NCBI RefSeq assembly: GCF_032884065.1
Contig: NC_088871.1
Span: 46,520,440-46,584,439 of the forward strand
DNA from: Artemia franciscana
Taxonomy: Eukaryota > Arthropoda > Branchiopoda > Anostraca > Artemiidae
DNA length: 64,000 bases
Reading direction: 5' to 3'
In this document: positions 1 through 64,000 of the stretch, one piece after another
Numbering within the stretch: the stretch's first letter is position 1
How the letters are laid out: each line of letters starts with the position of its first letter
Position numbers and translations under genes: made by a program
Notes under the pieces: generated by a model
What the model was told of the DNA's origin: nothing
What the model saw: the letters and a program-made list of their open reading frames with translations, nothing else
The model's database searches: none

Positions 1-28
1 CAAAGTTGAGCTAAGTAGAGAAATATTC

Positions 29-247
29 TTGTACGGTATGTGCCTTTTTTACAAGATTTGTCAGCCCAAGCCCCTACAAAGCTCCTCTTGTCTGGCCCAC
101 GGTCACAGCAAAAAACACTGCAAACAGTCCCATCCGTCTTGCCTTAATTGTGGGAAAACAGGCCACGCAATTAGTGAATGCCCTGAGTCAGACCCTTTCT
201 GCAGAAATTGTAACCGTAAAGGACACACAGCCCTCCAAAAACAATAA
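29..247 (+). pseudogene. LINE-A ORF1 fragment with CCHC zinc knuckles
   Basis: The 72-residue reading contains a clean CCHC knuckle (CLNCGKTGHAISEC, spacing 2-4-4) followed by the start of a second one (CRNCNRKGHTA) and preceded by a partial one. Such knuckles bind nucleic acid in the ORF1 or Gag-like protein of Jockey-type LINEs. The frame is cut at about 244, where an unrelated A/T-rich segment with TAAAGA repeats begins, so the protein is broken by an insertion. The true N-terminus lies upstream of the window or is lost. Confidence 0.7.
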
Positions 248-440
248 AGATAAAGATAAAAGATAAAGATAAGATTTATTCATCACGAAACACACATACA
301 ATATTACATTTTACTATTTCCCCAAAGGCTCTTTGGCCTGTAAAAAAGGGGAAAATGAACGAGCCACTTACTCAGAGAAGAAAAAAAAAATAATCACTTA
401 CTCACAGAGTAAGTGAATCTTGCCCGGATCACCAAAAGCG
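244..440 (-). mobile_element. 3' end of another LINE inserted in LINE-A ORF1
   Basis: Read on the minus strand, the segment shows a short hairpin (CCAAAGGCTCTTTGG), then GATGAATAAA, then a tail of repeated ATCTTT units. This is the usual layout of a CR1-like LINE 3' end. It sits between the zinc-knuckle part and the remainder of the LINE-A ORF1, so it inserted after LINE-A. No coding sequence was recognised in it. Boundaries are approximate. Confidence 0.5.
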
Positions 441-468
441 AGTCGTAATCCTTAGAACGTCTAATAAG

Positions 469-1107
469 ATGAACCTACCCTACTCAGTTGTAGCTGCAAG
501 AATCCCTTGGCAACCCACACGGCCCAGTAGAAGCCAAGCAACAGTTGCTGTAGAAGATGCAAAGACAGTATTATTTCCAAAAGAGACAAATAATGTTCAT
601 ACTCAAGGTTCTAGTCAGTCCCCCCATCCCTTACCTAAGTTTACTTCAACATCCTGCCCTCCAAAAGATTCATCTAAAAGTAGCCAAGAATGGCAAAGAC
701 TTGCAACTTATCTCACAGTCAGTCACTTAATTGAGGTTAGTAATGAAGCTGAGGAAACCAAAAATATTCTCAAGAAGAAGGCTATCACTGAACTCCTAGG
801 TGATGACATCTTACAAACAGCTATAGCTCAATTATCCTCCATGAAAAAGGACATAGATTCCACATCAAAGCTAGTTAAGCCTGTAGACTCAACTGCAAAT
901 CAAATTATAACAGGCTCTGACAATGCCACAACCCCCAAGACGGTAGTCGGTGCCACTGCCCTAGTCAAAGGCAAAAAAAATATGAGAAAAAAATGGCAAA
1001 CTTTCCATCCCAGTCCAAAATTACCACCAATGATATTTCGTTGGCTGAAGAAGATTTCCAATATTCTAATCAAGGAGATGATGAAACTCACCACAATGGA
1101 TATTTAA
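469..1107 (+). pseudogene. LINE-A ORF1 C-terminal region
   Basis: An open frame of about 212 residues starts with SVVAARIPWQPTRPS, a Pro/Arg-rich stretch like those that follow the zinc knuckles in Jockey-type ORF1 proteins, and continues with Ser/Lys/Thr-rich low-complexity sequence. It ends at TAA just before the ATG of the endonuclease frame, so the ORF1 to ORF2 spacing is nearly zero. The frame is an ORF1 remainder after the insertion at 244-440. The ATG at 469 is probably internal to the original protein. No catalytic motif is visible. Confidence 0.55.
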
Positions 1108-2093
1108 ATGTGTACTATACAAGATTTTACGTTTCTCACGAATTTATCACTGTGCAATAATGTTGTTTTTAACTATTACGATGACCAAAATAATTTGCCC
1201 ACCAGCCCCTTAGCTAGCCCCGATAGCCCTTTAAACAAAATTAACTATGAATATCTCGACACTTTTGATTTTGTGAAAAATGTGAAACCTAAGCTAAATA
1301 AAGAGACCAAACTTAATGTAATTTGCTTTAACATCAGAAGTATACGGGATAAGTGGGCTAATTTTAAAGACTTAATTTTAATTAATGGTTACTGCCCTTT
1401 CGATGTAATTAGAATAACGGAAACGTGGCTTTCAGAAATTGATTATAATAATGATTTTTCCCTCCCTGGCTTTCAAGCTATTCATATTGAAAGAAAATTA
1501 ACCAAGTCCTCTGGCGGCATTTCTCTTTACATCCGGTCAAGTCTGAAATTCACCAGGCTATTAGACTATGAATCCTTATTCTCGCAACCTATAAATAATA
1601 GATGCATTTATTCAATAATCGTAGATATAAGTGTTGACGAGATCTCTTTTATTTTTTCATTATTTTATAAACCCCCCTCATTTCCAACCCTTTCTTTTGT
1701 AATCTGTTTGATGATTTTTCTAGTTTTATTAATTTACCACAAAAGAAGGCAATAGTTTTTGGGGACTTCAATTGAAATTTACTAAATGTTAGCAATAATA
1801 ATGATTGTGATACCTTCTTTGAAAGATTCACCTCAAATGGTCTTCTTCCCACAATCCTTTTTCCTACTAGAGTTGATCCTATGACGTCTACAGCTACTGC
1901 AATTGACAGCATTTTTGTATCCCCTTCCCTGGGAAACCACCTGTCCTCCAAAATAATATTTTCTGACCTGTCAGATCACTTTCCAATCTATCTCTCCCTA
2001 CCCTCCCTACCAGCTATTCAACCCTCTAGAACTAATACCCCTACGTATAATATACTATGTATAATATACGCCCCTGGATGTCAAATAGCCTGA
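1108..2093 (+). pseudogene. LINE-A ORF2 endonuclease domain (frameshifted)
   Basis: The first 215 residues contain LNVICFNIRSIRDKW, then ITETWLS and GGISLYIRSS. These match the N-terminal, Glu-containing and Gly-Gly motifs of LINE apurinic/apyrimidinic-like endonucleases, which nick target DNA for target-primed reverse transcription. The frame fails near 1755. The domain resumes in another frame at 1881-2093, where the FSDLSDHFPIYLSL motif carries the catalytic Asp-His pair. At least one frameshift therefore separates the two halves. The enzyme is not expected to be functional. Confidence 0.75.
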
Positions 2094-2599
2094 TAATCTC
2101 TTCATACCGAAAAAAATGACCTATGTAAGTTAGCTTGCAAAACCAGTAACGTTATTGACCTGACTAATAATACAAAGTACAAAAACTTATATACCAAACT
2201 CGTCCGGGAAGCAAAAAAATTATTATTATTCAAAAATCTCTCATTGCAAAGGGAACTTGCAAAAAATTTGGTCCACAATAAATGAAATTCTTTAAAAAAA
2301 AAAAAGGAATTCAAGATCTGTACCTATTAACCTTAAGGACATCAGTGGCAGATTAATTGACCCAATTTCAGTACCGGATGCTTTAATTATTTCACTAATA
2401 TTCCAAATGCTAACTCCTGTTCCTTCTCCCAGTCAGTACACCCTAGCAAGAATACAACTGATCGTAAAGAGGTGTTTCGAGTTATCAAATGTCTCTCTAA
2501 TAGTAGTACATCTGACTTCTTTGGCATAAATATAAGCTTCTTAGGACTGTATCTTCCTATGTTTGTGAACCCATTGTGCACATAGCAAACCTGTCTATG

Positions 2600-3932
2600 A
2601 CCAATGGAGTCTTCCCAGAAATATTTAAATCAGTAATTACTGTCCAATCTCACTTCTCCCAGTTATATCTAAAGTGCTCGAGAGAATTATATTCCGACGT
2701 CTTTCTCCCTTTTTATTTGTGATTCATTCTTCAGATTCGTTGATTTCTCCTCATCAATATGGCTTCCGTTCCAAATTTTCAACGGCTCATGCACTAATAG
2801 ACGCCACACAGTTTATACGTTCCCAACTTGACCTTAAAAATACTGCATTGGGCTTATTTCTAGATTTTTCTAAGGCCTTTGATGTGGTTGATCACAGTGT
2901 TTTATTAAGTAAACTCAACAACTTAAGGAGTTCCTTTCTCATGGTTTGGCTCTTATCTCTCTGGTGGAGTACAGAGTGTGAGTCTGGGCGGGGTGACTTC
3001 ACGTCCACTACCTGTCCGGAGGGGCGTCCCACAGGGCTCTGTTCTTGGTCCAATACTTTTTCTCCTTTATATTAATGATTTGGTTACGGACCTGGGTCCA
3101 TCAGTGCACCAAATACTTTTTGCTGACGATAGCAGCTTTTTCATCACCGGTCTTAATTTACCATCCGTCGTCGCCTTTACTCAAACCCTTCTGAATAGAG
3201 TACAGGTGTGGTGTCTCGTTAACTGCATGACCATTAACAGCAAGAAAAGTCAGGTTGTATTATTTCGAACCCCTTACAAAGAAAATGAAGCTCAGCAAGC
3301 ACTTGGCCTAAAATATTCTACCAATCTCCTCCCACAGGTCAAAGTTGCCAAGTTTCTTGGTGTCCACATAGACTCCTCCCTATCATTTGCAACACATGTG
3401 TCCTACATCAGACCCATAATCTTGCGACAGGTAAGTGTGATTAATCGTGTGAATTATTTTCTTCCTCCCGATATCCTTGTCACCCTTTATTACTCTTTTA
3501 TTTACCCATATATCTCATACTGCGGATCTGTTTGGGGCAACACTTATTCTTCGGTTACCAATAAATTCAAATCTACCCACAACCGTGCCGTCAAAGCAGT
3601 TTTTCGGCTGCCCCGACTATATCCCACCCAGGACTTGTACTCCGATTTTGGTATTATCCCTTTTGAACAAATCAAAAAATTAAATCTATCCCTTGCATAC
3701 TCCGCTTACCATAAAAATCTTCCTCCCCAATTATTATCTTATTTTAGTAGTAATAATTCTGAAGGCCACTGTCTCCGTTCATCCAACCGTTCCTTCATTG
3801 TCCAAGTGTGTCTCTAGTTCCGCCCAGCGATCCCCCATTTATAAATCTATACTTCAGTGGAATATAATACCCTCCAGTGTCGAGCTATCCACAAGTTTTC
3901 GTACGCTGTATATCAATGTACTAAAATTTTGA
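2600..3932 (+). pseudogene. LINE-A ORF2 reverse transcriptase (frameshifted)
   Basis: The first part (2674-3075) carries SKVLERIIFRRLSPF, HQYGFRSKFSTAHAL and LFLDFSKAFDVVDHSVLL, the early RT motifs with the first catalytic Asp. After a frameshift the second part (2978-3817) has RRGVPQGSVLGPILF and ILFADDSSF, the catalytic ADD motif, followed by the thumb region (AKFLGVHID, YPYISYCGSVWGN). The C-terminus shifts frame once more (3693-3932). Catalytic residues are still recognisable, so the copy is moderately old. The 2100-2670 interval between endonuclease and RT is too degenerate to read. Confidence 0.85.
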
Positions 3933-4272
3933 TATTATAATTCTTTAAATTCTTATTCAATTTGCTTTAATTACCCATGTTTTCTCTTTTCTTTTTTTCT
4001 CTCCTCTTCATTTTTAATTTTTTGTTGTTATGGTCCTCAACAAGTTCGCTTCCAGGATCCTTATTATTATTGGTGTTATGTTCTTTTTATTTGAATAAAT
4101 TGAATAATCGAGTAATTCTTCACTTTTGTTTTTGAGTAGTTCTAATTCTTGCTGCTGCTTATCTTCCAACCATATGTTTCTTTGTTCTTCACTTTTGTTT
4201 TTGACTCGTTTTAATTGTTGCTGACGAAAGTATTCTGATTGTATATTAAATAAAAAAACAATTTTTTTTAAA

Positions 4273-4505
4273 TGAAAGTAAGGAGCGACATTAAAACTTA
4301 AAACGAACAGAAATTACTCCGTATATGAAAGGGGCTTTTCCTCCTCAACGCCTCGCTCTTTACTTTGACTCTTTCTGTTAACTCTACTTTTTAAAACAGT
4401 AAAAAAACTTAGCGTAAAGAGTGGGGCGTTGAGAAGGAAAAGCCCCTTTCATATACAGAGTAATTTCTGTTCGTTTTAAGTTTTAATGTCGCTCCTTATT
4501 TTCAA
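4273..4505. repeat. Palindrome 1 of composite repeat copy A
   Basis: The left arm begins GAAAGTAAGGAGCGACATTA and the right arm ends TAATGTCGCTCCTTATTTTC. The arms match almost base for base for about 100 bases through AACGAACAGAAATTACTC and the CCTCGCTCTTTA motif, with a short spacer. The same palindrome occurs at about 10350-10570 and 58280-58535. Confidence 0.9.
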
Positions 4506-4806
4506 TAAAAAAAATTTTTTTTATTTAATTTTTGGACGTTTTTGAATTAATGCATGTTTTGATCTTGGCTCTCAGCACATAAATAATTAAAACGAAATTT
4601 GCATATTAATTTTTTTTTGGCTAAATAGCTTTATCATGGTTTTGATCGGAAGACTTTGAGAAAAAAGAAGTGAGGGAGGAGGCCTAGTTGCCCACCAATT
4701 TTTTGATTACTTAAAAAGGCAACTAGAACTTTTAATTTTTTACGAAAGTTTTCATTTGTAAAAAATATACATAACTTACGAATTAATAATACGTAACTAG
4801 CTTCTA

Positions 4807-5075
4807 TAATCGTATGTTTTTATTGCGTATATGAGGGGGTTCACCCCTCGTCGATACCTCGCTCTTTACATTAAAGCTTAAATTTCGTTCCAATTCCTTA
4901 AGAATGACCCCTGAATGACAAAGGCCGTAAAATAAATAGTTGAAATTACTAAAAATACTTTAGTAATTTGCGTAAAGAGCGTAAAGAGCGAGGTATTACG
5001 AGAAGGTAAACACCTCATATGCGTAATAATTTCTGTCCGTTTTATGTTTTAATGCTGCTCCTCACTTTCAGTAGA
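4807..5075. repeat. Palindrome 2 of composite repeat copy A
   Basis: The left arm (TGCGTATATGAGGGGGTTCACC, then TACCTCGCTCTTTACA) is mirrored by the right arm (GCGTAAAGAGCGAGGTATTAC, then CACCTCATATGCGTAATA). A CCCCTGAATGACAAAGGCCG spacer lies between the arms. Counterparts lie at about 10890-11130 and 57735-57990. Confidence 0.8.
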
Positions 5076-5984
5076 AAAAACTTTTCTTATTTATTTTTTT
5101 ATTGTTCTTTTTTTTAAATAATGCTAGAAAATCCTGCACCCCCTTCATTGAAAGTCCCTTCCCCCATGAGAAGTTCCTCCATGGAAACATCCTACCACGT
5201 AACCCCCCCCCCTAACGTCTGTACTCGGACGTTTGTCCGAATTCCCCTGAAAACGTCCGTACACTTCCCAGTAGCTATTACTATATGTAAAGACAGGTGA
5301 AACTTTGTAACTTGCAGCCCCTCCCACGGGGACTGTGGGGGAGTAAGTCGTCCCCAAAGACATAGTTATTAGGTTTTTCGACTATGGTGAATAAAATGGC
5401 TATCTCAGAATTTTGATCCGGTGACTTTGGGGAAAAACGAGCATGGGAGGGGGCCTAGGTGCCCTCCAATTTTTGGTCACTTTAAAAAGGGCACTAGAAC
5501 TTTTAATTTCCGTAAGAATGAGCCCTCTTGCGACATTCTAGGACCACTGAGTCGATACGATCACCCCTGGGGAAAAAAAACAAAAACAAATAAACACACA
5601 TCCGTGATTTGTCTTCTGGCAAAAAATGCAAAATTCCACATTTTTGTAGATAGGATCTTGAAACTTCTATAAAAAGGTTTTCTGATACGCTGAATCTGAT
5701 GGTGTGATTTTCGTTAAGATTTTATGACTTTTAGGGGGGTTTCCCCCTATTTTTTAAAATGAGGCAAATTTTGTAAAGCGCTAGTTTTTCTGCATTCTGC
5801 AGAATTTAGAGAAATCTCACGAATCAATTTATTTGAACCAAGACTGCAGATATGTATTGCATAATCTGCGAAGCAATAATTTTTGTCTGTTTAAAAGTTT
5901 CTTCTTCGTTCTTTACTTTCATTAGAAAAACTTCGTTTTTTAAACTAATCAATCTAAGAGTTATAATTAGGTTCACGCATTATC

Positions 5985-6165
5985 TCCCCTTTCTAAACCA
6001 CATTGTTTATCTACAGCTTCTCTTAGTCTAATAAGTGTGTCATCATGCTATGTAATTTGCTTCCAGCAGAAATCATGCTAACGCCTTTATAATTGAAGCG
6101 CTCACTCTTATCATCTTTCTTGTAAAATGGTTTAATTAATGTTTTCCTAAAATAAATATGTTTCC
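5985..6165 (-). pseudogene. Degraded RTE reverse-transcriptase fragment
   Basis: Read on the minus strand, the segment gives FRKTLIKPFYKKDDKSE followed by a GVSMISAGSKL-like stretch. This aligns directly with the intact element at 45.7 kb (FRKTLIKPLYKKGDKSE, then GISLVSVGSKL). It is therefore a short relic of the same RTE family, with stops and frame loss beyond. Confidence 0.7.
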
Positions 6166-6469
6166 CCCCGTTTTCAAATCATATTCAGTCTTTAGTAATT
6201 TATCTCTCTCTTCACAACCACGATATTTCATAGGTAATTTTGTGCCCAAAAATGTGCGCCGGGAAAGGAGTTGTAACTGCGCTTAAAAAAATGTGTTGGA
6301 AACTAAGAACAAATTACATAGCGTGGGAAATATGCAAAGAATGTGCGGGACAGAATTGTTTTTAGAAGTGAATAGGGTTTATCGACTATGGAAAAATACA
6401 ATCTTGTTTCATTTTCTATTGCAGCCGATCTTTATAGCAATCCTTTTTTGTTTTTGCCTAAGCCATAAA

Positions 6470-6905
6470 CTACTACTACTACTACTAATAACTCACTGCA
6501 GCACCGAGCCGCCTGAGGCCAACACAGCTACACACGCTCCTCCTCCAACCTGATCTATTTAAAGCCTCCCTCTTTACACCCTCCCAGGAAGTTCCCATAT
6601 CCTTTAAATCTTTTTTTATGACATCCTCCCAACCCAGACAAGGACGACCTGCTTTCGTATAGCCCCAGACGGTTGCCCAAAAAGGACAATCTTCGGGAAT
6701 CTGTCATCCTTCATCCGTAGAACGTGGCCTAGCCATCTCAACCTTTCTTTCATTATAGCCCTAGAAAGCGGGATTGAACCACATTTTTCGTACAACCTAC
6801 TGTTTGAAATACGGTCAGTCAGCTGGGTACCCAGAACAATCCGTAGGCAATTTCTCTGGGAAACATCTAGTAAATTTTCATCTGCTTTTCGGAGCGCCCA
6901 TGCTT
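6470..6905 (-). mobile_element. RTE 3'-end fragment (reverse copy)
   Basis: The minus-strand reading (LRKADENLLDVSQRNCLRIV, later RWLGHVLRMKDDRFPKIVLF) is the C-terminus of the RTE ORF found at 46.6-47.06 kb. The 3' tail appears on + as a CTACTACTACTACTA run at about 6472-6490. Only about 430 bases of the element are present. It lies head to head with the forward copy that follows. Confidence 0.9.
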
Positions 6906-6911
6906 GTTTGG

Positions 6912-7285
6912 ATTGTTCTGGGTACCCGGCTGACTGACCGTTTTTCAAAGAGTAGGTTGTACGAAAAATGTGGTTCAATCCCGCTTTCTAGGGCTATAAT
7001 GAAAAAAAAGATTGAGATGGCTAGGCCACGTTCTACGGATGAAGGATGACAGATTCCCGAAGATTGTCCTTTTTGGCCAACCGTCTGGGGCTACACGGAA
7101 AGCGGGTCGTCCTTGTCTTGGTTGGGAGGATGTCATAAATAAAGATTTAAAGGAAATGGGAACTTCCTGGGAGGGTGTAAAGAGGGAGGCCTTGAATAGA
7201 TTAGGTTGGAGGAGGAGCGTGCGTAGCTATGTTGGCCTCAGGCGGCTTGGTGCTGCAGTGAGTTATTATTATTAGTAGTAGTAGT
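6912..7285 (+). mobile_element. RTE 3'-end fragment (forward copy)
   Basis: This is the same 3' region as the preceding fragment, now on +. It contains the GLRRLGAAVSYYY C-terminus and a TTATTATTAGTAGTAGTAG tail at about 7262-7285. The sequence from 7012 (MRWLGHVLRMKDDRFPKIVL) is open to the stop. The two fragments make an inverted repeat with arms of about 370 bases and a centre near 6908. Confidence 0.9.
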
Positions 7286-7289
7286 TGTT

Positions 7290-8735
7290 GCTATTGGCCG
7301 TGCTTTGCTGTTTGCTAGGTTGCAGCTATTGCCGCAACCATGATAATTGAGAAGAGTAATTCATGAAACCTCTGGAAAGCTTTGAACCATGACGCTGAAA
7401 TGGCTATTTGTACCTCAAAAATTGTAACTGATCATAAAAAGAAATCAGAAAATTCTACTTGGAACTGCGTCGTTGAAGATCCAACGCCGTCTGTCAAGCG
7501 TTGTGACAAAGAGCCCACTCCTTGAGTGTTTTATGATAGTGTTCTTTAGGTTATATTCACGATGAGAAATTACTAATGCCATGATTCAACTAGCACTAAT
7601 TTGAGCCAGTCAGATTTTTCAAAGAACTTTCTGATCAGCAGAAAAACTGATAAATTAGGGCTAGCTGAATCTTGGCATTAGCAAAACTGAATTGTGAGTA
7701 GGTCATTAGTCTACTACATTCAGGTGCTTTTCTATTTTATTTTACATTGAATAAACAATCAAATTATCAAGGCTGATGTATTTTAGCTGTGTTAAAATAA
7801 CCTTATACAAAATTACCGCTTTGAATGCCTTTGTGCCTGATTTTTTCACTGCCTGCTCTTCTTTTTACCGCATTGGCTTAATTTGGGGTACGACCAAAAC
7901 GAGGACCCTACTGTCTACGGTCCAAGTGAGCTATCATTTTCAAAAGCCAAACTAACAAATGGAAAAAGGTATCTTTACCTGTGAAGTGCACTGGGCTCAA
8001 AAACTTCCAATTTTTTTTTCTAATTTACCATTTTCTTCATTAGCTCGAAGGAATGATTTCTCCTTTTTGCGCTTAAAAAAATTATGGTTCTGGATGGCCA
8101 GTCTTTTCGTATACTCAGGGTTATCTTTGAGTGTACTTCTAAATGAGGAGCTTTTCGCTTCTGGAAATTAGTTCAGTCAGGTGGTTAAAACTTTTAAGAA
8201 CAGACCCAGAGCCTGAAATATGTCCGGGAAGGTCCTTTGAAGTATCTACCGCTACCCTCTTCCTTCCAGAAAATGATGACTTTTAATGAGCATGGATAAA
8301 TTTTTGGCATAAAAGTGAAACTTTCATAAATAGATCTACAGGAAAAGTGAGACGCAGAGAAAACAGGTTTATGTCCCCTGTGAAAATTTTGGTATAATCT
8401 TTTCTGATCTCTTAGGGCTTTAATACACCAACAAAAGACGGAAATGATATTATCACTCCATAGCTGAGATTCATTTCTATCCATCTAACGGACTATAAAT
8501 TAAGTGTAAAGGGTTTTTTAGACTAAAAATAGGTCAAAAGTTGGTTGAAAATCGTTGTGAAAAAGACGATTTTCCTATTTTCTAAGTAATTTTAGAATCT
8601 TCCCCAAAAAAAAGTCCAAGTAATATCATCATACTGGGTCGGTGAATGGGTAGATCTGAAACCTGCTTTTGCAACGAAATAAGTACTTTCTCCTTTTTTG
8701 TGCACGTTACGGCTGAAGGTTTGTTGCAAAATTAC
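7290..8735. other. No recognisable gene
   Basis: This is AT-rich sequence. A short stretch at about 7295-7345 (CTAGGTTGCAGCTATTGCCG and flanks) resembles 43338-43385 and is probably repeat-derived. The 96-residue open frame on minus at 8194-8484 has no recognisable motif. I see nothing else to annotate. Confidence 0.5.
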
Positions 8736-8805
8736 TTTTTTTGGAGGGAATATATATCCGAAATTTTGAGATTGCAGTTTTGCTCAACATAGTTGAAAGA
8801 ACCCT

Positions 8806-8898
<93 letters not shown>

Positions 8899-9145
8899 TG
8901 GGTGACACCACCCTGAAAGCTTACAGGGCAAGAACTATGAGTTTTACTAGTTGCCCATTATCTACATTAAAGTTTTTTATGGAAAGGGGTGGTCGTATAA
9001 AATTTGGAGAAGGCTCATTGGATTGGAAGTCAGAAGTTCTAGTGCCTTTTTAGGAGTCAAAAGTGATTGGAGAGCAACTTAACACCCCTTCTCCCCTGCG
9101 TCCTCTTTTCCCAGATATATCCGATAGAAATTTTGAGGTAGTCAT
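8736..9145. repeat. Diverged relative of the composite repeat, interrupted by a T run
   Basis: GAAATTTTGAGATTGCAGTT at about 8760 resembles 38549-38570 in composite copy D. AGTTCTAGTGCCTTTTTAGG and the following ATATCCGATAGAAATTTTGAGGTAG (about 9032-9145) follow the order of the same block, with many substitutions. The homology is by eye and moderate. Confidence 0.4.
8808..8897. repeat. Homopolymer run of 90 T
   Basis: The run is uninterrupted from 8808 to 8897. Long lysine or phenylalanine open frames across it are artefacts. It could be the poly(A) tail of a minus-strand retrocopy or slippage expansion. The true length is uncertain in any assembly. Confidence 0.95.
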
Positions 9146-10321
9146 TTTATTTAAAAAAAAAGCTTATCCTAAATCAGGGGAATGGTTTTTTTCAACCAAA
9201 TTAGTAGACTAAGCCCTAGACTCAAAATCTGTCTTCTATGGAATTTTCTTGACAATACTAAATAGGGAAGGAGTATAGATAGAAGCTTAAAAACGCTTCC
9301 CCGGTCATAATTTAGTCTCTGCATTCAATCCTGGAAGTTTCATCCTCCCAACTCAACTACTTTCCAAGATAGAAAAATCTAGATTTTTACATCATCTTTT
9401 AAGCTGACGAATTCATATGTCGAGGGGAAATCTAGGCTAAGCATAAATCTTATTTGAAAAAGTGTGCTTGAAGTTTACATAAAAGGCAGGCTCTAGTTTC
9501 TATAGAACCTTTGCAGACTATTCAATGCTGAAAAAAAAACTGTTAAGTCATACTTCACTATTCTCGGGTAGTGAACTCGGTCTTTAGAAAAGCGAAGCAA
9601 CTACAGACACCAAATGGGTCGTGCAGTCACAATTGAAGAGTTGCGCGAGAGTTGTGCCTTTATGCAAGACTATGAAAGGTATTCCACCTTGTCATTCGCG
9701 CGGTGTCATATGTTTTAAACTATAAGTACTGACAGTGCATGTTTGGAATCTTTGCAGAAAAGTCTAGACCGTCATAAATTCATCATTTGGATTTGAACTA
9801 TTTTTGGAATTGAACTGTATGTAAGTGACATTGGATCCTTACACTTTTTTAATTAGTTCTAAATGTGTTTCGACAGACTCTATTTTTTGGTATCGCTTTT
9901 TTCATCCCCTCTTCGAATTACACACTACACAGCAAAATTCTCATTTTATTTCGAGAAAATTAAATTTTATTTCGTATTTTCAGTGTTGCTGTCAGTTTAA
10001 GGGCAAATGAGCCCCCCACGCTAATTCCTGGATATAGCCCCAAGCTAAATACGAAAGTTTCGGGGATCTGTTTTTTTTATTTTTGCTTATTTTTCGTCAA
10101 CATTTGGTTTGAATGACAATTTGATAAAAAGAAAAGACAAAACAGGAAAATCAGTGGCCCTGCAATGGTTTTCAAACACGTTAAAGCATAGTCTTGAATT
10201 TTTTCCCCTGGTATGAACTATACTACCTTCCAGTAATATGTTGGCAGTTCATCTTGATTTAAGCAAGCTTCAGTTCTTTAGAAATCGCTTAAATATCCTA
10301 ATCTGTTCCTTGGTGAAGATT
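9146..10321. other. No recognisable gene
   Basis: This is AT-rich sequence with no open frame of note, no RNA gene and no clear repeat copy apart from low-complexity T and A runs. Confidence 0.5.
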
Positions 10322-12005
10322 AAATAAAAAGCAAGTTTTTTTAACTGCAAGTAAAGAGCGACATAAAACTTAAAACGAACAGAAATTATTCCGTATATTA
10401 AAGGAGTTGTCCCCTCCTCAACACCCCACTCTTTACGCTAAAGTTTGACTCTGTTACAATTCTACTTTTTAAAACAATAAAAAAAACTTTATCGTAAAGA
10501 GCGAGGTCTTGAGGAGGGGACAACCCCTTTAATATACAGAATAATTTCTGTTTTAAGTTTTAATGTCCCTCCTTACTTGTTGTTAAAAAAAACTTGTCTT
10601 TTTATTTAATTTCTGAACGTTTTTGAATTATTGGATGTTTTGATTTTGGCTCACCGCACATGAATAATTGATACGAAATTTGCGTATTATTTTTTTTCGC
10701 TAAATGGCTTTCTCATAGTTTTGATCGGGCGACTTTGATAAAACGCGGTGGGGGAAGAGGCCTAGTTGCCCTCCAATTTTTGGCTACTTAAAAATGCTAC
10801 TAGATTTCTTTTTTTTACAAAAGTTTTTGTTAGTAATAAACAAGCGTACCTTACGAATTAACTTACATAACAAAATTCTATATTTGTGTATTTTCATTAC
10901 ATATATGAGGGGGTTCGCCCCCTCGTCAATACCTTGCTCTTTACACTAAAGCTTGAATTTTCTCCCAAATCTTTGAGAATGACCCCTGAATCACAAAGGC
11001 CGTTGAATAAATAGTTGAAATTACTAAAAATACTTTAGAGTAAAGAGCAATGTATTGTGGAGGAGACGAATCCCTTTATATACGCAATATCTTATGTTCG
11101 TTTTAAGTTTTAATGCTGCTCATTGCTTCCAGTTGAAAATAAATCATTTATTTTCTCATTGTTTTTTTTTTAATAATGCTAGAAAATCCTGCGCCGCCTT
11201 CATGCTCTTCCCTCGTGATAAATTCCTCCATGGAAAGATCCTCCCACGTAACCCACTCCCCCAATCCACCCCCACCCCAGCGCGAAAAAGGCCTACCTGT
11301 AAACGTCTGTACACTTTATAATCACCATTACTATATGTGAGCCATGGTCAAAGTTTGTAACTTGCAGCCCCTCCCCCGGGATGTGTGGGGGATTCAGTCA
11401 TCCCCAAAGACATAGTTATTAGGCTTTCGACTAAGCTAAACCGATTGGCTATCTCAAAATTTTGATCGAGTGACTTGGGAAAAAAGTGTGCGTTGGAGGG
11501 GGCCTAGGTGCCCTCTAATTTTTTCAGTCACTTAAAAGGGGACTAGAACTTTTGATTTCCGTTAGAATTAGCCCTCTTGCGACATTCTACAACCACTGGG
11601 TCGATACGATCACCCCTGGAAAAAAAACAACGAAAAAACAAAAAAATAAACACCCATCCGTGATGTGACTTCTGGCAAAAAAATACAAAATTCCACATTT
11701 TTGTAGATAAGAGTTTGAAACTTCTATAGTAGGGTTCTCTGATAAGCTGAATCTAATGGTGTGATTTTTCTTAAGATTCTATGACTTTTAGGGGATGTTT
11801 TCCCCTATTTTCTAAAATAAGGCAAATTTTCTCAGGCTCGTAACTTTTGATGGGTAAAACTAAACTTGATGAAACTTATATGTTTAAAATCAGAATTAAA
11901 ATGCAATCATTTTGATGTTACTATTGGTATCAAAATTCTGTTTTTTAGAGTTTCGGTTACTATTGAGCCATGTCGCTCCTTACTACAAATCGTTACGATT
12001 TGTAG
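10322..12005 (+). repeat. Composite palindromic repeat, copy B (fullest forward copy)
   Basis: This block has the same landmark order as 4255-5776: palindrome 1 (about 10350-10570), GATCGGGCGACTTTGATAAA, palindrome 2 (about 10890-11130), CACCCCTGG and CTGAATCTAATGGTGTGATT. It then continues with a further segment (CGTAACTTTTGATGGGTAAA, later GTTACTATTGAGCCATGTCG) that copy A lacks but the reverse copy at 56828 has. It closes with GTCGCTCCTTACTACAAATC, the reverse complement of the starting GTAAGGAGCGAC motif, so the ends look like short terminal inverted repeats. No protein is recognised. Confidence 0.85.
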
Positions 12006-15000
12006 TAAGTACTGTTTGAAACCAAGTTTTATTTTTGTAACAATGAATTATTATAATATCTTACGATGTCGGCATGTACACGGGAATTTGCTTCATTGGA
12101 GCAAATAGTTTGGCAGGGGAGTAAGAGTCTAAATCAAGCAAATAAAAAAACGCTTTAATTATCTTAAAAACATAGGGAATTTTATGGTAACCATTTTGAT
12201 ATTTGGGGGGAGACACAGCCCCGAAGACACCTAATATGTATGCCTGCTGTGACTAGTTGCATCAAATATGGTATGGAAGGTGATAAACCCCTCCCCCCCC
12301 AATGGTTTCAGGCAGTCAGTAAAAAAATTGGGTTGAAAAATAGTGGCGCAAAGCACCACTATTTGACTGTCTTTTTAATTAGGTAAACAATCTGATGAAA
12401 ATAAATAATATAAAATCAGTTGAAGAATATTATTCTCTGGCTGTGCCAGCCTATGCATTTTATTGAATTGCCCATAGAATTGCAACTAATTGTATAAGTG
12501 GGCTTGGAAGTTCCTCTAGGCCCTATGTGTCTACCGCGCAATTTCTTTACTAGACTCTCAAACTTCAAGGAACCGGTTTTTTTTCCATTTATTTTTTCAC
12601 TTTTTTGGTCTATCCTTAATTCTTAACAAAGAAATCTCTTAAAGGTGCAGAATCGCCCATTTCTGCAGCATGGAATTCTACTCGTCTTTCTGTTCCCATA
12701 GAAATGTTTTAGCGTAATTTGAGAGAAATGTTGACTCGAGCAATCTAGATCGATCAAACTTAATGAAACTTCTTTTTCTAAAATGCTGCAGTACGAATAA
12801 TTTTTAGATTTTATTATACGAGAGTTACTGTGTTAATTATTTACCTTTTGTCGAATTTTCTTATTTAGTGTCGGACTGTGGAAAGTGTACGGAAAACAGT
12901 GGATATCACCGTTTTTAGTTAAAATGGTCATTTTGGGGAAACGTCGCCCAAAAATGCGACATTTTGGGCCAGAACAATTGATTATTCTGGGATAGGTCTA
13001 TATGAGCCATTCTCTGGCATTATATCCATTCTAACTAGGACACTGTCATGCATGTCGGCAGTAGCCAAAAAAGTTGAGTAGTTGAGAAGGTATCAGGAGT
13101 TTGTTTGTGTAAAAAACTTAAAAATGTTGCAGGTTGTCAACTAGAAATGGCTGTCCTTGGAGGCCACAATCTTTAGACTAATTGAGAAGTAGAACTCCCT
13201 TTTGCTCTTCTTCACCAACCGTGGAGAAGGTAACTCAGCTGAAAATAGAGTAGCGAAAGAAAACTCGATCAAAATACTTCTTTTTTATGCACGATTGAAG
13301 CGTCAAGGTTTATCTGCATTTGTTGGTGATTGTGCGTCGGAAGATTAAGAGTAATGAATTTCAGTCAGAGTCGACACAAATTGAATGGCTAGCGGAAAAT
13401 TGCAGTCAGTCCTACCGGCCTCTCTTAAAATACTTTTAAGGCCTTTGTTATCACTATTTTCAGTGATCCTTATAAGTTCATCATGGTCCATTGACATCGT
13501 TGTAATTATCGTAGAGATTTGCAGATTAGCTGAAGCTGGGAGTAAACACATTGTGGTCGCATAAAAGCTGAAGCTAGTACTACTAGCTAGAAACTAGGTA
13601 GCCCTAACCTACTGTAGTTTAACACTACAGTAGCTGCAATAATTTGAGATGCACTCCTTGGCGTATTCAACACCTAGTAACTATTTCAGAATTTGGCCTG
13701 ATAGCATTCCCGTCTTATCCGGGCCAACAGTTTTAGTTCAAGACACGAAATAGCAGGAACCGGTACTTTTGCATCGTTTAAATTTTTGATAGGTCTATCC
13801 ACCAGAATCTAGACAAATCAATTCAGAAATCTCAATCAATTGTCCTTTATACTGTTCTAAGTTTTGCCCCATTTTAATTAAAATTAGCAAGGTTTGGACT
13901 TGCAAAATTATTTTTGCACCCACTAACTTGTCTCGTTCCTTTATGTACAGCGGCACTGGGCCGCATTTGTTATCCATTTCTGATGCCCAATTTCTAACGT
14001 CATTTTCAAAAGATTACTGTTATTTCTATTTTATTAACTTGGTATCAAAAAAATATTATATCTTAAGCATGATCCCAAGATATGGATTCTGTCTTTTTTG
14101 GAACCTATGTGAATCCATCAGGTCTCATTTTCTATGAATTTCCTCTAGATTCCCCTAAAAGCATATCTCCCCGGGAGAAATGAAACCATCAGGGCTATCA
14201 GTTTTGTTTGGGAGGGGGGCGTACCAAAAATTGTATAATGCAACAGAAATTTGTTTGTATGTATTCTGTTACTTTTGTACAAGTCAGACATAAATTTCAG
14301 GGGGGCTCAAACTAGGTAGCCCTAACCCCTTGGATATGATCCTGAAAGTCATACATGCATTCTAGCAATACCAAAGCGTTCAAATTGGCTGCTAATTACA
14401 CCGTGTCGTGTAGAAACTGATTTAAATGATAGTCGATAATTTAATGATAGTCGATAACACCAAGTCGATTATGATGGTCGATAAATGATAGTCGATAATT
14501 TAACCACTGCTACCTTTTTTCTTCTAGGAATCCTGACAGCAATGATTAGGAAATCTTTGAGAAGAATCGAATCAAGAAAGTAAAAGATGTTGTTAAAGCA
14601 TGTTGATATGCACCTTACTGAACATAGTAGTAAGAATTTTTCTAGCTTTTTCCATTTCCACCAAGTTTTTCCTTTATTTCCTTTAACGTTTTTCCTTTAA
14701 CGTTTCCATCGTTTTTCCTTTATTAGGGGTTTTTACCTCGGTGAAATTTACTACCATTGAAACAACCCAGAAGAACTACAGTTTGAGGAAGAACTACATT
14801 CCATATTGTATTTGTAGGGAGGAGACACGGAGTCCCCACAAAAGAAACTGAAAAGCGTACTGTAGGAGATATCGAATTTGCAATTTTCAGTGATAAAAAA
14901 AAAAATCTTAAAGTAAATAGTTGTTTGTTTGATGTTCATATGGTGGGCTCATTTTTCTTGTTTTTTCCAAATAAGTTGCCTGTCATCGGTTACCCTCGCT

Positions 15001-15580
15001 TGCACACTGTTTTTGTTTTGTTTTTCGGGTTGATATTTGCCGAGTGTCGGTTGTTTTGTGGGTGGGTCCCCGTCTAGTGGTGAGTCATGGATTTATATTT
15101 ATCTTGTGCATTTTTTTTTTCTTTTTTTTTTGTCAAATAAGTGTGCTATATTGTTATATCGGGTCTTTGTCAATCGACCTTGTGTCTCCGGCTTGACCCT
15201 TTTTTACATTGTGTGTGATGTACAGAAGTTTAAATAAAAATCTTGAATCTTCAGATCACTACTAAAAAAGTGTTTTGATGTTATATGTGTTCGTATTTAA
15301 AAGGTGGAATATAAGTTTGGGCGGATGTTAAATTGAAAAAAAATATAGCAAAGAATGATCAGTTGTCTGAAATGTTGGCACTCTTTTGAACGCCCCTTCG
15401 TGCGTCCATTGCTGATTCACCTGGATCAGCTTAACTAGACGATGGGTTCTCCTGCACCTATACTTGACCTCCTATCGTCAGGTCTACACCGCCATACTTG
15501 CGATCGTTTTCACTTAAGCTCTGTTTTAACGGTAAGGTTACCTTCAGTATATATTTAATTAACAAAAAAACAAGTTTTTT
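12006..15580. other. No recognisable gene; small local repeats only
   Basis: Visible items are a hairpin at about 13609-13633 (CTACTGTAG mirrored by CTACAGTAG), several copies of GATAGTCGATAA at about 14426-14501, and TTTCCTTTAACGTTT repeats at about 14670-14720. Short open frames here have no family features. Confidence 0.5.
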
Positions 15581-17110
15581 TCAAGCAAAACTTAAGAGTG
15601 ACATTAAAATTCGGACTGATCAATAAAAGGCCAATAAAAGGCCATGTTTTCAATAAAAGGCCAGCAACCACTTGAAGGCTGCAACCACAGCAACCACTGA
15701 GGTTGCTGTAATGAGCCACCTTTCATTAGAACTTAAGAACTTAATATTACTTCCTTACTTGAAAATAGATAAAAGTTTCGTATTTACGAACTGGACATTT
15801 GTCGTCCTATAGTTCTTCTGTCAATAAAGTCGCAAACCACCACGTGAACGTTACCAGTGAAGGTTAATTCACCAAATGCTGTTGCCCCTTTTAATTTTTT
15901 AGTCCCTTTTTATTTGTTTTAAAATTTTTTTTTTCATTCTAAATTGTATTATTCTCCCGATAGTACGAGGGATTGCCCTTATTTACATGTGTCAACCTTT
16001 TAATTTCAATGCTTAACTTCCATTTTTGTTTTAGCCTACTTGAAACTGGAGATAGTCTAAGCACATTTTTTTATTAAATGTTTTGATGATAGGAAATTTG
16101 CACACTGAACATGCATACATTCTATTTTATACTATCAATTCATGGTTAATATTTAATTCGCTTATTCAAGACAGTATAAGTGGAACCTAATTGCTGTGAA
16201 ACAAAACAAAGGAGAACCAAAAAAAAGGCCAAAGCGAAATTGAAGCGGTAGCAGACCAGCAATCAACCTACCTGGCTGCAACGAACTAATCAGTAATTGC
16301 AACAATAAATATAAAGGAAAAGATCTTAAAATATTGCCTATTTCGATGCTACTTAGCGGCAGATCTGGGAATTTGAGACGGGGGGGGGTGCCTAGATTTT
16401 TTATGTGGGTTCTTTTGTTTTTAGGGTTTCTTTTGCTGCTTGTTTTTGTTTGTGTTTTCTTGGCTTGATAGACACGTATAAATGTAAGTTCAAAATGTAC
16501 AAAAGAAAATTAAACCCAAGACAGGGGGTGGAGTGATCAGCACCATCTAGATCCACCACTGTTGCTAACATAAAGTGTTGCTATGCAGGAAAAAAACAAC
16601 CTATTATCAAGTGATGGTATTAGATCATTTTGAAGTTACTCAAACAATTCAGTAATGACATTTCATTTTGGAAAGGACTCAAGAAAATATTTAGCTATGT
16701 CAGGAGGAGATCCAGGGGCTGGTTCTAGAGGCACGTGCCTTCCCCCTAGAAGGTCAAAACTTGCGCTAATTATGCGGATGGATGGTTGAAAAAAACAAAC
16801 TGGGGATCCTAAATTTGTTCTGGTGCACTCCCCTCTCCCCAAACATTAATTCCATATCCGTCTGCATATGGTCGCTAAGTCTGCCTAAGTCAAGGAGCAA
16901 ATCAGCTGAAAGTCAGAATATCTGGATGTGTGTTCGCGTAAAAAAAAAAAAAAAAATCTTATCAACAGCAAAAAGAGGGCCTAGCCAGTCTTCTAGCCCA
17001 TTCCATCACTCAGATAAAAAATAAAAATGGCCTTTGCCCGCATTATGTCTTGCAATATCACAAGTGAGCAGGCTAGAGCGGCTAGTGCACAAGTCATAAG
17101 GCTTCTTGGC
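15581..17110. other. No gene; small repeat fragments
   Basis: About 15572-15620 (AAGTTTTTTTCAAGCAAAAC, then GAGTGACATTAAAA) resembles the start of the composite repeat. AATAAAAGGCCA repeats three times at 15640-15662, followed by GCAACCAC repeats. A G-rich GGGGGGGGTGCCTAGATT stretch at about 16381 looks like a fragment of the G-rich repeat family seen elsewhere in the window. Confidence 0.45.
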
Positions 17111-17128
17111 TATATATATATATATATG

Positions 17129-17200
<72 letters not shown>
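17111..17200. repeat. (AT)n microsatellite
   Basis: Near-perfect AT dinucleotide repeat with two short interruptions (TATGTATTATA). The 103-residue frame across it is an artefact made of Ile and Tyr. Confidence 0.95.
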
Positions 17201-20200
17201 TTGTCAATAGATATTCTCTCTCGAATCACCCTTAGAGCAGCTTCCGGAAGCCATTTTCGGACCTCTTTTCTTCAATCCGTTGAGCAGATAATAAAACTCA
17301 GTCTCGTGTGGCATCATTGTATCAGGCAAGGTGCCTAAGAGATCCGTGGATTGTATATCTATCTCTAGGAATCCTCTTGACAAGAACTCTCTCAAGAAGG
17401 TCAAAGCAGCCTCCTAGTCGCGGTAACCCCCAAGAAATTCGGAGGCGGCACCATTTTTTTTGTGTCGAGCGAGTCTACGAATAAGTCACCTTCCTACGAC
17501 CATCCTATGGTAAGGCATGTAAAAACTTAATGAAAATGACAGCAAAAATTGTCGTTTTCGTGCCATATGGTATCAGATAACCAAAAAGATTAAATGTCTA
17601 GTTAGCTCATAACCAGTAGCCTGCAAAATTCAGTTGGCTGCTAATTCAGCAGCCAGTCCAAAATTCAGGATTGGAAAAAATAGTCTCTTAAAGCGTCCTT
17701 TTTTGTATAGCATGGCATATGCTTAGAGTCTGTTAGTATAGGTTTTTAACTGCATTTCAGAAAAAAAAATCTATCGGACGAGCCCCTATTAACCACCCTA
17801 CGATCGCCCAGTAGGATGCTAATCTGGTAAAAACAGAATAAAAAAACATGGAAACACAGCCGTACTACTAAGCTAGAACAAGGCTTTCATGGATACCTGT
17901 AAATCCTCGGTTAAACGTTTTCGACTATATTACTTCAGGCAGTGAAGTTTTTTTCTGATAATGAGCCATTTTGAGGTATTTCAGGCTTCATTTCAAAATA
18001 CTTGGAGAAATCATTTTCCTACAATTAAATATGATTATGTTGGATTCAAATAATCATCATCAATTCCAAATAGCTAATAATATAAAAAAGAAACTCTCAC
18101 TAGAAAGTTTCATCCAAAACGCATTTTGTACTATTTCCTAACTGTGGGCCTTGGATCGCTCTTTACTAACCCAGGGACAAAGTTTTTTGTGACAGCACTC
18201 GACCAATATTTAAACTCAAAAATTATTTGACTCAGTAGTTCCCATGATAGGTTTGGGGTGTATGAAAAGGAGTTACAGTTTCTCGAAAGAAACGGTTCAG
18301 GATAAAGTACAGCTTTCAATGGATCAATTTTGGAAACTATCATTTTCATTAAAATCGTCGTTTTCGCAATAGAATAACTACCCCCCACAGCACCCATATT
18401 GCACTGTTGACCCTAAAATTTCCATTTCAGTGGAATATAATAGATTAATCACTGGTTCTGAATCGCTATGAACATAACCTGAGCCTAAAACGTACTTTTT
18501 AGGCTTCAGTCTCCCCCCCCCATCCGCTACAATACTACAGATTAAAGTTAATCTGTATTTTCTTATGTACGTGCTTTTTGCATTTATTTAGCTACTAAAT
18601 AAAAAAAAGTGCTTCTTTATATCTGCTGTTTCGAAGGTTTTGGCCCCCCCCCGAAAAAAATTCCTGCGTACGTGCCTTCGAGGAGTAGTCTAGCCTGGAA
18701 GCGGAGTAGAAAATTAATTTTTTGGAAGTCTTCCTCTCCCTATCGACGACAAGCAAAGTGAAAAATTATATTCTTTTGCAACAAAAAATTAACAGAATAT
18801 ATAAAAAATACTGGTCATGTTTCTGGTGTGCATCATACAGGGTGTACGAGTTGTATCTATGTAAATAATTTGTCGTACATCTGTATCAGGGTCTTACGCA
18901 GTGCAACCTTGGTGCCTGAACGGGTCGAAGTATTAAATTCTTCTGCATTTCAGGGCAATTCTTATTTAAATTATCAGGTGAAATCTGCTTTATTTGATTA
19001 CCCCCTCCCCCAAAAACTTTATACATACGAGCCTGATTTGTACAGGGGCATGTTCTGTTATTGTAAATTCATTTTGAAATGCACGTGTAAATTTTGGAGT
19101 AGTATATACAAGTATCTTCAGTAGTGTAAATCATCCATTTAATTTTCTGTATTATTCTAAGAAGGGAAGAAAGTTCTAACTTTGAGTAAACAGATGAAGC
19201 TGCAGAAGAGAGGAAGAAAGAGAGGGGGGTTATAGGAGAGAATGCCAGAGGAGAACAAAATAAAGAAGACGGAGCATCAAAAGGGGTTAATTTCATTTTC
19301 TTTTGACGGATAAGTCCAGATTAAATCTTTAAACATGTCAGGTCTAATATTGTTGATTAGACCTTGTCACCAGTCCGTACAATTTACTAATCGAATCATT
19401 TCCATACCTGCAGCATTTATTGGTTAAGTCAAGAAGTCTGAAGTGTTAAGAAAGGTCTACAATTTGTATCCTAATCTTTCCGTCAGAAATCACCTATCGC
19501 CTCCTTTTAAGACAGATGAAAAGATTAATCTTTTATTGAATTTTAATCTGTTATTGCAACTGGGCTTGTCAACACTTGTAGAAATACCATATGTCAATCT
19601 GTCAGTCAACAATGATCAACGGATATGACGGGAAATTCGAGTAATTTGGATCCTTGTCGTTTTTAGAAAGTCAATTGATAGGGTTGTCAATCGGCTTCGG
19701 TAGAAATTTTGCACAGAAAGAGGGGAAGTCATCAAGGAATTTTTGTAGGAAGGGAGAAAATGTTTGAAAAAACGTTGTTTTTTTTGGAAATGTGCTAGAT
19801 TTTTTATAAAGTGTTTCATGCGTTTCATGTATTTCTATGTTCTAAGGGTAAATACATTGTCTCTTCCCCCTTTCCAGTACCTATTTCACTCCTAGGAAGC
19901 TTTTCCTTGTGCTAAATATTTCATTTTCTAATAGTGATATCTAATGTGTGCGATTGTTTTTATTTTTGTTTTTTTTTTTGTCTGCCTATTTTGAACTTGT
20001 ATTGAATGAGCGAAAGGATTTGGCAAATTACCTGACAGACAGGATTTTTTCTGGACAATAAGCTGACGGACTTGGGCTATAAGAGACGGCAGCAAAATCT
20101 AGCTGCATTATTCAAACTACACGTAGTAATTTTACAACTTTTTGGCATTTAAATAGCTGAAAAACGATACTATTTATTCAAAATAATTAAAATTTGCCTT

Positions 20201-20355
20201 CCGAAAAAATTGGACTGAAGGAAAAAAAATACTTATATGAAGAATTATGGGGTTATTTTGAATAGAAAAGGAGGTTTTTTCCACCTAAAAAAGGATTCTT
20301 GTTCCAACTGTATTGTATGTATAACTAAAAAAAAAAATATTCTACATAAACTTTA
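17201..20355. other. No recognised gene; one orphan open frame on minus
   Basis: The minus-strand frame 18131-18397 (88 residues, containing FLSRNCNSFSYTPNLSWELL) is unbroken but matches no family I know, has no splice signals I can defend, and may be repeat-derived. The rest is AT-rich sequence with poly-A, poly-T and poly-C runs. Confidence 0.4.
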
Positions 20356-20356
20356 C

Positions 20357-20810
20357 TGAAAGTTTGAGACGCTCTACATCATGTATTGGTCGAACCCCAT
20401 ATTGTCGGCCAATGCTACCATAGGACTACAGAGAAGAAAAGAGAGCACGGAGAGCGAGAGACTTTACACTGAACAAAATGGCTACCTCAAAATTTTACAG
20501 AGTTGTGAAACTGACAGGTTAAAGTATGATAGTTCCAGTCATAAGTCCGGGTGTATATTTCCTAGTTTTAATAAATAGAAGCTACCAATTAAGATCACTT
20601 TAGTCATCCAATTATCCAATTCTGTCCTCGTCGTACGGACATTTATTTTCCCAACTGTTTTATATGTATAGATAGACGCTCAAAAGTTTGATGAAAGTTA
20701 GGAACGCTTTAAATCCTTCGCCGGTCGAACCCCGTATTATCGGACAACGCTAGCGTAAGATTACAAAGAAGAAAAAGAGAACCTTTACACTTGACAAAGA
20801 GAGGCCTGAG
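20357..20810. repeat. Direct duplication, about 335-base offset
   Basis: GAAAGTTTGAGACGCTCTAC at 20357 with TCGAACCCCATATTGTCGG, then AGAAGAAAAGAGAGCACGGA, is repeated at 20692 (GAAAGTTAGGAACGCTTTAA, TCGAACCCCGTATTATCGG, AGAAGAAAAAGAGAACC). Both are preceded by a CCAACTGT-TT-TATGTATA motif. The copies are about 75-80% alike by eye. No protein is shared in frame. Confidence 0.65.
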
Positions 20811-21495
20811 CACTTCTGTAAGAGAAGACACCGTAATATAGCTGCCTTACACTCTGCACCAATGCGCTTAGTAATGTTTTAAACTTTTCATATTTAAATC
20901 GGTGGCGCCAATTTAAAAAAAAAATTGGGGAGGTGGAAAAATATATATTTTTCAAATCTTAGGACAGCAATCTTTGTTTAATTTTTTCCAGTGAAAAATA
21001 CCAAAAGGGGATGTTTACCAACAAGATTATTCAAAAAAGACATTTTTCAAAATTTAGGGAGGACAAAAATATAGGAGGGGGCAAACACCCCACCCCCTGT
21101 CCCAATTGGCACCACTTTTTAAACTGCTAAAAAATAGATCTGGTCCTGTGAAACTTGCCACTTAGTGGTTTTGTTAATGCTATGTCTTTGTTCATTTTGT
21201 TAGATTCAGCATGTTTTTTGTTTTTGTTTTTTAAATACCTCGATAAATAAAAGAAGTCAGTACGCGATAATTTTCCCAGCTTATGATGAGTGCATGGCTG
21301 GGAGTTACCGAATTAACCAATTATTTGCTTAGGTTGCGTCTTTCGTGGGTTGATTTTAAATATGTGATTTGAAACCATTTGACATTCCCTTGCCAAGGTT
21401 GTAATGTTGGGTATTTTTGACGTGGGTAATTGGAATTTTTTAATGTGTATTTGTTTGTGTGTTGAATCTATTTAAGGAGTAAATATACTATGTTT
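20811..21495. other. No recognisable gene
   Basis: AT-rich sequence with no open frame or repeat that I can support. Confidence 0.5.
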
Positions 21496-21499
21496 TAGA

Positions 21500-21797
21500 T
21501 AACTTCGAAGACCACACTGCCTTTCTATGACGAAAATATAACAATTCGAAATAGGGATGAAATAGCTGATGATGGACACTGTATATGTGTCTGAAATATT
21601 CAGTAACAATTTATATTTGTTTCGCTTTCTATTAAAAGGATTCATCCCTATTTTGAACTGTTATATTTTTATACTATGTTGAAAACTATTTTTGATGTAT
21701 TAGTTTGATTTTTATTTCTTCCCTGTTTTTTCCTGGCCATAGAGCCTTAAAGGGACCTATGGCCAGGTAAATTCATTGATGAATAAAATATTGATTC
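21500..21797 (+). repeat. Retroelement 3'-end-like repeat with terminal hairpin
   Basis: CTTCGAAGACCACACTGCCT at about 21508 is the reverse complement of 34085-34115, and GGACACTGTATATGTGT through GGATTCATCCCTATTTTGAA is repeated nearly verbatim at about 33980-34070. The block ends with a perfect hairpin (CCTGGCCATAG mirrored by CTATGGCCAGG, 21732-21767) and then GATGAATAAAATATTGATTC. That is the hairpin, AATAAA and tail layout of LINE or Penelope-like 3' ends. Which class it belongs to is not decided. Confidence 0.5.
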
Positions 21798-22143
21798 TCC
21801 CCTGTCTCTGTACTATTTACTCTTGTTCCATGTTGTTTCTTAACAAATTATAAAAAAAAAATTTATAAGAGAAACAAAATAATTCGTTTGTAATAATGAT
21901 GGTAACAAGATCCGCTTAATAATAACATAGTAACAAGTAACCGCTTAATAAAAAAAATCTAAAATCTGTTTAAAATTGTTTGCATTTATTAGAAAAAAAG
22001 GCATGATTAAGTAGTTTCTCTCTGTCTTCTATCACAAGTTCAATATTTGCTGTGTAAATGCTAAAATTTACCGCATCATTTTCGTTCACAATTTTTGACA
22101 TGTGTGAATTTTCCTATTAAAAAAAAAAAATATATATTTTTAG

Positions 22144-22232
22144 GTTTTTGTCATTTTTGCTGTTTCGTCTGAAGCAACTGAAATGCTCAGTAGGAATACT
22201 ACATTCAAGATTGTAAAAGAAAAGAGATACAG
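22144..22232 (+). CDS. Candidate upstream exon of the Spätzle-like gene
   Basis: An 89-base segment follows TATATTTTTAG (acceptor-like) and ends at ACAG before GTGAGT, a strong donor. It is open in one frame and encodes VFVIFAVSSEATEML followed by a charged stretch, so the start is hydrophobic as at the end of a signal peptide. It ends in phase 2. The cystine-knot exon at 24677 starts with one base that completes this codon, so the two join in frame. No initiating ATG is present here; an earlier exon would be needed. A segment this short could be open by chance, so this is a prediction. Confidence 0.35.
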
Positions 22233-22579
22233 GTGAGTCAAAGAGATAAAGAGATATCACTTTCTTATAACCTTTTTCTTAAAAGTGGGCTTTAATTTTA
22301 TTGGTTTACATATGTGACGTATTTTCGTAAGCCAATCACATTATTCCTTATTTCTCGAACGATAAATTAAAACCTAATTAATTTAAAACGTGCTCTGTGA
22401 TATTTGAAGCCAGTAAAAGGAAGTAAAAGGTTCCGCATCGCCAGTTAAGGTGATGCGATACCTTAAAATGAAAACACAAGGTTCGCTAAATTAGAATAAG
22501 ATAGCTCTTTGAACATTCTAAATAACGTTGGCGTGGAAAGTGAGGCACTGTAGAGTGGGTATCCTCCCCATATTATAAT

Positions 22580-22640
22580 AATTTCTGTTCGTTCAAGTTT
22601 TAATGTTGATCCTTACTTTCAGTTGAAAAAACTGCTGTTT
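22580..22640 (-). repeat. Short composite-repeat fragment
   Basis: AATAATTTCTGTTCGTTCAA and TGATCCTTACTTTCAGTTGA match one arm of palindrome 1 of the composite repeat. A similar stray arm lies at about 34250-34315. Confidence 0.6.
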
Positions 22641-23059
22641 TGTTAAATCACTGAAAGACAAAAACAATTCTCAGGGGAAAACATTGAAATGTGTTTCGAT
22701 TTGGATGCGTGAGATAATTGCCTATAGGAAGTTAGATTAACTCTGCATCGCCTTTGTCAACGTAGCATCAATCAGCGATGCAAGATTAGTATGTGACGTA
22801 CATTATTCAAATAAGGTACAAATGTTTCCTGGGATTCTGACTATAAATGTTGTGTAAAACTTTGAAATATTCTGATATAGTAGAAGATAAAAGTATACCA
22901 GCAGGGGTGTGGGCTTAGGCCCTCTGACTTCCTGAATTTTTTCTAATTTCTGGGTATTTCCAATTCAAAATATCAAATGGTTTTTTTCTCGTCCATTAGA
23001 AAGTTTTTAGCTTGTCTGAATACTTTCTTAGTGAACACGTGAACAAGCGAACGGTTTCA

Positions 23060-23375
23060 TTCAATGTCATTGTCACTCTGAATAAGTGGGCACATGTCAA
23101 TCGGGAGGAAAAAATAAAAACAAAACCTTTGACGTAAATAAATCTAAAAACAAATATAATTTTTTGAATGATATGTTGCCAAAGTTGTTTACAGAAATTT
23201 GCACAATAATGTTGCAGCAAAAAAAGTAGCCAAAAATTATTGGTTCAGATATTATTCTAAACCAGTGTCACTCTGACAACGACAGAATGTCAATTGTCAG
23301 AATCACAATGTAATTCCGTGTCATTGTCATTCTGAACAAGTGAACACATTTTAATCGGGAGGAAAATTAAAAATG
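23060..23375. repeat. Direct duplication in the Spätzle-like intron
   Basis: GTCATTGTCACTCTGAATAA through CAATCGGGAGGAAAAAATAA (about 23066-23118) recurs as GTCATTGTCATTCTGAACAA through TAATCGGGAGGAAAATTAAA (about 23320-23371). The offset is about 253 bases. No coding content. Confidence 0.65.
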
Positions 23376-23649
23376 GAAGGCATAATTAAACGCAAAGACT
23401 CACGGCATGATTGTACGGGGCATAATCGTTTGGAAATGCATGAAAAAATAAGACTTTGATTAAATCTATTTTTTTCTATTCTCTACTAAATATACCTCCA
23501 ATTCTTTTATTCTTTAGTAATTTGTTAACGATTACTAGTAATTGTTAAAAAAAAGTGCATTTTGGGATTGAAAATGATTTCAGATTTGCAACCTATGTTA
23601 GGAAGTAAAAAGAAATACAGACGCTATTAAAACTAAAATTAAGGTAAGC

Positions 23650-24005
23650 AGGGGCGGATATAGAATTTGTGTTGGGGGAGGGGGCACTAATAAATTTTCG
23701 CTCCCTCAATGGTATTTTTCGTCCCAGACAACTTTCAACCTACTGATGGGGCACATTTCCGTAAACCATACCCTGAATCAGGGCCATATCCAGGATCTTT
23801 TTTTGGGGGGGGGGTACAAACGGATTTTTTCGGCGGGAGGGGGGTGGGAGGCTTACAAAAGATTTCTGAAAAATTATCAAAATTTTGTTTATATTCTTTT
23901 TTTTATGTTTTACCAGTCGGACACAAAATGTGTTTTTTTTGGGGGGGGCCTTAAACCCTCTACCCTTCCCCCTGGAAACGACTTTGCCCTGAATCCACCC
24001 CTGAA
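23650..24005. repeat. G-rich interspersed repeat
   Basis: CAGGGGCGGATATAGAATTT at about 23650 and CAGGGCCATATCCAGGATCT at about 23778 start G-rich stretches. The block closes with CCCTGAATCCACCCCTGA, roughly inverted to the start. The core (AAAAGATTTCTGAAAAATTA, then CAGTCGGACACAAAATGTG) is also recognisable in relatives at about 27850-28030 and 34430-34610. Open frames across it on both strands are artefacts of the G runs. Confidence 0.6.
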
Positions 24006-24676
24006 GGTAAGACAAATAATGTCATCCCAATAAAATGTATGCATGGATAACTTTAGTCTGCAAATTTTATTTTTAACTAAAAATTTTATTTACAATGGAA
24101 TAACAATGGTTCGTGAGTTCTGTAGATTTAATTTGCCGTGTTAAATTTATCTGATGTTCAAAATTATTGACGTAATTTTTGTTAGATCGAAAAAGATGCT
24201 TGATAAGCTTTCCCTAAAATCGGTCCTTCGGTACCCGGGGAGGTGTTTCTTTGGATTTACGGTAGCAGCTTGCTAATTCCGCTACCCGTTGAAAACTAAT
24301 AAATTAAAAAAAAAAAAATGACGCGGAAATAACTCCTTGTATATAAGGTGAAGCTGTCAACGATGTTTTTTCACAAAAATAAACGTATAACTTTTGTGAA
24401 TTAACATTGTTTTTATTTTTTGGGAAGGGGGTCAGGAAGGCAATGCATCGATATTGACTTTGGTTTCCTTTGCGTAACAGTTTTTTGGTGATTCAACGGA
24501 CAACCTATATGTATGCAGGCATTATAAAGTCGTAAAAATTACTTGTTGATTTCCATGATACCCGGTTTTAAACCCAAATAAGTTTGACCCTGGTACCAAA
24601 GAACAGACTTTAGTTTTAACGTGCCAGAAGTCACCTTTTAATAGCAAACAACTTTTAATTTTATTCCTTTTCTTAG

Positions 24677-25106
24677 AAATTCGAAATCATCAAAGATGCT
24701 CCCAACTAACTCTTGGGATTTCCTTCTGGGCAACGAGAGAATGTTTCCCGAACAACCAATTTATGAATGCTGCCCAACTGTTATGGAGCTTGTGGAGCCA
24801 AAAGGAGCAATAAATATAGAAGGAGAACTGGTGGAGCTATTTCGTGATTCAGAAACTGGGCAGAGGTTTTTTGAACATTCCTGCCGGTCCGACGTTGTGA
24901 ACAAGCCATGTGCATTTGTTGATAAAAAAGCGAAGAAACATTCCTTATGTGTGCAAAAATATACATACACTTATGCTCTTATTAGGGATTTTAGTTCTAA
25001 GAAACATTGGAAGCTAGATTATATAAAAATTAGAGGTGGCTGTGCTTGTGAAATACTTCCTCAAAAAGGCAAAAAAAAGAAAAAAGGGAGAAAAAGGAGG
25101 CCTTGA
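24677..25106 (+). CDS. Spätzle/neurotrophin-like cystine-knot ligand, terminal exon
   Basis: The exon follows a good acceptor (TTATTCCTTTTCTTAG) and runs to TGA. From the Met at 24696 the Cys positions are 25, 26, 63, 72, 85, 116 and 118. The order Cys, Cys, Cys, Cys and a terminal Cys-X-Cys, with VEPKGAINIEGELVELFRD, CVQKYTYTYALI and WKLDYIKIRGGCACE, is that of the Spätzle knot. Spätzle proteins are secreted as pro-proteins, cleaved, and dimerise to activate Toll receptors; they include the insect neurotrophins. This exon holds essentially only the knot. An unusual Lys/Arg-rich tail follows the last Cys. The pro-domain and signal peptide must lie in upstream exons. Which Spätzle subfamily is not clear. 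Confidence 0.85.
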
Positions 25107-25113
25107 ACTTAAC

Positions 25114-25119
25114 AATAAA
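25114..25119 (+). promoter_or_regulatory. Polyadenylation signal AATAAA after the Spätzle-like exon
   Basis: AATAAA lies 8 bases after the stop codon, with a T-rich stretch downstream. The short distance implies a very short 3' UTR, or use of a later signal such as AATAAATATC at about 25139. Confidence 0.5.
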
Positions 25120-25364
25120 ATTGTTTTGTAATATATCAAATAAATATCTACTTTTTTAATCACTTTAGTTGATCCACTTAGAATAATAAAGGGGAATGAG
25201 AATGAAATAGGAAATGGAATTATGGTTCTGACTGTTGGTTCACACAGGTTCGTCTATTTATGGGGAGTCTTTGAAAATTTTTCTTAGAGGAGGAATCTTC
25301 AAAACATGTCCTACCCTGGTGTGGTATTTTAGTTTTTTTTAAACTTGGAAGTTAAATTGAATAA

Positions 25365-25510
25365 AAATTCGATTTGGATGTGCTTGGGAACTAATTCCTC
25401 CAAAAAGTAGGAAGAGAAAAAAGGAAGAAAAAGGATGCCTTGAATTTAAGAATATTTTTTTTTATAATATTCAAATACAATGCTACTTTTTAACTCACTT
25501 TAATTGGACC
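25365..25510 (+). pseudogene. Decayed partial duplicate of the Spätzle-like 3' end
   Basis: The segment reads GCAWELIPPKSRKRKKEEKG, against GCACEILPQKGKKKKKGRKR in the intact exon. It continues with a 3' flank alike to the intact one: CCTTGAATTTAAGAATA against CCTTGAACTTAACAATA, and TTTTTAACTCACTTTAATTG against TTTTTAATCACTTTAGTTGA. The second Cys of the terminal Cys-X-Cys is Trp here, so this copy cannot close the knot. Only the end of the exon is recognisable; the upstream part from about 25160 is lost. It is a tandem partial duplication with an offset of about 335 bases. Confidence 0.75.
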
Positions 25511-26270
25511 ACTCATAGGAAAAATATTCCAAATAGGAAAAATATTTGCGAGCAAGATCATAGGCTCCCCCAGGTTCAATTGATTGGGGGAGGGTTAGAG
25601 TTTTTGTAGATACATTTTCCTTCATTGTTTTCGATTTTTTTCTTTGTTTTTGGACGGAGGACTTCGATTCAATATAAGGAGGAGTTGACACAATGTTTCC
25701 ACTCCCCCCCCCTTTCGGTTCCAGTAACAAAGTTTTCTATAGAAAATACGTAGGTGGCTCGTCTAATTTAGTAGATATTTCCGTGGGTTTTGTGGTAGCA
25801 ATATTTGCGAAAAAAAAAAAACGATGAAAGTCAGTTGATAAAATGCTGTGGACTAATTTGTAATATGTTTGTCTGCTGAACAGCGTTGCTAAAGCTTTGA
25901 GAGAAAACTGTACCGGCTTCCTGACCGTGACTGTACCGCAAGGGTAATTTGGAGTAATCTGAAATCTAGGCTAAATATTTAGTGATAGTCGCATTGGTTG
26001 TATTAATTCCATTTCACTGTGAGGTGAGAACGTCATGCCAAGGGTTGAAAAAATAAACCCAATGTTGAGATAACTCTGGATCCTGAGATACAAAAAATGC
26101 ATCGGTTTAAGTTTAACACAGTATCAGCCTCAAACCCCCCAAAGCATTTATAGAAGAAAATTATTGGTGAAACTATCTGAAGTCGTTCTCTAAGATGGCT
26201 GCTGGCGTTAGTTCTGGCTGCTGGCTTTCGATGGTCCTGTCCTTACCCTAGTAGCTTAAGCTAAAAGCAG
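25511..26270. other. No recognisable gene
   Basis: AT-rich sequence with G and C runs. The minus frame 25500-25730 shows no family feature. Confidence 0.5.
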
Positions 26271-26334
26271 AGTTGAGAGCTGCAAGCAAATGCAGCATTT
26301 CTGCAACTTGCAACAAACCTTACAGACATTTCAC

Positions 26335-26820
26335 CTTGCAAGCATTTCTATCTGAAAAAGCCTATTTCGTCAACAAACTGCAGTCCAACTTTACTAACGA
26401 ATATAGGCTGGGCTCTAGGTGGGCATTGTTTGCTGTAGCTGCAGAAACTCTCAAAAGCTATCCGGTTGTTTTTTCGTTTTTTTTTTGCTCCAAGCCTTTT
26501 GCCACAATAATCATTTTGAAAAGTCCATAGAAACAAAAGAGATAATAGATGGTATTTTGTATTTGAAGTCATAAAATAAAGATATGAAAAAGGATATATT
26601 CTCAGAATTCAACTTGACTCAGAAAAACTAGACTTGCAAGCACTTCTGTCTGAATAAGCTGATTTAGTTAACAGAATTGCAGTTCAACTTTATTCATGGA
26701 TATAGGGGTAGGCTATAGGTCAGCATTACGTATTGCAGCTGCAGAAAAACTCACAAGTCATTCGGTTTCTTTACAGTTTTTTTTTTGCGCCAGATCTTTC
26801 TGCACAATCACTAATTTACC
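26335..26820. repeat. Direct duplication, about 298-base offset
   Basis: CTTGCAAGCATTTCTATCTG, then TGCAGTCCAACTTTACTAAC, then GCAGAAACTCTCAAAAGCTA (26335-26525) recurs at 26633-26820 as CTTGCAAGCACTTCTGTCTG, TGCAGTTCAACTTTATTCAT, GCAGAAAAACTCACAAGTCA. The first copy carries an 85-residue open frame (26273-26530) that the second does not keep, so there is no sign of coding constraint. Confidence 0.7.
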
Positions 26821-27164
26821 GTCTGCCAAATGAAATTCCTTTCTTTCTCAGGAGATTATATTTGAAAAAATCATTGAATTAAGGTCAGTTTTAATCAAAT
26901 GTTTACCTTCAGCAGATAATTGATGCATTCAGTCTTCAATGGATCATATTCGAAAATAAGAACCGCAAAGTGGTAAATGAAACAAACTTCATCTGTTAAG
27001 GACCAGCCACGCTGAGCTGAAATCGGCGCTCAGATCAGAGTAGATGTGTATGAACGAGGAAGTTACGGTATCGGCAGGAATTGTTACCTTATATAACTTA
27101 TACTAGTGGTAATTGTTTTGGTAGTTGATTTGGTAATTGTTTTGGTAATTGTAGTGGTAGTTGA

Positions 27165-27489
27165 GCCGTCTTGGCTGAGTAGTTGGCGCGCTGGCGTGGG
27201 GAATTCTGTGTCCAAGGGGCAAGGGTTCAATCCCAGTTGTGACCAGTTATTTAGTTTGGTACGGGGGTCAGTGGCGTGACTCTGTAAGCTCAGCCAGAGT
27301 CGACCCAGCTCTAAATGGGTACCTGGAGAAATCTGGGGAAGGTAGGCAGGAAGGGTGTATGAAAGCACAGGATGGTTGGCCCCAGTCCCCCATTGCACTT
27401 CCTGGCTGAAGGGCCAGGAAACGGAGATCAGCACCATCGGTTTGGACCTTAAGGGTCTAGTGCCGTCTTACTACTACTACTTCTACTAA
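27165..27489 (+). mobile_element. tRNA-derived SINE
   Basis: An RNA polymerase III box A (TGGCTGAGTAGTTGG, 27172-27186) and box B (GGTTCAATCC, 27224-27233) are spaced about 37 bases apart, as in tRNA genes. A roughly 200-base non-tRNA body (ATGGGTACCTGGAGAAATCT, CTGGCTGAAGGGCCAGGAAA) follows, and it ends in a CTTACTACTACTACTTCTAC tail. The 117-residue minus-strand frame over it is a shadow. No clear target-site duplication was seen. Confidence 0.75.
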
Positions 27490-27494
27490 TTGTT

Positions 27495-28252
27495 TTGGGT
27501 TGTGAAAATATCAAGCTTCAGGGCAGCTTTTAAACAGTTTGTCACATTTGGTGCGTATTTTTTTAATATTTTTAACAACATCCATGTATTTTCCAGGTGG
27601 AACTACGCAAGGAGATGTGATAAAGATCTTATTGTAGGCACGTCACTTGTCAAAATGCGCCAAGGAGTCCTAATAAGAGGTGATAACTTGGGAATATTTC
27701 ATCACCTTTGAGGTGCTTTTGCTTGTAATTTTACTACAGTTATCAATGATAACTTTGCACAAATTCATGTTGGCTTTGCAAATCTGCAGGGAAAACTAGA
27801 ATTTTTTTCTACCTCTAGCTAACACAGAAGCCAATTTACCCAATCAGCAAGGCTGTATCCGGGGTGGGGGGTACTGGGTTTGAATCTGCCCTCCTCCGGA
27901 AATTTTTGTCCGACCTGTCAAAAAAAATAACGAAAATGCATATAAACAAATTTTTGGGGCGTCTTTAAAGATTATTTTTACAAAGCTCTCCCTCCCTGGA
28001 AAAAATACGCACTACACGCTTACCAAGGAGTGCCGATGTCAGTTTTGTATAACCAGCCCCAAAGCTCATAAGGGAAAACAAAACGTTTTTGAAAGATTTT
28101 TATTGACTAATTTGGAGATTTCACAGGAATATCCTGTAGGTTAATTTTTTGGGAATTTTGAACAGTCTCCACAGACTTTCTGTAGACACCGGAGAGCTGA
28201 CCGTAGATCTACAGATGAGTAAGTAGAAGTTGAAAAATTCAGCTCAGGGTCT
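27495..28252. other. No gene; a G-rich repeat fragment at about 27850-28030
   Basis: AAGGCTGTATCCGGGGTGGG and GTCCGACCTGTCAAAAAAAA, then AAATGCATATAAACAAATTT and GCGTCTTTAAAG, match 34431-34560 read in the same direction. The rest shows nothing I can name. Confidence 0.45.
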
Positions 28253-28260
28253 GCTCCTGG

Positions 28261-30447
28261 AAGTGTTTCCACTATGGGGATTTCCCCCCTAAAATGGGGA
28301 TTTTTTAAGTCTTTTAGGGGCGAGAGTTTTTTTTTTAGGGATTTGGGGATTTTTCCTCTCCCATGGACTTTTAGGGAAATTTTTGGGGGTTTTTCTTTAA
28401 TTTGTTCATCATCATCATCTTCTTGATCAGAGAAGCAGGATAATTGGATTTAGGATCTGTTTCCTTGGGAATTGAACTTGGAATCACAGAGAAGACCTTC
28501 TTCAGTTGCTTAAAAAATTTTAACACCACACAAATTCTGAGATGTACAGAAGTCCTAAGTAACAAACTAGCAACAAAGAACTGTTTGAAACAGTTCCATG
28601 CTGATATGGGCTTCAAACAATAATTTCAGCTTGGACTGTTCTCGATTAATGAAGTCATATGGTTTGTCATTTTTGGGTTGTTTCTTCATAAGATTATTTG
28701 GTAGACAGCATGTCATTTTTTCACAGGTCAGATAAATAAAGTTATAATATATTTTGATAGTTTTATAGGCTACGTAGTTGTTCTTACTGTAGTAAATTTT
28801 TTTGACAAGCATTGCATGTACGATTCTTTTTCTCCACAGTACTTGTATGAAGTTTACGATTTTTGTGTAAAATCAAAAAAACTTGAACTCGAACTTGTAG
28901 CCAGCTTTATAAGTACTGACGTGAATAATAGAGGTAGGTTATAACTTTTCGAACACCTCTCTTACCGTTTCATTACCCTAGTTTTTAACAGACAAAAAAA
29001 ATGACAGCCATTTTTTAAAAACAATGGTACATGTAGGAATAAATGGACTGTGTGTCTTTGGCAAGCCTACGTACCCAGGGGAAAATCATGAACCTTCATA
29101 CTATAATTGGTAAATTTTTTTTTATAATTTTTTTGACTTACAAATAAAGTGAACATACCACTCGATGTCTTCTTTTATGTTCTTTACAAAAATAACAATC
29201 ACTTTTGTCGCGAATTCAAATTTAAGCACAATTTGAGCTCTTGAAACCAAAATATTTCTAATTTTGGGGTATAAACAAAGCTTAAAATATTGGTTTCAGC
29301 ATTAAACTTCCTGCAGAATGACTATGTGGAATCAACTAGTGCTTTAGAAATCGATGTGAACAATCGGAAGTTTTAACTTCCCCTTGAAAGCGTTTACTTG
29401 GGTCCGAACGGACCAGATTCCCTCTGTACGTCAAGGTCAGATACCGTCGTCCCCCCTGATTCAATCGAAGTAGTTCTCAAAGCTGCACAGGCGTTCCATA
29501 TCAAAGCAGTACATATCAAAGCACCAGATACAGAAAAGGTTCTATTTCGAAGACGACATTTACAAATATGCTGAAATGGTTGACCCAGTGTCAGCTCAAT
29601 AACTTCAGCCTGCCTCTCTGCTACCTTTTGTTAGGAAGTATTGACGGATCCCATGGGACGGAACCAAAACCGAGCAGGAGTGGAGGAGGCAGAGCCTCAT
29701 CGATATTGAAAACGTCAAAACAATGGATGCCGTGACCTGATGGTGTTTGGTATTGGTGAAAAAAAAATGCTGCCGGAACAGAATTTGTATCCTAACCTGA
29801 AACCGGCAGTATTATTAATTCCACTGTTCCATTTTCAAATGTCAATGTCAAGAGATTTTTCAGTGCTGTAAAAGTAGTAAAAACTGACCGTCAGAATAAA
29901 TTGAAAATATAAACTTTGCGGGGGATTCTAAAAACAAAATATGGAATGAAAAGGGTTCAAGAAAGTGTGGAATGTGAAGATGATTAGTTACTTCACCACA
30001 AAAGAACGGTGAAAGCTTCAGCCAGCATACAAAAAATGTTGAAGACACATCAGGGGAAGATAAGGTCTGATTCCATTTTACAAGTTACGATTGAACAATA
30101 TTAAACATCTTGTACTGTAATCTACATTACAGTATTACATTTTCTTTTCTATTTGCTTAATATTATTTGAAGTATATTTGAAGCTATTTGTATTTAGCTG
30201 ATGATTAAAAAACGCTTTAAACGGCATGACAAGACATTTTATTATGGTAGTGATAGCTAGACTTCAATCTAAGAAGCCAAAATATGTTACCTTTCAATGG
30301 TACGGGTAAAATGAGATAGGGAGAAGCGGTTCAGGGAGTAATTAGAAAATGGAAGATTTTTAGGGATTTTGGAACTGAAGATGGGGATTTCTAGGGACTT
30401 TTCAGCTCTTTATTAGGGATTTAAAAAATGAGAAAGTGGAAACACTG
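28261..30447 (+). mobile_element. hAT DNA transposon, 2187 bases, decayed
   Basis: The left end reads AAGTGTTTCCACTATGGGGA. The right end, reverse-complemented, reads CAGTGTTTCCACTTTCTC, a hAT-type terminus. The flanks are GCTCCTGG (28253-28260) and GCTCCTAG (30448-30455), an 8-base target-site duplication with one mismatch, as expected of hAT elements. Both subterminal regions carry repeats of GGGATTT or its complement. A C-terminal transposase remnant lies at 29830-30025 on +. The rest of the coding region is broken by stops. Confidence 0.8.
29830..30025 (+). pseudogene. hAT transposase C-terminal (dimerisation) remnant
   Basis: One frame gives FFSAVKVVKTDRQNKLKI and, after a stop, TLRGILKTKYGMKRVQESVE. 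This fits the E-R-x-F-S-x-x-K-x-x-K-T-x-x-R-N-x-L pattern of hAT family C-terminal dimerisation domains. Upstream about 29690-29800 gives a possible further piece (RDLMVFGIGEKKMLP). Stops and frame changes rule out a working transposase. The assignment is supported by the terminal repeats and 8-base duplication of the surrounding element. Confidence 0.6.
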
Positions 30448-30519
30448 GCTCCTAGTGTACCACAGTAGACTTAATGCTATTGTGTGGGGCATTTACACCC
30501 TGTATTAAAGAGTGTGAGC

Positions 30520-30797
30520 AACTTATAAGAGTGGAAACGGTGCTAGTGTCGGCAAAAAACAACCATCGCCACCATCTAGCGCTTGATGATACTTGTTATT
30601 TTTCAAGCTTTGTAATCGTGCATCTGTCAGGAACTGAGATCAGACAATTATTACTACGCTAATTTTACCAATGGAATAAATTACATTCGTTATTCTTATT
30701 ACTATTATACTGAAGAAAATGCCATGTCGCCAAATGCTAGATGGCGTTGAGTTTATTTTTCGTCGAAACCGACGCCAGTTTCCGCTCTTGTAAGTTA
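30520..30797. mobile_element. Small foldback element (MITE-like)
   Basis: The left arm ACTTATAAGAGTGGAAACGG, then CCATCTAGCGCTTG (30521-30590), is mirrored by the right arm CAAATGCTAGATGGCG, then GTTTCCGCTCTTGTAAGT (about 30729-30795). The arms are about 70 bases and 80% alike by eye. It lies just outside the right end of the hAT element. The 62-residue frame through it is not a gene. Confidence 0.6.
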
Positions 30798-32440
30798 TTG
30801 ACAGTCTTTGCCATATATAACAAATGACAGACTAATGCAGGGAATCGAACAGTAATGAAAATTGGTTAAGCGCTAATCGCAATAAGCTCTGTTGAACGCG
30901 AGGTAGGCATAATGGAATGTAAAAATGATATTGGCAAAATGAAAACACCGGTGCATAATGATATTTCCCTAGCCCTTGTTTCTTGTGTAATTAAAACTGC
31001 CTTTTGCAAATATTTGTTCAAATGCTATAATTCAAAGACGTGCTTGATGTCATTTTTTCCAAATATTAGAGCCAAGAACTGGGCATAAAGTTTGGGTATT
31101 CTTATACACTAAGTAATAGCCTCTGTCGCGGGAATTAGCTCATTTTTGGATTCTCATTATTATTATTTTTCTAATTAGGCCTAACGCAAGTTTTTAAATT
31201 TTGTATTTACACATTTTATGTAGCAAAACTGTTAACTATTTTTGTGTAATAACATTGAAAATTCAGCTTTGTAATTTAAGGAAAAATTTACAAAAAGATA
31301 GCTAACACAAAAAATTCCAAAAGATAGCCTTACAAAAAAACTAGTCAGGCAAGGTAAGATTTCTGTAAAAAGGGGCTACCCTTCGCGAACCCTAAGGTTG
31401 GTTGAATACAAAGACCGAGTTCAAAATACACTCAAATACTGTTAGTGGCTCGGGGGGGGGGAGGGGGTGGATGATAATCTTATCTCGGTGCTCCTAACAG
31501 GCACATAAAGGAGGCACTTTCCAGCCACTGGTAGCCCTGCCCAGTGTCTGATTATAATGCAGGGTAGTATTTGGAATGCGTTCCCGAGATTGAACAGACG
31601 AACCAGTAATAGCTGCCAAAATCTTGCCTATGAACGTAAATCCTATTGGTCACACGAAGGACCGGCTGTAGCACAAGAAATGGTTCATTGAGGAGCAATC
31701 CAAGGTTGAAGAAAGAAGTTCTCTTGATAGTAACGGTCTTGAATCAAGTGCAACTTGGTGCTGATGGCAAGACCATGGTGAGCGACTCTCTATTCTCATT
31801 TGAGGGGTGACGATTTACTACCCAATCCGGTTTGAAGCTGGTGATTGGGGTGTTCAGGAGGAAGAAAATTAGAGTAAGTATTTTGACACTACCAAGGAAT
31901 GCTCTTCTAAAAAAGGGTAAAAAGGAGAAATACAAGCGCTATCTCTAAAATATCAGACCCAAGAGGGCACAACTAGCCCAATAGCTAATGGCGGGAAGGG
32001 GGAGTGGGTCTTATGGCCTAAATGTCGACTCACTTTCGTGAATCATCCAGCAATAATAATAATAATAATAACAATAATTTCCAGTTCTGGACCAAAACGT
32101 AATGAAATTTAAAAAGAAATGACAATTTTCAAATTCTAGGATATTTAAGAGAATCTTCAGGGCTGTGCTTTTTACGTCAATTCATGAATGATGAATATTG
32201 CATATTAATGAAATTAAATAAAACACTAATGGTATTTTAGGCAACTTCTATTGCCAGGTGCCAAGATCTACGAATTATCCTATTTAGAACATCCCAGGGT
32301 TTTGTGTAAAGAGCCTAAAGATTCAACGTCTCAGTACTACAGAGCCACAGTTGGGGGACATACGTTAAAAAAAATATATTCTAAGACCACATCGGCTATA
32401 CAAGACGTATGATAGACTAGAAAAAATAATAAATGAATAA
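30798..32440. other. No recognisable gene
   Basis: AT-rich, with a G run at about 31451 and an AATAAT run at about 32051. No open frame with family features. Confidence 0.5.
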
Positions 32441-32447
32441 TAAAATG

Positions 32448-33029
32448 CAACAGTCCCAAATTTTAGGGACGATTGGGGCTTTATAATAAACAAGTGGAGA
32501 GCAGGGGTATTTGGAGAGACGTGCGTTTTTAAGCTCAGATCAAAATATTTTGGTGTATTTTAGCGTATCGTACGACCAACAAAGAAAAAAAATAATCAAT
32601 GAATAATAAAAGTAAATAGCCGAGAAACGTGAGGGTAATGTCGGCCAGAGGACAGAAAAAAAGCAAAAACGACAAAAAAATGGTGTTTTGGCAAGGATCT
32701 TCGCCGAGTGCACAAAAAAAGAAGAAGAACTGAAATTCAACGACTTTTTCTTCTTTTTTTTCAAATACTGAAGACGGCTTTTCTTCCTTGCCGAAATATC
32801 TGCTTTTTGTTATTTATCTCCTTTTCATTCCACTGACTGACATTACCCTCACTCATCTCAGCTATTTAATTTTATTATATATTTATTGTTTTCTTTGTTT
32901 GTAGTACGATACGCTAAAATACACCAAAATATTTTGATCTGAGCTTTAAAATGCACGTCTCTCTAAATAACCCTGCTCTTCACTTGTTCCTTGAAACGTC
33001 CCAATCGTTCCTAAAAATAGGGACTGTTG
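32448..33029. mobile_element. Long foldback element, 582 bases
   Basis: The ends are CAACAGTCCC (32448) and GGGACTGTTG (33029). The arms continue inward: GATCAAAATATTTTGGTGTA, then TTTTAGCGTATCGTAC, against GTACGATACGCTAAAATACA, then CCAAAATATTTTGATC; and GTGAGGGTAATGTCGG against TGACATTACCCTCACTC. Nearly the whole element is a palindrome around an AAGAAGAAG centre at about 32740. No transposase and no clear target-site duplication were seen. Confidence 0.8.
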
Positions 33030-33815
33030 TAACTTACACGTAGCCTATATTTAAAAATGAAACCTTTCCTTTTGCTTTAGATTTACTTTGATTTGTAGGG
33101 GGCTCTTAGCAATACTTACGATTATATACTTACTCCAAGTCCCACTGAAAAAAATAATAATAAATAAAAATGCAAATGGTAATGATCATGATAAAGCTGA
33201 GCATGCAATCCTTATTTTAAAGGTTACCAAAATTACTATGTCGCAATTATTATTTATAATATCGAATATGATAATCCATGACAAGTATGTATGACATACA
33301 CTTCAAGTCATTATGGCCACTTTGGGTGGTGGATTTGTGAACAATCTAAATAATGATGATTTGACTTTTTCTATGGTGACTTGCTTTCTTAATGATCATC
33401 TGAAGCTAAGCACAAATACTATGGGAAACAGATTCTAGAAGACACTGAATCTGATCTTCACAAAGAAATACCATCAAATTACCAGAAAAATTATGAGATT
33501 ACTTATGAAAACTTAGTTATGAATAGTTTTTGTATATTTGTATTTAGGCCAAAGATAGAAAGACTTGTTATGGAAAGAAGCAGAACAGGTTTATCAGCGT
33601 ACATTGTATTAAACTAGCTATAATTTTGCACACTAACCTAGCTCTAAGTATTTTATAATCAATAAAAATAACTTAAAGCAATTTATTCACCTGGCTTATA
33701 GAAACTTTAAGGTTGAATAGATACTTTGTTAGAAATCTGGATTAAAAAAACGAAACTGAATATGTCTGAACATCAGATGGAGTTGACCTAGAGTCAACTC
33801 CAGCGTTGTCCTAAG
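33030..33815. other. No recognisable gene
   Basis: AT-rich sequence with no supported feature. Confidence 0.5.
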
Positions 33816-33935
33816 AAACTAATAAACCTAAGAAAACTAAGAAACTAATTACATATAGTTTATTATATGTAATATGATATTATTTTATATGAAAAAAAAT
33901 AAGAGCAATAAACTATATGTAATTAGTTTATTAGG
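33816..33935. repeat. AT-rich palindrome
   Basis: AAACTAATTACATATAGTTT (about 33841) and AAACTATATGTAATTAGTTT (about 33910) are near-exact inverted copies around a TTATTTTATATG centre. Confidence 0.75.
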
Positions 33936-33969
33936 TATAAATTTGTTTGTTCTTATTCATGTCTTTTAG

Positions 33970-34120
33970 TTTTACTGCTGATGATGAACACTGTATATGT
34001 GTTCGAAATATCCAGTTAAATAATTTTATATCTATTCACTGTCAATTAAAAGGTTTCATCCCTATTTTGAACTGTTTTACTTTCGTCATGGAAAGGCAGT
34101 GTGGTCTTCGAAGTTATCGA
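33970..34120. repeat. Second copy of the repeat seen at 21508-21660
   Basis: GAACACTGTATATGTGTTCG, then TTTCATCCCTATTTTGAACT, occurs here and at about 21573-21660. GGCAGTGTGGTCTTCGAAGT at about 34096 is the reverse complement of 21508-21527. The copies therefore share both direct and inverted pieces. The 66-residue frame across it is probably part of the repeat. Confidence 0.6.
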
Positions 34121-34429
34121 AGTCGGTTGTATAAGAGAAAAAAATGACAAGAGGCAATTCATCAACAAATTTAGTGTCTATAAGATGTTAAAAAATAAAT
34201 AGAAAGAGTGGTGGTATAATTGGTAGCTGTTCCCCTAGAGTATAAGATAATTTCTGTTCGTTTTAATTGTTGACGTCAACCTTTATTTTCAACTGAAAAA
34301 TCTTGCTTCTCGTCATTTGAATACAGTCAAAAGAAAAAACATAAAAGAAAGAAAAGAAGAAGGAAAGTAGCAAAAAAAATTAAGGAACTGAAATAGTAGG
34401 GCTGTTTTATTTTTTCAAAAGATGTAACC

Positions 34430-34615
34430 AAGGCCGTACCCAGAAGGGAGTTTGAACGTCCCCCTCCCAAAAAAAAATCCTATCCGACTGGCAAAATAGT
34501 AACAAAAAGGCATATAAACACGTTTTTGAGGCGTTTTCTAATTTTTTTTGTAACCCCCCGAACAAAAATACCCCCTCCCCGAACAAAATCCTGAATATGA
34601 CCCTGGATAGAATAC
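34430..34615. repeat. G/C-rich interspersed repeat fragment
   Basis: AAGGCCGTACCCAGAAGGGA, the TATCCGACTGGCAAAATAGT core and the closing GAATATGACCCTGGATAGAA match the repeat at 23780-24005 and 27850-28030. Confidence 0.55.
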
Positions 34616-36005
34616 TCTTCATCCCTTCCATAGAATATTTAAACTGAGTGCTCATGAGCAAAAAAGTATGTTGACATTCAACTTAGTTTTAAAAGTTTAA
34701 CTTGGCGCATGTCTCGTGGAAGTTGCTTGTTACTAATAGCACTAATGAATCTTTTCTTTTTCTTATACTTTTTGTCTGTTTAAATATTTAAGCATGCCAT
34801 ATTATTTCAAAAGTAAACGGGTTACTATGATCAGTTTATAACGACTTCTGGTTTTAGTGTAATGTAAACAAATTTTGCCAAGTCAGAATTTTTTTATGAG
34901 CAAAAATATTTGTTGAGTACAAGGTTGACTGCTAAATTTATGTATTTAAGAAATTCCTAGCAAAAAAGCTAACCATGTCATCTTTAATAATAGTTCTACT
35001 TTGACACTTTAGGTTTTATGAAGGGAAAATATAATTTCTAAGTTTTGGGTGACTTGCTTATAAATAAAAAAAATATTTCAGTAAAATATAAATAAACAAC
35101 AAATAGCGATCGTTAACAAACATTAGAAAAATAGAACGCAAAATAAGTACAAAATATGTCAAATATAGACCGATACTACTAATTCCAGTAATTTATTGCA
35201 GTTTCTGACCACCTAAAGTCACTACAGTTTTGCTCACTAAAATGCTCACTAAAATAACGACTGACAACAAAATTCGAATTATAAAATAAAAAGCATGGAA
35301 ATAGTAACATAATATTTACCGAAGTCTCAATCTCGGTCGGTAAATACAACGGCTTTACCGAATCGAGCAGTGATTTTATGTATCATATTCAAAACGGACA
35401 TTATGCTAATGATTAAAAAAAAACAGTCGGTAAAAATGACCAACTAGTCGGTAATATTCTTCACTCCCCCTAAGTATTTTGACTAGTAACGACCCTGCTT
35501 TTAGCCACAAAAATAGCCCATCAAGGTTTTTTTTTGTCTAGTATATATATTTGTCTATTATGTTTTCTCCAGTATATACATCCCTAAATATATATACATA
35601 AGTATGTATTCGTATATTTCATATATATTCCTTAACCATGCGTAAAGAAGAAAGTTTTTGATAAGGACAGAATATATTCTTATTGCAGGGCTATTCCCCC
35701 TTATTACCTCCCCTTTTATTGCAGGACTATTTTAAGAGTACCTTTAATTTGTGAGGCTTAAAGTGGCTTGCTTTAAATTTCAATGTATGTTACAAAAATA
35801 TAAAAAAATATATATATAATAACGACTGACAACAAAATTTGAAGCATAGAATGTAATATAATCTAACCATCAAAGAGGACCATCAAAAATTCCTATATAT
35901 ATATATATAATGTGTGTGTGAATACATATATATATACTCTCAAACCTTTCCCACAACAATGTGCAAATCAAAAAGTGTTTGATAAGGAAAAAAAATAGTC
36001 ATTAA
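34616..36005. other. No gene; TA-rich low complexity
   Basis: TATA-type runs at about 35540-35630, 35807-35820 and 35893-35935; otherwise AT-rich sequence. TGACAACAAAATT occurs twice (about 35262 and 35827). This is the 3' flank of the Trunk-like gene. Confidence 0.5.
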
Positions 36006-36007
36006 TG

Positions 36008-36013
36008 TTTATT
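36008..36013 (-). promoter_or_regulatory. Polyadenylation signal of the Trunk-like gene
   Basis: On the minus strand AATAAA lies 29 bases after the final stop codon (TAG at 36043-36045). A T-rich tract follows. Confidence 0.6.
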
Positions 36014-36042
36014 TATGTATTACTTACTTTGTTTGATAAAAT

Positions 36043-36678
36043 CTAGAAACTGCACTGACAAAAAACGGTTACATTCTTATTTTGGAACTTCCAAAGACGC
36101 TGAAAGGAGTCTGGAAGTAAAATATCAGTAACGTCACATTCTTCCTCATCACTACTTACAAACCTTCTCAGAACTTTAACTGACTATACTTTTGGCCTGC
36201 AAGAATAGAGGGAGTTCATGCATCTCCTTGCTCCGCAGTCAGCTGTTCTAAGGAAACGAGGATAAAAGTTTTGTTCAAGGTCGATCCATTTATAGTGTAC
36301 TGCACACTCCCAGGATAAAGCTATCGATCCCTTTTCTAAATTTAGCTCTTCAAGGTTACGAGCTTTTTTGTCTGTTTCGGCCATAATTGATCTCTTAAAT
36401 TCTGTTCCCATCAGACTTCGTAATTGAGGTATGTAATGATTACAATGACGTGTCTTCTGGCGTGAAGTTTTATCATACTCGAATGCTTCGAGGTGTGGCT
36501 CACTTTTTTGAGTATCCTTTTGATCAAGCATCAGCCAAAAATCCCAGAATGTATCAATGCCACTAGGCAGGAACAAAGGACTTCTATTCGGCGGAACTAC
36601 GTTTATTTCGAGTTGTTTTGACAAGTTAGTCATCCATAAAAAAAAGATACTTAGAGAGGTTTTGGGGTTTGATAACAA
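36043..36678 (-). CDS. Trunk/PTTH-family cystine-knot ligand, with one in-frame TAG
   Basis: The frame carries CNHYIPQLRSLMGTEF (pro-domain motif), WECAVHYKWIDLEQNFYPRF, LRTADC, SLYSCRPKV, then a TAG (36184-36186). It continues in the same frame with SVKVLRRFVSS, LLPDSFQRLWKFQNKNVTV and the terminal FCQC. Counted from the Met at 36633, Cys 110, 133, 138, 145, 166, 192 and 194 form a seven-Cys set like that of Trunk and PTTH, which activate the Torso receptor kinase; noggin is a relative. Codon 150 (TAG) sits where a residue such as Tyr is expected before S-V-K-V-L. The natural start and signal peptide are probably in an upstream exon. The TAG may be a nonsense mutation, an assembly error or a readthrough site. 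Confidence 0.75.
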
Positions 36679-36759
36679 ATTGGTATTTATAGATTCTGTT
36701 TTTCCTCACATTTATTATGAGCTTATTCTGATTGTCTTCAGCGTCGTTTTCTAGCTTAG

Positions 36760-38030
36760 GTGTTATGATCCTATAGATATAGGATCAGAATTGATCAGAA
36801 AAAATTTGACACGCTTCTATGAAAGAGTCTTTTAATAATTGACTAACCAACTTTAATTTAATTTAAGTACGAATGCAAAAATAAAAAAATATAAAATAAA
36901 TAAGAATGAATCGTTTGAATATTAATGAGAAATTAAGTTTGTAAAGAATTTCCTTGGCATAAGTTAAAAAGAATTACTGCTAGAAAAGTGTCATGTAAAT
37001 TTGAGACCTTCGATATTTCACACTTCCTATTTAATTTGGTTTCCTGGTGGGTAGCTGCCCCATCCTTTTCTGAGGAAGCCCCCACGGGGTCCAAAAATAG
37101 TGTAGCCAAAGTTCCATTTCAGGTTTGGATTAAACGTTAATGAAATTATTGCAGAGGACTTTTTATCTATATGAACCAATTGGACCTGATTCTTTTCTTA
37201 GAAAAACAATATATGCCACGGAAACAATTATGTTTGTGTCGGTTATGACGCCTAGACTTCATATCTAAAAAAGAGAAAAATAGGTTTTCCACAAAATTTT
37301 ATATTACTATCATCATTTAAATTTGCTTGAGGATGGAATTTGAAAAGTTACTTCAAAACAAATTGAAGAGTTATCTATATCCTATTTAGTGAGCCCCACA
37401 CATTAAGAAGAAATTTCTGACATCTCATATTCAAATTTTCTATTCCAGTAGCGCTGAGCTGAGGTCATTGTAGAGAAATTTGTACAGAATGGTCATCTCC
37501 TATCTCAACCTCAACCGTTAGACGAAGCTGGACCGGAATGCTGCTTCTCCGGAGAACATATATACCAGAAGAAACATAAGCGACACTAGATTTTTTTAAC
37601 GGGTAGGAACGCGTGTGGCATCAGTATTCACAGCCTGGAGAACAGGAAAAGAAATAAGACGAATCGAGCGTCTGGGGAATAAGGAAGAGTGCAATACGTT
37701 GAAGAAAGAAAAAGAAAAAGGAAAATAAGTGGCCTGGCTGTAATAATGCAAAAGGTAAAGATAACATTGATTTGAGAATGCAAAGAAAAACAAAAAATGA
37801 ATTTGTAAGGATAATCAAGGTAAAAATAAGTTTTATTTGAACAGTGCCACAACGTGATGACATTTGATTAGGAAATTTGGCGCTTCGTATTGATATTTCA
37901 GTTCCATAATTATGTTATATTAAAGCTAAATAATTAAGCTACAGCAAATTATGCCAGCAAGGCCATTGGTAGATCTAGCGTGGGGCTATACCCCCTCCCT
38001 CTGGCTCTAAACGTTCCCTGGACAAACGTT
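36760..38030. other. No recognisable gene
   Basis: AT-rich. A short mirrored stretch (TGATCCTATAGATATAGGATCA, about 36767-36788) and a GTAGCTGCCCC stretch at about 37052, also at 42279, are the only features seen. No upstream exon of the Trunk-like gene could be defended here. Confidence 0.5.
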
Positions 38031-38033
38031 CCT

Positions 38034-38832
38034 CATAGAATCTTAATGAAGATTATACCATAAGATTCAGCGTATTAGAGAACCCTACTATAGAGGTTTC
38101 AAGATCCTATCTGCAAAAATGTGGAACTACGTATTTTTTGCCAGAAGAAAGATGACGGATGCGCGTTTATTTGTTTTTTTGTTTTTTCCCTAGGGGTAAT
38201 CGTATCAACTCAGTGGTCCTAGAATGTCACAGGAGGATTCATTTAAACGGAAATTAAAAGTTATAGTGACAATTAAAAAAAATAATAATAACGATCCTCC
38301 AGAGCCATTGCTGGCGCATAGGGCGTCGAATCGACGTTTCAGTTGCTGGCTGTTTTTACAGGAACAAGTAGCAAGCTTGTCGCTCAACCTTGCTGCGACG
38401 GGGGTCGGACCCTGGGCCCCGTATTGCCAAGCAGAGCACCAATCCACTGTGCTACAACAGGTTAGTGACATTTTTAAGTGACCAAAAAATGGACAGCAAC
38501 TAGGCCCCTTCCCGCGCTCATTTTTTTCCCGAAGTCACCGGATCAAAATTTTGAGATTGCAATTTTGTTCAGCATAGTCTAAAAATCCAATAGCTTTGTC
38601 TTTGAGGACGACTTAATCTCCCATGGTCCCGGGAGGAAGGGCTGCAAGTTATGAGCTTTGCCCATTGTTTACACATGATGTTGGTTATTGGGAAGTATAC
38701 TGACGTTTTCAGGGGGATGTTTTCTGGTGGTAGGGGGATCGGGGGGATACGTGAGAGGATCTTTCCATGGGGGAATTTCTCATGGGGGAAGAGAATTTTC
38801 ATGAAGGGAGTGCTGGATTTTCCACCGTTTTT
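38034..38832 (-). repeat. Composite palindromic repeat, copy D (partial, reverse)
   Basis: Read on minus it contains the CTGAATCT-like start, the GATACGATTACCCCTAGG motif, the GTGACTTCGGGAAAAAAATG motif and CCTTCATGAAAATTCTCTTC, i.e. the middle part of the element. Palindromes 1 and 2 are missing. A SINE interrupts it at 38272-38462. Confidence 0.8.
38272..38462 (-). mobile_element. tRNA-derived SINE inserted in composite repeat copy D
   Basis: On minus, box A is TAGCACAGTGGATTGG (38439-38454) and box B is GGGTCCGACCCC (38401-38412). The body (CAGCAAGGTTGAGCGACAAG, TGAAACGTCGATTCGACG) ends in CGTTATTATTATT. The flanks carry an 8-base duplication, TAGTGACA, at 38264-38271 and 38463-38470. The host sequence on both sides joins as continuous composite repeat. 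This SINE is different from the one at 27165. Confidence 0.8.
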
Positions 38833-39310
38833 TTTTTTTTTTTGACTTGACTTGCTTTATTAATTACTAATTACAGAAACTAAACATACACACTACCGCC
38901 CGGGGAAGGCTCAAACAGCTTGATGCTGGACGGCTGCAATCCTCTGATTTTCAATCTATTTATTTAAAAAACAAAGAATAAAGAAGGATAAAACACTCTT
39001 AGTCAATTACCATTTAGTACCAAAAAACACATAAATAAAGGCTAACAATAATAATAATGAATAAAAAAAATATCTCCCCACTCCCAATGAATGTTTTCTA
39101 GATTTAACTTTAAATGACCCAATGTGTTCAGCCTCCCTAATGCCAGCTGGGATATCATTCCAAATATCCGGATTTAAGGCCTAGCCAAGGCCCAAAAATT
39201 TAACTCCCTAGTCAGTTCTTTTTCTTAGGCGGCAACTCGGTCAAATACAAAGGTATCAGTTTTCTTCGTCGCTTCAACTAAACAAACATAAGAAGGTTGA
39301 ACTTGAGGGG
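38828..39310 (-). mobile_element. LINE 3'-end fragment
   Basis: On minus the segment encodes LNPDIWNDIPAGIREAEHIG, then SFKVKSRKHSLG. This is the W-N-x-[IL]-P ... S-F-K C-terminal motif of CR1/Jockey-like LINE ORF2 proteins. It then runs to AATAAAGCAAGTCAAGTCAA and an A tail (a T run at 38828-38843 on +). The rest of the element is missing by 5' truncation. It lies directly against composite repeat copy D. Confidence 0.7.
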
Positions 39311-39830
39311 TTTCTCACTTAAAATTACGAGTAGGTGCAGGTTATCCTTAGTAATTCTTCTTGTAAATATTTACACAATATAATTTTTTATTTGTATTTA
39401 TTAACCGGCAGTTTGATGTCTGCACGCTACTTATTTTCTAGACTCTGTTTAAACAGGTTACAACTAACTAATACTTGATTGAATCGCTCCTGCACAATCC
39501 GAGTGGTTAGTCCCTTGGTGTAATTTATGCATTCTCACAAGCTCCGATTACGCCTGGATCTAGTCTTCTGAGGGGATTTTTTTTTACTTCGGAACACAAC
39601 TATGTAAATTATTTGAAGGGACTACAGCCAGGAATTTTATATTATAAAAATAAGTTTCTGATTGTTGAATAGAAAATTTTTTGCTCTATTTTTGTATACC
39701 TTACAGCAACAGTGTCAAGTATAGCAATTTAGAATGCAAACCCGAAACTGGTTTTATAATCATTTCGAATTATAAAAAAAAATAATTGTCGGCTTTAAGA
39801 TTTGATTGGATTAAAATGTTCACCAGATTT
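39311..39830. other. No recognisable gene
   Basis: AT-rich sequence between two minus-strand LINE remnants; nothing supported. Confidence 0.5.
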
Positions 39831-39859
39831 TTTTATTTCTATTGACATAAAAACCGTCG

Positions 39860-41220
39860 AAATCACTGATTCAGGAACGTCAGGCAAACTCCTAATGTTT
39901 AACATGGGAGGTATAGGAAGATTCCTTGAGAGTGCGTCCTGCCTTAAATATCTAATTCTAAAGCTGTACGTGTGGTGCCTCGGTACTCAACAATAAAATT
40001 ATCCGCCTCTCTAGTCTCATACCTGTGGAGTGAACGATTTACTCGAAAAAAATTGCTAAAAACTGGAGGACGTACATCATTGCAACATCGGTACGCAAAA
40101 ACAGCAGCTTGATAATCTCGAATCTGACCAATGTTAAGCACTCGTAATTTTTTAAAACATGACGCGGTATCATTCACATTTTCTACATAATTACCAAGAA
40201 GACCTACTGTTTTATTTTGTAGGATCTGCACTCTTTTAAAATTTGCATAGAAATTACTAGACCAAAGGACACAACCATAAGAAATATAAGGCGCAACAAT
40301 GGTGTGATAGAATAATAAAAGAACTGATAATGATAAAACATGCTTTAATCCACGCAAAAATTCCCAAACCTCTAGCAACTTTAGCTGCAACAAGATCACT
40401 ATGGTTCTTCCAATATAGATTCCAATCAAGCTGAAATCCCAAATAACGCACTTGATGCACCTGTGGCAAAGGCCACCGTTGAAAAATATCTTTTTATCAA
40501 CACATGGAGGATTACCAACTCTCCTACAAATCATAAAATTAGTTTTATTAACGTTCACTGACAAAAGGCTCAAACTTGTAAATATAAAAAATGATTTTAA
40601 TACCCTATTTACTTTCAGCAACAAATCATCGACAGATCGACTAGACACAGTTAAAGCAGTATCATCCGCAAAAATCGTAATAAAACACTCAGGTAAGTAG
40701 AAACGCATTGAATCAACATACGCAAGGTATAGATGTGGTCCCAAAACAGACCCCTGAGGTACACCACACTTCACTTGAAAAGGGGAAGAAAACACATCGT
40801 TTAATACAGCTTGATTAGATTCTACCACTTAGAAAACTATCAAACCACTTCAAATAGTTACCACGAACTCCAAAGGATTGTAGACGTTTGAGTAGAATAT
40901 TAAAATCCGCTGTATCGAATGCTTTTCTAAAATCGATAAAAATAGTCAATTTCACCACGTTCAAAGTATTTATTTACAGCATCACAAAGGGAATGCACGA
41001 CGTCCGACGTCGAGTGACCTTTCATAAAGCCGAACTGGTTTTCACTTAACATCCCCGTTTTCATAAGGTGATCATAAAGCCTTTTATGCACAATTTTTTC
41101 AAATATTTTTGAAAACAAGGGTAGGATTGATATTGCTATCAAAGGGGGTACGATATCAAAAGGGTACGATTGATACTGCCACAAAAAGATGCAAAGTTCT
41201 GCGATTCTGCCACAAAACAA
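39860..41220 (-). pseudogene. LINE-B: 5'-truncated CR1/Jockey-like reverse transcriptase
   Basis: On minus, the first part (40927-41220) has LPLFSKIFEKIVHKRLYDHL and ENQFGFMKGHSTSDVVHSL. After a frame change the second part (39944-40828) has CGVPQGSVLGPHLY, the catalytic ITIFADDTALTV, and YISYGCVLWSSNFYANFKRV. The end (DALSRNLPIPPML) is in another frame, after an apparent deletion of several tens of residues. The family is the same as LINE-C at 47-52 kb, for example ISYGC[SV][IL]W[AS]SNF. The first RT catalytic Asp region is damaged, and the endonuclease and ORF1 are absent. Confidence 0.85.
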
Positions 41221-42940
41221 AATATTGCCCTAATATGGCCATAATGCTATCAAGATAAAATTCTTGGATAGACAATGGGTTTAGAATTATCAAATAGCTG
41301 TAAACACAGTTTCACTCCAACAGTTCTATATCATGCAAAAAAACTGCCAATTTATGCCATTTTGTGTCGCACACCAAAGATTTTGAAGCAAAGATAGAGG
41401 CAAAAATCCTGAGATAGCCAATTGGCCTGAAACTACTGAAGAACTATATGCGTAGCTTCCCATCCCAGTTTCAGTTGTCAAGCTGCCATCAGATGCCACG
41501 TTCATCCCTAAATTCTTTTACAGGTCATAAACCGAACGGCTATCCTGCAGAACACATATAGAGAATTACTAAAGGCCATAAAATGTTGCGTAATTGAACA
41601 TGGGCTATTTGTGGCTAACATGGGCAAATTTAACGTGGGCTAAGCAAACATTTTTATGGAGAAGGGTTCTTGAAGGTTCTGAAGGACTCCTTAAGGCTCA
41701 AAAGCGTATTTATAGTGCAAAGTTCTCAATAGTCCCGTGAGAAGTCATTTAGTTTAATATTGAGGGTGAATACCCTCCCGTCGTCTGGAAGAATATATTT
41801 AGACAAAGCGTTCAATCTGCATGCCGATGTGAAAATTACCACCCCTCTTAGTTGAGTAAAACTTTTACTGAAAGAAAAATATTACATTCATAAGGTAGTC
41901 AAAACTACAGACCTCATATTCTGCCGAACTTTTTTCAGAACCTATATGAATCCTGGCTATTTCCGAGGGAATACCTCATGGTCCTGAAAGTCACATTTGT
42001 CAGGGAAATATAGCACTATAAAAGTCTCAGTTTAATTAGAAGCTTAAATATTGTCAATAATTCGCAAGTGTATGGACTTTCTAAGGGTTCATTTTTCTAC
42101 TCTAATCAAATCAATAAAATGGACTAAAGGCAGAGCCGTTCCTAGGCTGGTGGTGCCGGGGGAAAAATTAATTACAGCGCTCCTACTATCTCAAATATAT
42201 GCAAAAAAAGCCGAATAAAAGTGAACAATTTGATCAAAGTGGGCAACCCCACCAGTCCTCCCAGCTGAGACAACGGGGGTAGCTGCCCCGGGTACCCCCA
42301 TCTTTGAACGGCTCTGACTATAGGCACATAAAAAGAACAGTAATAAAAAGTTTGATATACGCTTGCGGGCAAACCTCTCCCTCGACCTCAACCTTCCTCA
42401 AAGCTTTGAACCCAAAAGAACTCTCTTCACATTACACATCAGTTTCATGCTGATTGGTATAAAAAAAAAGTACAAATGACATATCTGACCACATTTTCTG
42501 GTAATTACTTAATCACAATTTCTTCACATCAACCTCAAATTCAGCCTAAAAAAAGCGAAAAATTGTGAAAGAGAAGGAAACTCTTTTCTCATGCAAGAGT
42601 TAAGGAACCAGATCAAGTAAAAGGTAATCTGATTAGCTTTCTAACAGAACTTAAATTATTCATGCCTTACCTGTCGGCCGATTAATTTCGCTAGGCGTGA
42701 AATCCATCTTTTTAGATTTCATCCCGAATGCTTATTGAATTTCATCCCGAATGCTTATTGAAGATAAAAATGCAAAAAATCACAAGTTTTATGTTATAAA
42801 CTAACACAAGAAGCACAACACAGCTATATGGTGTAAATATCTATGGGTTCCAAAAAACTTGAAGTGATAAGTTGAGTATAATAGTCTGTGGCATCCCACT
42901 TGCGTTTAAGTTAGGTCAACACATTATTAATTATTTTTTT
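41221..42940. other. No recognisable gene
   Basis: AT-rich. A G-rich patch at about 42130-42310 (GCCGTTCCTAGGCTGGTGGT) looks like the G-rich repeat family. Overlapping minus frames at 42172-42391 are chance readings. ATTTCATCCCGAATGCTTATTG is present twice in direct tandem at about 42718-42763. Confidence 0.5.
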
Positions 42941-42944
42941 TTCC

Positions 42945-43075
42945 CACAATGTTCTTCGGTTCAGACTTCACCTAGAGCATCTCTTAGTCTAATAAGGATT
43001 TATCTCACTAACCAGTTTACTTTCTAGTGAAATCACTAGGCGCTTTCACTTCATAACAAATCACAGTCATTATTC
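42945..43075 (-). pseudogene. Short degraded RTE reverse-transcriptase relic
   Basis: ATCTCTTAGTCTAATAAGGA at about 42980 matches CTTCTCTTAGTCTAATAAGT at about 6017 in the RTE relic there, which encodes the region after GSKL. Protein similarity is nearly lost. A stretch at 43338-43385 resembles 7295-7345, next to another RTE fragment. Confidence 0.4.
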
Positions 43076-43689
43076 TTAGCGTGTTATCTAAATTTATTAC
43101 CAAAATGCATCAGAAACTATCTACACTTTCAGCCACTAACCCTTAATATTTTTCATTTCTTTTATGCCATCACTAACTTCTCCTTATTTAAATAAATCTT
43201 CTTTCAGTTCTTCTAAATTACCCAAAATTTCTCAGTGTTTCTATTGGCTATTATTCCCTGCAACTCAATCGCTCTTAAGCACTGCCTAAAATTTCCTGTT
43301 TTCGTGTTTTACTTTTTTTAAATGTACTATTGGCCATGATTCGTCTTTTACTAGGTTGTGGCTGCTGCTGCAACCACGATAAATTTTCCTTCCTTTCTTC
43401 TAAGTTGCCAAAAATTTTCTCAGTTCAACTTAATCATGTTTTACACTTCCTAAAAACTCTTGACCACCTCTTAACAACTATTTGAGGTCCCCTTCCAAAC
43501 AATTTGAGACATTAATTGCCGTTCCATAATTAATACTTACAGTCTTCCCGAACTGAGACGTTTGAAACAGAAGAGACAGATAAGATATAGAACTGTTAGC
43601 AATTTTTTTTAATAGTTTTTAATCGAGTTTTTAAAAGTTGAATCGTTACAAGCTCATTGACGAGTTGTCCAGTCTTGCACTATGAATTA

Positions 43690-46600
43690 TGTCGTCCCAC
43701 AGCACTCGTACGGGATTCTGATTATTGGATAATTTTCTGGGCTTGGTTTGTTTTGATGGGCGTTTTCGGGCTGAAAAACCTCTTCCTAGCTAATTTATCT
43801 ACTATGGGCTGCCTCCCCGTAGTAGCATAATATTTGTAGGCATGAATATATAATGAGTCGGAGGTAATAGGCTTGGGACTGTCTGTGCAGGATTTCGACT
43901 CTTGTTGATAGAAGAGCATCGCCAAGTGCTGAAAACCATGTTGTGACCAAGATGGGCCCAGGATTGCACAAAGCCTCCAACTTACTGGAGGTCCCAGGGA
44001 CTTCTTGCTGTCCGGTTAAAAGCCGGCTTAAGCGCTTCGGTGCAGACTTGAGAAGATATGTTGGTCCCCATTCTGCACTGGTATCCGGGATCACTGCTTT
44101 TCTTGAGGCCAAAATAATTTCAAAGATTTAAAGAACATGAAAATTGGAACTTGGAATGTTACGACGTTAAAAAATGACTATCGCATCGACATTTTAACTG
44201 ACGAATTCAGACGGTTTGAACTGGATTTATTAGGAGTTTCAGAAACTCATATCCCAGGGGTAGGAAGAATGAAATTAGGTGACATAGAATTTGTTTACTC
44301 AGGCAGGAAGGATGGGGTACATAGACAGGGAGTAGGGCTCATGATGAATAAGGAAGCTGCTAAGTCTTGTTTAGGCTGGGAAGGTATTAATAATAGAATA
44401 CTAATTGCTCATTTATGACTAAAAAGTTTAGGGTATCAGTTATAGTAGTATATGCCCCCATTGAGCCAACTGATGGAGATACTAGTGACTCAGATGAATT
44501 TTACTTACAGTTACAGGAGCAAATGGACAGGGTACCAGGTAGAAATATGGTGTTTTTGCTAGGAGATTTTAATGCCCAGGTTGGTAGAAATAGGGATAGA
44601 TGGTATCCTAGCCTCAGTAAATTTGGTGTAGGAAAAGAAAACAGTAATGGCTATAGGCTTTTGCAATTTTGTAGGTATAACAACCTAGTTATAACCAATA
44701 CGGTGTTTGGTCACAAAATGGCCCATAAGTTGACATGGTATTCACGTGATGGTAAGACAGCAAACCTTATTGATTATGTTATTGTAAACAGAAGACTAGC
44801 AGGATCAACACAAGATACTAGGGTGTGTAGGAGTGCCGTTATTGATGTTAAAAGTAAAGATCACCATCTAGTAGTGTCTAAGGTTAATTTAAAGCTGAAA
44901 TTTCGGAAGGGTAACTCCCTCCCGGAAAGTTATGATGTTGGTAGACTTCAGGATGAAAATTTGAGAAAAAAATTCCAGGAACAGTTGAGTACTAAACTTG
45001 AGGGTTTAAAATTTGACAATGTGGAAGATGGATGGAATAATTTCAGAAAAACAATTTGTGAAATTGCTGATGGTGTCCTAGGGAAGAGTGCAAAGACAGC
45101 AACTAGGAATATTAGTGAAAAAGCTTTAGGTTTAATAGAGAGTAGAAGGGGTTTGTATAAGAATTATCTGAGTGATAGGTCGTATGAAAACAAAAGGAAT
45201 GTAAAGAAAGTGGAGAAAGCATTGAAATATGAACTAAGGAGATGTGAAATGGAGGCGATGGATAAAATTGCTGAGGATCTGGAAGATGCGGCTAGACGGC
45301 ATAATAGTAAAATATTATACTGGCATGTTAATAAACTAAAAGGGAGTAGCAAATCCGGACTAGTCCCAGTTAAAGATAGAAATGGGGCCACAATTAGTGA
45401 TAAGGAAAAAGTTAAAGAAAGATGGGTGGAACATTTTGAGAATGTGCAAAAACCGAGATTCAGTTGCAGGAAAAGATATAGATGAAAATGAAAATGTTTG
45501 TGATACCTTGGATGTGAAGGAAGATTTGTTTAGTGAGGAAGAATTAGCGACAGTACTAGAAGGATTAAAAAATAATAAGGCCCCAGGTGCTGATAGTATG
45601 ATTAATGAGTTCCTTAAATATGGTGGCTCTGAGGTCAGGAATAAGCTACTGAAGATTATGAACATGATTTTTGAAAAAGGGGAAGTACCCAATGATTTTA
45701 GGAAAACCTTAATTAAACCACTGTATAAGAAAGGTGACAAGAGTGAGTGTCGTAATTATCGAGGCATTAGTCTGGTCTCTGTAGGTAGCAAATTACTAAG
45801 TAATATGATACTTTTTAGACTGAGACATGCTGTAGACAAAGTTTCAAGGGAAGAACAATGGGGTTTTAGAAAAGGTAGAGGATGTGTCGACCATGTTTTC
45901 ACTCTTAGGTTAATAATTGAGAAGTCCCTTCGTTGTCAAACGCCTTTGGTTCTTAGTTTTATCGATTATGAGCAAGCTTTCGATTCTGTTGATAGAACAG
46001 CGTTAACAAAGGTCTTATCGTTATATGGTATGCCAGAAAAATACATTAAAGTGATTTGCGCTATGTACGAGAATAATACTGCTGCGGTTAAGGTAGGAAA
46101 TGAGGTTAGCAACTGGTTTTGTATTAAATCAGGAGTTAAGCAGGGTTGTGTTCTATCCCTCTTTATATGGATCATTTTGATGGACTTCGTCTTAAGGAGC
46201 ACAGGAAAGGCAATTGGAGACCATGGAATCAAATGGGGAGGAAGAACGCTCCTGGACTTAGATTATGCTGATGATTTAAGCATATTAGATGAAAGTGTGA
46301 GCAAAATGAATGAATTTTTAGAGGTTTTACGAGTTCAGGGTGCTAAAATAGGCTTGAAAATTAATGTTAAGAAGACTAAGTCACTAAGGCTAGGAATAAG
46401 TGAAGATGAACAGGTGACATTAGGTAAAGAAAACATTGATCAGGTTGGGAGCTTCAGTTACCTTGGCAGTATTATTAGTAAAGATGGTGGGAGCAGTGAA
46501 GATGTTAAAAGTAGAATAGCTAAAGCTCAGGGTGTTTTTTCACAGTTAAAAAAAGTTTGGAAGAATAGAAAGATAAGCCTACAAACCAAGATTAGAATAT

Positions 46601-47085
46601 TGGAAGCTACAGTGATGACAGTGGTCAAATATGGCTCTGAAGCATGGGCACTCCGAAAAGCAGATGAAAATTTACTAGATGTTTTCCAGAGAAATTGCCT
46701 ACGGATTGTTGTGGGTACCCGGCTGACTGACCGTATTTCAAACAGTAGGTTGTACGAAAAGTGTGGTTCAATCCCGCTTTCTGGGGCTATAATGAAAGAA
46801 AGGTTGAGATGGCTAGGCCACGTTCTACGGATGAAGGATGACAGATTACCGAAGATTGTACTTTTTGGCCAACCGTCTGGGGCTACACGGAAAGCAGGTC
46901 GTCCTTGTCCGGGTTGGGAGGATGTCATAAATAACGATTTAAAGGAAATGGGAACTTCCTGGGAGGGTGTAAAGAGGGAGGCTTTAAATAGATTAGGTTG
47001 GAGGAGGAACGTGCGTAGCTGTGTTGGCCTCAGGCGGCTTGGTGCTGCAGTGAGTTATTAGTAGTAGTAGTAGTAGTAGTTTACC
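43690..47085 (+). mobile_element. RTE-clade non-LTR retrotransposon, nearly full length
   Basis: A single long coding region (endonuclease then reverse transcriptase) from 44137 to 47061 is followed at once by a short-repeat tail (TTATTAGTAGTAGTAGTAGT to about 47083), the typical RTE ending. At least four shorter copies of its 3' or RT region lie elsewhere in the window (5985, 6470, 6912, 54360). The 5' UTR boundary is uncertain; 43690 is an estimate. LINE-C begins right after the tail. Confidence 0.85.
44137..47061 (+). pseudogene. RTE ORF: endonuclease plus reverse transcriptase, two frameshifts
   Basis: The endonuclease starts MKIGTWNVTTLKNDYRIDIL with LLGVSETHIPG. After a shift at about 44412 it continues with VVYAPIEP, FLLGDFNAQVG and SKDHHLVVSKV. 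A second shift in CAAAAACC at about 45443-45450 leads to the RT part with NNKAPGADSMINEFLKYGG, DFRKTLIKPLYKKGDKSE, EQWGFRKGRGCVDHVF, FIDYEQAFDSVDRTAL, SGVKQGCVLSLFIW and the catalytic LDYADDLSIL. The C-terminus ends GLRRLGAAVSY. These enzymes nick DNA and copy RNA at the nick. Both breaks are consistent with single-base indels, so the copy is young, or the breaks are assembly errors. The region used to be annotated in many animals as a craniofacial-development-like protein. Confidence 0.9.
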
Positions 47086-47437
47086 CAGCCTTCACTCTAG
47101 CAAATATTATCCACGCTGACGCGTGACCTCAGTGATGTTGAATTAACAGTAAGCTTACCTGAAAGTACTGTAAGAGAATGTCTTTTAAAGACTTATTGAA
47201 GACATCAGTCTCACTATTAACGACAAGGTCGGACTCCTTAGTGCAACGGCTGAAAGTAACCTGAAACAGTTCTCCGTCTGTAGTTTAAAAATGTGCCTTG
47301 TGGTTACAGTAGTTTGCTGCATTGTGGCGGTTCTCAATTCCTCCCAAGTAAATAAGGTTTACTTTTTGGGACTTAAATTAGATCAAATGCAGAACAATCT
47401 TGCTCGGTGTAATGCCCTCGCCTGACTTTGACTCAAA

Positions 47438-48466
47438 GTGATAAATCGAGGGTGTCCAACAGCCAACATGCAAAATCATTTCCGAATTTCAGTATGTTAT
47501 TGTCGAGTGTTGGATATAATTCAGGCCAAGAACAAAAAAATATCCTATGTTGTATTTTGTTATGGAAGCCATGAAATCGTGACAACAACAGCCTCACAGC
47601 TTTCGGCCTTTGTTAACATTTCAAAGGAGGCCAAGAAGAAAAACGAATTAGGCGTTGCAAACGCTTTTGCCGAATTAGCTGATTTTCCTGATAAGCATCT
47701 CGAGACTAGTGGTTCTAGTTTACCAGATACATCGGCGAATTCAATAAATTCTGCCTTATTGGATTTGGACACGCTAAAATCCAATATCCGAAATGATATA
47801 GAAAAAGAAGTACGTGAAAAAGTTGGATTATCAAATAGTGCGGATATCATTGACTCTATTGTTTCTCAGATTCACGACTCTATACTAGTTCAGTATTCGA
47901 CCAAGTTTGATGAGATTGAAAACAAAGTACGGGCTCTCCAAAACGCAAACCTAGCCCTAGAAAACAGGACTGAACAGCTTGAAACCCGTCTTGATGATAT
48001 GGAGCAGGAAAAGCGACAAAATCAGCTTGTATTTCATGGTGTTGAACAAAGTGGGGGTCTTACCATCTCTGAGTGTATATTGAATGTGATTACGGATAAA
48101 ATGCAGATTTCTGATTTTTCTTCGACCGCAATAGTTTCTGTATTTAAATTTCGTGCACATTTTACTGATTCGGACACCATTGTAAATGCCAAAAAGCGTC
48201 CTGCGCCTGTGTTGGTTTTGTTCAAGTCTGCTGAAACTGCAAGAAAAGTGTTTTCATGTAAGTCAAAACTTGCTCGGTCGGAAATATTTGTTACCGAGTC
48301 CCTAACATCAAAAAAGAAACAGATTCTTGACTTGGCTAAAGGTAAGCTCGGAAACAGAAATGTTTGGTCGAACAACGGGACAATTTTTGGAAAAGATTCA
48401 GTAGGAGTGATCCGTAAAATCAGAACTATGGCTGAAGTGGTCCGTTTGCCGAATCCGACCGCGTAA
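47438..48466 (+). CDS. LINE-C ORF1 protein (coiled coil plus RNA-binding-type C-terminus)
   Basis: The 342-residue frame has a heptad-rich segment at about residues 110-195 (DEIENKVRALQNANLALENR, then TEQLETRLDDMEQEKR), predicted as a coiled coil for trimer formation. A globular part with NQLVFHGVEQSGG and KRPAPVLVLFKSAETARKVF follows, the layout of L1-type ORF1 proteins (coiled coil, RRM-like domain, C-terminal domain). Such proteins coat the element RNA as a chaperone. There is no zinc knuckle, unlike LINE-A. The first Met used here may not be the natural one; the N-terminal 50 residues look untypical. Confidence 0.75.
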   Translation: MINRGCPTANMQNHFRISVCYCRVLDIIQAKNKKISYVVFCYGSHEIVTTTASQLSAFVNISKEAKKKNELGVANAFAELADFPDKHLETSGSSLPDTSANSINSALLDLDTLKSNIRNDIEKEVREKVGLSNSADIIDSIVSQIHDSILVQYSTKFDEIENKVRALQNANLALENRTEQLETRLDDMEQEKRQNQLVFHGVEQSGGLTISECILNVITDKMQISDFSSTAIVSVFKFRAHFTDSDTIVNAKKRPAPVLVLFKSAETARKVFSCKSKLARSEIFVTESLTSKKKQILDLAKGKLGNRNVWSNNGTIFGKDSVGVIRKIRTMAEVVRLPNPTA

Positions 48467-48590
48467 TTTTGAGTTATGAAATTATGTTGTTGCACTACTT
48501 GTATGTTTGTTTTCCTCTTTGCATTTCATAGCCAAAATGTCAGTTTCTTTCATGTTTATCTCTTTCTTTTTCCTTCTTCTTTCTGCCTAT

Positions 48591-48595
<5 letters not shown>

Positions 48596-48633
<38 letters not shown>
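48596..48633. repeat. T38 run between LINE-C ORF1 and ORF2
   Basis: An uninterrupted T tract lies at the end of a pyrimidine-rich inter-ORF spacer. ORF2 starts 22 bases after it. The tract is on the sense strand of the element, so it is not its poly(A) tail. Confidence 0.95.
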
Positions 48634-48635
<2 letters not shown>

Positions 48636-48654
48636 TATTAAATAGTGACCTTAA

Positions 48655-51600
48655 ATGAGCGTGAATAGATATGATGACGCTTTGAATGAATTTGAACAAA
48701 ACCGGTTTATTCTTGGAAGCCAAGCTCGTGACACACTTGCGGGGGATGATGATTGCATCAATAATTTTTCGCTGAATTGTCGCCCAAGTAATTATGTGAA
48801 TCCGAATAATCTTTATGAGTATTCAAAACCTGTGAGTGCAGATGAAAGAGCGATCGTGTTCTGGAATTGTCAAGGTCTAAGAACGGCATATTCTCCTCTA
48901 TGTGAGATTTTAAGTTTACTATATAAGAAACCGTATATTGTAGGCCTATGTGAGACATTTGTTTCTAGCATATCACTGCCCTGGGATTATTCTTTTCCGG
49001 GATATGTTTGCGAGCGAAGAGAACGGACAACCATGGAGCGGGGCGGTCTATGTATTTTGATAAATGATGGTACCCAATATTGGGTTAGGGATGACCTCTC
49101 CCTGTGGCTGGAAGGTAGGATCGAAACCCTTTTCATAGAAATAAAAAATGAAGGGAAAAAAAATTGATTTTGGGGTTAATTTACAAAAATCCGTCATGTG
49201 ATATTAGTTTTTTTATTGATGAATTTGAATTGTTATTAGATAAAATTAACAATGAAAATAAAAATAAATTTATGATGGGAGATTTTAATATTGATTTACT
49301 AAAAAAAGTGAATAGCTCAGATTTTGTTAATATGATGGTGTCACATGATAGTTTTCCTCTTGTAACTATTCCAACTCGGATTTCGCATCTTTCGGCCACC
49401 TTAATTGATAATTTCTTCGTTAATGGTGAATTACTTGAAAGATCCCAAGCAGATGTGATTGTGTATGACGGGTCGGATCACCTTGTTTTAATAAGTAAAA
49501 TAAAGCTGAATCAGTCAAAGGAAAATAAACGGTGTGCAAAGGCATCGTTTTACCGTGAAATGAAAAGTAAAAACCTAAACAGTTTTGCAAATAAGATGGA
49601 TGAAACGAATTTTTCGCGTGTAATAGAGGAAAAGTGTCCATATGCAGCATATGACCTCTTCAGTGAGATAGTGACTAATGTAATGAATGAAACATGTCCC
49701 TTACGGAAAATTAACCCTAATAGAAATTTTCCTAAGAAACCATGGATAACAAAAGCCATTCTAGTTTCAATAAAGAAGAAAAACCAACTTTATGTGAATT
49801 ATTTAATGGATCGTTCAAATGATAATTTTATAAAATTCAAAAAGTTTCGGAATATTTTAAATTCAGTAAAACGGAAAGCTCAGAAACTTCATTTCCAAAA
49901 TGAATTTCATGAAAATCAAGGTAATATGAAAAATACATGGAAAACAATAAATAAACTTTTGGGTAATTTTCACAGCAGGGAGGAGGTGAGAGCCATGGAG
50001 ACGACGGAAGGTCGTCTTACTGATTCTAAACACATAGCGGAATTTCTGTGTGATTATTTTGCAAATGAAGGAAAAAGACTTTGCGATCAAGCGCGGGCTA
50101 GCTTACGCACATCTGTGAGTTTTGGATCTGTTATTGAAAGACAGCCTGCAAGTGAGAATTCCTTTGAATTTGCAAGATGTTTGGAACTGGAATTGGCACA
50201 ATTCCTGGATACGATGAAATCGAGTTCTAGTGGGATGGATGAGTTTTCGCTGAAACTCATAAAAGCCGCAAAAACGAGTGTCTTACCTGTCTTGACGCAC
50301 CTCATCAACCTTTCTCTGGATCATGGAGTCTTCCCGAAAGCACTAAAAATTGCAAGAGTGGTTCCTCTTCATAAAGGAGGGAAAAAAGATGACCCATCGA
50401 ATCGAAGACCTATATCTATTCTTCCATTTTTCTCTAAGCTATATGAGAAAGTTGTACATGCACAGTTAAGTAATTATATTGAAAAGAAAAAAATTCTAAT
50501 GGAAAACCAATTTGGGTTCAGAAAAGGGCTATCTACAGATATGGCAGTTCTTAAATTGGTTGATTGGATTAATGATTCATTTGAAGCTGGTCTTATACCT
50601 GCAGCTGTGTTTTTGGATATGAGAAAAGCGTTCGATACGGTGGACCACTCAGGGCTTATTCAAGTTCTTGCCTCGATTGGGGTGAGGGGTTCAAGCCTTG
50701 AGTGGTTTTCATCATGTATACATGACCGGTATCAGATAGTACAGAATGGATCATTTTTATCTTCAAAAAAGAAAATAGAGTGCGGGGTCCCACAAGGGTC
50801 AATCCTGGGACCCCTCCTTTTCATCATCTTTATTGATCGAATGAAGCATTACCTGTTGGAGGCTAATGTCATCCTAATTGCAGATGACGCTTTGCTCTTT
50901 CTAGCTGCGCCTTGGCTTGATGTTTTGTATAATAAAATCCATAATGCTGTCTCTGAATTTCTAAATTTTTCTCAACAAAATTTGTTAACCCTAAACTTTT
51001 CTAAAACTATTTTCATGATATTCTCAAGACTTTCGTCAAGTGATCAAATCATGGTTCGAGGAAATGTGATAAAAAGAGTAGCAACAACAAAATATTTGGG
51101 GTTTTTAATTGATGAAAACCTGTCGTGGAAAAACCATTCAAATGCTATAGCTGAAAAATTAAGCAGAGGTCTAGGGGTGATGCGAAGAATTAAAAATCTA
51201 GTCCCAAAAAAGATTCTAAAAATGATTTATTTTTCTATTTTTTATCCATATATTAGCTACGGATGCTCTATATGGGCAAGTAATTTTGTAACATGTTTCA
51301 AAAGGGTACAAAAACTTCAGAATAGAGCTGTAAAATTATTATCGGAATTTTATGATTCTGATAATGTTCCTGATCATGAGCATTTTAAAAAGAATAAGTT
51401 AATGGATGTATCTCAAATTCGTGATTACCAGGTTGCGATTTTCTTGTATAAATATTTGAATCACCTGCTCACCCCTGCTTTTGAAAATCTTTTTACTTGT
51501 AATAGAGACCATCATGATCATAATACAAGAAAAGCTGACAACTTAACTCATGAGTTTAGGAGTACTACTCGGGCATCTTTTGTGATTCGCCATTATGGTC

Positions 51601-51764
51601 CCCATGTTTGGAATATTTTGCCCGAGGGTGTGAAAAATGCGCCTAGTCTTCTGGCTTTCAAGTCACGGGTAAAGAAGTTTCTTTTATCTCGTGAATTGCC
51701 CTGTTCCAGGTTGTCATTTTATTCAAGGCATTTCCCTGATTTACTTGCTGTTAATTTCTGTTGA
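48655..51764 (+). pseudogene. LINE-C ORF2: endonuclease plus reverse transcriptase, one frameshift
   Basis: The first 170 residues contain VFWNCQGLRTAYSPLCEIL, VGLCETF and GGLCILIND, the endonuclease start with its Asn and Glu. At an A8 run (49156-49163) the frame shifts; one more A would restore it. The 866-residue second part has LGLIYKNPSCDISFF, FMMGDFNIDLLKK, YDGSDHLVLISKI, then RT motifs SSSGMDEFSLKLIK, NQFGFRKGLSTDMAVLKLV, VFLDMRKAFDTVDHSGL, CGVPQGSILGPLLF and LIADDALLF. The ADD catalytic pair is kept, with Ile in place of the usual Phe or Tyr before it. The C-terminus has HVWNILPEGVKNAPSLLAFK. Joined length would be about 1037 residues, normal for the group. No RNase H domain is seen. 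Confidence 0.9.
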
Positions 51765-52579
51765 TTTTTTTTATCTGTCTTCTTCTTGTCTTTTTCCTCT
51801 TTCTCTTTTTCTCCTTTCTTCCTTCATCAGTTGAGTTTCTTTTGTATTGAGTAGCGTGATATGAATGTGTTTTTAATTATCTGAGGGTGATAACCTCGCT
51901 TGCCTTTACAAGCTTATTGCCTTTCTTGGCAGGCGAATGGCGAATAGTGTTTGTTTTCTTTTCTGAATAAATGTATACCTACCTATACCTACCTATTGAT
52001 GAAAATAATTTCAAGGTATTATGTCTGCAGACCCTGAAAGAAAGACCACATTACCTGACGATTGACCTTGGCTTCGAATATCTGTCGTCTGAAATACTGA
52101 GATATTCCCCATGATTATGTGTGGGATTTACAACTGTAGCCCTACGTCGGGCCGTTAACTTGATCGGTCGGTCTTCAAAAGCTAGGTCAGCCACCTTTTA
52201 ATTCGGTCCACTGATAATTATAATAATTTACGCCTTACTTTACACATTACCTTACACTTTGTGCGTAATTTCAATTTCCGAAAGTTTTTTTAAGTTTATT
52301 GCAAATAAACTTTATTAACAAATAAATCTGCAAATAAACTGCATTACTGCAAATAAATATCTTAACACGTCATTGACAGTCTGATGTTAGTGTGTATTTA
52401 TGCCATTATGGAGAATAAAGGAGTTATTTATTTATTTAAACGTAGGTCAGAGAAGAAGGCAAAATAACACAAAACATAATTTGTTTTTTTACGGAATTTT
52501 ATGCAATAAATTAATAAGCATTATAAAAAAATGAAGCTTTTTTAATGATCCCAAAATAGGTTATTTTTACCAGGAATCT

Positions 52580-53800
52580 TTATCCACTGGCCACATTTGC
52601 AACTCTTCAACTTTATTAAATTGGTTAGCATCATCTGAGCCAAGTATAAATGATATCAAGCTTCCAATAAATTATAGACAAATGAAACATTTAGTATTCA
52701 AACATCCGAAAAGGGGGTGTGGGAGCTTGGTGAGCAACCTGTAGTTCACTCACCTTGCGATATACTAAATAATAACCAATTCTATTATTATGTCTTCATA
52801 CCAGAAACGAGAGGTTTATCATGAATTTTTCTTTTCAAAATAAATTAGAAAGTCTTGTACGTTTTTTTTGGAGATGGTTACCTGATCACATTTTCAACTG
52901 ATTAACTGTTATCAAATTTATTAGCCGAGTATATATGATATTAAGCTTCCAACAAATTACAGAAAAATGAGATATTTATTACTCAGAAGAGGAGAGGGGA
53001 CAGAGGAGGGGACTAAGCGAACATAATGTCATTAAATTAAATTGCGATGTGCTAAATAAAAGCCAATTATCATCGTATAAATACCTACCTTTGTATCATA
53101 ATATAAATTCTTTCTAAAATTAATTAGAAAGTATGAAATTTCTTCGCTTTCGCAGTTGAACATCTTCTATCAAATGTTTGAGTAGCATCTGAATCGACTT
53201 TTAATGGAATCAAGCTTTCAATAAATTTCATAAATAATGAGAAATGAAAGGGTTTATTTTTCACTTTCTAAGAGTTGTATTAATTTATTGTGGTGATCTT
53301 TGTCTACAGATCGTGTTTGTAGTTGATCAATTTTATCAAAATTATCACTACCTTTTGGGCCAAGTGTTCATGGTATTGCTCTTTCAATAGATCATTAAAA
53401 GGAAATCAGGCGCTTATTGTTTAGAAGGATATGTGGGGTAGAGGGAGTTTAACTGTCGTCAACTTATCATGTGATGTGCATAGTAAAAGTAAATTCTGCT
53501 GTTATATTGTCACACCGGAATCAAGAGGATTTTGTCTGACTCTTTGTTCCAAACTGATCAGTTGTTCGAAATTTCGGGGGCCGAGAATTGGTGGTATAGA
53601 AAAATGTGACGTTATTATTTAGAAGGATGAATTTTTTTTTTATAGTGGAGCTTTATCGACTGATCAAATTTAAAACTGACCAACTTCATTAGATTTGTGG
53701 GAAACATCTAAACTGAGTGATAGTGATATCAAGGTTCTAATAAAAAATGAGGCGTTTATTATTTAAAAACTGATCACATTCTATTATCAATGCAACTTAA
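52580..53800. repeat. Degenerate tandem array, units of about 160-360 bases
   Basis: A marker like GATATCAAGCTTCCAATAAA occurs at about 52653, 52937 (GATATTAAGCTTCCAACAAA), 53209 (GGAATCAAGCTTTCAATAAA), 53371 (TGGTATTGCTCTTTCAATAG) and 53733 (GATATCAAGGTTCTAATAAA). Each is preceded by a motif like CTGATCACATTTTCAACTGA (about 52587, 52883, 53307, 53659) and mostly followed by a G-rich patch. Order is conserved, sequence is diverged. Open frames inside it are not shared between units. Confidence 0.6.
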
Positions 53801-54355
53801 TTATATAAACATAGCATAAAATAGTCACTAATAGCTGCTCAACTTTCAACGTTCTAAAACACACATGTTTTTCTGTTATACACAGAGCCATCTGTCGCCA
53901 TGGAATGCATTCCTCTATTTTGTTTTCACAAAAGTAAAAATTTATACACACTTCGTCTTTGTTCACGGGAAAGTTAAGAAAGGCTAGAGATATGTTTTGC
54001 GCACTTCAATTCTTCTTCTTTGAAATAAGGTTCTTTCTCGACATAATTCAATCTAAACGAGAGGACTTCTAGCAAAGATGTCGTTGGGGTGAGTGTTTTG
54101 ATTCGTACTCTGATTTAACTTTGTCAAGCATTGCTAGAAGAAGAGCCTTAATTAGATGGCGTTGTCAATGGAAGCAAATTAAAATAAGCAATATAAAGTG
54201 GCAAAAAAAAAAGAACAATTGGGATATAAAGAAAGAAAGTAGGAACACAATAACTGTATTAAAAGTAAATAAGAAGGTGATATAATCAGAGATTGATCAT
54301 TAACTGTTTCACTAACACAAAGAGGGGTAGCTCAACAGGCGTGCTCAGCTTTTAG
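53801..54355. other. No recognisable gene
   Basis: AT-rich sequence; nothing supported. Confidence 0.5.
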
Positions 54356-54359
54356 TTAT

Positions 54360-54605
54360 TACCAGTACTACTACTAGTAGCAACTCACTACAGTGCCAAG
54401 GCATCTGAGGCCAACACAGCTGCGCACTCTACTGCTCCACCCCAATCTTTTCAAAGCTCTAATCTTTACCCTCTCCCAAAAAGCTTCAGTTTCCTTTAAA
54501 TCCTTTCTTATGGCATCTTCTCACCCCATTCGGAATGGCCTACTTTTTGTCTGGCCCAAGCTAGATGGCCGAAAAGAACATTCTTTGGCAATTTTTCTTT
54601 TATCA
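54360..54605 (-). mobile_element. Diverged RTE 3'-end fragment
   Basis: CAACTCACTACAGTGCCAAG, then GCATCTGAGGCCAACACAGC and CTTTACCCTCTCCCAAAAAG, is the reverse complement of the RTE 3' end (GCGGCTTGGTGCTGCAGTGA and neighbours), at clearly lower identity than the copies at 6470 and 6912. The tail shows as TACTACTACTAGTAG at its left edge. This copy is the oldest of the set. Confidence 0.75.
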
Positions 54606-56469
54606 GCATAAGCAAATTTGTATAATTTCGGAAAAAAATGGGATGGGGAAAATCCCCAAAATATATTAATTCTTTTACAAAAACTGCACCATCAAAATGT
54701 AAAACTTCGTATTGTTTATACCATGGGTGCATGTATATTTGTCTGGTTTTTTTTTGTTTTTTTTTTTCAAAATAAGTGATCATATCAAACCAAAATCATG
54801 AATGCTGGTGCCCTTTTTAAGGACACAATAGCCAGAGGACAATTAATCCCCTTCCACAGGAATATGCATCCTCAAGGACCATTACGGACAAAATTGAATC
54901 GCATCAAGGCGGTCATTTTTTACTAGAGAGATTGGAACAGGCCCGTAGGTAGTAATTTTTCAGAGGGGAGGGTAATTTGGGGAAACCTAGGGAGGGAGGG
55001 TTGGGATCCAAATCCCCACCTTACCCTGCACATGTTTCTAGGTCAAATATTAAAAAAACTTAAAATATGAAAACAAACAGCTTACACAAATAAATAATTT
55101 CAAATAAATAAATCTATCAGTAAACTGCAAAGAAAGGTGAGAACGCATCGCACAGAAATTTTACCCAAAACCTTTTAAGGGGATTCTATCCCTTAAAGGA
55201 TCACCCTATCTCGTTCATTACAAATTGTTTAATTTGGATAGCCAAACTGCTTAGAATTGATTTGGCGGTATTGTCACAATTTGTTGAGCTTGGATAAGAT
55301 ATCCGAATAAATGACAGGAAACTAGAAGCCGACACCTACTTTCACAGATATCTTAAAAAACCATCTAACTTCTCAAGTTTTGTGGCAGAGAAGAAATATT
55401 CAGATTTACTGAAACTTACTAGAAAGTGTCAATTTTATTGTTTCAATTGAACGGGGAATAATTTTTTTTTAAGTTCATGAAAGGGCAGTACCTAAAAATA
55501 TTATAGCATGCCTGTTTGGAAAACATTAAAAATCCGCTCAAAGGAAGTATCATTTGAGTAATTTGACAGCTTTGGGAGTCCCCAGCTGTACTCTTCGCCT
55601 TGATTGAAAACCTTGCGGACACAGGGTGCACATTACTTATGCTGTACGTAAATTGCATAGAAGGCACTTTGTTTAACAATTACTATATTATACGTTTGCT
55701 TTATTCTAAACTAGCCCTTTTCAACTGTTGACACATATAAAACCTCCTATAAATTTGTTACAAAATTTGCTATGGAGTTGTGGTGTCCCAGTACCACACC
55801 GAGCTGCGGCGCTGTAAACATTCACTAATGAGCACTTTGTCTTTGAGACGGTCAGCCGACACTGAGACTCGTAAAATGATTTCCAAGGTATCGAATCCTC
55901 GTAAGCCGTGATTCTAACGTAGTAGGGGCTCAAATCCTACCAGTGGGGCCTGGCGATATTTTGATGGGTCATGTGCAGGAAGTTCCTCCTGCCAACTATA
56001 CTCTAGAGCCCTAATTTTGAAAAAAAGAACATTTTTAATGTGAATAACGTCGTATTCAAATGCATTTATAGAGCGAAAAAGATACATGATGTTATTGCAA
56101 TGACGTTATACATCATATAAAAGATACTGTATTCAGACAAAATTTTTCATTAGTATAAAATATGCCTAAAAGGCAAACCAAAAATATACCACATTAATGG
56201 TCTTTTAAGCGTCCTTGAGGTGAACACATGAAATTTTGAATAAATAAAAATTAAATATCATGAGGAAGGCATCATGATATTGGAAATGCCAAGATGGGGC
56301 ATCGCCCAAAATCGGTTGGGAACCACTGCTCTTAAGTATCAAATTTCTGTTAACTTATACACTGTCAGATCTATTTTAAGACCAATTCATTAATAACAAA
56401 AAAGTTCTAAAATAACTAAAAATAATTCAAATAACTAAAAAATAAAATAAGTAAAAAAAAAAGACTTAC
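54606..56469. other. No exon recognised; 3' part of the semaphorin locus or its intron
   Basis: The terminal exon of the semaphorin gene should lie on minus below 56470, but I could not identify it. Frames at 55443-55679 and 55721-55933 on minus lack family features. A T-arm-like hairpin at about 55918-55942 (GTAGG-GGCTCAAAT-CCTAC) does not form a whole tRNA. Confidence 0.45.
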
Positions 56470-56713
56470 CGCTTGCTTCCTCTCCCATGAATTCATAGCT
56501 GTTTTATATTTTTCGAATTCTTTGCACCAATCAGCATAAACTCTTTGATAGTCATGTGTTTTGGATGGAGCGGTGCAGCGGTGTGCGTCTACTGTTATAT
56601 TATATGAACATAGAGTGTCAGATCCAAGTCGACAATCGTAACGCCCTGATTCTGTTTCAGAAACAGAAAGAACTACAAGACCTTGTTCATGAGTCTTGAT
56701 GAACTTGTCTGGC
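56470..56713 (-). CDS. Sema2a: Semaphorin-2A-like exon (Ig domain end and C-terminal region)
   Basis: On minus, the acceptor CTTAATTTTCCAG precedes the exon and the donor GTAAGTC follows it. One base completes the codon from the upstream exon, and 81 codons follow, ending in phase 0. The product reads LVVLSVSETESGRYDCRLGS, then LCSYNITVDAHRC and DYQRVYADWCKEFEKYKTAM. The G-R-Y-D-C is the second Ig cysteine motif. The rest matches the conserved region after the Ig domain of class 2 semaphorins. These are secreted axon-guidance proteins that signal through plexin B. The next exon, carrying the C-terminus, was not found. Confidence 0.9.
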
Positions 56714-59234
56714 CTGGAAAATTAAGAAGAAAAAAAAATGTACTGATCAATTTATTGGATGCTCAGTAATAGGAATAATGATTAAGATAAAAGATTGCGC
56801 CACGAGCACGGACCCCTTAAGTATAAGAATTGGAATTAAAGATCAAACATTTCGTGTTAACGAACTGTAGTAAGGGACGACCCGGTTCAATAGTAACCCA
56901 AAGTCTAAAAAACGGAATTTTGATACCAATAGTTAAATCAAAAGAATCATATTTTGATGCTGATTTTAAATATATAAGCTTCATCAAGTTTAGTCTTATT
57001 TATCAAAAGTTACGATCCTGAGAAAATTTGCATTATTTTAGAAAATAGTGGGAAAACCCCCTCTAAAAGTCATACAATCTTAACAAAAATCATACCATCA
57101 GATTCAGCGTATCGGAAAACCCTAATGTAGAAGTGTGGAATTTTGGATTTTTTGCCAGAAGACAGATCACGGATGCGTGTTTATTTGTTTGTTTTTTTCC
57201 CAGGAGTGACCCTATCGACTCAGTGGTCCTAGAATGTCGCGAGAAGGCTCATTCTAACGGAAATTAAAAGTTCTAGCGCCCTCTTTAAGTGATAAAAAAA
57301 AATTGGAGGGCACCTAGGCCCCCTCTCACGCTCATTTTTTTCCCAAAGTCACCGGATAAAAATTCTGAGATAGCCATTTTATTTGCCATAGTCGAAAAAT
57401 CTATTAACAATGTCTTTGGGGACGACTTGCTCCCCAAAAGTCCCCGTGGGAGGGGCTGCAAGTTACAAACTTCGACTAGTGTTTACATATAGTAATGGTT
57501 ATTGGGAAGTGTACAGAGGTTTTTACAGGGATTTTTTTTTGGTTTGGGGGGGGAGAAGTTGAAGAGGGGTTACATGGGAGGATCTTTCCATGGAGGAATT
57601 TGTTATGGGGGAAGAGAATTTCAATGAAAGGGGCGCTAGATTTTCTAGCATTATTAAAAAAATGAAATAACGGAAAAAAGATAATTAAAAAAAATTAAAA
57701 ATAAAAATAATGGAAAATAAATATGAAAAGTTTTTTTCAACTGAAAGTAAGGAGCAGCATTAAAACTTAAAGCGAACAGAAACTATTACGCATATAAGGG
57801 GTTAAACTCCTCGTAATATACCTAGATCTTTACGCTAAAGTATTTTTACTAATTTTGACTATTTATTCTACGGCCTTTGTGATTCAGGGGTCATTCTTAA
57901 GGAATCGGGAAAAATTTAAGCTTTATTGTAAAGAGCGAGGTATTGACGAAGGGGTGAACCCCCTAATATACGTAACAAAAACATACGAATATAGGAGTTA
58001 GCTTCGTAAGTCAATTCGTAAGTTAAGTATTTTTTTTACTAATGAAAACGTTCGTAAAAAATTAAAAGTTCTAGTTGCCTTTTTATGTAATCAAAAAATT
58101 TTGATGGCAACTAGGCCTCCTCCCCCGCTACTTTTTTCTCAAAATCTTCCGATTAAAACTATGAGAAAGCCATTTAGCCAAAAAAAAAACAATATGCAAA
58201 TTTAGTTTTAATTATGTGCGGAGAGTCAAAATCAAAACATTCATTAATTGAAAAACGTTCAGAAATTAAATAAAAAAAGTTTTTTTTTAACTGAAAGTAA
58301 GGAGCGACATTAAAACTTAAAACGAACAGAAATTATTCCGTATAGTAAAAGGGGTTGTCCCCTCCTCAACACCTCGCTCTTTGCGCTAAAGTTTTTTTTT
58401 ATTGTTTTAAAAAGTAGAGTTGTGACAAAGAGTCGAACTTTAGCGTAAAGAGTGAGGTGTTGAGGAGGGGAGAACCCCTTTACTAGACGGAATAATTTTT
58501 GTTCGTTTTAAGTTTTAATGTTGCTCCTTACTTTCAGTAAAAAAAAACTTTTTTTTATTTAATTTCTGTAAGGACCATTTGTAGTTAAAGGATCAATTAA
58601 AGGACGTTTTGTAGTTATTTATTATAATACAGTATATCCATTAATATTATATAATTTCTTTTAATATTTAAATATCTATATTTGTTTATAAAATTTTATC
58701 AAATCTATTATATAATATTTATTTAAGACGTTTTTTAAATTAGTAACTCAATGATTAAAATATTTATTGGTAAATTATCGGTAAATAATCATGTTCAACT
58801 AGTAAAATATTTATCAGTAAATATTTCAAGTCAAGCCGGAGATTAGGTTCTACATATGGAAAGTTTTTTTTGAGGGTTAGAAAAATTCTGTCAGATAGTT
58901 TTTGAGCCCGCCCCCTCATCATACCCAGTCTCCATAACCTCTCCTTAAATAAATACAACTGAGCAAATGTGCCAAGGGGATAAACCAAACGTTTTAAAAG
59001 CCTACACAAAGAAACAACAAAGTCTAATTTCAAAAACTTATTTGGCAGGCAGATTTAGGCGACCTTTTAAAGTAATAAAAAAAAGTCGCGCATAAAAGTG
59101 TCGCCTAGCAACAGAGGAATGTTATGGAGAGGAGGAATAATGCCTCCACCTCAGAATACTTGAAACATCATAGACGAATACTATTTGAAAGATACAATTT
59201 AGAAGGTAAGAGGTAGTGGAACCATAGCCCTCAC
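56714..59234 (-). other. Sema2a: Intron of the semaphorin-2A-like gene
   Basis: The 2521-base intron runs between the donor after 59235 (GTGAGG) and the acceptor before 56713. Phase 2 on both sides joins the two exons in frame. About two thirds of it is composite repeat copy C, so the intron has grown by insertion. Confidence 0.85.
56828..58565 (-). repeat. Composite palindromic repeat, copy C (full, reverse)
   Basis: This is the reverse complement of copy B over its whole length. On + it runs from ACTGTAGTAAGGGACGACCC (right end) through AAAACTTAGTCTTA-type text, GTCGATAGGGTCACTCCTGG, palindrome 2 (57735-57990) and palindrome 1 (58280-58535) to the GTTGCTCCTTACTTTCAGTA left end. It lies within a semaphorin intron in the same orientation as the gene. 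Together with B it defines a unit of about 1.7 kb. Confidence 0.85.
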
Positions 59235-59429
59235 CTGAAAGTAATAGGATACTGTCCACCTCTTTCTTTGCTATAATGATACCAGACAACAGGAGCTTGC
59301 AACAAAGGTTCAGGACCTTTGATTGGGCATGCGAGGTGAACACTTTGCCCCCACGAAACGACCATCCTTTTCTTTGCTATACATGCCTCACAGACTCCTT
59401 GACTATCATTACCGACATCTTGGAGCAAA
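59235..59429 (-). CDS. Sema2a: Semaphorin-2A-like exon (Ig domain start)
   Basis: On minus, the acceptor TGGCCTCTTTTGCAG precedes the exon and TTTCAG before GTGAGG ends it. It reads LLQDVGNDSQGVCEACIAKK, then VVSWGQSVHLACPIKGPEPL and APVVWYHYSKERGGQYPITF. W-G-Q-S-V-H-L-x-C and V-W-Y-H-x-S-K-E are hallmarks of the Ig-like domain of class 2 semaphorins. With the next exon it gives a complete Ig domain (Cys in HLAC, Cys in RYDC). The sema and PSI domains must be encoded by upstream exons beyond 59.43 kb; none was identified up to the window end. Confidence 0.9.
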
Positions 59430-62400
59430 CTGCAAAAGAGGCCAGATATAAGAATATTATCATCTCACACCGATTGACTTTCTTTTGTCTCAAACTTACT
59501 GAAACTGTTATAAAATCTATCATAATAGTGATTTTTAATATAATAATATACTTAATATAATATACAGCGTCTTAATTTAATAATATAGTATATAGAATAT
59601 TTCGTATGCAGTATACTGACATGTAATAAACTTGATTAAGTGCAATATATTTAATAAATGTTTAAGATATTGTATACATTTTATAATGTCAATATATTGT
59701 ATATCTTACTACGTAAATTACATCAAATATATAATCAAATTAACTCACAATATATTAATAAACTGATATGAAATGACTTTACAGGCTAAAAGGCTAGACA
59801 GAAATAGTGTCTTTTCTCGGCGTTTTTAGGGTACTTGTCGATCTTAAATGGATTCTCACCACAAAAGGAACTTTAAAACACTATATGCAAGGCCGAATTT
59901 AGCATTTTTTTTTAAGGGGCTTTACAAAATAAAAATTAAAACGCATCATAATTTTTTTTAAATTCGTTTTTGCTACGTTTTAAGAGTCAGACAAACATTT
60001 CGAGGGGGTGGGGTCGAACCCCCTTAAGTCTATTTTCCCGCCAGCTTTGTTTTGTTACAGGTGTACTGTACCTGCAGAATATAAACTAAGTATCTGTGCT
60101 CTAACGTAAAGTGTGAACGAATTTGTAATGTGTTTAACACTTTGAATTTAAAGTACCTCATAGACAGAGGCAAAATAAAGACACACTCCCGACACCATGC
60201 GGGGTGAGAGGGGTAAACACAACACAAATCCAAATTATTTGAATGAGAGAAAGAAATTCGATGGTATGTAAAAGAAAGTGGGGGGAGGGAAGGATTAAAA
60301 TAAACTAAGCTTTACTGGAAAGAAAAACTGTTAAATAGGCTGCTTTCATTTTATCTTTGAGAAGTTATTCCAGGCACTTAGCCAAAAGGGGGCCGACTCA
60401 TGCCTACTAAAATTTCAAGATAGATGCGTCTCATTCGATTTTTCTGACGAACACCCCTCCTTCGAAAGATGCAACCCAAACCTGATTTAGATGAATTTGT
60501 GATAGGCTACTTGCGTAAAATATAACGGCATAGGCGCCTTTTTTTGAAAAAAAGTGATAAGAACTGGATGAATCAAACTAACTACATACGGATATAAGAA
60601 TTTAAATACAAGTAAGCAATTTTCTAAGACTATACACATAAAAACAATGTAATAGCAATAAGATTATCCCTTGAGCTCATTTCATGCCCAAAATTCCCGT
60701 GTTGTCTATGTAAATATATCCAAATTTAAGTATTTCCTAAGAATAATGAGTAATCCAGAGCCTGATGGAACTTTTTATGACTTCCTCGGGGCTAGTAAAA
60801 ATACACTTCCCCTTTCTACTTTATATTTTTCTTTATTTGGTCCTTATTCTCTGTCTAAAACGCTTGAGCATTGTCAAGATAAATGACCAATCACATTTAT
60901 TGGATTGAAATAAGCGATAAAATAAGAAACAAGACTCGACTTGCTTTCGCTCCCGTTTTTGTAGTAGCCTAAAATAGAATAGTCATTTAAAAAATATGAA
61001 GAAAACAGCAATGCAAGAGGAAAAGATAATTCAATCAAAAAGAAAAATAATAATACCATTTTTTCTAGGATTATATTTCTTAAATACAGATAAAAAAAAA
61101 ACTGGAATTATTCTGGTTCAAACGATGCTTAATATTCTTAGTTTTCTACCAAAATTCAGTAGTGGGGAGGGGGGGGGGAGAAAGGAGTTTCTGAGGCACG
61201 ATTGATCTATTGAAAGTCCTTGCATCTGAAGCGGTTCTTTGTTTGGACAAGGTGGAACATGTCTGCTTATTCTGTTTTAGATACCTAAAACAAGCCATTA
61301 AAAAATATAGAAAAACAAGAATACAAGAGGACAATATGATTCGATTGAAAAATAATAACTGAATAGCCATATGAAAGAAGGAGCCACGCTTTCGTCTTTT
61401 TTGCTATGATCATATTTATTAAACAAACACTAAAGTGAAGCACATTATGTTAAAAAAATAAATAAAATAAACTTGCCTTCAATTTCATTTTTTAACACAA
61501 AAACAGATCAAGCAATACATAAAATTAAAGATTTAAAAATACAAAGGTAAAAATATAATTCAATAAAAGAATAATATCTAACTGAAATATTGAATAGCCA
61601 TTAAATAGAATTAGACCAGGCTTTTGCATTTATGTCAGAATTGTGATTAATAAATTCAAAATTTTGAATAAATTATACTAAAATAAATAACCAAGAAGTT
61701 CAGTGTCCTAAACATTAATAAGAAAAAAAAAACTGAAGAAGATAACACAGTACAAAAAAGCTTTTAAATGCAAAAATATATAATAACAATCTGAACATTC
61801 CGGGTTCACATCCGGAAGTCTTTATCACCAGAAAAAAAAGAAACAAAAAGAGCAAAGAAACTAGCTTAAATGAAATTGAAAAAAAGCAACAAAGAAAACA
61901 CACAAGGAAGCTTCTTTTCGTTTTCGTTTTATGGTTTTTTGTATAGGTTTAGTGTGTTTTCTTAGTTTTTTTTTCGTTTTTTGTTTAAATATTTTTTTTA
62001 ACCGTTCATAAAAGCTTCCGAGTTTGAATCGGGGGGAATATTCGGAATGTTTTTTTATCAATTTTGTATTAAAATGTTTTTCTTTTATTTATTACAGTCT
62101 CTTTTTATTATTATTATAAAATTGACGATTTGAATAACATTTTAACCATAAAAAAAACAGAGTTTGCTTGTAGAAAAAAAATCCTTCTTTTTAAGAAGGG
62201 ATAAATGCCTGTTTCATAATAAAAAAATTTAGCAGCAATTGCGAACGAATTTCTCTAACAAATTGAAAAGCGTTGGGGAACATTGTTGATAGATGTTAAG
62301 CGTAAAACAAAAAAAAAATCAAATAAAAAAGAGGAATTTTAAAGTTTCTTCATTTACGGCTTAGTTTTCCTTTGAATTATGCAAATCTGCATCAAATCTA

Positions 62401-64000
62401 CACCAGTAACTTTCACTGAAAGGACAAGATACATTTATCATTGGTTTCATTTGTTTAATTGTTTAATTGTTTTAATTGTTTAATTGTTTAATTGTTTAAT
62501 TGTTTAATTCATTCTCCGACCAAGGATTATTATTTAACTTAAGAGTTTTTCTTAAAGAATAATTTAAACTTGCTTAACAAATAAGAAATTTGTTATTGGC
62601 TTCTATTTCCTATTTAGGCTTTCCCAATAGGCAAAACTCAAAATATTTGAAAATATGTCAGCCCCTCGTTTTCCGATGGACATCGTCCGTCATGAATGAA
62701 TCCAAAAATCTCAGTCACCCCCATTTTAATTTTAATTTAAAATCACCCCATTTTAACCCCCATTTAAAGTCTCGTGGACATGGTCGGTCATAAATCTTTG
62801 AATCTTTTCTGGGTCTCCGATTTCCTTCAAATGGTTCAGAGAACTGATAGATTATTTGAATTACCCTTACTGTATACCTGTCTACTTTAGTTCTGCCCTA
62901 GGATGGATGATAGACGTTAGTATCAAGAAGTGAAAAGAATAATTTTTATGCAACTTTTGAAAAAGTTATGCGAACTTTGCCTCTTAGAGACTATCTGTAT
63001 TGGCTTTACTCTAATTAGCCGTTGCTCCTAGGTCTTTCATCATTGCCATCAATTTTGTAAAAAATAGGAAAATTTTTGGATTTGTTTTTGCCTGTTTCTA
63101 AGAAAAATAATGCAAATAAAAAAAATCAGTTAACAAAGTAATAGCAAAATCGTCGTTTTACGTCGAAACATTTGGAGTCAGCGCATAAACCGTAGAACTA
63201 CAAAAACTTGCACACGGAACGTAAGACTCAAGAAATAATTAGAAACACGTTTCATATTTTACAGTTTTTTTTTTACATTTTCACATTTGTTTTCAAGTTT
63301 TAAATGCTATTTTAAACCTTTGTCAATATTTGAAGGTCTAGTTTTTAAATTTTCCTCCAATTAACACGTTTCCACGAATAGTTAGTACCGAATTTTTAAT
63401 AGTTTGGCAGTGCAAAACAGGACTTAAATAATCTATAAAAATAAAAAGGTCAAACAAGAAAAGAATAAGAAGAAAAATAGAAAACAGGTTCAAAGTAAAA
63501 GTTATTGAATGGTTACAATAACCATGCGTCAAAAGGAGCCAAAACTTTAAAGTTTGTGCTAGGTCAAATGAATAAAAAATTAAACCAAGAAGTCCAACGC
63601 AAATGTGTTCAAAAAAAGGGGAAATGTTAGCTATTGGTAAAAATGGATCTTTTTTTTATTATTCTTTAAACTCTAATTCTATGTCTAAAACAGACGAGCA
63701 ATAATGATAAATCATATTTATTCAGTATTGAGTTGAAACAAGAGAGATTCTACAGAGGTCGTTGTCAATCAAATAGACAACCTGGCATTACCATAGCAAC
63801 ATGGCTTGGTTATTTTTACTTGCTTGTAAGAGCTTAGCTTGAGGCTATCCTAAAAACCGTTTCGCCAATTTCTAGGAAAAAACCTATCTTTATGGAATAA
63901 ACCAAATTGAAAAAGAAGCAATTGGTTTCTGTAAGACTTAGCGGCAAAGGTTTACAAAATGGTGCTAGACCTAATAAAGGAGAGAATAAAGAAAATTACC
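59430..64000. other. No exon recognised; diffuse repeats, upstream intron of the semaphorin gene
   Basis: The region is very AT-rich. Related stretches recur: CTCTGTCTAAAACGCTTGAG at about 60850 against CTATGTCTAAAACAGACGAG at about 63680. CATTAAAAAATATAGAAAAA-like stretches recur at about 60987 and 61298, with a fainter one at about 61530. A G-rich fragment lies at about 59890-60030. No sema-domain exon was recognised on minus. Confidence 0.45.
62451..62509. repeat. (TTTAATTG)n minisatellite
   Basis: About seven copies of TTTAATTG in tandem, one with an additional T. Confidence 0.9.

Follow-up and report, generated by a model that had tools for sequence, protein, structure and literature searches.

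What does a single in-frame TAG mean when it falls within the cystine-knot exon of a ligand gene that shows no other damage there? The question is raised by a minus-strand coding frame of Artemia franciscana, found in a window of 64,000 nucleotides (the whole stretch of DNA analysed, C9:46520440-46584439, with a GC content of 31-39%). A sequence-only reading had taken the frame for a Trunk/PTTH-like ligand and had left three explanations for its TAG, namely a very recent nonsense mutation, a base error, or a recoded codon. The first of these proved the best fit: the TAG probably marks a nonsense allele of recent origin, either still segregating or fixed not long ago, in a Trunk-like gene of which there is a single copy. 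A base error is possible at the quality value of the assembly (QV 47.62), and recoding lost ground, since positive evidence for it did not emerge and the RNA fold around the codon is ordinary.

When read from 36705, the frame contains one internal stop, at 36184-36186 as had been proposed, and then stays open for 46 codons up to the terminal stop, which is followed by AATAAA (Table 1). The motifs SVKVLRR, LLPDSF and CQC are present as claimed. The boundary set at 36678 in the same reading is unsupported, and the stretch that it delimits includes no translation start. Cysteines occur in the read-through at residues 88, 134, 157, 162 and 169, and, past the TAG at codon 174, at residues 190, 216 and 218; three of the eight are thus 3' of the TAG, including the closing C-x-C. 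C88 belongs to the pro-region, and with it set aside the knot has seven cysteines, so that the earlier count of three in seven lost from a short form is correct.

Table 1. Positions in the window of the Trunk-like frame, its parts and its neighbouring signals.
Feature	Positions	Strand	Evidence
Trunk/PTTH/Noggin-like coding frame, 220 codons, one TAG	36046..36705	minus	Pfam Noggin, PDB 5aoq
Part before the TAG, 173 codons: pro-region plus N-terminal half of the knot (C134, C157, C162, C169)	36187..36705	minus	
Single in-frame TAG, codon 174, in the column of a Tyr in Bombyx PTTH	36184..36186	minus	
Part after the TAG, 46 codons: C-terminal half of the knot, containing C190, C216, C218 (C-x-C)	36046..36183	minus	
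Cystine-knot region, first to last knot Cys	36052..36306	minus	Cys positions and PTTH alignment
Terminal stop TAG	36043..36045	minus	
AATAAA, 29 bases 3' of the terminal stop	36008..36013	minus	
Candidate 3' splice site, the most pyrimidine-rich (exon start after tttgttcctgcctag)	36562	minus	consensus match, 12 AG sites listed
Second candidate 3' splice site	36649	minus	consensus match

No second stop or frameshift was found in the exon among the 219 sense codons examined, in which 106 of the 1971 possible single changes would produce a stop. The remaining two minus-strand frames over the gene stretch hold 14 and 23 stops. At the local base composition, 173 open codons have a chance of about 3e-6 per start, and 46 further open codons a chance of about 0.035. 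The improbability of these open runs, together with the alignment of the residues after the TAG with the tail of PTTH, argues that the frame is not a product of chance.

Homology extends across the TAG. With X at the stop, the read-through matched the Pfam family Noggin (PF05806) over residues 130-184 with 27 bits (cut-off 24.1, E 4.7e-6), a match that spans only positions 98-187 of the 211 in the profile, and the IL17 profile stayed below its cut-off of 24 with 21.6 bits (23.7 with the TAG as Tyr). The same query gave two matches in the PDB up to E 10, to 5aoq (PTTH; E 3.8e-4, residues 135-219) and to 1m4u (Noggin; E 0.0069, residues 99-172). The molecule in 5aoq is named PREPROPTTH, and we take it to be of Bombyx mori origin and a partner of Torso. 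The assignment to the Trunk/PTTH type is supported by the 5aoq matches and by the Noggin score above the Pfam cut-off. When the TAG was taken as Tyr the 5aoq match rose to E 1.2e-5, a gain that is partly built in because the substituted query is shorter and imports a Tyr. The aromatic residue that had been expected at the TAG agrees with the Tyr of PTTH, the single relative aligned at that column. Matches to a viral glycoprotein (E 0.33 and 0.49) were weak and were taken as chance.

Taken alone, the part before the TAG matched only Noggin (Pfam 1.7e-5; 1m4u E 0.012), and the part after it matched no Pfam family and gave no PTTH match in the PDB. The 46 residues after the TAG were also aligned globally with the tail of PTTH, giving a score of 50.5, which was reached by none of 20,000 shuffles and by none of 25,546 stretches of the window (sampled at every fifth position on both strands, with X for stops). 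Since the match goes beyond both backgrounds, the two halves are, judging by this alignment, one gene. AlphaFold2, run on the single sequence of a 100-residue piece of the read-through, gave a model with a mean pLDDT of 34.5, too low to inform on the fold.

Among known ligands, PTTH of Bombyx mori (5aoq) shares with the Artemia frame an alignable knot core over residues 135-219 and the terminal C-x-C, and reads Y-S-I-x-I-L-K-R where the Artemia frame reads X-S-V-K-V-L-R-R. PTTH differs in having a Tyr where Artemia has the TAG, and in an identity of 27% in the genome search, and the Artemia frame carries an extra cysteine (C190) with five more residues in the loop after it. Trunk, the putative arthropod Torso ligand, is probably alike in having a pro-region and a C-terminal knot. 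Noggin resembles the frame over residues 130-184 (Pfam) and 99-172 (1m4u), whereas the N-terminal part of the Noggin profile, where the BMP-binding clip is expected, is unmatched in Artemia.

PTTH is reported as absent from the crustacean Parhyale in a study that found trunk across many phyla (PMC6660194), and the crustacean member of the family is therefore expected to be Trunk. According to one study (PMC9071555), arthropod Noggin-like proteins can influence BMP as well as Torso/RTK signalling, and the exact pathway of the Artemia ligand may be either. The C-terminal cysteine knot of Drosophila Trunk has been called its Tor-binding region (PMC4640135), and a review notes that, as of 2018, Trunk had not been formally proven to be the Torso ligand (PMC6303783). 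A literature search found no paper joining Artemia, trunk and PTTH.

The 5' end of the gene is less sharply drawn. The only early in-frame ATG is at 36633, and no signal peptide was seen by eye after it; the true 5' end of the exon would lie somewhere inside or upstream of 36705. A crude scan for signal-peptide exons in the 27 kb upstream in the window returned one candidate under strict settings, which falls in a retroelement stretch, and 21 under lax settings, of which four share the phase of the two best acceptors; no convincing exon was found among them. The claim of an otherwise intact gene is consequently limited to the knot exon, and older decay of the 5' end is possible.

The copy number of the gene was assessed over the whole assembly (1,270,528,402 bases in 6,468 contigs). 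A DNA search returned one match, the gene's own locus, and a protein search returned five, the own locus at 1.6e-150 and four others at E 0.27-8.2. For the weak match at residues 158-211 (E 5.6), 3000 of 3162 bases of the underlying DNA were read and looked unrelated on inspection by eye; E-value alone was the ground for dismissing the other three. The Noggin profile PF05806 likewise found only the own locus (26.1 bits, E 0.0045), as did a fragment of Bombyx PTTH, in a weak search in which that locus itself reached just E 0.17. No tandem copy was found in the 100 kb below and the 110 kb above the window (two of the flanking stretches hold 4,768 and 18 N), and no relatives were found among the viral and prokaryote contigs scanned. 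A retroposed or tandem second copy was thus found neither in the window, nor in its flanks, nor in the assembly, and the Trunk-like ligand gene is probably single-copy in the assembly, with the proviso that these searches ran in six frames and exon by exon, and that a divergent or intron-split paralogue could escape them.

A recent single-base nonsense mutation, carried by the assembled haplotype in its cystine-knot exon, would account for these observations. As assembled, the allele would yield at best a pro-protein that stops after the fourth knot cysteine out of seven. Lacking C190, C216 and C218, this product should fail to form a closed knot and should be inactive, so that the truncated allele would give a Torso-type receptor no functional ligand, or would give no BMP antagonist if the protein is Noggin-like. 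If the allele is segregating, the function would be supplied by intact alleles. The mutation would be young, the rest of the frame being undamaged: had the gene been neutral since the TAG arose, the lack of a further lesion would bound divergence below about 0.03 (95%, with an assumed indel-to-substitution ratio of 0.1; 0.018-0.044 for assumed ratios of 0.2-0.05), and under that condition of neutrality the bound upholds the earlier description of the lesion as very recent.

Per gene, nonsense alleles are, in our view, probably several times more frequent than base errors that create a stop. We infer the nonsense allele from the assembled haplotype, not from an observed polymorphism. A heterozygosity of 0.655% has been reported for five adult Artemia progeny of one female (PMC7955100), in a survey taken to be the source of the short reads with which the assembly was polished. 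Purge Haplotigs was applied to the published female A. franciscana assembly (PMC11492255), so that the alternative allele was probably not kept in it. As no second copy was found, fixation of the loss would deprive the animal of the ligand family and may be costly, which slightly favours an error, a segregating allele or recoding over fixation. If the TAG is a nonsense allele, it would be a natural loss-of-function in what is seemingly the only Trunk/PTTH-family gene of A. franciscana, useful for asking what roles Torso ligands have outside insects.

An assembly base error, with a sense codon in the genome and an intact gene, is an unlikely explanation, which nevertheless draws on the same intactness of all other sense codons and on the Tyr of PTTH at the TAG column. 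PacBio errors are mostly indels, and the sequence surrounding the TAG (GTATAGTC) is not a homopolymer. The published female assembly, for which a QV of 47.62 and a GC content of 34.71% are given, was in addition polished with short reads taken from a previous genome survey (PMC11492255). At this QV, the chance of a base error giving a stop somewhere in the frame is about 6e-4, which is small but of the order of other rare events.

Recoding of the Artemia TAG is possible and appears doubtful. The UAG would be passed by ribosomal readthrough, or edited from A to I and so read as UGG (Trp), and two forms would result, a short one without activity and a long active one, in keeping with the intact and homologous half 3' of the TAG and with the finding of no second intact copy in the assembly. 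The A of the TAG is predicted to be paired (P 0.755) within a 17-pair helix, UAG is a favourable triplet for ADAR, and deaminase-domain (PF02137) sequences are present in the same genome. However, 78 of 400 synonymous shuffles produced a helix of 17 pairs or more, helices at least as long occur at 14 of 154 codon positions in the frame (a figure that includes the TAG itself and the neighbours in its helix), and the local fold, set against synonymous shuffles, revealed no unusually long double strand at the TAG adenosine. The fold energy is equally ordinary, with a z of 0.11 over 201 nt (matched or bettered by 104 of 200 shuffles) and of -0.57 over 601 nt (by 6 of 20).

In our judgement, known readthrough mostly extends a finished protein, and a stop inside a core domain is unusual. 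It has been conjectured that readthrough is abundant in insects and crustacea, with TAG second after TGA among fly readthrough stops and enriched in candidates with predicted RNA structure, although the same source describes fly and mosquito candidates as preferring TGA, with TAG less favoured, and loss as commoner at TAA and TAG (PMC5100048). The base following the Artemia TAG is T. Editing of premature UAG to UGG has been described for Fusarium (PMC5496914, PMC11156358), where the codon and the aromatic outcome are those proposed for Artemia; that system is fungal, and the fungi with this editing are described as having no ADAR. The more specific proposal, that the sole Torso-type ligand gene of Artemia carries a programmed UAG in its knot and that only its regulated override, by readthrough or by ADAR editing to UGG with Trp for the aromatic residue, yields active hormone, is improbable. 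Were the TAG recoded, hormone activity would be gated at one codon, an arrangement that, as far as we know, would be uncommon among animals.

That the gene is a pseudogene of greater age, dispensable for a long time, is very unlikely. The failure to find a signal-peptide exon upstream and the several retroelement frames in the window would suit such a relic, but the exon has no frameshift or second stop, its homology is intact on both sides of the TAG, and the bound on its neutral age is low. Instead of several disabling changes, which would mark a pseudogene, the exon carries one TAG only, and no other convincing locus that could represent an intact copy was found in the assembly, in which other alleles are probably not represented. 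Removal of the TAG by splicing, through an intron or an alternative junction across the codon, is scarcely credible, for although AG dinucleotides at and just past the TAG could serve as acceptors, the frame runs on without a break and shows homology to either side of the TAG, a longer intron would, by eye, take out conserved knot residues, and a micro-intron was rejected by eye because the nearest GT..AG pairs enclose 6-10 bases, too short to splice.

The window holds a second knot-ligand sequence 11 kb from the Trunk-like gene, placing two such ligands close together. It is an open plus-strand exon of the Spaetzle/neurotrophin type at 24645-25106, which matches the whole Pfam Spaetzle profile (6.1e-10). 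A weak echo of the Spaetzle-like tail, interrupted by stops, follows on the plus strand at 25313-25399 (52% identity, E 0.003) and is possibly a partial duplicate or a chance match. Long open retroelement frames occupy 44397-47061 and 48655-51764 on the plus strand, two with reverse transcriptase domains, and a 38-base repeat with 87% identity occurs downstream of the Trunk-like gene at 35250-35287 and 35815-35852. Rfam at its gathering threshold and ARAGORN gave no match in the window.

Elsewhere in the genome, the ADAR-type deaminase domain PF02137 had 124 matches, many of which lie in arrays built from a single repeated piece. Such arrays lie at C13:4244282-4249540 and C3:39498673-39540328 (parts of which are held by loci L035 and L036), and also on C314, C18, C6027 and C21. 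The L035 array consists of 10.3 copies of a 402-base unit (96% matches) that bears the CTDK...NVVGLQGALL piece, some copies with stops; the L036 array has four open units about 0.94-1.09 kb apart with the HAE-type piece, HAE itself being present in two of the four. One unit of each of these two arrays matches ADAR structures, and the arrays could be either exon-derived satellites or an exon-array gene. Two near-identical, uninterrupted and full-length deaminase-domain frames were found on C5 about 294 kb apart, at 19442547-19443641 and 19148258-19149352, with two differences by eye over the 365 residues translated; they may represent either a gene duplication or an assembly duplication. We presume that these C5 frames are perhaps ADAT1-like, and their best PDB match is an Adar-like editase (1.2e-35).
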